38,277 bases of DNA, taken from an uncultured Gimesia sp. (lineage in GTDB: Bacteria; Planctomycetota; Planctomycetia; Planctomycetales; Planctomycetaceae). The first letter of the stretch is position 1; every line of letters starts with the position of its first letter. Shown here in pieces: positions 1 to 38,277 of this stretch. A program made the translations under genes and the position numbers. Below the pieces are notes generated by a model. The model was not told the origin of the DNA, searched no databases, and saw only the letters and a list, made by a program, of their open reading frames with translations. The DNA lies in assembly GCF_937910335.1 (NCBI RefSeq), contig NZ_CALEMX010000473.1:1-38277 (forward strand), in the 5' to 3' direction.

Positions 1-189
1 ATCAACCACTAAGGTAACAGGAATGTCAGATTAAGTCTTAACTATTACAATTTATGGCCGGTTCTAATGACACTGGATTGCTATTCCGTTTGCATTTGCA
101 TTCCGGCATCGATCTTCTATGATTTGCCTGCAGAAGTATTCTATTTTATCTTCAGATCCGTTTTCAAAGCGAAGTGTGTAAAGATCATC
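1..189. other. Intergenic/leader region before the metallophosphoesterase gene
   Basis: No gene is supported here. The reading frame of the next gene stays open back to an ATG at 67, but the 41 extra residues do not resemble the family, and the preferred start is at 190. The stretch probably holds the promoter and leader. I did not find a convincing -35/-10 pair. Confidence 0.4.
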
Positions 190-1389
190 ATGGAAGCAAT
201 AGCCAATGGACTGATATTGCTGATACTGTCGATCGGCCATGCTGAACTCTGGGTCATGGTCATCAATCGCACACACGCCCTGCCAATACCTGATGCGCGG
301 CTCAAAAAACTCAGACATGTTCTGGAGTTGTTCATCGTCCTGTTCCCCATTGTGCTGTTTCTCTCCGTGGGACTGTACACTCCGGGGGTCTTATTGGGTG
401 GAACCTGGAGCCAACTCCCTTTCTGGTGGAAGCCTGTTCTATTGGTATGTGCCTTGGGTTTTCTGGGTTTATTGTATTCGGGTTTCCGGCATCTGTTTTA
501 CAAACCACCCCGGCTACAGATCGAATACCAGTCTGAATTGATCCACATGCGACAGCGACTCAATCAGGATCTGATCGGAGAGGGGCCCTATCATTATCTG
601 GCTGGCCTTCCTTTGAACGAAATTTTCAGTGTCGATTTCACCCGGAAAACATTTCAGCTCCCTCGTCTACCGGAGAACTGGGATGGTCTGACAATTTTGC
701 ATCTCAGCGACTTACACTTTTCCGGCACATTGAAACGCGAGTATTTTGTCGAGCTGTGTCGGATCGCACAGGAAACCAAGCCTGACCTGATCGTTTTCGC
801 TGGCGATCTAATTGACGAAATGAAATGTCTTGACTGGTTGGACGATACTCTGGGGCCGATGCAAGCACCTCTGGGGTGTTACTTTATTCTTGGTAATCAT
901 GACTGGCATCAGGAAAGTCTTCAGATTCGAGAAACTTTAGTGGAAACGGGCTGGATCGATCTCTCTACTAAGCCATTTCTTCTGCAGCATGCAGGACATA
1001 CACTGCAACTGGCGGGAACAGAAGTCCCCTGGATGGGAGAGCATCCGGAAATCAAGCGATCAACCATCGGGGAAGGCACCGAACCAGAATCGGACTTCCT
1101 TCTGCTGGTCAGTCACACGCCTGATCATTTTCACTGGGCCGTTCGCCAGGGATATGACTTGGTACTTTCTGGTCACACGCATGGTGGGCAGGTCCGATTC
1201 CCATTGATTGGTCCGGTATTTGCCCCCAGTCTGCACGGGACCCGTTATGCAAGTGGGACTTTTGCCCGTGGTTCCACAGTGTTGCACGTCAGTCGTGGAG
1301 TCTCTGGCATCCATCCCTTACGCTGGCTCTGCCGACCCGAAATCAGTCTGTTAACCTTGAGAGTCTCGGACAAGAAAAAATCAGACTAA
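190..1389 (+). CDS. Membrane-anchored metallophosphoesterase (calcineurin-like, YkuE/YaeI type)
   Basis: A two-metal phosphoesterase with a membrane N-terminus, probably acting on a phospholipid or nucleotide-sugar phosphoester at the membrane. Three hydrophobic segments lie in roughly the first 105 residues. The catalytic domain follows with every classical motif: D174-x-H176 (LSDLHF), GD206 (GDLID), GN236-H237-D, H309 (SHTPDH) and GH329-T-H331-GGQ. The start at 190 is preferred because the product then begins directly with the first membrane segment. The frame is open to an ATG at 67 but adds an atypical Cys/aromatic-rich 41-residue stretch, and neither start has a strong ribosome binding site. 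The stop overlaps the convergent neighbour's stop by 4 bp. LpxG/LpxH-like lipid A precursor hydrolysis is possible but cannot be told from sequence alone. Family certain, substrate unknown. Confidence 0.9.
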   Translation: MEAIANGLILLILSIGHAELWVMVINRTHALPIPDARLKKLRHVLELFIVLFPIVLFLSVGLYTPGVLLGGTWSQLPFWWKPVLLVCALGFLGLLYSGFRHLFYKPPRLQIEYQSELIHMRQRLNQDLIGEGPYHYLAGLPLNEIFSVDFTRKTFQLPRLPENWDGLTILHLSDLHFSGTLKREYFVELCRIAQETKPDLIVFAGDLIDEMKCLDWLDDTLGPMQAPLGCYFILGNHDWHQESLQIRETLVETGWIDLSTKPFLLQHAGHTLQLAGTEVPWMGEHPEIKRSTIGEGTEPESDFLLLVSHTPDHFHWAVRQGYDLVLSGHTHGGQVRFPLIGPVFAPSLHGTRYASGTFARGSTVLHVSRGVSGIHPLRWLCRPEISLLTLRVSDKKKSD

Positions 1390-2417
1390 CGTGGCTGGGT
1401 TCCCGGAACGGTCGCCTGGCGTTCGCCCCCTTTTTCTGTTATTTGAAACTCGGCCCAAATTGGTAAGTGGTCTGAAACCAACAGTGCTTCCTTTTCGGTC
1501 AGCTTAAAGCGTGTTTGAAAATCATAGACACCCGATTGGCCTGTAAACTCCTGCGAGCGATGGCGGCTGAAGAGTATGTTGTCGTATTGTTTTGTTTTTC
1601 GGGTATTCGTGGGTACTTTAGAAACGGTCCACATCAAATCGGGAACGGTTCCCAGTTCTCCCAGATGCCGATCATCGACATTTAAGTCACCCAGCAGGAT
1701 GACATCATCTTCCTGACTTCCATCACTGGCGACAACCCGATATACATCGTCCAGAACATTTAGTTCCTGTTTGGTTTCATCGGGGTCGGTGTGAATGTTG
1801 ATCAGCGAAAAGGTAAATGGTTGATTACCGGACGAAACCAAAGTCCGAAAGTGAGCGACATAAGGCGGACGGTGCAATTTGTCATATTTATCGATCACAC
1901 TATAAGACCATTTTTCATTAACGGTGATTCGATCGGTATTAAAGAAATAGGCATATTGTTCTTTGCTGGCTGTTCTCCCCTGTCGCGGACCAACCAGGCA
2001 GGCGTAATGGTAGTCACCAGTATTGAGAATGCCCAAAAATTCGTCTATGAATGACTGGTCCTGCGATCGTATTTCCTGAATCGCTACCACATCAAATTGC
2101 TGAATGATGCGTGCCAGGATTTGCGGAACCTGCGGTTTTTTCATTTTACTTTGACCAAATACCTGAATATTAAACGTGGCGATACGAATGCTATTCTCGG
2201 AACGTGGTAAATCGATTTCTGTAGAATTCCAGTCCGCTGGTGTCGAACTGGAAATCGTCGAAGAGACAAAGTCCGAAACCCAGCGCGTGACCTGATTCGT
2301 CTTGATCCCGAAATGAAACATTCCGCCCAACAAACCGACCAACAGTAATGTCAGTCCACGTAATTTCCACGATTTGATGAACGAAGTTTTGGGTTTGGTT
2401 TTTGGTTTATCTGCCAT
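1386..2417 (-). CDS. Endonuclease/exonuclease/phosphatase family protein, membrane-anchored
   Basis: A DNase I-like (EEP superfamily) hydrolase. After a basic N-terminus and one membrane segment (about residues 19-38) comes the EEP domain with its usual landmarks: N83 in ATFN, E115 in QEIR, H209 in NIH, D244-x-N246 in GDLN and the C-terminal SD316-H317 pair. With the N-terminal anchor the catalytic domain should face the periplasm, so a role in nucleic acid or phospholipid turnover outside the cytoplasm is a reasonable inference. The ATG at 2417 (MADKPK) is chosen. The frame extends to an ATG at 2480, but that codon sits inside a perfect hairpin (2477-2501) and the extra 21 residues carry no signal. 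It converges on the metallophosphoesterase gene. Family clear, substrate unknown. Confidence 0.87.
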   Translation of the reverse strand: MADKPKTKPKTSFIKSWKLRGLTLLLVGLLGGMFHFGIKTNQVTRWVSDFVSSTISSSTPADWNSTEIDLPRSENSIRIATFNIQVFGQSKMKKPQVPQILARIIQQFDVVAIQEIRSQDQSFIDEFLGILNTGDYHYACLVGPRQGRTASKEQYAYFFNTDRITVNEKWSYSVIDKYDKLHRPPYVAHFRTLVSSGNQPFTFSLINIHTDPDETKQELNVLDDVYRVVASDGSQEDDVILLGDLNVDDRHLGELGTVPDLMWTVSKVPTNTRKTKQYDNILFSRHRSQEFTGQSGVYDFQTRFKLTEKEALLVSDHLPIWAEFQITEKGGERQATVPGTQPR

Positions 2418-2476
2418 AGTACCATCCATGGTATTACTGATGACGGGAATGAAGTGGGAGTCAATGGCTGAAATGA

Positions 2477-2501
2477 CCATCTGTTATGAGGTAACAGATG
2501 G
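2477..2501. repeat. Perfect 10-bp inverted repeat with 5-nt loop
   Basis: The arms ccatctgtta (2477-2486) and taacagatgg (2492-2501) are fully complementary around a tgagg loop. The element lies in the divergent gap between the EEP gene and the glycosyltransferase and covers the upstream alternative ATG of the EEP frame. It could be an operator or a leader hairpin. Confidence 0.6.
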
Positions 2502-2696
2502 ATGAAAGGAGCCGCAATTTAACAAATTTGCAGAGGGACGGGTAGTGCAATTCTTGCAGGGGACGCGAATCGAATCGATTCCCCCCTTGCTGATCATTGT
2601 CTGATGCGATAATCTAAATTCTATTCGGATCATAGAGAAGTACGACTGCCGTATCTCATATCCAGGCAATAGCTTACATGAAGGGCTTTGACTTCT

Positions 2697-3848
2697 GTGC
2701 CTCGAAGACTGACTATTACCGTTCCTTCTCTCAGCCTCGGCGGCGCGGAAGGTGTAGCCGCCATGATGGCCAATCACTGGGCACAGGCAGGAGATTCAGT
2801 CACGCTGATTACCCTGGATTCATCAGAATCAGATACGTTTCAACTTTCTGAAACAGTTGAGCGGTATGAGCTGGCGGTGATGCAGGATTCCAAAAACCTG
2901 ATACAAGCTGTGTTTAACAATCGGCAACGCGTAAGACGATTGCGGGATGTCATCGCGGCCTCTCAGCCTGATATCGTAATCAGTCTCACGGACCGCATGA
3001 ATGTTTTAACGTTATTGGCGACGCGGAAGTTGAACAGGCCTGTGCTGATTTCGGAACGTTCTGACCCCAGACATCATCCGATTGGTCGTCTCTGGTCTTT
3101 TTTACGAAAAAAAACTTATCCACGCGCAACAGCTTTAGTTGTTCAGACAGAGGGCGTTGCCGATTTCTGCAAGCAGTGGTTGAAAGAGACACACATTGAA
3201 GTCATCCCGAATGCGGTACCCACTCCCCGTTCGCCAGATATTCCCGTCGTCACGGAACAGATGGTGCTATCACGGCCGCCATCACATATTATTTATGGTA
3301 TGGGACGGCTCTCCTATGAAAAAGGTTTCGACAGGTTGATCGATGCCTTTTCAAATCTCGCGGAAAAGTTTCCAAACTGGAAATTGCGAATTTTAGGCGA
3401 GGGGCCGTTACGTGAAAGTTTGCAGGCAACCATTGATGAACGGGGATTGCAGGAGCAGATCGAACTAACAGGCTGGGTCGAAAATCCGGAATTGTATCTG
3501 GATCAGGGAGAAATCTTTGTGTTGCCCTCAAGGTATGAAGGTTTCCCGAATGCGTTGTTGCAGGCCATGTCGCGCGGATTAGCTTGTATCAGTTTCGATT
3601 GTGAAAGCGGCCCTGCTGACATCGCAAAGGAGGGGTTACCAGTCATAATTGTACAAACCAAAAAAATTAACTTTTTCAGCACCAGCTACCAGCTTGCTCT
3701 TATGATGGAAGCATTTATGGAAGATGAAAGTTCACGCAAAGAAACAGCAATTGCTAGTCTGCAAGTCACAGAGAGATTTTCTGTTTCCCGTTTTTTTCAA
3801 GCCTGGGACGTGTTGATTCAAACAGCCCTATCGGGGAAAGCGAACTAA
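2697..3848 (+). CDS. Glycosyltransferase family 4 (GT-B fold)
   Basis: A retaining GT4 enzyme that would transfer a sugar from a nucleotide-sugar to a lipid-linked or polysaccharide acceptor. The N-terminal half begins with the acceptor-side glycine loop (SLSLGGAEGV, about residues 11-20) and contains ISERSDPR. The donor-binding half has GRLSYEKGFDRL (about 203-214), LGEGP, and the EGFPNALLQ segment (E281-Q289). In the usual E-x7-E motif the second position is Glu, whereas here it is Gln. The start is taken as GTG 2697, with AAGGG about 11 nt upstream. A TTG at 2688 is also in frame but its spacing to that site would be only 2 nt. The stop TAA shares its last base with the ATG of the next gene (TAATG), so the two are probably translationally coupled. 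Closest in style to AmsD/PglJ-type transferases. Donor and acceptor unknown. Confidence 0.9.
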   Translation: MPRRLTITVPSLSLGGAEGVAAMMANHWAQAGDSVTLITLDSSESDTFQLSETVERYELAVMQDSKNLIQAVFNNRQRVRRLRDVIAASQPDIVISLTDRMNVLTLLATRKLNRPVLISERSDPRHHPIGRLWSFLRKKTYPRATALVVQTEGVADFCKQWLKETHIEVIPNAVPTPRSPDIPVVTEQMVLSRPPSHIIYGMGRLSYEKGFDRLIDAFSNLAEKFPNWKLRILGEGPLRESLQATIDERGLQEQIELTGWVENPELYLDQGEIFVLPSRYEGFPNALLQAMSRGLACISFDCESGPADIAKEGLPVIIVQTKKINFFSTSYQLALMMEAFMEDESSRKETAIASLQVTERFSVSRFFQAWDVLIQTALSGKAN

Positions 3849-4222
3849 TGCAGCAATACGTCATACTACGTCACGATTTTCCTGAGCTGCATTGGGACTT
3901 GATGCTGGAAGAAGAGGGCGTCCTCAAAACCTGGCGTCTGAATGCGCCACCAGCCATTGATCATGCCTCAGATGAATCATCAATAGATTTATTTGCCGAA
4001 GCGCTGCCCGATCATCGAATCGCCTATCTGGAATACGAAGGGCCGGTCTCTGGTAACCGGGGAGAAGTCAGTCGGTGGGACCGTGGTACGTTTTCACTTC
4101 TGGAACAAAACGATGAGTTGATCGTAGCGTTGCTGACTGGGGATGAACTGGCCGGACGAGTGACTCTCAAAAAAATGGACAAAGAAAAACAATGGAGCCT
4201 GAATTACACGGCATTCTTTTAA
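3848..4222 (+). CDS. Stand-alone LigD-type 3'-phosphoesterase (PE) domain protein
   Basis: A 124-residue protein matching the N-terminal phosphoesterase domain of bacterial DNA ligase D, which trims 3' ends (ribonucleotides and 3'-phosphates) in end joining. The family signature is seen as RHD...LHWDLMLE at residues 8-21, with H9, H15 and D17 at metal-ligand positions, H56 in the DHRIAYLEYEG segment at the second catalytic histidine position, and WDRGTF at 77-82. The Arg in the usual LHYDFRLE motif is Met19 here. There is no ligase, polymerase or Ku gene in the window, so it works alone or with partners encoded elsewhere. It overlaps the preceding glycosyltransferase by one base. Stand-alone PE proteins are known in bacteria and archaea. 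Activity of this variant is uncertain. Confidence 0.82.
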   Translation: MQQYVILRHDFPELHWDLMLEEEGVLKTWRLNAPPAIDHASDESSIDLFAEALPDHRIAYLEYEGPVSGNRGEVSRWDRGTFSLLEQNDELIVALLTGDELAGRVTLKKMDKEKQWSLNYTAFF

Positions 4223-4241
4223 GTATGATAGACTCTGGTGA

Positions 4242-4907
4242 TTACTGTTTTTTGACCTTTGTTTTTCCGGCGAGACGAAAGATACCCGGTTCGACAGCCA
4301 GAGCCGTCAAGTCAGGCAGTTCTGACTTCCCGCGGTCCAAATGCACAATCAAGGCATCATTGCCATTCGCTTGCCCCCACTCGATATACCAGCCTTCACT
4401 ACGCGCTTCCCGGATCAGATCAGATATGGCATCATCAATGGGTATCGGGAGTAAGCCGGCTTTGGCCTGATCCAGCTCCAGTACGAGCCGTTGATTATCC
4501 ATCAACCACGGTTTGAATTTCAAACTGATGATGCCCGACCATTGTTTCAAAGTCAGATGAAATCCCAGATCCACCTGGTTTTTATCAAACTTAACCCGTG
4601 GATCAGAGATCCCCTCCGGAACCCATTCGTTGTATTTCTGATGTAATTCTTCAGCCAGCCAGGCGTTGACTTGTTGTTCGCTGAATTCCTGTGACCAGCG
4701 CGGTTCCTTGTTACGTACATCATTTACCAGTTGCATGGAATGTTGGACGAACTGTTTGGCTTTCTGCTGTCTGACTTCCGGCTGAGATTGTTCCTGCAGT
4801 GCGATCTGATAAAAATCAGGCACCTGAGCCGAAGACCAATAGAGGCCTCCAGCGACCCCTCCCAGGAGAAGTAGCAGTAAAAAAAGGAACAGTAGAGAAC
4901 GTTTCAT
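4242..4907 (-). CDS. Unrecognised membrane-anchored protein
   Basis: A 221-residue protein I cannot assign. Residues 3-20 form a very hydrophobic Leu-rich segment after MKR, either a signal anchor or an uncleaved signal peptide. The rest is soluble, mixed alpha/beta, without Cys or known motifs. A segment reading FSEQQVNAWLAEEL around residue 75 recalls the SEEQLN-type phrase of small anchored proteins such as YpmS (DUF2140), but this is only a resemblance. It is convergent with the PE-domain gene (19 bp apart) and divergent from gltX. The start ATG at 4907 is the first in frame and fits the hydrophobic N-terminus, although no clear ribosome binding site precedes it. Confidence 0.75.
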   Translation of the reverse strand: MKRSLLFLFLLLLLLGGVAGGLYWSSAQVPDFYQIALQEQSQPEVRQQKAKQFVQHSMQLVNDVRNKEPRWSQEFSEQQVNAWLAEELHQKYNEWVPEGISDPRVKFDKNQVDLGFHLTLKQWSGIISLKFKPWLMDNQRLVLELDQAKAGLLPIPIDDAISDLIREARSEGWYIEWGQANGNDALIVHLDRGKSELPDLTALAVEPGIFRLAGKTKVKKQ

Positions 4908-5009
4908 GCAGAAATGCTAAGTCGCATGAGAAGAAGCGTCAAGACCGTTACTCAGGTCGGGAATCTCCAGAAATCGTGAAATTGCGCTAAGTTGAATCTT
5001 TAAACATAC

Positions 5010-5038
5010 TTGTCGAATGAGTACCGGTCTTTTATGAT
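5010..5038 (+). promoter_or_regulatory. Candidate sigma70 promoter for gltX-glnS
   Basis: TTGTCG (5010-5015) and TATGAT (5033-5038, 5 of 6 consensus bases) are separated by 17 bp, about 110 bp before gltX. An imperfect inverted repeat (5023-5042, ACCGGTC/GATCGGT) covers the -10 and could be an operator. A second hairpin, attcca/tggaat (5087-5103), lies in the leader. This is motif matching only. Confidence 0.45.
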
Positions 5039-5147
5039 CGGTCGTCCGAATCAGAACGGCTATGCGAAGCTTTGTTGTATGGCATCATTCCACCTGCTGG
5101 AATCATTCATTTCCCACAGTTGAACGAGAAATATTAAGAGCCCATTT

Positions 5148-6731
5148 ATGAGTAATGTCCGAACCCGTTTTGCTCCCAGTCCAACTGGTTACATGCATAT
5201 TGGAGGTATGCGTACCGCCTTATTCAACTGGCTCTGGGCACGGCACAATGGTGGACAGTTTATTCTCCGCATTGATGATACCGATCAGGAACGTAACCTT
5301 TCGGAAGCACTCGGCCCAATTCTACAAGCGTTTAAATGGCTGGGGCTGGATTGGGATGAAGGCCCGGAAGTGGGGGGAGATTACGGCCCTTACTTTCAAT
5401 CGGAGCGAAATGATCTTTACCGGGCAGCCGTTGATCAACTGCTGGCGGATGGCAAAGCCTATCGTTGTTATGAAACACCCGAAGAGATTCAGGTGGATCG
5501 AGAAGCAGCGCAAAATGAAAAGCGGAACTATCTGAATCTTCGTCGTTCTCTGGAATTATCGGAAAGTGAAAAGGAGCAGTACGAAGCAGAGGACCGCCCG
5601 TCGGTAGTACGATTATTGGTTCCCCGAGATCAGAAGGTTCAGATTGATGACGCCGTTCGTGGTCATGTGGAATTTGATGCTGGCTTGATGCCCGACCCGG
5701 TCATCTTGAGAGGCAATGGAACACCTCTCTATAATCTTGCGACCGTCATCGACGACGCTAGCATGAAAATATCCCATGTGATCCGGGCGGAAGAACATCT
5801 TTCCAATACGCCAGTGCAAGTTCTCATTTACCAGGCACTCGGTTATGAACTGCCAACGTTTGCCCACATCCCGTTTGTGGCGGCACCCGGCGGAAAAGAA
5901 AAACTGAGTAAACGCAAACTCGAGAAGTATCGTAAAAGTCCCCAGTTCAAAAAAATGTTTGACAAGGCAGAATCCGTCTTTCCACGAATTGGATTGGAAA
6001 ACGCAGGAGGTCTTGATCCCGTCATGGTCGAGTATTACGAAAAAATTGGCTATCTACCAGAAGCTATTCTCAATGCCCTGGCTAGACTGGGTTGGTCATT
6101 GGATGATAAGACCGAAATTATGTCACTCGATAAGATTGTTGAGAACTTTACACTCGATCGGATTGTCAAATCTGCTGCAGGCCTTGATCCGGATAAATTG
6201 CTCAGTTTCCAATCGCATTGGATGAATCAGTTATCGTTGGATGAGAAAGTAGAACGCTGCAGTCCCTTTCTGGAAAACGCGGGTTTAGTTCAGGATGCAA
6301 GTGTGCCGGAAATCAAACAACGTATCAGTCAGGTGATTCTCGGCATGGAAGACCGCTTGAAAGTGGCCAGCGATATTCTGGACTTTGATGAATTTTTTAT
6401 CGCCGATGATCAATTGGAATATGAACCCAAAGCCTTCAAAAAACGGATTCAAAAATCAGCGGACGCTGTAATACTTCTGGATAAAATGAAAGACCAGTTG
6501 GCGAAAGCCGACGATTTCAGTGCAGCTGCATTAGACAAACTGTTGCACGAATTTGTAGAAGCGGAGGGGATAGGCATGGGACAAATCATACATGCTCTGC
6601 GTGTTTCAGTCAGTGGAAAAGGAACAGGAATCGGAATGTTTGATTGTCTCGCAATTCTAGGCAAAGAGAGTTGCGTCAAACGGATTGAACGGGCGATAGC
6701 CCTCGCTCAGGGTGACTCAAGCAAGACCTAA
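5148..6731 (+). CDS. gltX: Glutamyl-tRNA synthetase
   Basis: Charges tRNA(Glu), and possibly tRNA(Gln) if non-discriminating, with glutamate in the cytoplasm. It is a class Ib synthetase of 527 residues with the HIGH-like motif H17-I-G-G in [12 protein letters not shown] and the KMSKS-like motif K252-L-S-K-R256. The Rossmann domain is followed by a helical anticodon-binding region. Compared with the E. coli enzyme there is extra sequence directly after KLSKR: about 44 residues lie before GYLPEA where about 12 are usual. The start ATG has AAGAG 8 nt upstream. glnS follows 52 bp later on the same strand, so the two probably form one transcript. A true GlnRS next door makes a discriminating GluRS more likely. 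Assignment is secure. Confidence 0.97.
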
Positions 6732-6783
6732 CAGTAAAAGCAGGCTAGTCCTGTGATTGTTGAAAACATTAAAGGAGTAAGGG

Positions 6784-8496
6784 ATGTCAACTCCCGAAGA
6801 AAAAACACCAACCGATTTTATTCGCACGATCATTCAAGAAGATAATAACACGGGCAAACATGACGGACGTGTCCATACACGTTTTCCTCCCGAACCGAAT
6901 GGCTATTTGCATATCGGTCATGCTAAGTCAATCTGCCTTAACTTTGGCGTCGCCAATGAGAATCCGGGTGGACTGTGCAATTTGAGATTTGACGATACAA
7001 ATCCGGAAAAAGAGGATGTCGAATACGTCGAATCCATCAAAGAAGATGTGAAGTGGCTCGGTTTTGACTGGGACGATCGCGAGTATTTTGCGTCAGATTA
7101 TTTCGACCAGCTGTATGAATTTGCCGTCGCCTTGATCAAAAAAGGGAAAGCCTACGCTTGTGACTTACCGGCAGATAAAATGCGTGAGTACCGCGGAACA
7201 GCTACCGAACCGGGAAAACCCAGCCCCGGTCGTTCGCGTTCCGTAGAGGAAAATCTAGATCTGTTTGAACGCATGAAAAACGGCGACTTTCAAGAGGGTG
7301 AATATGTTTTGCGGTCCAAAATTGATCTAGCGTCTCCCAACTTTCATATGCGCGATCCGGTGATTTATCGAGTAAGACACGTGCACCACCATCGTACAGG
7401 AGATAAGTGGTGTATCTACCCGATGTACGATTACACGCACTGTATTTCCGACTCAATCGAACAAATCACGCATTCAATCTGCACGCTTGAATTTGAAGAT
7501 CATCGCCCACTTTATGACTGGATTCTTGATGAGCTAGAGGTCTTTCATCCGCAACAGATTGAATTTGCGCGATTGAACATGACTTATACGGTGATGAGCA
7601 AGCGTAAATTATTGGAACTGGTTCAAGGGAATTATGTTTCTGGATGGGATGACCCCCGCATGCCTACAATCTGCGGAATGCGACGGCGGGGAGTGACTCC
7701 GGAATCATTACGCGAGTTCTGTAAGACGATTGGAGTGACAAAATTTAATTCGATGACAGATAAGGTCGTGCTGGAAAATTGTATGCGCGACCATTTGAAT
7801 CAGGTGGCTCCCCGAGTAATGGGAGTTTTAAATCCTCTAAGAGTCGTGATTGAGAATTACCCCGAAGAGTCAACCGAAGAACTGGAAGCGATTAATAACC
7901 CCAACGACGAGTCTGCAGGAACCCGAAAAGTACCTTTCTCAAAGGTGATTTACATTGAGAAAGAAGACTTTATGGAAGAGCCGCCCAAGAAGTTCTTCCG
8001 ACTATCCCCAGGCAGAGAGGTCAGGCTCCGCTATGCCTATTTCGTGACTTGTGTAGATGTGATCAAAGACGACTCTGGCGAGGTAATAGAACTGCGTTGT
8101 ACTTACGATCCTGATACAAAAGGGGGGAATGCCCCTGATGGCCGAAAGGTCAAAGCTACGATTCACTGGGTTTCTGAACCGCACGCTGTTGATGCGGAAG
8201 TTCGCCTGTACGATCATCTGTTTAAGACACGAGATCCCGAAGACTTGCCCGATGATGTGGATTACAAAACCAACTTGAATCCAGATTCATTACAGGTTTT
8301 GACCAATTGCAAGCTGGAGCCCTGTTTGAGAGATGCGGAAGTTGGCAGCCGCTTTCAATTCGAACGGCTGGGATACTTCTGCGTTGACCACAAGGATTCT
8401 ACGCGTGAGAAACCCGTTTTTAATCGTACGGTTACCCTACGGGATTCCTGGGCGAAAGTCGAAAAACAGATTCAAAATCAACCTAAAAAGAAGTAA
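6784..8496 (+). CDS. glnS: Glutaminyl-tRNA synthetase
   Basis: Charges tRNA(Gln) directly with glutamine. The 570-residue protein is close to the usual GlnRS length (E. coli about 554). The N-terminal signature [16 protein letters not shown] holds HIGH at 43-46, the FDDTNP loop follows, and the KMSKS equivalent is M271-S-K-R274 in YTVMSKRK. The segment [11 protein letters not shown] and the C-terminal two-barrel anticodon domain also fit GlnRS rather than GluRS. A strong AAAGGAG lies about 7 nt before the ATG. It is the second gene of the gltX-glnS pair. Its presence means the organism need not rely only on the GatCAB transamidation route for Gln-tRNA(Gln). Assignment is secure. Confidence 0.97.
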
Positions 8497-8511
8497 CAGC
8501 GCATAAAAAAA

Positions 8512-8539
8512 CACTCGTCGAACAAATGTCCGACGAGTG
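8512..8539 (-). terminator. Rho-independent terminator (leftward, possibly bidirectional)
   Basis: A 9-bp perfect stem (cactcgtcg 8512-8520, cgacgagtg 8531-8539) with a 10-nt loop. On the minus strand it is followed by a run of seven U (plus-strand ataaaaaaa before it), so it best terminates the leftward YTV-like gene. It also sits 15 bp after glnS, and a small second hairpin gcact/agtgc follows, so it may act in both directions. Confidence 0.75.
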
Positions 8540-8672
8540 AACCCATGCACTTCAAAGTGCTCATGTATTTTAGAACGTATCCCGTTTAACCATAGCGTCT
8601 TTCATTCTATTATACTCGTTTCAAATAGTCTTGGAGACGTTACATTAAACCTGGACACAGACTGACTTTGAT

Positions 8673-9824
8673 TTATGGCGTTCGCTGAGCTAAAGAAATA
8701 TTGCTGTCAGATGTCACCGGAGCTGTCTGATTGGAACGTGGAACTCGACGAGTCCAACCACTGGCACGAACGATAGAAGGCAGCTTGCTGCTCGAAGACT
8801 CAGATTTGTAGTCAGCCCGTCGTGTGGGGGGGAAATTCGGGGCCGTTGATTCCTGAGGTACTTCGTAGGAAGAACGTCGGAACGAAGAATCATTTTCCAG
8901 GCTGGATCGCCGGGGATCAGAAGCCGGATCACGTTCGTATTTATTTCCATTTGCATCGAATGTGTCATCGTATTTCTTTTTGTTGGTTGCAGATCGCTGA
9001 CGGATTGGCTCCGGTGCTCCTGCTGATCTATATGGTTCCGGTGTTGGCAGTAATGCTGTCGCAGTTCCACTAAACCCTCCGTTGGACGGATAGACATAAG
9101 CCGTTCGGGTGGTGGGAATTGATCGCATGACAGTAACCGGCTTCATCGCGGTGACAGTAGTTTTTACATAACGGGTAGAGTTCACTGCAACTTTTCGAGT
9201 CGTCGAATAGGGAACCATTCGGGCGACATTGTAAGTGACCTTACGAGATTGATGAACGGCAACTTGACGCGTGACAGGAACGTTTTGTGTTACAACTTTA
9301 GGAACGTAATGTCTGGTAGTACGATATTGTGGAGTAAAGGCCATTCTCATCGAGTAACCAGTTCGATTCATCCAACCCATCAGGTTCGGGCGGTTATCGT
9401 ATTTACAAGGAGTTGTACGTGGGATGCACTGTCTTTGAGTGACCCAGCGGCCCATATCCCGTTGCACCTGACGGCATTCCGTGACATTTTGATAGCTTGT
9501 GTAAGGGACTTCAACTGTTTTTGGTTCAAGAACCTGACGATATGCAGTCACTTGCTGGTCGACATATTTGGTTTCGGTAACAGGTCTCATCACGGTCTGA
9601 TTGACGGGGCGATATTCTGTGACTGGCACCTGTCGATAGGTGGTCTGAGTCACGGGAATCGGACACTGCACCACCGGTTGTGGACAACAGCTTTGAACGA
9701 CAGGTGGTGGTGCACAGGAATTACAGTTATTAAAGGGCAGCCACTGAGCCTGAGCAGTACCTGCAGCCAATGAAAACAATGTAATTCCCACTACGGGAAT
9801 TGAACGAATGACGCATTTTAACAT
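8673..9824 (-). CDS. Secreted Cys-rich, YTV-like repeat protein (cell surface)
   Basis: An exported structural-type protein. A signal peptide (hydrophobic core about residues 8-22, probable cleavage after AQA) is followed by a Cys/Pro-rich stretch with CNSC and CC, then roughly 200 residues of imperfect short repeats of the form V-P-V-T-x-Y-R-x-V and V-T-x-x-R, rich in Val, Thr, Arg and Tyr. The last third is Ser/Arg/Pro-rich and probably disordered. This composition resembles the YTV repeat family of planctomycete cell-surface proteins, which is a family-level inference. The start is taken at the second ATG (9824), with AGGA 7 nt before it; the ATG at 9830 touches that site. It is monocistronic, with its own candidate promoter and terminator. 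Exact function unknown. Confidence 0.8.
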   Translation of the reverse strand: MLKCVIRSIPVVGITLFSLAAGTAQAQWLPFNNCNSCAPPPVVQSCCPQPVVQCPIPVTQTTYRQVPVTEYRPVNQTVMRPVTETKYVDQQVTAYRQVLEPKTVEVPYTSYQNVTECRQVQRDMGRWVTQRQCIPRTTPCKYDNRPNLMGWMNRTGYSMRMAFTPQYRTTRHYVPKVVTQNVPVTRQVAVHQSRKVTYNVARMVPYSTTRKVAVNSTRYVKTTVTAMKPVTVMRSIPTTRTAYVYPSNGGFSGTATALLPTPEPYRSAGAPEPIRQRSATNKKKYDDTFDANGNKYERDPASDPRRSSLENDSSFRRSSYEVPQESTAPNFPPTRRADYKSESSSSKLPSIVRASGWTRRVPRSNQTAPVTSDSNISLAQRTP

Positions 9825-9894
9825 GAGCATGTCCTACAAAGAGAGTCTTTGAGAGGGGGTATTTGAAAGAGTAAAGTGAAGTGTTCAATGTTGG

Positions 9895-9914
9895 GGAAGC
9901 GAAGGACCGCTTCC
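9895..9914 (-). repeat. Stem-loop in the leader of the YTV-like gene
   Basis: A 7-bp perfect stem, ggaagcg (9895-9901) and cgcttcc (9908-9914), with a 6-nt loop. If the promoter just upstream is right, this hairpin lies near the 5' end of a leader of about 105 nt and could stabilise the mRNA. Confidence 0.45.
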
Positions 9915-9938
9915 GAACCATTGCGATGGGGCAGGTTT

Positions 9939-9965
9939 TTTATAAAAAATTGAAAATGGGGTCAA
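9939..9965 (-). promoter_or_regulatory. Candidate promoter for the YTV-like gene
   Basis: Reading leftward, TTGACC (9965-9960) is followed after 15 bp by TATAAA (9944-9939), or after 17 bp by TAAAAA, in an AT-rich tract. This is a reasonable sigma70-type match placed about 110 bp before the start codon. Confidence 0.42.
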
Positions 9966-10427
9966 GTCGTATTCAACAAAATGCCGATAAGAGGCGGGCC
10001 GGATTCTTCGGGAACTTGATTAATGTCCGAATTTGAAAGGAGTTACGGATATTAAACCTTTTTCAGAGAATAGCAGACTGCCAGAGAATTAATGCAGCTT
10101 TCTCTTGATTGCCAGAGAAAGTTCATCTGCCGAATATCAAATTGCCGATGAATTCAATGTTATCAGGAAATGTACGTACTTCTCTCTGGGAGATTCCTCC
10201 TTGATGATCAGTTTTCATTCAAAAAATTCATAAGTATTAAATATTTGATATTAGTAGACTTACATCTTTGATACTGACAAGATTCCTGTTGCTGGAAAAC
10301 TGAATTTTGCTGTAAAATCATCGGTTTCATAATACGTTAAATGCTCTCACGGACTCGATTACTTCACTTCTACCCCGTAGTTAAGATCGAACGAGAGATC
10401 GACTGAAGAAACACATGGAAGTGTTCT
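9966..10427. other. Intergenic region without a supported gene (about 0.46 kb; full gap 9825-10427)
   Basis: No coding frame of convincing composition is seen on either strand. It separates the divergent YTV-like gene and the RND exporter. It holds an 8-bp inverted repeat (10098-10121) flanked by repeated tgccagagaa words, and an AT-rich stretch at 10210-10330. A weak rightward promoter candidate is TTGCTG with TAAAAT 18 bp later, around 10289-10318. Confidence 0.5.
10098..10121. repeat. 8-bp inverted repeat within tgccagagaa repeats
   Basis: ctttctct (10098-10105) and agagaaag (10114-10121) are perfectly complementary around an 8-nt loop. The word tgccagagaa occurs just upstream (about 10079) and again overlapping the right arm. 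It could be a regulator-binding site for either divergent gene. Confidence 0.4.
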
Positions 10428-13394
10428 GTGGATAATCTCTCATCCGACAATCAGGAACGATCATTCCTCAGCGAGACTTTGGCTGCAATGACCCAATTTG
10501 TGGTCACCCACTCCAAATTCAGCCTGGGGTTTGCGCTAATTGTTTCGATTGGCTGTGTATTGTTGACGGTTTTTCGTCTGGAATTTAAAACAGACCGAGC
10601 TGATTTAATTGATCCGACTGCTGCATTTCATGAAAAATGGATCAATTATACGGAAAGCTTTGGCAGCTCTTCTGACCTGGTATGTGTTGTTGAGTCAGAA
10701 TCTCCCGAATCGATCAAATTTGTATTACGCAATTTGGGGCAAAGAATTGAGCAGCATCCCGAGCTGTTTGAAAATCCACTTTACCAGATTAATCCAGGCG
10801 ACCTGCCATCCAAGGGATTACAATATTTATCACCCCGACAGTTACAGACAGGATTAAATCGGCTGGACGAATACGGACCGATTTACCGTAACGGTCGCTG
10901 GGATCTGACACAGGTTGATCTGCTCTATGATCGGCTGCGATATCAGATTCAGTCGCGGTCTACCAGTTATCGTGGTACAGACAGCGATCAATATCTGGAA
11001 CCACTCTTCAACCATGCAGCGATTCTGTCGACAAGCATGTCACGCTTTCTAGCTGACCAGAGTGATTTTCAGTCTCCCTGGCCCTCGATTGTTCCTGTAA
11101 ACGAACGCATGCGAGAACGATCACAAGAAGTGATTTACCTGTTAAACCAAAGCGGGACAATGGGATTTCTCAAAGTGTTTCCCGTACATCAGGAAAACGG
11201 GTTTGATGGAGCTACGAATGCCATTGAAAAAATGCGGAGCATCATCGGAGAGGTCGCAGCCGAAAATCCAGAAGCAAAAATCAGTTTGACTGGTATTCCG
11301 GTACTCGAAAATGATGAAATGCGCAAGTCACAGGCCGATATGATCAATGCTTCAATCATCTCCTGTTTTGGTGTAGGGTTATTACTATTTATAGGATTTC
11401 GAGGATTTCGGCATCCGATCTTAGCGCTGATTATGCTGTCTGCGGGCATGGCATGGGCTTTCGGGTATACCACTTTGACTATCGGCCATTTGAATATACT
11501 CTCAGTCTCTTTCGCGGTGATTCTAATCGGGCTGGGAATCGATTTTGGCATACATTACATGTCGCGCTATATTGAATTACGTCACGCCGGTAAAGAACTG
11601 GAGCCTGCACTCCTCAGTACTTCTCGCACCGTGGGCACCGGGATTGTGACTGCCGCGTTAACAACGGCATTAGCCTTTTATTGTGCAGGATTTACTCCCT
11701 TTTTGGGGATTGCCGAGTTAGGGTTTATTGGTGGTGGGGGTATATTGTTGTGCGCGCTCGCCACATTTATTGTATTGCCGGCACTCTTGTCACGCGCTGA
11801 TCGGAATGTGGAAATCAAACAGATGCCAACACCCTTTCAGGGAGTATGGCTGCAGAAAATTATCATGCGATTTCCACGCGCCGTAGCCCTATGCTCTCTG
11901 GCAGTGGTTGCCTTTTGTGCCAGTCAGATGATCCAGAAAACAGACCAGGGTTGGTCGTCACGAGTGGTCTATGATTACAACCTTCTCAATTTACAGGCGG
12001 CTGGTCTGGAATCGGTTGAAGTTCAAAAACGCATTTTTGAGGATGCTCAAAATTCGTTGTTATTTGCAGTTTCCGTAGCAGATAACCCGGATGAAGCCCG
12101 TGCACTTCGTAAAAAGTTTGAAGCGTTGCCCACTGTGCATCACGTAGAAGAGTTGGCATCACGTGTACCCGCTCATTCCTCTAAAGATACCAATTTGCTC
12201 GTCCAATCGTTTCGGGCTCAACTCGTCCATTTACCAGATGAAGTTCCCCTTGTCAGACGACTTAATCCTTCAAACATCGGGAGAAAACTGGAACAGGTTT
12301 ATGTGTTATTGTCCCGTTATAATCATCCCACTGCCCAGGGAACCGCCCGCTTGCTTGACCGATTTCTAAATCGGTTTGAATCGATGACATTGGAAGATCA
12401 GTCACGTTTTCTGGATGAGTTCCAATATCGTACGACCGCTTCCTTATTAGGCCAGTTTAAAGCCTTGCGCGGAGCCTCCGATTCTACACCAGTTAGATTT
12501 ACTGATCTTCCTCGCTCATTGACGTCTCGTTTTGTAAGCGCAGAGGGGAAATGGCTGATTCAGGTTTATCCACGCGATCATATCTGGGAGATCGGTCCAT
12601 TAGAAGAATTTGTAAAAGACGTGCGAGCCGTTGATCCAGACGTTACCGGAACACCCTTACAAAATTATGAAGCCTCACAGCAAATCAAACTGAGTTATAA
12701 GACGGCAACGGTCTATGCGCTGGCGGTAATTTGTGTGGTACTTTTGATTGGATATTTGAGCCGTCGTCATGCTGCCATGGCCATAGTTCCTTCCACGGTT
12801 CTTGCCGTTTGTACCTGGTTCATTTTGTTCAATCGTGGAACCCCTATCAGTGTGGAAACCGCCATTGGTATGTTCCTGGTCATGTGTATCGGAGTGGCAT
12901 TCGTTTTGGATCGACGCAGCGTCTCCCATATGTTTTTGACAATGTTGCCCCCTGTTGTTGGTGGCGTCGTCATGTTTGGGATATTGGCAATGACATCGAT
13001 TAACCTGAATCCCGCAAACCTGATTGTATTACCATTGATATTGGGAATTGGCGTGGATGATGGCGTGCATGTGGTTCACGATTTTCGGATGAAAAAAGGT
13101 GCCTACAAAACCTCTCCCAGTACGATCAATGCCATCGTCTTGACTTCGCTGACGTCCATGATTGGTTTTGGAAGCATGATGGTGGCAACGCATCGAGGCC
13201 TCTATAGTGTGGGACTGGTACTGGTAATTGGCGTGGCTTGCTGCCTGTTTATCTCTCTGGTTACATTGCCGGCTTTATTGACCTGGATCTCAAATCGTTC
13301 ACAAACAACAGATTCAGTGAGCATGGATGACGGGCAAAACCGCTCTAAAAAACGTCAGAATCGGGACAGGATGGAAGCAGAAGCTGCTGCCTGA
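10428..13394 (+). CDS. RND superfamily exporter (MMPL/HpnN-like)
   Basis: A 988-residue inner-membrane exporter with duplicated RND architecture: one membrane helix near residues 34-52, a large periplasmic domain, a five-helix cluster (about 305-445), a second single helix (about 485-503), a second periplasmic domain, and a final cluster (about 755-965). Each helical half carries the acidic proton-relay motif, GIDFGIH around D372 and GVDDGVH at D877-D878. The size and layout match the MMPL group that includes the hopanoid exporter HpnN and mycobacterial MmpL proteins, so a lipid or hopanoid substrate is likely but not shown. The start is GTG with GGAAG 6 nt upstream. It stands alone on the plus strand and converges on mnmA 11 bp away. 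Confidence 0.92.
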   Translation: MDNLSSDNQERSFLSETLAAMTQFVVTHSKFSLGFALIVSIGCVLLTVFRLEFKTDRADLIDPTAAFHEKWINYTESFGSSSDLVCVVESESPESIKFVLRNLGQRIEQHPELFENPLYQINPGDLPSKGLQYLSPRQLQTGLNRLDEYGPIYRNGRWDLTQVDLLYDRLRYQIQSRSTSYRGTDSDQYLEPLFNHAAILSTSMSRFLADQSDFQSPWPSIVPVNERMRERSQEVIYLLNQSGTMGFLKVFPVHQENGFDGATNAIEKMRSIIGEVAAENPEAKISLTGIPVLENDEMRKSQADMINASIISCFGVGLLLFIGFRGFRHPILALIMLSAGMAWAFGYTTLTIGHLNILSVSFAVILIGLGIDFGIHYMSRYIELRHAGKELEPALLSTSRTVGTGIVTAALTTALAFYCAGFTPFLGIAELGFIGGGGILLCALATFIVLPALLSRADRNVEIKQMPTPFQGVWLQKIIMRFPRAVALCSLAVVAFCASQMIQKTDQGWSSRVVYDYNLLNLQAAGLESVEVQKRIFEDAQNSLLFAVSVADNPDEARALRKKFEALPTVHHVEELASRVPAHSSKDTNLLVQSFRAQLVHLPDEVPLVRRLNPSNIGRKLEQVYVLLSRYNHPTAQGTARLLDRFLNRFESMTLEDQSRFLDEFQYRTTASLLGQFKALRGASDSTPVRFTDLPRSLTSRFVSAEGKWLIQVYPRDHIWEIGPLEEFVKDVRAVDPDVTGTPLQNYEASQQIKLSYKTATVYALAVICVVLLIGYLSRRHAAMAIVPSTVLAVCTWFILFNRGTPISVETAIGMFLVMCIGVAFVLDRRSVSHMFLTMLPPVVGGVVMFGILAMTSINLNPANLIVLPLILGIGVDDGVHVVHDFRMKKGAYKTSPSTINAIVLTSLTSMIGFGSMMVATHRGLYSVGLVLVIGVACCLFISLVTLPALLTWISNRSQTTDSVSMDDGQNRSKKRQNRDRMEAEAAA

Positions 13395-13405
13395 CTGGAT
13401 TTCGG

Positions 13406-14515
13406 TTACATAATCCAGCCGCCACCCAGAACGCGATCTTGTTCGTAAAGTACGACCGCCTGACCAGGTGCAACACCATACTCAGGATTATCAAATGTAA
13501 CCTGGATGCGATCTTCATCTAGAATTTTGACCGTGCAGTCGGCTTCCTTATGCTGATAGCGGATTTGAGCCTGACAGCGTATTTCTGAGCCGGGATTGTC
13601 AATTAACCAGTTGCACCGATCTGCCTCTAAAGTATTACGGGCCAGATCTTCCCGGGTTCCGATAACGACTCGCTTGGATTCTGGTTCAATCTTAATCACA
13701 AATCGCGGTGTTCCAAAAGCAACTCCCAGTCGCTTGCGCTGGCCGATCGTATAATTTTCAAATCCGTTATGATGTCCGACAACGTTGCCCTCAGTATCAA
13801 CCATTTCGCCTGCTGTTTCCTGTTCGCCCCGATAGCGATTGAGAAAACCAAAATAATCGTTGTCTGGAATAAAGCAAATTTCCTGGCTGTCCGGTTTATT
13901 GGCAGTTCGCAAGCCGGCTTCTCCTGCCAGTTCGCGAATTTCCGGTTTGACAAAACCTCCTACAGGGAAAATAATTTTATCCAGCAAATCACGGTTAATA
14001 CCAAAAAGAACATACGACTGATCTTTCGAACGATCGAGTCCGCGCATCAATGCCGGGACGTTTTCACCGGGCACGGGATTCAGTTGTGCATAGTGACCTG
14101 TAGAGATAGAAGTCGCACCAACTTGCTCTGCGAAATCCCAGAGTTTGCCGAATTTTAGCCAGTTATTACACATGACACATGGGTTGGGAGTGCGACCAGC
14201 GAGATATTCATCCGCGAAGTAATCTTTGATGCGGCCAAATGCGTCTTGAAAGTTAAGGGCATGGAAGGGAATGTCCAGCATGTCGGCGACACGACGGGCA
14301 TCGGCGGCATCGCTGGCCGAACAGCAGCCTTGCTTGTGTGACTTCGTATTGAGTACCGGTAAACTGTTTTTATCATCAATCGCGCAGGCTGTTTCCTCTG
14401 TCGCTCCGGACCGCATAAACAGCCCGATTACTTCATAGCCCTGTTCCAGTAATAAATGAGCGGCTGCGGAACTGTCAACACCACCACTCATGGCCAATAC
14501 AACGCGCTGGGACAT
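13406..14515 (-). CDS. mnmA: tRNA-specific 2-thiouridylase MnmA
   Basis: Performs ATP-dependent 2-thiolation of wobble U34 in tRNA(Lys), tRNA(Glu) and tRNA(Gln). The PP-loop SGGVDSS is near residue 10. The GCCSASDAADARRVAD segment is typical of the family. The two catalytic cysteines are visible as C113 in PNPCVMC and C214 in SQEICF, and the C-terminal beta-barrel domain is present. The ATG at 14515 is used, giving MSQRVVLAMSGG; the TTG five codons upstream is unlikely. A candidate promoter lies 55 bp upstream. Its substrates overlap with those of GltX and GlnS encoded 5 kb away, though they are not co-transcribed. Assignment is secure. Confidence 0.97.
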   Translation of the reverse strand: MSQRVVLAMSGGVDSSAAAHLLLEQGYEVIGLFMRSGATEETACAIDDKNSLPVLNTKSHKQGCCSASDAADARRVADMLDIPFHALNFQDAFGRIKDYFADEYLAGRTPNPCVMCNNWLKFGKLWDFAEQVGATSISTGHYAQLNPVPGENVPALMRGLDRSKDQSYVLFGINRDLLDKIIFPVGGFVKPEIRELAGEAGLRTANKPDSQEICFIPDNDYFGFLNRYRGEQETAGEMVDTEGNVVGHHNGFENYTIGQRKRLGVAFGTPRFVIKIEPESKRVVIGTREDLARNTLEADRCNWLIDNPGSEIRCQAQIRYQHKEADCTVKILDEDRIQVTFDNPEYGVAPGQAVVLYEQDRVLGGGWIM

Positions 14516-14570
14516 ATCAGAAAAACTCAATTCAATTTGATAAAAAGACAGATTGCCAGAAACCTATTCT

Positions 14571-14599
14571 ATTATAGACCGCCAGAAATTCGATCACAG
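14571..14599 (-). promoter_or_regulatory. Candidate promoter for mnmA
   Basis: On the minus strand a perfect TATAAT (14576-14571) is preceded at 17 bp by CTGTGA (14599-14594), a weak -35. This would give a leader of about 50 nt to the ATG at 14515. The strength of the call rests on the -10 alone. Confidence 0.38.
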
Positions 14600-14669
14600 G
14601 TACGCAGACCGAGGAAACTTCCAAATTCAACTGAAATCCGACGTTTCTGATTCAAATAACAGATTGTAG

Positions 14670-15677
14670 TTAATTTGCTTCCAGGTCGAGATGCTGCGCT
14701 TTGGGAACGTGCCGTTGAATTTCGTGTTCAATTTTATCGATTTCTTCTGCCAGGGTATCAAGAAGGTCCTCGGTATATTTCAGACAAAACTTCTCGAAGT
14801 CTTGTTCATTTTCAATTTGCGGATAAGCGGCAAGTGCTTTCTTCTTGAGCAGTTCGGACAATTCTTTGGGATTAAAACTTAGATCGACTTTAATACGGTA
14901 ATTGTCGATGGAGAGGACACGAGATCTGAGATCTATGACATCGTCTACCAGTGGATTATTTTGTAAAATGCGAATGATTTGTTTTTTTGCTTTGGGTGGA
15001 ATGCTAGGGCCGACCAGCAATTCCTGGTTACGAATGATCAACCAGATAGCGATTCCCCCCAGGAGAACTCCAATCGCGATCGAGCCGATCGAATCCCAGT
15101 AATGATGTCCGGTCATCTGTGTCAGCAAAATGGAAACGAGCGCAATGACAACACCCAGACAGGCGGCACCATCTTCGAGGATGACGGCAACCGAAGCAGG
15201 GTCGGCTTCATAACGCAGGTAATGGTGAAAGGGGTGGCCGTAACTCGATGCATTTTTCCATTCCCCTTTCAAAGCCAGAATAAAAACGATGCCATCGATC
15301 ACGAGAGCAAACAGCAGCGCAGCGATGGCCCATTTCATTTCCCCCATTTCCAACGCGGGAGGATGGAATAGAGACTGCACACCATGATAGATGGTAACGC
15401 CACAGCCCAGGAAAAAAATACCGACGGCAGAGATTAAAGCCCAGACATATCGTTCGCCTGCATATCCATACTCAAATCGATGATCAGGAGCCTGGTCAGC
15501 GCGTACTAATCCGATCAGCAATAACAGTTGATTCAAAAAGTCGGCGACGGAGTGAATTGTTTCTGAGAGCATGGCTCCAGAACCAGTTATCAGAAATGTG
15601 AATCCCTTAACGACAGTAATGACACCATTGCCGATCAAGGCGGCTACAACCGCAAATCGGGAATTGTTTTGCGCCAT
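14670..15677 (-). CDS. Cation diffusion facilitator transporter, ZNT9-like
   Basis: A 335-residue CDF-family protein that would move divalent cations (Zn2+, Co2+, Fe2+ or Mn2+) across the inner membrane in exchange for protons. Six hydrophobic segments occupy the first 215 residues. The membrane metal site on helix 2 reads ETIHSVADFLNQ, with H42 and D46, and the helix 5 partner is ED in ILEDGAACLGV. The cytosolic C-terminal dimer domain starts at about 220 (RILQNNPLVDDV). The HxxxD arrangement and the ADFLNQ sequence are those of the SLC30A9/ZNT9-like branch rather than the DxxxD of YiiP/CzcD. GGAG lies 9 nt before the ATG. mnmA follows downstream after 150 bp with its own promoter candidate. 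Metal specificity cannot be read from sequence. Confidence 0.9.
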   Translation of the reverse strand: MAQNNSRFAVVAALIGNGVITVVKGFTFLITGSGAMLSETIHSVADFLNQLLLLIGLVRADQAPDHRFEYGYAGERYVWALISAVGIFFLGCGVTIYHGVQSLFHPPALEMGEMKWAIAALLFALVIDGIVFILALKGEWKNASSYGHPFHHYLRYEADPASVAVILEDGAACLGVVIALVSILLTQMTGHHYWDSIGSIAIGVLLGGIAIWLIIRNQELLVGPSIPPKAKKQIIRILQNNPLVDDVIDLRSRVLSIDNYRIKVDLSFNPKELSELLKKKALAAYPQIENEQDFEKFCLKYTEDLLDTLAEEIDKIEHEIQRHVPKAQHLDLEAN

Positions 15678-15775
15678 CTCACACTGCTCCTCTGGTAATG
15701 ATTAGTTTTTCGTTAGCGAACGATTTCTTAAATTAACAGAATTAGAAAAGGAGTGCTATTCGCGGTTGCACAAAA

Positions 15776-15807
15776 AAAGCCCTTCGAATGAATGTTCGAA
15801 GGGCTTT
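15776..15807 (-). terminator. Strong Rho-independent terminator of the leftward four-gene cluster
   Basis: A 13-bp perfect stem (aaagcccttcgaa 15776-15788, ttcgaagggcttt 15795-15807) with a 6-nt loop. On the minus strand it runs into a U tract. It lies 20 bp after the stop of the WD40-cytochrome gene and marks the left end of the cluster. Confidence 0.9.
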
Positions 15808-15827
15808 GTCTTAATTTAGAATGGTTC

Positions 15828-17972
15828 TTATTTAGCAGTACTGGCCTGGGCTTCATTAAACTTCTTTGCAAATTCGATTTCGGCCTGCCAGCGTTTAAGA
15901 TTGTTTTGTGCTGCAGCCAATGCACTTGCTGCAGCATTGGCTGCATTTTGAGAAGCAGTGGCTTTGTCAGTCGCAGGCTTCACAGTTTTTTGGAGTGCAA
16001 CCACCTTGGCTTTGGTTGCATTGATTGCATCTGTCGTTGGCTTTACCTGAGGTGTGAGTTGCGTAATCTTCAGTTGATTTGCTTTGACAGCCGCCTGATG
16101 AGCCACCAGATTCTTCTGCTCGGCCGCTTTGGCTGCTACTCGTTTATCGATCGCAGTTTTCAGTTTTGCAGCTGCTTCAGCTAACTCTTTATCACCGGCC
16201 ACTTTTTTACTGATGGCATCCGCTTTGGCATGTGCTTCGATGATGGCTGGCAAGGTCACACCAATGGCGGCAATCAGTTTTGTTGAATTTTCCGCACTGC
16301 CTTGAGCGGCAGTAAATGCTTTTTTGGATGCAGCAAGATTGGCATTGATGCCGTTCAATTTGTTTTGCAGATCAGTCTGTTGTTTTTGAGTGGCGGCGAT
16401 AGCGGCGTTAATATTAGCAACTGCTGTCTGATCAACTTTAACTGCAGCCACGAGTTTTTGATGATTTGCCTGTGTTGCCTGTAGACTGGCGGTTGCAGCT
16501 GTCAGACGCTGAGACAACGGTAAGGGATTCGCAGTTAATTCACCAACATCTTTGCCGTCGGCAGCATTCCAGACTTTAATTTTCCCTGTCCAGTCGCCGG
16601 CAATCACGCGGTTGGTTTCATCACAGATAGTGACACTTCCCGCAATATCTGTAAACGCGGGTAACGCTCTCAATTGTTTTCCTGCCTGATCCCAAATTTT
16701 CGTGACACGATCACGACCACAAGTGACAATTCGGCCATCGCGGGCAAATTCGATACTTGAAGTACCGGGATTATGTGCATTCCAGGATTTGATGTTTCCA
16801 CCATTTTCAAGTTCCCAGAGTTTGACCGATTGGTCATCACAGCTGGTGGCGACAATGTTGGAATCGGATCGCCAGGAAATTCCTGTGATGCCTTTTTTGT
16901 GTCCTTTCAGTGTGAGGTACTCGCTACCTGAGGCTGCTTCCCAAACAAAGGCGCCACCACTACGGTCACCAGAACAAAGCAAAACAGAATCGGGACTGAA
17001 AGCCAGTGAAGTCATCCAGTCTGTATGTTTGCGAATTTCATACGCAAGCTTACCATCACTTGTGGAGTAAACACGGATTACTTTGCTGGGACTACCTAAT
17101 GCGATAAAACGCTGGTCTGAACTAATGTCGGCACAAAGAACCGAATCCAGTTCATCGCCGACAGCAAACAGGCGTTTGGCAGTTCGGACATCCCATACGA
17201 CTACTCGGCCACTGGCGGCAGCATGACCTCCACCTGCCAATAAAAGACTACCATTGCGGCTAAATTTCAATACCTGGGCAACACCTTCCGGGAAGGGGAG
17301 TACGCCCAGTAATTCGAGTGTTTTGGTGTTGTAAAGTAGTATCTGTTTCTGACCTGCTACGGCTGCCAGAGGAGACCAGGGGTTTGTAGCTAAGGCAGTA
17401 ACTGCTGTTCCCAATGTAGAATGAACTACAGGCTCCAAGCTTAAACGTGGAGGCATGGGAGGAGGCCCTTGAGGTTTGCCTGAGGATGCTCCTTTGAGGG
17501 CAAAATCAAATTTAGGTTTCTTAATGACAATTTTACTGCCTGAGTTTTCAGGGGCACCACCATCAATCCACTGTTTGATTAACGCAATTTGATTAGCAGG
17601 CAATTTGTCAGATTTTGGTGGCATGAATGGTTCAGATTCATGAGTGACCAGCATATAGAGGTAACTGCTATCGGAGTCTCCGGCTTCGATCGAATCTCCA
17701 GCAGCACCACCCTGCATCAAGCCTGTGTAGTTCGTCAGATCCAGGCCAGATTGCTTTTTGTTGGTATTGTGACAGGCGAAACATTTTGCGCGGAAAATGG
17801 GCTTAATGTGTTCGTCGTAAGTGATTTTTACTTTCTTTGTGTCTGCCGGTTTTTTGTCTGCAGCAATTAACGCTGTTGACATCAAAGAGACCACCAAACC
17901 AGCAACTACCAGTGTTTTGCAGGTTTGATGACACCAGTTATCGGAGAATACGTTTTTCATAGTCATAACCAT
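15828..17972 (-). CDS. Exported planctomycete cytochrome c domain fused to WD40 repeats and an Ala-rich coiled coil
   Basis: A 714-residue exported protein. An N-terminal hydrophobic segment (about 20-38) acts as signal peptide or anchor. A planctomycete-type cytochrome c domain follows with one haem motif C64-F-A-C67-H68 and a distal Met candidate in PFMPPKSDKL. Residues of about 180-470 form a WD40 propeller with repeated SLAFSPDS...GS...VWD-type blades. The last 230 residues or so are Ala/Lys/Gln-rich and predicted as long coiled coil. It is the last gene of the leftward cluster and is followed by a strong terminator. The stacking of redox, scaffold and coiled-coil modules suggests a surface or periplasmic complex component. 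The redox partner is unknown. The start ATG at 17972 is retained; ATGs at 17966 and 17960 are equally possible. Confidence 0.9.
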   Translation of the reverse strand: MVMTMKNVFSDNWCHQTCKTLVVAGLVVSLMSTALIAADKKPADTKKVKITYDEHIKPIFRAKCFACHNTNKKQSGLDLTNYTGLMQGGAAGDSIEAGDSDSSYLYMLVTHESEPFMPPKSDKLPANQIALIKQWIDGGAPENSGSKIVIKKPKFDFALKGASSGKPQGPPPMPPRLSLEPVVHSTLGTAVTALATNPWSPLAAVAGQKQILLYNTKTLELLGVLPFPEGVAQVLKFSRNGSLLLAGGGHAAASGRVVVWDVRTAKRLFAVGDELDSVLCADISSDQRFIALGSPSKVIRVYSTSDGKLAYEIRKHTDWMTSLAFSPDSVLLCSGDRSGGAFVWEAASGSEYLTLKGHKKGITGISWRSDSNIVATSCDDQSVKLWELENGGNIKSWNAHNPGTSSIEFARDGRIVTCGRDRVTKIWDQAGKQLRALPAFTDIAGSVTICDETNRVIAGDWTGKIKVWNAADGKDVGELTANPLPLSQRLTAATASLQATQANHQKLVAAVKVDQTAVANINAAIAATQKQQTDLQNKLNGINANLAASKKAFTAAQGSAENSTKLIAAIGVTLPAIIEAHAKADAISKKVAGDKELAEAAAKLKTAIDKRVAAKAAEQKNLVAHQAAVKANQLKITQLTPQVKPTTDAINATKAKVVALQKTVKPATDKATASQNAANAAASALAAAQNNLKRWQAEIEFAKKFNEAQASTAK

Positions 17973-18033
17973 ATTAAAAGCGGGATTCTTGTGAAGTTCC
18001 CCAAAGGTGATAAATCGTCAGATGACTTATTAT

Positions 18034-20676
18034 TTAATGATTAAAGATGAATTCTCTTGAGTTCAATAAGGACCAGAATACATCATTCAAAGTGTTGGTT
18101 TGATCTTTCTTGTTTTCATCCAAGACCTGAACTAACGATGAATATTCTTTGTCTGTCGGTTTACGCGAGAGGCAGGAAATATACATTTCGTCAACCACTT
18201 CAAGCGGTTTCTTTCCCGCTTTGATTCTGTCAGCAACAAACTTTCCTCGTGTGATTTTACTGTTGACGGTATCGCCATTCAGTAAATGCAATGCCTGTGA
18301 AAGGCTGGGTTCCATCCGAACTTCGCAGGAACAAACGGTATCGCGTTTTGCTCGACCAAATGTAGTCAGGAAGTAGGTTGAAGTATTACCATCTGCAATC
18401 TGTACAGCACGAGCACCCAGGGGCAGTCCACGAAACTTATTAGCAGAATTCGTCACTTGACTGATACAGTCCAGCAACACTTCAGCCCGCATACGTCGAG
18501 GTTGAGCGTGTGAGAAATTCGTTAGATCTTTTTCGTTTGTTTTGTTTGTTTGAGTCGAGAGTTGATAGGTTCGAGAAGTACAGATATCTCGGACCAGTTT
18601 CTTGAAGTCATAATTATATTCAGTAAAGCGTTTAGAAAGCTCAGTCAACAATTCCGGGTTTACAGGAGGATTACTGACTCGGACGTCATCGACCTCGTTA
18701 ATAATACCCTTTCCAAAAAAGTGAGCCCAGACAATATTACTCAGGTTAGATGCAAAGTAAGGGTTTTCATTAGAGGCCAGCCATTGTGAGAGTAATACGC
18801 GACGATCTTTTCCGCGGGTATCGGGTTCGGCACCACCCAGAAATTTCGGTTTCATCACGCGTTTATCAACCAGGTGTTGAACTTCTCCACTGCCACGGTT
18901 GTAAATAATAGATTCACGCGGATCTTCACTTCCTTTGCGACCAATCTGTGAGAAGAAAGCAGCGAAACTGTAGTAATCATTCATCGTCCAGCGGTCAAAT
19001 GGATGATTATGGCATTGAGCACATTGAATACGCATACCCATAAAGACCTGAGCTACATTTTCTGAAACTTTTAAAGTGTCTCGTTCATTTTCGTAATAGT
19101 TAGTCGCCGCATTAGCAAATGTACCACCGGTAGAGCCGAGGAGTTCCTGAATCATCTTGTCAATGGGTACATTGGAAGCAATTCGTTCCTGTAACCAGTT
19201 GTAATACAGTAAGGCTGATTTATAACTGATGCGGTTATTGACCGTTCTGATCTGTAGCAGTTCGGACCATTTCATGACCCACATCTCTACAAATTCTTTA
19301 CGATTCAGCAGTTTATCAACAAGCTTATCTCGTTTTTTGGGATCTTTATCGGCGGCAAACTGATTGAACTCTTCTATCGAAGGCAGGATACCACAGATAT
19401 CAAGACTGGCGCGACGTAAAAATTCAGCATCGGTACAGAGTGGAGACGGAATCACTCGCAATTTTTTCAGTTTATTGTGAATGAGCGTGTCGACATAATT
19501 TGATTCAGGAGTGTTTGGCCATGTAAAGTTGAGACCTTTCGGCAAAACAACAAAGTGTGACCCAACAGTATGTGTGTCGAATCGTGCCATGATGAATGCT
19601 TCACCACGGTTACTGGCTGTAATCAAACCGTTCTTTGTAATCGTGGCTGAGTTGTCATTGTTTGATGAGAATGCGGCTAGAGAAGTCACATCTCTGGTAG
19701 TTCCATCTGAATATGTCGCTACGGCAGATACCTGTTGTTTAGTACCTTTTCCATCCAGGACCCCACCTTTCGGGTAAATATCTACTTTGGTAACGGTGGG
19801 GATTACACCTGTATCGTAAGGTGCCCCGGCTTGTAACCAGCGGAGTGTTGCGGTGTAATGTTCCGAATCTTTTTCGTAGAGTTTACCTCCGGTATGAGGT
19901 ACTGCTCCGGTAGATTTTTCGATCAGAAGACTTTCCTGAGGCAAACTCAAATTGACACGGCGTCCACTCAGTTCGCGAGTTAGGCGGAAATGATCCCCTT
20001 TCGGGTCGAATCCGAAAAGTGAGAGACGAAAGCCATCTTTTCCACTCGCGGCTCCGTGACAACTACCGGTATTACAGCCAGCACGCATGAAAGTAGGCAT
20101 TACATCCAGCGTAAAACTGATTGGACGCTCTTCTTTTGCTTTGACAACTTTTGCGTGCAATTTAATATTTGCACCACCAAAACTGGCGATTAAATCTGTT
20201 TCTCCATCACTGGCTGGATACACAATATTTTTGTCTAAACGAACAATGCCAGCTGCCGCAGGTTTTAGTAGTAACTGACTAGTAACATCCTGTGTGAGGC
20301 CGTTGTCGTAGACAGCCTGCGCGATGATGGTCTGTCGATCGCGGCTGGTGGTGAGTTCAATTAGTTCTGGATAAACATTCAGCTTTACCATTTTAGGAGC
20401 TGGCTTAGGTGCCACTGGTTTCGCTGTAGCTGTTTTAGCCGGTACAGGTTTGGCCGGTACAGGTTTGGCCGGTACAGGTTTGGCCGGTACAGGTTTAGCC
20501 GGTACAGGTTTAGCCGGTGCAGGTTTAGCCGGTGCAGGTTTAGCCGGTGCAGGTTTAGCCGGTGCAGGTTTGGCCGGTGCAGGTTTGGCCTTATCTGCTG
20601 CCAAGCTGAGAGAGAATCCACTGAATAAGAAAGTCAGTGCGACAAAGCTGCTAAGTAATGTTTGGTGACGCAACAT
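18034..20676 (-). CDS. Exported DUF1549/DUF1553 protein with bacterial Ig-like domains and a Pro-Ala-Lys repeat linker
   Basis: An 880-residue exported protein of a large planctomycete family of unknown biochemical function. A signal peptide (to about residue 27) is followed by ten pentapeptide units (KPAPA five times, then KPVPA five times), a BIG2-like Ig domain, a segment with C201-x4-C206-H207 in GCNTGSCHG, a second Ig-like domain (about 295-380), DUF1549 (about 390-600) with a haem-type motif C552-A-Q-C555-H556 followed by NHPFDRW, and DUF1553 (about 640-880). The start ATG at 20676 has AAAGG 9 nt upstream. The TTG at 20700 is rejected because it only adds MTKKRSLI before the signal peptide. 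It is third in the cluster. Haem attachment at either motif is likely but not proven. Confidence 0.92.
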   Translation of the reverse strand: MLRHQTLLSSFVALTFLFSGFSLSLAADKAKPAPAKPAPAKPAPAKPAPAKPAPAKPVPAKPVPAKPVPAKPVPAKPVPAKTATAKPVAPKPAPKMVKLNVYPELIELTTSRDRQTIIAQAVYDNGLTQDVTSQLLLKPAAAGIVRLDKNIVYPASDGETDLIASFGGANIKLHAKVVKAKEERPISFTLDVMPTFMRAGCNTGSCHGAASGKDGFRLSLFGFDPKGDHFRLTRELSGRRVNLSLPQESLLIEKSTGAVPHTGGKLYEKDSEHYTATLRWLQAGAPYDTGVIPTVTKVDIYPKGGVLDGKGTKQQVSAVATYSDGTTRDVTSLAAFSSNNDNSATITKNGLITASNRGEAFIMARFDTHTVGSHFVVLPKGLNFTWPNTPESNYVDTLIHNKLKKLRVIPSPLCTDAEFLRRASLDICGILPSIEEFNQFAADKDPKKRDKLVDKLLNRKEFVEMWVMKWSELLQIRTVNNRISYKSALLYYNWLQERIASNVPIDKMIQELLGSTGGTFANAATNYYENERDTLKVSENVAQVFMGMRIQCAQCHNHPFDRWTMNDYYSFAAFFSQIGRKGSEDPRESIIYNRGSGEVQHLVDKRVMKPKFLGGAEPDTRGKDRRVLLSQWLASNENPYFASNLSNIVWAHFFGKGIINEVDDVRVSNPPVNPELLTELSKRFTEYNYDFKKLVRDICTSRTYQLSTQTNKTNEKDLTNFSHAQPRRMRAEVLLDCISQVTNSANKFRGLPLGARAVQIADGNTSTYFLTTFGRAKRDTVCSCEVRMEPSLSQALHLLNGDTVNSKITRGKFVADRIKAGKKPLEVVDEMYISCLSRKPTDKEYSSLVQVLDENKKDQTNTLNDVFWSLLNSREFIFNH
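20434..20589 (-). repeat. 15-bp tandem repeat array encoding ten Pro-Ala-Lys pentapeptides
   Basis: About ten head-to-tail 15-bp units lie inside the DUF1549 gene, just after the signal peptide. The unit reads gccggtRcaggttt plus a or g. On the minus strand five KPAPA units (gca form) precede five KPVPA units (gta form), with a silent third-position difference also clustered. The array is in frame, so copy-number change would lengthen or shorten the linker without a frameshift. Confidence 0.93.
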
Positions 20677-20767
20677 AATCAAAGACCTTTTTTTCGTCAA
20701 CAGAATTTAGTTGATGAAGGTGATATAAAATTTGAATTCAATTAATCAGTAATAAAGCGAACTAATA

Positions 20768-23227
20768 TTATTTTGAACCGGATTCCAAACGCTTCTGGGC
20801 ATCCAGACGTAGTTGTTCCAGGCGTGTCAGCCGTTTAGGAGGCGCTGCTTTTTTAGGCGCCGCTTTTTTCACAACAGCGGCAGGCTTAGGTTTGGCAGGA
20901 GCATCCTTCTTAGGTGGGATTGGCTTATCGATACGAAGTTCTGTTCGACCAGTTGTGTGCACAACCGTTTCGCCATTCATGGGGATTTCCACCTGACAGA
21001 ACAGACTCTTGTGCCGTCCCTGTGGTGAAGTGGGGTCAGTTTTAACTTTAAATACAAGCTCCTTACTCTCTTTGTTGAAGGAGATATCAGTGGTTGTGAC
21101 TTTAGGAGGTAAACCTACGAGTTTGATTTTTGCATTCCCTTCAAACGGGTTCTTCATACTGACTTTGCAGATGATTTCAGTTTCTTTTCCTTGCTCGACA
21201 GCCGTACGAGACAATGCAAGATCAACAAACGAGTCTGTGATTTCTAATGGTGCTAACTGTGAAGAAACCCAGGCTGGGCCACTCACATCGGCAGAACCAA
21301 TCACAAAGACTTTCCATTTTTTGATTTCTGCATTGCCGTTGGCATTCAGAGGGTACAAAACTTCGTTTTGACCTTTGGGGATTGTGACAATACTGGCCGC
21401 TCCTAGTCCTGGTGGACGGAAGGGGAACTGCAAAGTGATTGCTTTATCAAATCCTTTTTTCCGAGTCACAACAACCTTCAGTTGCATAGAGCCGTTGCGT
21501 GTTAGAGGTGCCTTAGGCTCTACGATATCGAGTTTGAAGGGGAGTTCTTCCACGACAGCGACTGGAATCTGAGCGACATCTTTCATCCAAAGTAATTGAT
21601 TGTTACGAACTCGTACCAAGTCAGCGCGGTTTCTGAACACGCCTTCAATTTTTTGCTTCGGATCTGCGTGCCGTCCTTTAAGTTCGATCAGAGTGCCAGA
21701 TACCGGAGCATCAGCGGCAGCTTCAAACACGACGGGCATTGTCGTTAAATTGGCGGCCATTGGTTCGGCAACCATTTTAACTCCTTTAGGAATATTCTGA
21801 GAATCAAGAACAATTTCTCCGCCGAAGTTTTTCCGTACGACGCTGACCACTGCAGCAAAGCGGTTTCCACGGGCAACGACAATGCGCTGTCGTTCTTGAG
21901 AATAACGAGCATTTCTGGGAATACCCAGATCCAATGATGCAGAGACTGGCTGCATTTCGACGCGGTATACAAAATCGGCTCCACCACGGGCGAGATGGTC
22001 TGTGATTGAAAGATAATAGTCACCATCTGCGGGAAATTTGTAGCGGAAGTAACTGTCAGGGCCACGGGAATCATCGTTTGCGGCAAGTCTTCCAAATTTT
22101 GCATTATAAAGTGCCATGACCGGATCGAGAGAGGATCGGATACGGCGTGCGAAACATTCGATTTCCAGGGTCTGGCCTTTCTTTCCCTGAAACTTGAAGT
22201 AGTCAATATCGCCCGCTGTTTCAATGATCCCATTAAAAGCGTTAGGAAGCGCTGCAGCAGAGGCTAGCTTGAATTCGTTGTTGGGTTCGGCTTCGAATGA
22301 ATTACCATGAGGGAAGAGGCGGAATACATTACCAGAAGGAGCACTCCCTCCGGCGTCAGCAGCAAAGAGTCGAAACTCATCATCAGGTTTCGCAGGCAAC
22401 TGAAATTCTTGAGCAAGATTTGCGACCGTATTTCCTTTGAAGGTCACTTTCTGTTTTGTCCCTAACTGTCCACCGGCAGGATAAATGGCTGTCGGACGAG
22501 GATAAGTTCCCACGTGCAGGCGGTAGAAGGCCGCGCCATTTCCACCATAGGAGCTGTCGCGTACCAAAATAGTATATTTACCATCTGCAGGAGCGATCAC
22601 GGAAACTGCGGTGTCGTTTCTCAGCAGAGGTAGATCATCGATTGCTTTTAATTCAAAACGTTTTTCGTCAAGAATCGCAACATATGGGTCAAAGATAGTT
22701 GTCGCTAAACGAACGCCTTCAATCTCGGCTGAAATGCGTTGTCCTTTTTTCGCCGTGATCACGAAATGATCAACATCTTCATTCGTAACAATGCCAGTGA
22801 CTGTCTGGTTGAGTGTAATCGACTGGGGTGTTTCAAATTCGCTGTTAGGCTCTTTTTCTGCAACTTCTGGAAATTGACCGACCCAGAATGTTTTATAATC
22901 GGAGACGCCACTTTTCGTACGAACCTGGAATGTATGCTCTCCAAGGTCACAGCCTGGCAAAATCTTTACAATGGCTGTACAGACATTGACATTTTTGGGA
23001 TCACCTTTGATTTCTTTGAATTCAAATCCTTTCTTATACGAAAGGATTTCAACCGCATCTGATAATCGGGCGCCATAGAACGTGAGAGCGATTTCCGTTC
23101 CGCGCTGTCCACCTCGTGGCCTAACATAATTTAAAGTCGGGCTTGCCGCTTCGACTAGATCCACGAGCAATAAGCTAAATGCGATTGCAAAAATTCCGGT
23201 GCAGACAGAGCTGTACTTCCGCAGCAT
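20768..23227 (-). CDS. Exported pre-peptidase C-terminal (PPC) and TIG-like domain protein
   Basis: An 819-residue exported protein of beta-sandwich modules. A signal peptide (to about residue 27) leads into a TIG/IPT-like segment (YVRPRGGQRGTEIALTF, about 34-50). A PPC domain follows (EKEPNSEFETPQSI..., about 125-240), then a second TIG-like segment (YPAGGQLGTKQKVTFKG), a second PPC domain (EAEPNNEF, about 315-420), several Ig-like folds, and a basic Lys/Pro/Ala tail. PPC domains usually assist secretion or bind surfaces and are not catalytic. No protease motif is visible. The ATG at 23227 is used, preceded by AAGGGGGG at good spacing; the GTG one codon earlier is less likely. It is second in the cluster, between DUF1501 and DUF1549/1553. 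It probably acts as a binding or structural partner. Confidence 0.88.
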   Translation of the reverse strand: MLRKYSSVCTGIFAIAFSLLLVDLVEAASPTLNYVRPRGGQRGTEIALTFYGARLSDAVEILSYKKGFEFKEIKGDPKNVNVCTAIVKILPGCDLGEHTFQVRTKSGVSDYKTFWVGQFPEVAEKEPNSEFETPQSITLNQTVTGIVTNEDVDHFVITAKKGQRISAEIEGVRLATTIFDPYVAILDEKRFELKAIDDLPLLRNDTAVSVIAPADGKYTILVRDSSYGGNGAAFYRLHVGTYPRPTAIYPAGGQLGTKQKVTFKGNTVANLAQEFQLPAKPDDEFRLFAADAGGSAPSGNVFRLFPHGNSFEAEPNNEFKLASAAALPNAFNGIIETAGDIDYFKFQGKKGQTLEIECFARRIRSSLDPVMALYNAKFGRLAANDDSRGPDSYFRYKFPADGDYYLSITDHLARGGADFVYRVEMQPVSASLDLGIPRNARYSQERQRIVVARGNRFAAVVSVVRKNFGGEIVLDSQNIPKGVKMVAEPMAANLTTMPVVFEAAADAPVSGTLIELKGRHADPKQKIEGVFRNRADLVRVRNNQLLWMKDVAQIPVAVVEELPFKLDIVEPKAPLTRNGSMQLKVVVTRKKGFDKAITLQFPFRPPGLGAASIVTIPKGQNEVLYPLNANGNAEIKKWKVFVIGSADVSGPAWVSSQLAPLEITDSFVDLALSRTAVEQGKETEIICKVSMKNPFEGNAKIKLVGLPPKVTTTDISFNKESKELVFKVKTDPTSPQGRHKSLFCQVEIPMNGETVVHTTGRTELRIDKPIPPKKDAPAKPKPAAVVKKAAPKKAAPPKRLTRLEQLRLDAQKRLESGSK

Positions 23228-23289
23228 CACGGTTTCCCCCCTTGGAAAGTAGATGTTCGAGTATCAGTTTTCATTCGCTTGAATCAAAA

Positions 23290-23322
23290 TGTTAACACGC
23301 GAGATTTTCTCACGTGTTAACA
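23290..23322 (-). terminator. Long intercistronic hairpin (possible attenuator or processing site)
   Basis: tgttaacacg (23290-23299) and cgtgttaaca (23313-23322) form a perfect 10-bp stem. One mismatch inside it is followed by a further 4-bp gaga/tctc stem with a 3-nt loop. It lies between the DUF1501 and PPC genes. On the minus strand the following sequence is attttgattc, a weak U tract, so partial termination or 3'-end protection is plausible. Confidence 0.6.
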
Positions 23323-23353
23323 AATCAAATTCAATAAATATATTTCTGGTGGA

Positions 23354-24652
23354 TCAGACAAGGAGATCCTTAATCACTTTTCCACCATTGACAATTTCAA
23401 TTGGACGGTCGCCAGGTGCCATCAATTCTTTATCAGATACGATTCCCAGGCAATGGTAAATTGTAGTTGCCCAGTCCATTACATTAAGTGGGTTATCTTC
23501 AGGCTCACTCGCAATAGCATCGGAAGCACCGTAGATGTTTCCACCTTTCACTCCACCACCAGCCATGACGACACTGAAAACTTTCGGCCAGTGATCGCGT
23601 CCTGCAGTGGCATTGATTTTCGGAGTTCGTCCGAATTCACTGCAGATACAGACCAATGTACTCTTTAAGAGTCCACGCTGGCTCAGATCTGTAATTAACG
23701 TTGAGAAGGCCTGGTCAAATGAAGGCACATTATTTGTGATTCCGGTCTGAATCCGGTCGTGCATATCCCAACCACCATAGGTCATTGTGATAAAGCGGGC
23801 ACCTGCTTCAACGAGTCTTCGAGAAAGTAGCATACGAGCGCCTGCTGAATTACGACCATAAGCGTCCCGGACTTTGGCATCTTCTTTATTCAGGTCGAAT
23901 GCTTCCTGAGAGGCTTTCGAAGAGACCATGTCGTAAGCTTGTTTATAGAATGTATCAACAGCGTCCAGTGAATCCGATTTTTCTTTGGAGACAAAGTGAT
24001 CGTTGACTGCTCCCAGAAGGGAACGGCGACGGGTGAATCGTTTGGTATCAACACCGCCGGGCAGATTCAGGTCACGGACTTTGAAGCCGTTGGAAGCAGG
24101 ATCTGATCCTACACTGAACGGGGCAAATGAAGAACTAAGATATCCCGTACCGGCAAATTCGTTTGGTTGATTAGGGATGCATACATATTGTGGCATGCTG
24201 TTCTTGGGGCCGAATTCATGTGTGACTACACTTCCCATGCTGGGAAACTTCAAAGCAGGACTCGGTCGATATCCGGTGAACATATTATGTGTCCCACGTT
24301 CGTGAGCGGCTTCACCATGTGACATCGAACGGCAGATGGTCAGCTTGTCCATTATTTGTGCCGTCTTGACCAGCTTTTCATTCAAGCGAACGCCCGAGAC
24401 ATTCGTGTCGATCGAATTCATAGGACCTCGGTACTCAACTGGAGCATAAGGTTTAGGATCCCATGTTTCCTGATGTGCAGCACCACCTGGCAGATAGATA
24501 AAGATGACTGATTTCGCAGTACCTTCTTTGCTCTCATAATGTTTGAGATCTGCCTGTGCACTTTTCATCTGAAGGAACTGAGGCAACGTCAGCCCGATTC
24601 CGCCTGCAAAGCCAACATGTAGAAAATCGCGACGCGATTGATCCAAGTTCAT
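23354..24652 (-). CDS. DUF1501 protein with Tat signal (alkaline phosphatase/sulfatase-like fold)
   Basis: A 432-residue member of the DUF1501 family, which is distantly related to the sulfatase/alkaline phosphatase fold and is very abundant in planctomycetes, usually next to DUF1549/1553 genes. The N-terminus MNLDQSRRDFLHVG carries a twin-arginine motif (R7-R8), so the folded protein is exported by Tat. Family landmarks include FIYLPGGAAHQETWDPKP, ERGTHNMFTGYRPSP, TYGGWDMHD and a late SEFGRTPKIN and GRDHWP region, where His/Asp residues are likely metal ligands. The ATG at 24652 has GGAG 8 nt upstream, and the longer frame to 24739 lacks family sequence. It is the first gene of the leftward cluster. 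Substrate unknown. Confidence 0.93.
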   Translation of the reverse strand: MNLDQSRRDFLHVGFAGGIGLTLPQFLQMKSAQADLKHYESKEGTAKSVIFIYLPGGAAHQETWDPKPYAPVEYRGPMNSIDTNVSGVRLNEKLVKTAQIMDKLTICRSMSHGEAAHERGTHNMFTGYRPSPALKFPSMGSVVTHEFGPKNSMPQYVCIPNQPNEFAGTGYLSSSFAPFSVGSDPASNGFKVRDLNLPGGVDTKRFTRRRSLLGAVNDHFVSKEKSDSLDAVDTFYKQAYDMVSSKASQEAFDLNKEDAKVRDAYGRNSAGARMLLSRRLVEAGARFITMTYGGWDMHDRIQTGITNNVPSFDQAFSTLITDLSQRGLLKSTLVCICSEFGRTPKINATAGRDHWPKVFSVVMAGGGVKGGNIYGASDAIASEPEDNPLNVMDWATTIYHCLGIVSDKELMAPGDRPIEIVNGGKVIKDLLV

Positions 24653-24906
24653 AATGAAATCTCCATTTTCGGTCGTGGGGATAATTGTGTTTGGTTGGTG
24701 GCTCTCAAAGGCCAGAGGTTTAACACTTGCTATTTGCAAAGAGCACTACTTCTTCTTGGGTTGGAATATCGTCGATTTACTCGGCGGATGGCTCCGAAAT
24801 TCACTGGTAACTTCAGAGTTTAGTTTTAGATGATTCTGGTAATGTTTCTAATTCTATCACATTAATCCAGTTGGGGAAGGAATCTATTAAAATCACCTAA
24901 GCGTGT

Positions 24907-24936
24907 ATTATGCCAAATGTACTCTCAGTAATTCAA
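24907..24936 (-). promoter_or_regulatory. Candidate promoter P2 for the DUF1501 cluster
   Basis: Leftward TTGAAT (24936-24931) and CATAAT (24912-24907, 5 of 6) are 18 bp apart. TGG directly precedes the -10, which gives an extended -10 element. Confidence 0.42.
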
Positions 24937-24985
24937 GGATAATCTGAAATTCATCCTACTTGATCTTACATTTTGAAGCGGATAC

Positions 24986-25014
24986 ATCAAAACCGATTTA
25001 TGCGAGTTTGTCAA
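24986..25014 (-). promoter_or_regulatory. Candidate promoter P1 for the DUF1501 cluster
   Basis: A perfect TTGACA -35 (25014-25009) is followed after 17 bp by TTTGAT (24991-24986, 4 of 6). It would give a leader of more than 300 nt. Confidence 0.42.
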
Positions 25015-25077
25015 GGATATCTTATTTATTTCTATTAACTCACTAGAAATAGCAACATTTGGTAAAACAGGATGTTT

Positions 25078-26994
25078 CTATTTTTCAACGAGCCCGTTTT
25101 GCTCCGAAATTTGATATAACCGGTTGGATTTGAGTTGATCCCAGCTAGAAACCGTTCCCGAAGGCCAGGTAATAGAAACCGCTTGAATGATACCTTCGTT
25201 CCCTAGTCCAAAGGTAACTGGCAGCTCAGTTTGTGACAGATAGCTGCGGGTAGGCATGACCAGCCGATTTTGAATGCCAGTTTGCGTTTCGATCTGAATT
25301 TGAGCACCCAATGCATGCTGACTGGAAACAGGGGAAATCCCTTTATCACTTTGATTCGGATCACTGGTGAGTTGGAAACGAACCCAATGATGCCCCGTCT
25401 CCTGATCGTTTCGTAAGAGCCTCGGTTTATTTCCGGTTGTCATAATCAACAGATCCAGATCACCATCATGATCAATATCGCCGAAGCTGGCCCCGCGGCC
25501 GACCAGCGGTCGTTTAAAATCGGAACCAATCTCTGATTCTCCTAAGGACAAAAATTCAGTCGAATATTGCGAACCACAGTTCCAGAACAGTTGAGGCGAT
25601 TGTTTGTAGTGCTGCCGTTCCTGAACGATGTTGATATCTTCTTCAAGATGACCATTCGCTGAGAACAGATCAAGACGACCATCGAGGTCGGCATCAAAAA
25701 AGAATACGCCGAATGTGAGAGCCAGTCGGGTTTGCGGACCTAGTCCATTCGAAACGGCTTCGTCAACAAATTGCATCTCTTTGCCGGGTGAGGTGTAGAG
25801 GGCTGTCATTTCATTGGCAAAGTTGCCAATGGCGATGCCTAATGTTCCATTGTTGCGGAAGGGGGCAATATCAATGCCCATTGCGCCGCGTGCATTGCCG
25901 TCCATGTCAAATGCGACTCCGGAAATAGCCGCCACTTCTGTGAATGTTCCATTTTTTTGATTGTGAAATAGAAAGTTCTGCACTGTGTCATTGGTGATAA
26001 AGATGTCAAGAAATCCATCTTGATCAAAATCATAGAAATTCAAGCCCAGTGATTTTGCCAGGGGCACTCCCGTCGCGGATGTAATAATTTTCAGACCGGC
26101 TTGCTCAGAGATTTCGGTAAAGCGGCCATTGCCCTGGTTCTGATAGAGCAGGGGAGGGACGCCATTAAAGTTTTGTGGACGACCGTAAGCGCGGATACCA
26201 CCTTTCAGAGTGAAGTTCTGCGCACGGTCAAATTCGCGCGACCATTCCACATAGTTGCAGACCAACAGGTCCAGATCCCCATCGCGGTCATAGTCAAACC
26301 AGCCACAACTGGTACTCCAAAGATTTTGAAAGCCACCCATTCCCGCCTGCATTGTAACATCGATAAATCGATTACCTTCGTTTTTGAACAAGCGGTTGGT
26401 ACCCAATGCAGATATAAACAGATCAATGCGACCATCGTTATCATAGTCACCACAGGCAACTCCCATGCCGTAGAGTGAAACGTTGAGACCCATTTCGAGT
26501 GTGACATCTTTAAATTTTCCTGATCCATCATTCTGGTACAAAGCCAATGAGGAAGCACGCTCTGTTTTCTGTGGCTGACTCCAGGGCCAGTCCTGCGCGC
26601 CCACCAGCAACAAATCCTGGTCACCGTCATTATCGTAATCGAAGAATGCAGTGCCTCCCGCCATCGTTTCGGGAAGTAACTTTTCTCCGGCAGCACCGTT
26701 ATTGTGAACAAAATCAATGCCAGCCGCTTTTGTGATATCAGTAAAGGGGATTTTGGGAAGACTGATTTCTTCTACCACACGCTGTTTCGGCAGACTTAGC
26801 GGAGTTTCCTTGACTATTTCAGCAGGCTGGTTGAGCTGAGTCATTACATAGATTGTTCCAGCAACCATTGCAAAGACCAAAATGATCGCCAAGGAATACC
26901 AGAAGGCACGACCGATGAATTCATCATTTTGCTCGGATTCCTCTTCCAGATTGTGCAGTTCTGAATGGAGTTCGTCATGATTCTGATTGGCCAT
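25078..26994 (-). CDS. CRTAC1-type protein: FG-GAP/VCBS repeats with ASPIC/UnbV C-terminus
   Basis: A 638-residue membrane-anchored extracytoplasmic protein. A cytosolic acidic N-terminus is followed by one membrane helix (about 30-51), then a beta-propeller of FG-GAP/VCBS repeats with at least six Ca-binding loops of the DxDxDG type (DYDNDGDQD, DYDNDGRID, DYDRDGDLD, DFDQDGFLD, DADLDGRLD, DIDHDGDLD). An ASPIC/UnbV domain at the end has SITWPSG. Such proteins are common in planctomycetes and are thought to mediate calcium-dependent binding on the cell surface. AGGA lies 7 nt before the ATG. It follows the pentahaem cytochrome gene after 68 bp on the same strand, so the two are probably co-transcribed. 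Ligand unknown. Confidence 0.93.
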   Translation of the reverse strand: MANQNHDELHSELHNLEEESEQNDEFIGRAFWYSLAIILVFAMVAGTIYVMTQLNQPAEIVKETPLSLPKQRVVEEISLPKIPFTDITKAAGIDFVHNNGAAGEKLLPETMAGGTAFFDYDNDGDQDLLLVGAQDWPWSQPQKTERASSLALYQNDGSGKFKDVTLEMGLNVSLYGMGVACGDYDNDGRIDLFISALGTNRLFKNEGNRFIDVTMQAGMGGFQNLWSTSCGWFDYDRDGDLDLLVCNYVEWSREFDRAQNFTLKGGIRAYGRPQNFNGVPPLLYQNQGNGRFTEISEQAGLKIITSATGVPLAKSLGLNFYDFDQDGFLDIFITNDTVQNFLFHNQKNGTFTEVAAISGVAFDMDGNARGAMGIDIAPFRNNGTLGIAIGNFANEMTALYTSPGKEMQFVDEAVSNGLGPQTRLALTFGVFFFDADLDGRLDLFSANGHLEEDINIVQERQHYKQSPQLFWNCGSQYSTEFLSLGESEIGSDFKRPLVGRGASFGDIDHDGDLDLLIMTTGNKPRLLRNDQETGHHWVRFQLTSDPNQSDKGISPVSSQHALGAQIQIETQTGIQNRLVMPTRSYLSQTELPVTFGLGNEGIIQAVSITWPSGTVSSWDQLKSNRLYQISEQNGLVEK

Positions 26995-27030
26995 TTGATG
27001 GTCCTCGTTATGTTTGATTCGAATTCCCTG

Positions 27031-27060
27031 CTCTCTTTTAGAGAGAAGAATCGCGATTCT
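27031..27060. repeat. Two adjacent inverted repeats between the cytochrome and CRTAC1 genes
   Basis: agaatcgcgattct (27047-27060) is a perfect 14-bp palindrome beginning 2 bp after the cytochrome stop codon. Immediately beside it ctctct/agagag (27031-27045) forms a 6-bp stem with a 3-nt loop. They lie in the 68-bp intercistronic gap and could be a processing or regulatory site. Confidence 0.6.
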
Positions 27061-27062
27061 AT

Positions 27063-29876
27063 CTATGGTTTGACGGTTCTATTGAGTGAATAAATCACTG
27101 GATGTTCGGCTGCATGATTGGCTGCCGGATATTTTTCGCGGGCTTTTCGCTCGGATAAACCTCTCGCCGTGTCATCAATTTTATACATCTGATGCAGTTT
27201 TCGGTGTTGTTGTGCGAGTTCGGTTTGTTCCAACTGGTCATAAATCAAGGACAGGTTGTAATGAGCCGTCACATTTTCCGGGTCTAAGGCTAATGTCTTT
27301 TGAAATTGTTCAACTGCCTGATTCAAAATCTGGTTTCGCTGCGCTCGATTTTCTTTCGTGCGATACCGTTTGGCTTGATCAAACAGATTTTGTCCCAAGT
27401 CATTAATCACGACGTAATCTTTGCTGAAGTCAAATCCGCGGACGATGCGTTCTTCCGTTTGATCTTCCAGAACACTACGGAAATTTCGTTCTGCTACATC
27501 CAGATGCCCCAATTGCTGATTTACTTTGCCGCTCAGCCAGGCGAGAGTCCAGGCAGGGGCAGGGGGATCTGTAAATGCAGCCGCTTTTTTCAGAACATTA
27601 ACGGCGTCCAATAGTCGCCCTTCGCGGAAATACACACGTGCCAGATTTAAGGAACCATCGTAACGCCCCAGTTGATCGACGTGTTGAAATGCTTCCGCAG
27701 CCTGTCGTAATTCCGACTTGCCTTTCAGGAACAGTCCGATGCCATAATCGTTCCAGCGTTCCCATACTGGGATTTCTATCTTTTTGTTGATGATTTTTGC
27801 AGTGACACCTTCCACGGGAAACGTAATCGTATCGGCGGCGATTGTGGTGATCGGTAATGTGTTGATATAGGGGGAGCCTTTTTTCTTCCCGGAGAGTCCC
27901 TGTCCTCTGGCTTCCAGCGAAGACGCGACAAACTTCATATAATGTGTATCGAACTTGCGGTACTGCAATTTTGCTTCAACGGTTACAGGGGCCTTTAAAT
28001 CTTTGGGCAGATTAAGTTCATAATGAATGGTTTGCCCTGCACCGGGGGGAATCTGATTGTTATACAGGGCCACAAATATATCTTGTGCATTGCGACGTGA
28101 AATGCGATTACCGTTTCGATCAATCACAAAGGCATTGATGAAATGTGACCACGGGTCCACGGTACCATCATTTTCCCTGGATCCACTTCGGCCGATGATT
28201 CGGTCGCCACTTTTGACCGTAACATCTAACCAGATTTCATTTGAGTCAGCTGTCCCCTGTGTGAAATGATGGCCGACCTTTAATGTACGAAGCACAGTTT
28301 CCAACAGATATTTATTTCCCGGTTTCAATACAGGGACCTCAGGCCGTAAGGGAGCGATCAATTTACCATCAATGCTGCCTGCTTCTCTGATTCCAAAGAA
28401 ATCGACGCGGAGATTGTCTTTGAGAAATTCCTGATGAGCGGCAACCGTCTTCTCGTCATTTCGTAGCGCTGCTATGCCAGTGTTCGCTGACGGGAATAAA
28501 TGATTATGGACACTAAGCTCTTTGGCATTGTCAAAGTACTTGGCGCCAAAATCATCCGAGGCTTTAACAGGCAGATGACATTTATTGCAATTGTTTTCAG
28601 CATGTGGTGGATAATAAAAGCTGCGCGCTCCATGACCCGAAACTCCACTCAATAAAAATGAGTCGTAATGATTTTGTGCGCGAAGGAACTTGTACTGATT
28701 GAGTTCTTCAGGTAAATGAACCTTATGACAGGAACCGCAAAATTCTGTTGATTTGTGTAAATCTTTTAAAAACGTTTTTTTGTGAAACGCAGGTTTGGCT
28801 TTTACCAGTTGATTATTCACCCATTGCAAAAACGGGTTGTCACTGTAAGCAAATGGATAATGAATGGGTTCTTCAATCGTGTAGTCACTGTTGCCTCGCA
28901 CACTATTAATATGTGTAATGGCGTGGCAGGAAGTGCAGGTGATTCCCACCTGGGCAGTTGCATGGTTGATGTCATCAAAACCAGGATCATCAAACGCGCC
29001 GCTGAAGAAAGGGACAGGATCGTGACAACCCGCACAAAAACGGGATGCCTGTAGATTTCCATCGCGTTCGAAAGAAACTTTGCGTGTTTCTCTGACCGAC
29101 GCCAGATAAGCAGGGTTATTAAAAGAGCTAATATGATGCACGCTGTTTTTCCAGTCAGCGTGAGTATCGGGATGGCATTTCTGGCAATAGGCGTCCATCA
29201 TTAATGATTTTGCGGGAATAAAATCACCAGTCGCAGTGCGTGCCAATGAAGGCGAAAAATATTTCTCGCCCGAGGCAGGGCCAACTACATTCCAATTGCG
29301 AGGGTCAGCGGAATGAAACATGAGCATTCCCACGACCATTACCGTAATCAAAGCCAGATAAGAAATTCCAACCTTCCAGCGAATTTTGGGGCCTACCAGA
29401 CGATGCAGCCAGTAGAGCCAGATTGCACTGAGAGGAGTGAGAACGTGGCACCAGTAAGTAATGGAACGAGCCGTCGGATTTTTTAGGTCGAAGGAACCGA
29501 TACGTAATAAAAGAACTCCGGAAATCAACAGGAGGCAGGAAACAATAAACAGCGCATATCCAACACGTACTGCGCGGCGGTTGAGTCGATTCTTCGTGTT
29601 AGAAATATGAATGATGCCAAACAGGATAAACGGAGCCAGTAATAACAGTCCCAGGATCAGATGCCCCAGGAACATATATTGATAAAACCAGTTTTCCAGC
29701 GTATCCCCACTTAACTTGTCATAAACGGTGATACTGACAAGATAGATGGAATTGGCGCCTAATAAGGCGACGAGAAACAAAACAAGATATAAAACCTTGC
29801 GCAATTTCGGACCGACTGCACGACGAACAGTGCGCCGTGGTTGAGATTCCACTACAAAAGAATCAGATGAGGTCAT
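27063..29876 (-). CDS. Membrane pentahaem c-type cytochrome with TPR repeats
   Basis: A 937-residue integral membrane redox protein. The N-terminal part has about five helices. Helix 2 carries H72 and H90, and helix 4 carries H144 and H158 (14 apart), a pattern that suggests b-haem ligation. A periplasmic multihaem domain follows with five CxxCH motifs at about 231, 281, 314, 380 and 430 (CQKCH, CAGCH, CTSCH, CGSCH, CNKCH). Next is a beta-rich domain (about 500-700), and at least three tetratricopeptide repeats near the C-terminus (final one about 865-905). The ATG at 29876 is used; the upstream frame begins with TTG and adds 17 residues. It resembles cytochrome c554/NrfB-like multihaem proteins in haem spacing only. 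Probable role: electron transfer between the quinone pool or inner membrane and an exported partner. It is co-directional with the CRTAC1 gene. Confidence 0.92.
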   Translation of the reverse strand: MTSSDSFVVESQPRRTVRRAVGPKLRKVLYLVLFLVALLGANSIYLVSITVYDKLSGDTLENWFYQYMFLGHLILGLLLLAPFILFGIIHISNTKNRLNRRAVRVGYALFIVSCLLLISGVLLLRIGSFDLKNPTARSITYWCHVLTPLSAIWLYWLHRLVGPKIRWKVGISYLALITVMVVGMLMFHSADPRNWNVVGPASGEKYFSPSLARTATGDFIPAKSLMMDAYCQKCHPDTHADWKNSVHHISSFNNPAYLASVRETRKVSFERDGNLQASRFCAGCHDPVPFFSGAFDDPGFDDINHATAQVGITCTSCHAITHINSVRGNSDYTIEEPIHYPFAYSDNPFLQWVNNQLVKAKPAFHKKTFLKDLHKSTEFCGSCHKVHLPEELNQYKFLRAQNHYDSFLLSGVSGHGARSFYYPPHAENNCNKCHLPVKASDDFGAKYFDNAKELSVHNHLFPSANTGIAALRNDEKTVAAHQEFLKDNLRVDFFGIREAGSIDGKLIAPLRPEVPVLKPGNKYLLETVLRTLKVGHHFTQGTADSNEIWLDVTVKSGDRIIGRSGSRENDGTVDPWSHFINAFVIDRNGNRISRRNAQDIFVALYNNQIPPGAGQTIHYELNLPKDLKAPVTVEAKLQYRKFDTHYMKFVASSLEARGQGLSGKKKGSPYINTLPITTIAADTITFPVEGVTAKIINKKIEIPVWERWNDYGIGLFLKGKSELRQAAEAFQHVDQLGRYDGSLNLARVYFREGRLLDAVNVLKKAAAFTDPPAPAWTLAWLSGKVNQQLGHLDVAERNFRSVLEDQTEERIVRGFDFSKDYVVINDLGQNLFDQAKRYRTKENRAQRNQILNQAVEQFQKTLALDPENVTAHYNLSLIYDQLEQTELAQQHRKLHQMYKIDDTARGLSERKAREKYPAANHAAEHPVIYSLNRTVKP

Positions 29877-29938
29877 AATGGCGATCGATCCGGCAAAAAT
29901 GGCTGCATGCAAAACTGGTATTAGCAACTACAAATCGA

Positions 29939-29954
29939 ATTGCGCACGCGCAAT
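29939..29954. repeat. 16-bp palindrome upstream of the pentahaem cytochrome gene
   Basis: attgcgc (29939-29945) and gcgcaat (29948-29954) are perfect inverted arms around a 2-bp centre. The site is 62 bp before the cytochrome start and 71 bp after the end of the small exported protein gene. It looks like a dimeric regulator's operator. Confidence 0.5.
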
Positions 29955-30025
29955 CAAAATCAGATTGGTAGTATGGTAAACAGTTTCATGAGACGTCTGA
30001 GGTAACGTTGCTAAAATCAGAACGT

Positions 30026-30439
30026 TCAGGAGCCAGAGAATTGCGGAGGCCGCTCGATGCGTTGTCGATAGTCTCCCGACAGAATTAAAGTGCCGGAATT
30101 CATTGAATCCGAAATCTGTATTCGACGGGGATGCGTTTCCATAAAGAGAGAGCAGGCAGGTTTTAAAGATATGATGACTATCATCGGGGACTCTGGAGAC
30201 GGATCAGGTCGATGGTTTTGGCATCGGGGACCAGAACAGGGCAGGTTTTGTTGAGTTCGAGTTTGATCTGATGGAATCATTGAGTCTGAGAAAAATTCAG
30301 GCTGTTGTTCTGTATGAGAGAGATAATCACCACAGGTGGCATACGCAGTTTTTTGAATCAATGTTAAATTCAATACGCACACCGCCCCCGCTGCAAGCAG
30401 GAATCGCATAACGATAAATTGATACGGTTGGTGAGACAT
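30026..30439 (-). CDS. Small exported Cys-containing protein of unknown function
   Basis: A 138-residue protein I do not recognise. After MSHQPYQFIV a hydrophobic segment (MRFLLAAGAVCVLNLTL) ends in KTAYA, a good signal peptidase I site, leaving a mature protein that begins TCGDYLSH. A second Cys pair, CSGPRC, comes some 37 residues later and is followed by a Pro-rich stretch. Mature size is about 105 residues. The ATG at 30439 is used; the frame also opens at TTG 30466, which is less likely, and M11 (30409) is possible. A good promoter (30506-30534) lies upstream, so it is transcribed alone or into the cytochrome gene. The export signal and conserved-looking Cys pattern argue that it is real. 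Confidence 0.65.
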   Translation of the reverse strand: MSHQPYQFIVMRFLLAAGAVCVLNLTLIQKTAYATCGDYLSHTEQQPEFFSDSMIPSDQTRTQQNLPCSGPRCQNHRPDPSPESPMIVIISLKPACSLFMETHPRRIQISDSMNSGTLILSGDYRQRIERPPQFSGS

Positions 30440-30505
30440 AAAAATGAGTTCTGAATGAAGCTGCAAAAAACATCCGAATGAGCGAGTTAATGGAATGAAA
30501 TGCCC

Positions 30506-30534
30506 TATATAAATATATACGCAAGTGCCTTCAA
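30506..30534 (-). promoter_or_regulatory. Promoter of the small exported protein gene
   Basis: Leftward TTGAAG (30534-30529) and TATATA (30511-30506) are separated by exactly 17 bp, with an AT-rich spacer end. The predicted transcript starts near 30499, giving a leader of about 60 nt. Confidence 0.5.
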
Positions 30535-30719
30535 ATCCGAGGGAAATTTATTGATCCAGTTGATTTAGTCCATTTTTTGATCTGGTGCTGTGATCAATGA
30601 GGTGGAATTAATTGGGGGTTGACGAATTTTACGATTCTGGAGACACTTTTATAGCTTTTTAGTCTGAATTACGGACTAAGCATGGTAAGTACAGCAGGGA
30701 AGCAAGAGGAAGCGATTTC

Positions 30720-31700
30720 ATGTTCAATTGGCGAATGACCAGGTATCGACTGGAATATCTGATTTTCCGTACGTTGGTCTGTATTGTGCGATCTTTGCCA
30801 ATCAGAGAATCAGTGTCATTAGCCAAAGGTCTGGCATTCTTCATTCATTATTGTCTACCTCGCAAGTGGACTCGATATCGCGTGGCGTCTGAAAATTTAC
30901 AGATAGCGTATGGCGGACAACTCTCGGAAAAAGAAATTGAACGAACCATCTATCAGATGTGGGTGCATCTATTTCGGATGGTTGTGGAAATTATCCAGTT
31001 GCCCCGCAAGTTGCATCGCGGAAATATCTTTGATGTGCTGGATTTTGATTATCCACCAGAATTAATTACCGCTTTGTGTTCCGGACGCCCCGTCATTCTG
31101 CTGAGTGGACATTATGGCAATTGGGAAATCGCGGTCTCCGTATTTGGTCTGTTTGGCTTTCCAATGGGAGTCGTTGCCCGCGAACTGGATAATCCCTACC
31201 TGAATAAATGGTTTGAAAAGTTCCGTCAACATACGGGACATCGGGCGATGGCCAAAAAAGGGGGCTACGATGATATGATTGCCACAATCGAGCGGCGTGG
31301 TCATTTGGCATTACTCGGTGATCAGGATGCAGGAAAACGAGGACTGTTCGTCGACTTTTTTGGTAAGCCTGCATCTACATTCAAATCAATCGCTTTATTG
31401 GCTTTGGAATATCGTGCCTATATTTGCGTAGGTTACGCACGCAGACTGCCTGATGATTTTGAACGTAACCAATGGGTGAAATTCGAAATGGGCTGCGAAC
31501 AACTGATTGATTCTACAAAATGTACTTCGAAAGACCCGGTTGGTGAAATTACACAGCAGTATACAACGGCGTTGGAAAATGCCGTTCGAAAGTCGCCGGA
31601 ACAGTATTTCTGGGTTCATCGTCGCTGGAAAAGCGAGCCGCGTGTGCGTGTGAAAAAGCAGCGTCCGACAGAGTCGATTCAGGAAAAAAAAGCAGCCTGA
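30720..31700 (+). CDS. Lysophospholipid/lipid A acyltransferase, LpxL/HtrB family
   Basis: A 326-residue inner-membrane acyltransferase of the LpxL/LpxM superfamily, which adds secondary acyl chains to lipid A; related members act on other glycolipids. The catalytic H-x4-E dyad is H131-YGNW-E136 after LLSG. The block VVARELDNPYLN holds the conserved Arg154. GDQDAG (about 200-205) and FFGKPAST (213-220) are the third and fourth motifs. A hydrophobic N-terminal stretch (about 14-45) fits membrane association. GAGGAA lies 8-9 nt before the ATG. It appears monocistronic. It supports an outer membrane with lipid A-like molecules in this planctomycete, but substrate and acyl donor are inferred from the family. 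Confidence 0.9.
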   Translation: MFNWRMTRYRLEYLIFRTLVCIVRSLPIRESVSLAKGLAFFIHYCLPRKWTRYRVASENLQIAYGGQLSEKEIERTIYQMWVHLFRMVVEIIQLPRKLHRGNIFDVLDFDYPPELITALCSGRPVILLSGHYGNWEIAVSVFGLFGFPMGVVARELDNPYLNKWFEKFRQHTGHRAMAKKGGYDDMIATIERRGHLALLGDQDAGKRGLFVDFFGKPASTFKSIALLALEYRAYICVGYARRLPDDFERNQWVKFEMGCEQLIDSTKCTSKDPVGEITQQYTTALENAVRKSPEQYFWVHRRWKSEPRVRVKKQRPTESIQEKKAA

Positions 31701-31765
31701 ATTGAATCATTCGCGGCAGTCAACTACAACCTGAGTCAGAGATACCGTACATGTGAAGGTACAAT

Positions 31766-31791
31766 GGGCTGACAGGTGGGGCTGACAGGTG
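31766..31791 (+). repeat. Perfect tandem duplication of a 13-bp unit
   Basis: gggctgacaggtg occurs twice head to tail (31766-31778 and 31779-31791) in the gap between the acyltransferase and the Rieske gene. It may be a slippage product or a doubled binding site. Confidence 0.7.
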
Positions 31792-31852
31792 ACCATCTTC
31801 ATTTCAGGCGTGACTTACGCATGACCTATTTTGACTTAGACAAGGGGGACCA

Positions 31853-32164
31853 ATGGGAATGAAAGTACGCATCGCGGATGTGACAGAAGTACCGGAAGGC
31901 TCATCGGGAGAGTTTGTCGCTGAAGACCGGGTCATTGCTCTCTTCCATGTGGATCAACACTATTATGCGATGGATGGAGTCTGCCCTCATGCGGGGGGGC
32001 CCTTGGGTGAGGGAAGTTTAAATGGTACCGTAGTAACCTGTCCCTGGCATGGCTGGCAATTTGATGTGACCTCCGGAAAACATTGTCTGAATGACCGATT
32101 GTGTCATCCCACTTTTCCCGTTTTTGTGGAAGAGGATGGGATCTATATCGAATTGCCCGAATAA
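31853..32164 (+). CDS. Rieske [2Fe-2S] ferredoxin (NirD/BphF-like)
   Basis: A 103-residue soluble Rieske-type electron carrier. The cluster ligands are C44-P-H46 in CPHAGGPLGEG and C63-PW-H66 in TCPWHGW, the standard CxH and CxxH boxes with a spacing of about 17. It lacks the membrane anchor of respiratory Rieske proteins and the disulfide cysteines of bc1-type proteins, so it belongs to the ferredoxin or NirD-like group. AAGGGGG lies 4 nt before the first ATG (31853) and 10 nt before the third-codon ATG, so either may be used. The HAD phosphatase gene follows after 40 bp and may be co-transcribed. No oxygenase or reductase partner is present nearby. Confidence 0.93.
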   Translation: MGMKVRIADVTEVPEGSSGEFVAEDRVIALFHVDQHYYAMDGVCPHAGGPLGEGSLNGTVVTCPWHGWQFDVTSGKHCLNDRLCHPTFPVFVEEDGIYIELPE

Positions 32165-32204
32165 GATTCCGTAAGATTCTGAAAAAGAGAAATTATTGAG
32201 CGAT

Positions 32205-32861
32205 ATGATGAATTGTAAAGCGGTCATTTTTGATTGTGATGGAGTGCTGGTTGACAGTGAAACATTGGGAAACCGTGTTCTGGCAGAAATGATTACCGAT
32301 GTCGGATTCCCACTGTCACCTGAACAGGCGGTACAACAATTCAAGGGAGGAAAGCTGGCAGACTGTCTCGCCGTTGTGGAAGACCAGATGGGTAAAAAAT
32401 TACCCGATGATTTTGCTACTCAGGTAAGGGCTCAGATGTCAGACGTATTTCAAACCGAGTTACAGGCCATCCTAGGAGTCCGTGAGGCTTTAGCCTCGAT
32501 TCCCGTTTCCAAGTGTGTTGCCTCGAATGGACCTGAAGAAAAGATGGCACAGACGTTGAAGATTACTGATTTGCTTCACTTCTTCGAAGGGCACATTTAT
32601 TCTGCCTATACCCTGGGTGTCTGGAAACCGGAACCCGATCTCTACCTCTATGCCGCTGCACAGATGGGCGTTCATCCGGAAGAATGCGTGGTAGTCGAAG
32701 ACAGTCACCTGGGAGTGCAGGCGGCGGTTGCTGCGGGAATTCCAGTCCTGGGATACGCCGACCACAGTTCACCCGAAGAACTGGAAGCTTTGGGAGCGAA
32801 ATCGTTTCGTTTCATGCACGAGCTGCCCGCTTTACTTGGCTTTGAATCTAGCATTTCCTGA
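32205..32861 (+). CDS. HAD superfamily phosphatase (beta-phosphoglucomutase/phosphoglycolate phosphatase-like)
   Basis: A 218-residue HAD subfamily IA hydrolase for a small phosphorylated metabolite. Motif I is D10-C-D12-GVLVDSE, motif II the Ser in CVASNGP, motif III the Lys in GVWKPEPDLY, and motif IV VVEDSHLG. The cap lies between motifs I and II (about 20-85). This layout is shared by YieH/YfbT-type sugar phosphatases and phosphoglycolate phosphatase, and sequence alone does not choose between them. The ATG at 32205 is used because the longest frame begins with TTG at 32196. The glycerate kinase gene 1.2 kb downstream would fit phosphoglycolate metabolism, but that link is speculative. 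Confidence 0.92.
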   Translation: MMNCKAVIFDCDGVLVDSETLGNRVLAEMITDVGFPLSPEQAVQQFKGGKLADCLAVVEDQMGKKLPDDFATQVRAQMSDVFQTELQAILGVREALASIPVSKCVASNGPEEKMAQTLKITDLLHFFEGHIYSAYTLGVWKPEPDLYLYAAAQMGVHPEECVVVEDSHLGVQAAVAAGIPVLGYADHSSPEELEALGAKSFRFMHELPALLGFESSIS

Positions 32862-33207
32862 ATCGGATCCATTTCAAAGCGAATTCTTCCCGGCAAAGTT
32901 TGCTGTTAGAAAATTCTTTCATCGACTTCAATGCGCGGAAATCGCCGATCGACTGGTAAATTTTACACACGCATTTTGAAATTGGGTAAACTGAGCAGAT
33001 CTTACGTCCGTTAAAATCAAAAAAAACTGAACTTTTCAGTCAAGAAGCCAAATCCCTTAAGCCGATAATAAGATTATGTCGGATGAGTTCCGGCTTTCAA
33101 ATTGTTCAATCTTATCTAAGGATTTTTGTTTGCAGGGAATTGTCTCTGCCTGGCTGTAGATTCAGCTGGTCAAAAAATCTACGAGATCGATATAGGAAGG
33201 ATCCTCT
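32862..33207. other. Intergenic region without a supported gene (0.35 kb)
   Basis: No convincing coding frame. It contains a small hairpin actgaa/ttcagt preceded by an A-tract (about 33028-33044), which could be a weak leftward terminator, and AT-rich sequence before the next gene. AGGAAGG at about 33196-33202 is the ribosome binding site of the following gene. Confidence 0.5.
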
Positions 33208-33426
33208 ATGAAACATCGGCTTCGAATTTTCACAGGTGAAGAAGAAACGCTCAAGCAGAATGACCAAATGGTCAATGTCCGCTTTGGGGAAATCGCAGAC
33301 GCTTTGGCAGAAGCAGTTCATTTTCGTCGTACATGGGTTTCTGATTTTTCAGAAGACGAAGTGAAAATCCCAACGGATTTATATGCGATTCTAACAGCCT
33401 ATAGTCATCTTCGCCCGGGCGCCTGA
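33208..33426 (+). CDS. Small unknown cytosolic protein (72 aa)
   Basis: A 72-residue acidic protein without a signal or membrane segment and without a motif I recognise. It has a strong AGGAAGG ribosome binding site about 6 nt before its ATG. Its stop TGA shares a base with the ATG of the next gene (TGATG), which argues that it is translated and functionally tied to that membrane protein. Possibly a regulatory or assembly partner. No function is proposed. Confidence 0.75.
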   Translation: MKHRLRIFTGEEETLKQNDQMVNVRFGEIADALAEAVHFRRTWVSDFSEDEVKIPTDLYAILTAYSHLRPGA

Positions 33427-33983
33427 TGGTCACTCGGCCTCTGTCTCAAAAGTTCTTAATCGGCGCACTAGTTGCGATCGGACTTGCCCTCATCGTACTA
33501 GGGGCACAGAGGTTATATGAACGTCATCAGGTCAAGCAAATCTCGCTTGATTTTGTGAAAGCTCTGCAATCAGGCGATGAATCAAAGATTCGTATTCTGC
33601 TAACACCGGAAAAGGCTGCGCTGGCAAAAAATCTTAAACAAGATTCTCAAGACAGTCGCGCACGTATCGATTACCGGTTTCTTGACGTTCAGCTCACCGG
33701 GGATACAGCACAGGTCAGTATTCAAATTCAGAAAAATGGATATGCCATCAAGCCGGATATTCATCTGATAAAAAGTCGGACAGGTGTCTGGAAAGTGGAT
33801 TCCATTTCCCAGGCTAAGGTCGATCCGCTCTGGTATGATCAGAAAGATCAGCTCTACCGAGAGAAATTATTGAAAGAGAAAGTGCCCCCGACCGAAGTCG
33901 AAGGACGTGTCCTTGCAAAAGAGTTAGCGCGTGCTTTAAATACAACCGTCGAAGAAGCACCTCCAGTTCAGGTAGATCCCTGA
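33426..33983 (+). CDS. Membrane-anchored protein with NTF2/DUF4878-like fold
   Basis: A 185-residue protein with one membrane helix (about 10-27) and a soluble domain beginning VKQISLDFVKALQSGDESKIRILL, a helical start typical of small NTF2-like (DUF4878 or SnoaL-like) domains, followed by strands ending in GVWKVDSIS. The C-terminal 50 residues are charged and helical. Such domains usually bind a ligand or partner on the outer face of the membrane. It is translationally coupled to the preceding 72-aa gene by a TGATG overlap, and the glycerate kinase gene follows 49 bp later. Function unknown. Confidence 0.75.
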   Translation: MVTRPLSQKFLIGALVAIGLALIVLGAQRLYERHQVKQISLDFVKALQSGDESKIRILLTPEKAALAKNLKQDSQDSRARIDYRFLDVQLTGDTAQVSIQIQKNGYAIKPDIHLIKSRTGVWKVDSISQAKVDPLWYDQKDQLYREKLLKEKVPPTEVEGRVLAKELARALNTTVEEAPPVQVDP

Positions 33984-34032
33984 TAAATTTTCTGTTTCTC
34001 GAACGCACGCTTTTTCTTCTTGCGAGGTAGGT

Positions 34033-35391
34033 ATGCCAGAGTTGCCCTTAATTTCCCAGCAGGCGTTGCAGATCTGGAATGCAGGAGTGCAAGCAGTCGA
34101 TTCAGAATCCCTCGTTTGCAATGCGATTCAGATTTCAGACAAAGCACTTTCCGTTTGTGGCCGCTCTTTCAGTTTACAAGGCCAGGAAAAGCTGCTGGTT
34201 GTCGGAGCCGGCAAAGCGGGTAGTGGAATGGCTGCAGGGGTCGAAGCAGCATTAAAAGGTTCTGCCCTCGAAAAGCGAACCACCGGCTGGGTAAATGTAC
34301 CCGCTGATTGCATTCGTCCGCTTTCGCTGATACATCTGCATCCCGCCCGCCCAAAGAGTCTGAATGAACCGACGGCTGAGGGCGTGTTCGGTTCTCGTCA
34401 AATTCTACAAAAAATCTCCAGCTTGAATCCGGAAGATATTTGCCTGGTACTAATCTCAGGAGGAGGAAGTGCATTATTACCAGCTCCCCTGCCTCCGGTG
34501 ACGCTCGAGGACAAGCAGTCGATCACAAAATTATTGATGTCTTCAGGGGCTACCATTCAGGAATTAAACTGCGTTCGTAAACAAATCTCCCAAGTTAAAG
34601 GAGGACGGCTTGCTGAGGCGGCTACATGCAGAACGTTGATCGCGTTAATTATTTCGGATGTAGTCGGCGATCCGCTGGAGATTATTGCTTCCGGACCCAC
34701 AGTCGCTGATACTTCCACTTCGGATGAAGCAGTGGGAATATTGCGGCGTCTTATTAAAGAACCTCAACAGGTTCCAGGCAGTATTTGGCATATATTAAAA
34801 GATGATCAAAAACACGCCACCAAACATGTGAGTTCCAATAAAGCAAATGTGATGAATCAAATCATCGGCAGTAATTCAACTGCACTCGATGCAGCAAAAC
34901 AAACAGCACGCGAGTCCGGTTTTGAAATCTATTCCCTGGGATCAGAAAATGAAGGAACCGCCGCCGAAACAGGGATCGCACTAGCTGAACTTTGTCTGGA
35001 AATTCGTGATCGCACAGGTCCTGTTTCCAGACCAGCTTGCATCTTAAGTGGAGGTGAACCCGTAGTAGATTTGTCTTCGACTCAAAATCCGGGTAAAGGA
35101 GGCCGAAATCAGGAATTAGTTTTGGCCGCAATGCAGCGCCTTTGGAATGAGGATATTTCCAAAATCTGTATTCTGTCTGGAGGAACCGATGGAGAAGATG
35201 GTCCCACAGATGCAGCCGGCGGTTTGCTGGATTCGACGATTCTACAACGCGCGCATGAACTCAACATTGAACCGGAAATTTTTTTGCGAGACCATAATTC
35301 TTACCCTTGTCTCGTGCAAGTGGGTGGCCTGTTAAAAACTGGAGCCACACAAACCAATGTGATGGATTTGCGAGTTGCCTTGGTGGAATGA
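34033..35391 (+). CDS. Glycerate 2-kinase, DUF4147/MOFRL type
   Basis: Phosphorylates D-glycerate to 2-phosphoglycerate with ATP, linking serine, glyoxylate or sugar-acid breakdown to glycolysis. The 452-residue protein has the DUF4147 domain with GAGKAGSGMAAG (near 58-69), LISGGGSALLPAP, NCVRKQISQVKGGRLAE and SDVVGDPLEIIASGPT, and the MOFRL domain with LSGGEPVV, GKGGRNQELVLA and SGGTDGEDGPTDAAGG. These are all standard for TtuD/GckA-type enzymes. GAGGT lies 4 nt before the ATG. It is preceded closely by the 72-aa/185-aa pair and converges on the HD-GYP gene. Assignment is strong. Confidence 0.93.
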   Translation: MPELPLISQQALQIWNAGVQAVDSESLVCNAIQISDKALSVCGRSFSLQGQEKLLVVGAGKAGSGMAAGVEAALKGSALEKRTTGWVNVPADCIRPLSLIHLHPARPKSLNEPTAEGVFGSRQILQKISSLNPEDICLVLISGGGSALLPAPLPPVTLEDKQSITKLLMSSGATIQELNCVRKQISQVKGGRLAEAATCRTLIALIISDVVGDPLEIIASGPTVADTSTSDEAVGILRRLIKEPQQVPGSIWHILKDDQKHATKHVSSNKANVMNQIIGSNSTALDAAKQTARESGFEIYSLGSENEGTAAETGIALAELCLEIRDRTGPVSRPACILSGGEPVVDLSSTQNPGKGGRNQELVLAAMQRLWNEDISKICILSGGTDGEDGPTDAAGGLLDSTILQRAHELNIEPEIFLRDHNSYPCLVQVGGLLKTGATQTNVMDLRVALVE

Positions 35392-35432
35392 GCTTGTCCG
35401 TAACGTTCGCACCAGCCAGCTTATCTGAGAGA

Positions 35433-36758
35433 CTAAGCAGGTTGCGTTTCTTCCTCGGAAATGGTTCGGATCACATGAATATTATCATCCAGGAGGTTCC
35501 TCAACTGGTTCAAGCCATCCGCTGACTGGACTTCAACGATTGGCTTATCATATTGACTTCGGTTCGTCCGAATCACAGTTGCCAGTTGTCCGTTACTGAG
35601 TTCGACTAAAGAACCAAGCGGGTAAAGTGAGATCGATTGGAGTAATGCACGTACCGAGTTACTGTCAAATTTCCCCTGCGAAGCACCATAGATCAATTTT
35701 TCCGCAGCGAAATAGGGATGCAGTTCCATTTTTCCAGGTCGTGTTGAAACCTGGTCAAGATACTCATCCGCTACCGCAGCAATTTTAGAGAATGGGTGAA
35801 TTTGATTACTTTTTTGCTTTCGAGGGTATCCTGATCCATCACAACGTTCATGTATCTGATAGGCGATGATTTTTGAAACCATCGGAATTTCGTGTATTTT
35901 GTTTAACAAGTCATAGGTAATGATAGGATGCTTTTTCAACTCCATATAATCGATGGGAGTAAGTGGTTCATTACCCTTGACTGCTTTGTAATTAATACGG
36001 CTCATTCCGGTGTCATGTAAGAGACAGCCAATCGAGAGATGAACCAGATTTTCGCGGCTCAATCCCAGTTGTGTGCCGATTGCCATGGCCAGACTCGACA
36101 TCTGCAGACCATGCCTGCAGAAATTACCGGAATCTATCGGGGCAATTCCTTCCAGAACAAAAAGGTCCATGTCTTGCACCATTTGAGAGAACGATATATT
36201 TGTAATATCAGTAATCTGAGGCATGCTGACATTTGCTGAGAGTAGCAATTGACTGTAAAGGCTATCAGTAGCTTTTGTTAATCCCGCAAATTGTTTTTTG
36301 TATTCAGTTTTCATCCCGGGAGAGTAACTGATTGCCTGCACTGGCTTGATTTGATGCAAAAAAGAACTGGTTTGGATTTGCCAGGGAGAATCGGTCCGTT
36401 CTTTATCTGCATCATGTTTTTGTGCAGCAGAAGACACAGGCTTTAATTGACTATCTTTGCGATAATTATCTACTCTGGTATTTTCGGTATTTTCAGTTCT
36501 TGGAGATCGTTGCTTTGCACTATTGTCGTTTGTTAAATTTGCCAGGTCTCGTTCGTGAACTCGTACACTGCTGATGCCACGTTTCTTTAAATTCTCAATG
36601 GTTCCTTTTGTAATTGTCTTGCCACTGGCCAGAAGCAAAATATTATTTTCCCTGCCACCATCATAAATTGGAGCCTGTAATTTGACCCCCATGCAGAGTC
36701 GGTTTATATCCAGGGAAGAGTATTGATTGGTCTTCTTTTTGACTGATTTCGCAACCAT
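35433..36758 (-). CDS. HD-GYP domain protein (possible c-di-GMP phosphodiesterase)
   Basis: A 441-residue response-type signalling protein. The N-terminus holds the short domain often paired with HD-GYP (GVKLQAPIYD...LLLASGKTITKGTIENLKKRGI, about 24-63), then a charged linker of about 110 residues. The HD-GYP domain has H216, H248-D249 in LLHDTG, H277 in KKHP, IH303-ER-CD307-GSGYP, and D331. In most active members the second motif begins HH; here the first His is Ile302, so one metal ligand is lost. The C-terminal barrel-like segment (SLYPLGSLVELSNGQLATV) is typical. The ATG at 36758 is used; the frame begins with TTG at 36842. A TATAAT (36978-36973) lies upstream without a clear -35. Activity is uncertain. 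Confidence 0.88.
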   Translation of the reverse strand: MVAKSVKKKTNQYSSLDINRLCMGVKLQAPIYDGGRENNILLLASGKTITKGTIENLKKRGISSVRVHERDLANLTNDNSAKQRSPRTENTENTRVDNYRKDSQLKPVSSAAQKHDADKERTDSPWQIQTSSFLHQIKPVQAISYSPGMKTEYKKQFAGLTKATDSLYSQLLLSANVSMPQITDITNISFSQMVQDMDLFVLEGIAPIDSGNFCRHGLQMSSLAMAIGTQLGLSRENLVHLSIGCLLHDTGMSRINYKAVKGNEPLTPIDYMELKKHPIITYDLLNKIHEIPMVSKIIAYQIHERCDGSGYPRKQKSNQIHPFSKIAAVADEYLDQVSTRPGKMELHPYFAAEKLIYGASQGKFDSNSVRALLQSISLYPLGSLVELSNGQLATVIRTNRSQYDKPIVEVQSADGLNQLRNLLDDNIHVIRTISEEETQPA

Positions 36759-37018
36759 GATAATTGTGCCAATGTGCTTAGTTTTCTGACAAAAAAGAAA
36801 AGGGAAATTGATTCCACTCTGCTGTACAAGGATCGAAATCAACCGATAAATGCGCGATCAAGTAGAGAGAGGGATATTTAAACCTAGGTCCGAGAATGCA
36901 ATAGAACAAACGATAAGCATCAGACAGCCAGAAGACCTCTAAGTTCAGATAGAAATGAGAACCGATCTGCTGATTATAGCGATTTTAGCGGCATGAAAGT
37001 GACTGCAGGTAAAGATGA

Positions 37019-37639
37019 TTATCCTCGTTCCTGCTGATAAAGTGCCGTCAGGAATTCTTCGATACTTTTGAACTTTTTTCCCTCAGATGCCATCGTTTCG
37101 ACTTTAGATCGGGCTTCTGTAGTTGAATATCCCAGGCTCAGTAAAGCTTCGTATGCTTCACCGAAGACATCGGTACTTGCCTCATCATTCGGAAATTCTT
37201 TGGCGACAATCAGGGCAAACTTCGCCATTTTGCGTCTGAGTTTGGCGACAATCCGTTCTGCGACCGCAGGGCCAATTCCGGGTAGCGTCGTCAGTTGTTT
37301 CAGGTCTTTTTCTTCAATGGCAGTCGCAACTTCATTCACAGGCCGTACCATGGCACGCAACGTTTTTTTGACACCGACACCATCGACTGAACAGACCAAC
37401 TCAAAAAACTCTCGTTCAGCATGACTCATAAAACCAATCAACCGTGGAGTGAGCCTCCCCTTTTGTGGATTGCCTTCGATATATTGAATCGTTTTCAGAC
37501 TGACCTCTTTACCTATCAGAGGTTGAAGTTGACGGCGGACAAATTCAGGGATGTAGACTTGATAATCAAAAGCACCTACTGAAATGATGGCTTCACTTAA
37601 GTTGAGTTCATTAAGTTCACCGCGAATATTTGTAATCAT
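37019..37639 (-). CDS. ruvA: Holliday junction branch migration protein RuvA
   Basis: Binds four-way junctions as a tetramer and loads the RuvB motor. The 206-residue protein matches family length. Domain I is an OB fold ([12 protein letters not shown]...). Domain II has the two helix-hairpin-helix motifs [14 protein letters not shown] and [16 protein letters not shown]. Domain III, which contacts RuvB, is the C-terminal helical bundle ([16 protein letters not shown]). It lies 38 bp after ruvC on the same strand and is probably co-transcribed with it. No ruvB is found in the window; the next gene leftward is the HD-GYP protein. Confidence 0.96.
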
Positions 37640-37677
37640 GGTTGCTTGCCTGAGAGTTTAATTTGTGAGCGCGCCGT

Positions 37678-38205
37678 TTAGAAACAGGAGACGCGCATTG
37701 AATGGTAATGGCATAAGGCGGCTGCAAATGCATCTGCAACATCATTAGGTTCGAGAACCGTTTTCAGACCGAGTTCTGTCTTGATGGCGTGCTGTATCTG
37801 TTCTTTCGATGCGCGACCACTGCCTGTAATCAACTTTTTAATCTGAGTGGGAGTGTAATGCACGACTGGTACTCCGGCATCATGTGCTGCATATAAAATC
37901 GCACCCCGGGCATGAGCCATAATGATGGAGCTTTTGGGAAACTTGGGAGTTGTAAAAACCTGTTCGATCACCATGATATCAGGATGAAATTCTTCAATGA
38001 CTTCTCGAATTCCCGATCCGATTTCGTGCACGCGGGCTGCAAGATTCGATTCTTGATTCGATCGTATGATGCCCCCTTCGCAGAGAACAGGGCACTTCAA
38101 AGAATGCTCAAGTATTGCATAACCCGTGCGATTGAGCCCCGGATCGATTCCCAGAAAACGAGTGGGATGCGTTAACTCATCAACCCTTGTAGTATTCGAA
38201 TTCAT
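37678..38205 (-). CDS. ruvC: Holliday junction resolvase RuvC
   Basis: Cuts Holliday junctions symmetrically. The 175-residue protein carries the four catalytic acids of the RNase H-like fold: D21 in GIDPG, E81 in MVIEQVF, and D155 and D158 in PNDVADAFAAALCH. An N-terminal extension of about 16 residues precedes the usual RFLGIDPG start; the ATG at 38205 is the only suitable one, with GAG 6 nt upstream. ruvA follows 38 bp later. The 72 bp to the window's end holds no gene. Assignment is secure. Confidence 0.96.
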   Translation of the reverse strand: MNSNTTRVDELTHPTRFLGIDPGLNRTGYAILEHSLKCPVLCEGGIIRSNQESNLAARVHEIGSGIREVIEEFHPDIMVIEQVFTTPKFPKSSIIMAHARGAILYAAHDAGVPVVHYTPTQIKKLITGSGRASKEQIQHAIKTELGLKTVLEPNDVADAFAAALCHYHSMRVSCF

Positions 38206-38277
38206 GTTCGGCTCAATCGATCAATCATTTGATCTACCAACAATTAGTTTAACCACGACGCCACAAGCTGCCTTCCG

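Follow-up and report, generated by a model that had tools for sequence, protein, structure and literature searches.

What is the work of a protein that joins membrane helices, five c-type haem motifs and TPRs in a single chain, and what ties it to the CRTAC1-type gene that follows it? The question is raised by a gene pair on contig NZ_CALEMX010000473.1 of an uncultured Gimesia sp. (Planctomycetota; RefSeq assembly GCF_937910335.1). We analyzed the 38,277 nucleotides from position 1 of this contig as one stretch, hereafter called the window. A sequence-only reading of this DNA had suggested that a b-haem module feeds the c-haems, and that the pair could be a quinol-linked electron outlet toward surface proteins, next to a DUF1501 cluster.

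Architecture of the gene pair

All features of the pair lie on the minus strand (positions in the window; basis in brackets):

27063..29876, minus: pentahaem membrane cytochrome P0001, 937 aa (ORF, motifs, Pfam)
29307..29819, minus: five-helix membrane module, residues 20-190, DUF4405-like, predicted dihaem b (model, structural matches, hhalign)
29661..29663, minus: H72, predicted ligand of the outer (periplasmic-side) b-haem (kept in 111/111)
29607..29609, minus: H90, predicted ligand of the inner b-haem (kept in 110/111)
29445..29447, minus: H144, predicted ligand of the outer b-haem (kept in 111/111)
29403..29405, minus: H158, predicted ligand of the inner b-haem (kept in 110/111)
28419..29240, minus: pentahaem c domain, residues 213-486, c552/PHC fold, limits approximate (5ze8 match and profile)
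29172..29186, minus: CQKCH, c-haem I (sequence motif)
29022..29036, minus: CAGCH, c-haem II, guessed candidate for an open sixth site (sequence motif; site assignment inferred)
28923..28937, minus: CTSCH, c-haem III (sequence motif)
28725..28739, minus: CGSCH, c-haem IV (sequence motif)
28575..28589, minus: CNKCH, c-haem V (sequence motif)
27807..28418, minus: immunoglobulin-like beta domain with conserved GH536, residues 487-690, limits approximate (model strands; inside the 5ze8 match)
27102..27779, minus: TPR superhelix, residues 700-925 (Pfam, model)
26995..27062, minus: intergenic gap of 68 bp, cytochrome to CRTAC1 (ORF ends)
25078..26994, minus: CRTAC1 partner P0002, 638 aa, with N-terminal hydrophobic segment, FG-GAP repeats and UnbV_ASPIC (Pfam)

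The length of 937 aa is counted from an ATG, and a TTG further upstream would add 17 aa. The five CxxCH motifs begin at residues 231, 281, 314, 380 and 430 and are the only ones in the protein, for which Pfam returns TPR_11 (6.9e-8) and Cytochrome_C554 (1.1e-6). For the neighbouring gene it returns FG-GAP_3 (PF13517, 7.1e-34) and UnbV_ASPIC (PF07593, 6.1e-17), so that the neighbour carries both hallmarks of CRTAC1/ASPIC-UnbV proteins, the FG-GAP repeats and UnbV_ASPIC. The gene layout described by the sequence-only reading is thus confirmed: five membrane helices, five CxxCH motifs and TPRs in one protein (model, motif scan, Pfam), membrane histidines H72/H90 and H144/H158 with one pair per helix (sequence and model), and an FG-GAP/ASPIC-UnbV gene 68 bp downstream (ORF 25078-26994, Pfam). 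Elsewhere the two genes can be closer still: taking the first possible starts, 21 of 92 linked pairs overlap by exactly 4 bases.

Homologues and their distribution

Relatives of any kind, weak ones included, were found in 70 of 101 genomes of the family and 127 of 392 genomes of the phylum (E ≤ 1e-10); named close relatives include ones from a Planctomycetota MAG (96% identity) and from Gimesia MAGs (85-88%). We aligned 116 non-redundant sequences, which comprise group A (76, including the window protein), group B (20), group C (15) and group D (5). Group D proteins are about 500 aa long and weakly similar, and counts of the four membrane histidines (n = 111) are taken over groups A-C. In the alignment used for the model, identity to the window protein is 28-35% for group B and 24-28% for group C. 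TPR families match 10 of 10 group B proteins scanned and 0 of 10 in group C, and DUF7139 matches 18 of 104 cytochrome relatives (best 9e-5). The cytochrome tree (support 0.86-1.0) and the CRTAC1 tree (0.84-1.0) each separate clades A, B and C as exact splits. Because A and C copies coexist in some genomes (e.g. G116), the groups are paralogous. One cytochrome looks broken (G094:C8:108951-111792), its match falling into five pieces, two of them with internal stops; the CRTAC1 orthologue of that genome keeps an open reading frame.

A predicted dihaem b module in the membrane

The model of the full-length cytochrome (mean pLDDT 92.6; membrane module alone 93.5) places helices at residues 23-56, 63-94, 100-122, 134-161 and 167-188. 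Homologues lacking the four membrane histidines would speak against a b-haem module in these helices. H72 and H144 are invariant in the 111 homologues of groups A-C, and 110 of the 111 keep all four, down to 24% identity; in the alignment, the five group D sequences have none of them. The spacing within each pair, 18 residues for H72/H90 and 14 for H144/H158, puts both members on one face of their helix. In the model, H72 and H144 lie 9 and 10 residues into their helices and H90 and H158 lie 27 and 24 residues in, and since the helices bearing H72 and H144 should run parallel with one helix between them, the histidine pairs would stand at two matched levels. Both spacings together arose in 204 of 20,000 shuffles of residues 20-195. 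On their own, the spacings are weaker evidence against chance than the conservation among homologues.

By structure, the top 23 VIA-align rows for the membrane module are all of dihaem-b type by title (b6f, bc1, superoxide oxidase, HyaC, FdnI, NADPH oxidases and designed dihaem bundles), with Z-scores of 8.1-10.5, which lie under the value of about 13 below which, by the tool's own warning, a match may reflect a mere common helical arrangement; unrelated helical bundles score Z 8.0-8.1. We take all proteins in these 23 rows to bind two b-haems. Foldseek with the module returned no match at E ≤ 0.001 (best E 1.2). As for sequence families, the window protein has no DUF4405 (PF14358) match at E ≤ 0.1. 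Matches at this threshold occur in 17 of 104 relatives (best E 1.6e-5), and four of ten relatives examined in detail match at 17.0-23.6 bits against a cut-off of 26.7. The window family has its four membrane histidines in the spacing of stand-alone DUF4405-type proteins. Conservation of the histidines, fold and DUF4405-like pattern together support a predicted dihaem b domain in front of the c-haems. To this extent the earlier proposal holds.

The pentahaem domain and a possible open haem

All 116 non-redundant homologues (groups A-D) have the Cys and His residues of the five c-haem motifs in aligned positions, so the five sites are not due to chance. The motif of haem I is CX4CH in 14 of the 15 group C members (L100-L114), and that of haem V is longer in two group A members. 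The pentahaem c552 structure 5ze8 matches model residues 221-686 with Z 16.1 (rmsd 3.7, 343/385 residues aligned). A profile search with the haem domain returned pentahaem c552/PHC at E 1.4e-15, along with the multihaem selenoprotein MccSep (6.5e-7), c554 (1e-4) and the archaeal wire 8e5g (5.4e-4). The window protein has the five CxxCH motifs in a c552 fold together with the Ig-like domain that mark pentahaem c552/PHC proteins. With the whole model, Foldseek ranks TPR proteins at the top in the PDB; in the viral library, repeat or TPR-like proteins lead the list.

Candidate distal ligands are His 247, 365 and 459, present in 111 of 111 sequences of groups A-C, and H536, present in 110 with a gap in the remaining one. 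Across these groups four distal histidines are thus conserved for five c-haems, and one c-haem with an open sixth position is possible. Such an open haem is made less likely by group A, in which further histidines are conserved at 97% (374, 403 and 618), since one of these could be the fifth ligand. The available excerpts of PMC11976967 class sPHC and lPHC, from models, as having at least one pentacoordinate haem, and equate the four AvECN haems with sPHC haems I, III, IV and V. Since those four are matched, our guess, by analogy, is that c-haem II would be the open one.

One genus has lost the inner histidine site

The sole exception among the 111 homologues, L136, has Arg at both 90 and 158. 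Two more genomes of its genus have Arg at 90 as well, with His still at 158 in L140 and Ser at 158 in L141 (read from the printed sequence), so that all three genomes have lost H90 and two of them H158. All three keep H72, H144, the five CxxCH motifs and His 247, 365, 459 and 536. With H72, H144 and the c-haem sites intact in three genomes, the H90/H158 site decays independently of the outer site. Read from these sequences, the pattern of loss is what one inner haem at H90/H158 and one outer haem at H72/H144 would predict, and the loss of H90 may be one event in a single lineage. The inner haem site is dispensable in this genus, which counts against our best explanation below. With only its inner site lost, the genus also lends itself as a natural experiment on whether electrons have to traverse the full width of the membrane.

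The CRTAC1 partner is tightly linked to the cytochrome

Among loci with at least 900 bp downstream of the cytochrome, a CRTAC1 gene follows directly in 65 of 73 in group A, 13 of 18 in group B, 14 of 14 in group C and 0 of 5 in group D. In all eight group A exceptions tested, a CRTAC1 orthologue lies on another contig or far off, at 660-789 bits versus at most 283 for the next matches in the same searches. Both proteins occur in 69 of the 101 genomes, the cytochrome alone in one (G072), CRTAC1 alone in two (G005, G078) and neither in 29 (E cut-offs of 1e-10 in the cytochrome search and 1e-100 in the CRTAC1 search, the broken-looking G094 cytochrome being counted as present); Fisher's test of this co-occurrence, with genomes treated as unrelated, gives p = 7.8e-22. 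The identity matrices of cytochrome and CRTAC1 correlate at 0.93 over 87 pairs, a value to which species descent contributes, and for 86 of 87 pairs the closest CRTAC1 sequence comes from the same cytochrome group. Judging from the sequences, CRTAC1 appears to be an obligate partner, tightly tied to the cytochrome. Some of these genomes have up to 15 CRTAC1 matches, and we know of no account of what they use so many CRTAC1 proteins for.

An N-terminal hydrophobic segment is found in 59 of 60 group A partners and looks more like a membrane anchor than a cleaved signal. In group B, an automatic lipobox search was positive for 5 of 13 partners and a Cys stands at one column in 92% of them; these partners are likely lipid-anchored. 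The segment is present in 7 of 14 group C partners, several of whose sequences were clipped by a limit of 620 residues. The CRTAC1 alignment shows no Cys or His conserved across A, B and C; M372 is conserved in each of them, and H97 and H449 in A and B.

Beyond this partner, the neighbourhood varies. In a sample of 86 loci of at least 7 kb, CRTAC1-type ORFs occur in 74 and the next same-strand family in 10, and an opposite-strand ORF cluster in 75 loci presumably represents antisense ORFs over the two genes. Since no same-strand family other than CRTAC1 occurs in more than 10 of 86 loci, a porin cannot be a constant neighbour in this sample. A DUF1501 relative lies about 2.3-2.4 kb downstream in 4 of 86 loci, all of them 88-98% identical to the window, and anywhere in 9 of 86; the DUF1501 cluster that the earlier reading had set beside the pair is therefore rejected as a functional neighbour. 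In the window, positions 15828-24739 (minus) hold a row of PSCyt1-WD40, PSCyt2/PSD1, PPC-domain and DUF1501 proteins. Upstream of the cytochrome, an ORF of 146 aa (30026-30466, minus) is found again at position -1 and in the same orientation in nine loci of group A, and searches with it against Pfam and NCBIfam gave no match worth naming. Architecture, conservation, histidine pattern and gene pairing are established by computation.

Unfused and partial relatives

A plasmid search found matches in 6 of 72,556 records. In Shinella HZN7 and Nitratiruptor YY08-14 the gene order is imelysin, small membrane protein, multihaem cytochrome and FTR1, the small membrane protein being annotated DUF4405 in Shinella and hypothetical in Nitratiruptor. 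Both stand-alone proteins carry exact H-x3-G-x13-H and H-x13-H motifs, the spacing of the window protein; of the two, P0005 exceeds the DUF4405 cut-off, and P0003, which bears the DUF4405 annotation, stays under it. In single hhalign comparisons, the family profile matched the Nitratiruptor protein at E 3.4e-6 (probability 88%, all four histidines aligned) and the Shinella protein at E 7.8e-7 (92%, helices 1-3). We preferred hhalign here, as a joint alignment of the Shinella and Nitratiruptor proteins with the family misplaced the membrane helices, and those columns were set aside. In the same joint alignment both show Phe, not His, at column 365, which is either an alignment shift or a real difference. 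A second Shinella record has the same motifs in the same order. In an Aeromonas record, a haem ORF is followed by an ORF with REGLE/REGFE motifs, which we take to mark it as FTR1-like; on the strand scanned, the four-His signature does not stand directly before the haem ORF.

Because the small membrane protein and the pentahaem cytochrome adjoin as separate genes in these records, the planctomycete cytochrome is most simply read as a fusion of the two. In all four loci (L143, L144, L145 and L146) a pentahaem-type cytochrome lies by an FTR1 or FTR1-like ORF, and three of them also encode the small membrane protein with four histidines. By their sequences, these gene sets are possibly an iron redox system.

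A different partial relative is found on a plasmid of Granulicella tundricola (Acidobacteriota), where a pentahaem-TPR protein (29% identity, E 3e-74) comes directly after a CRTAC1 gene (34%, E 1e-86; both are single comparisons). The match begins in the last membrane helix, so that the b module is missing there; the gene order is reversed relative to the window, and a small cytochrome c follows. Two more CRTAC1 genes and a TPR gene lie close to the Granulicella pair (L142:12176-16896). CRTAC1 is thus kept in group C, where TPRs are absent, and in Granulicella, where the b module is absent. The part common to all is the pentahaem-Ig core, which makes it the probable docking site of CRTAC1.

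A proposed electron conduit and its alternatives

We consider it probable that the pair forms a quinone-linked transmembrane electron conduit, made of b-haems, a c-haem chain and a docked CRTAC1. We infer haem binding, quinone use, direction, an open haem and a physical complex as follows. From our reading of the loop charges, the N-terminus would be cytoplasmic and the C-terminus periplasmic. H72 and H144 would hold an outer b-haem and H90 and H158 an inner one, and electrons would pass between the quinone pool, these b-haems and the periplasmic chain of five c-haems, of which one with an open sixth position would be a candidate reaction site. The pentahaem-Ig core would dock the CRTAC1 propeller, probably membrane-tethered, as an obligate and probably non-redox subunit holding or presenting a periplasmic partner or substrate; the substrate-presenting role is a guess. 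By analogy with CbcL and DUF4405 systems, an outward direction is slightly favoured. Counting against the conduit are the loci without CRTAC1 next door, namely all five of group D (0/5 linked) and 5 of 18 in group B.

Flow could also run inward, the pentahaem domain, with or without CRTAC1, taking electrons from a periplasmic donor, for instance Fe(II) or a reduced S or N compound, and passing them through the b-haems to quinone. This possibility, to which we give a smaller but real weight, draws on the unfused genes between imelysin and FTR1 in Shinella HZN7 and Nitratiruptor YY08-14, on the recurrence of their motif order in the second Shinella record and on the FTR1-like ORF after the Aeromonas cytochrome. 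The fold matches likewise include FdnI/HyaC-type b subunits, which run inward. However, FTR1 was found in 0 of 101 family genomes, so an iron role does not carry over as such, and CRTAC1 is the sole constant neighbour gene. FTR1-linked iron uptake is rejected as a direct function in this family on the same count.

It is unlikely that the pair handles superoxide, peroxide or NO, by quinone-coupled detoxification at a c-haem or by a b part resembling superoxide oxidase. Superoxide oxidase (5oc0) is the second structural row for the membrane module (Z 10.4), but that fold is common to many four-helix dihaem b proteins. The shortfall of one conserved distal histidine for five haems across groups A-C would suit a reactive site, which the other conserved histidines of group A could nevertheless fill.

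Quite unlikely, too, is an outlet to surface or extracellular acceptors, possibly as the root for a PHC/ECN-like wire. The relation of the haem fold to AvECN (8e5g, profile E 5.4e-4) speaks for it; against it stand the anchor-like segment in 59 of 60 group A CRTAC1 partners and the lack of any other same-strand family in more than 10 of 86 loci, and the outlet "toward surface proteins" of the sequence-only reading is not supported.

Replacement of the bc1 complex, which the quinone-linked b/c architecture might suggest, is highly improbable and is rejected, as a search for cytochrome b (PF00033) had a hit in 97 of 101 genomes; among the good genomes all 83 have it, and 63 of these 83 also hold a match to the fused cytochrome. 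Because bc1-type cytochrome b is present in all 83 good genomes, the cytochrome adds a respiratory branch beside bc1. NrfD was found in 60 of the 101 family genomes.

Returning to the conduit, a bolder reading, which we offer only tentatively, is that the two proteins form an obligate respiratory module, so far undescribed and widespread across Planctomycetota, in which a DUF4405-like dihaem b part and a nanowire-related pentahaem part with a catalytic open haem would be joined by a CRTAC1 subunit gating or supplying the periplasmic reaction. If true, this would to our knowledge be the first defined function for any bacterial CRTAC1/ASPIC-UnbV protein. With one CRTAC1 lineage tied to one cytochrome by near one-to-one presence and mirrored clades, the function of the propeller becomes testable.

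Comparison with known systems

In the open-access literature searched, we found no description of this cytochrome and CRTAC1 pair. The pair joins three threads, the DUF4405 membrane cytochromes, the pentahaem c552/ECN nanowire fold and the CRTAC1 proteins, which we did not find joined in that literature.

Of the DUF4405 proteins, one has been shown to bind haem b, according to the available part of PMC11334425. The published DUF4405 is described with six helices and links to flavinylation or ferrosomes; in the window protein, the DUF4405-like part is fused to a fifth helix, a pentahaem domain and TPRs. CRTAC1 has a precedent beside other haem proteins, as excerpts of PMC12758564 describe HZS-like clusters in which a CRTAC1 gene adjoins hydrazine-synthase-like subunit genes; the cytochromes there are different, and those excerpts describe no fused b module.

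The c domain is closest to the PHC family (Thermochromatium tepidum c552, ExtKL, Gsu2801 and the cable-bacteria sPHC and lPHC), whose members have five c-haems and an Ig-like domain, as in the window protein. In the parts of PMC11976967 available, the cable-bacteria members are periplasmic, some with globin domains, and the pentahaem c552/PHC fold is related to AvECN, an archaeal nanowire whose structure is 8E5G according to an excerpt of PMC12954529; the descriptions of PHC proteins in those parts of PMC11976967 mention neither a b-haem membrane module nor CRTAC1.

Single chains that combine a membrane part with a multihaem c domain are known from CbcL/MtoC/MtrH and ImcH (Geobacter and others), proposed quinol oxidases in the portion of PMC6295460 available. 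As described there, CbcL has N-terminal c-haems, mostly six C-terminal helices and three conserved histidines in an HydC/FdnI-like arrangement, and ImcH has three helices and is partly NapC/NirT-like. The window protein shows no match to the NapC/NirT domain (PF03264; ImcH and CymA type) at E ≤ 0.1, and the CbcL/MtoC/MtrH order of N-terminal c-haems before about six C-terminal helices is reversed in it. In contrast to both CbcL and ImcH, it has five helices at the N-terminus, four membrane histidines, a PHC fold and TPRs.
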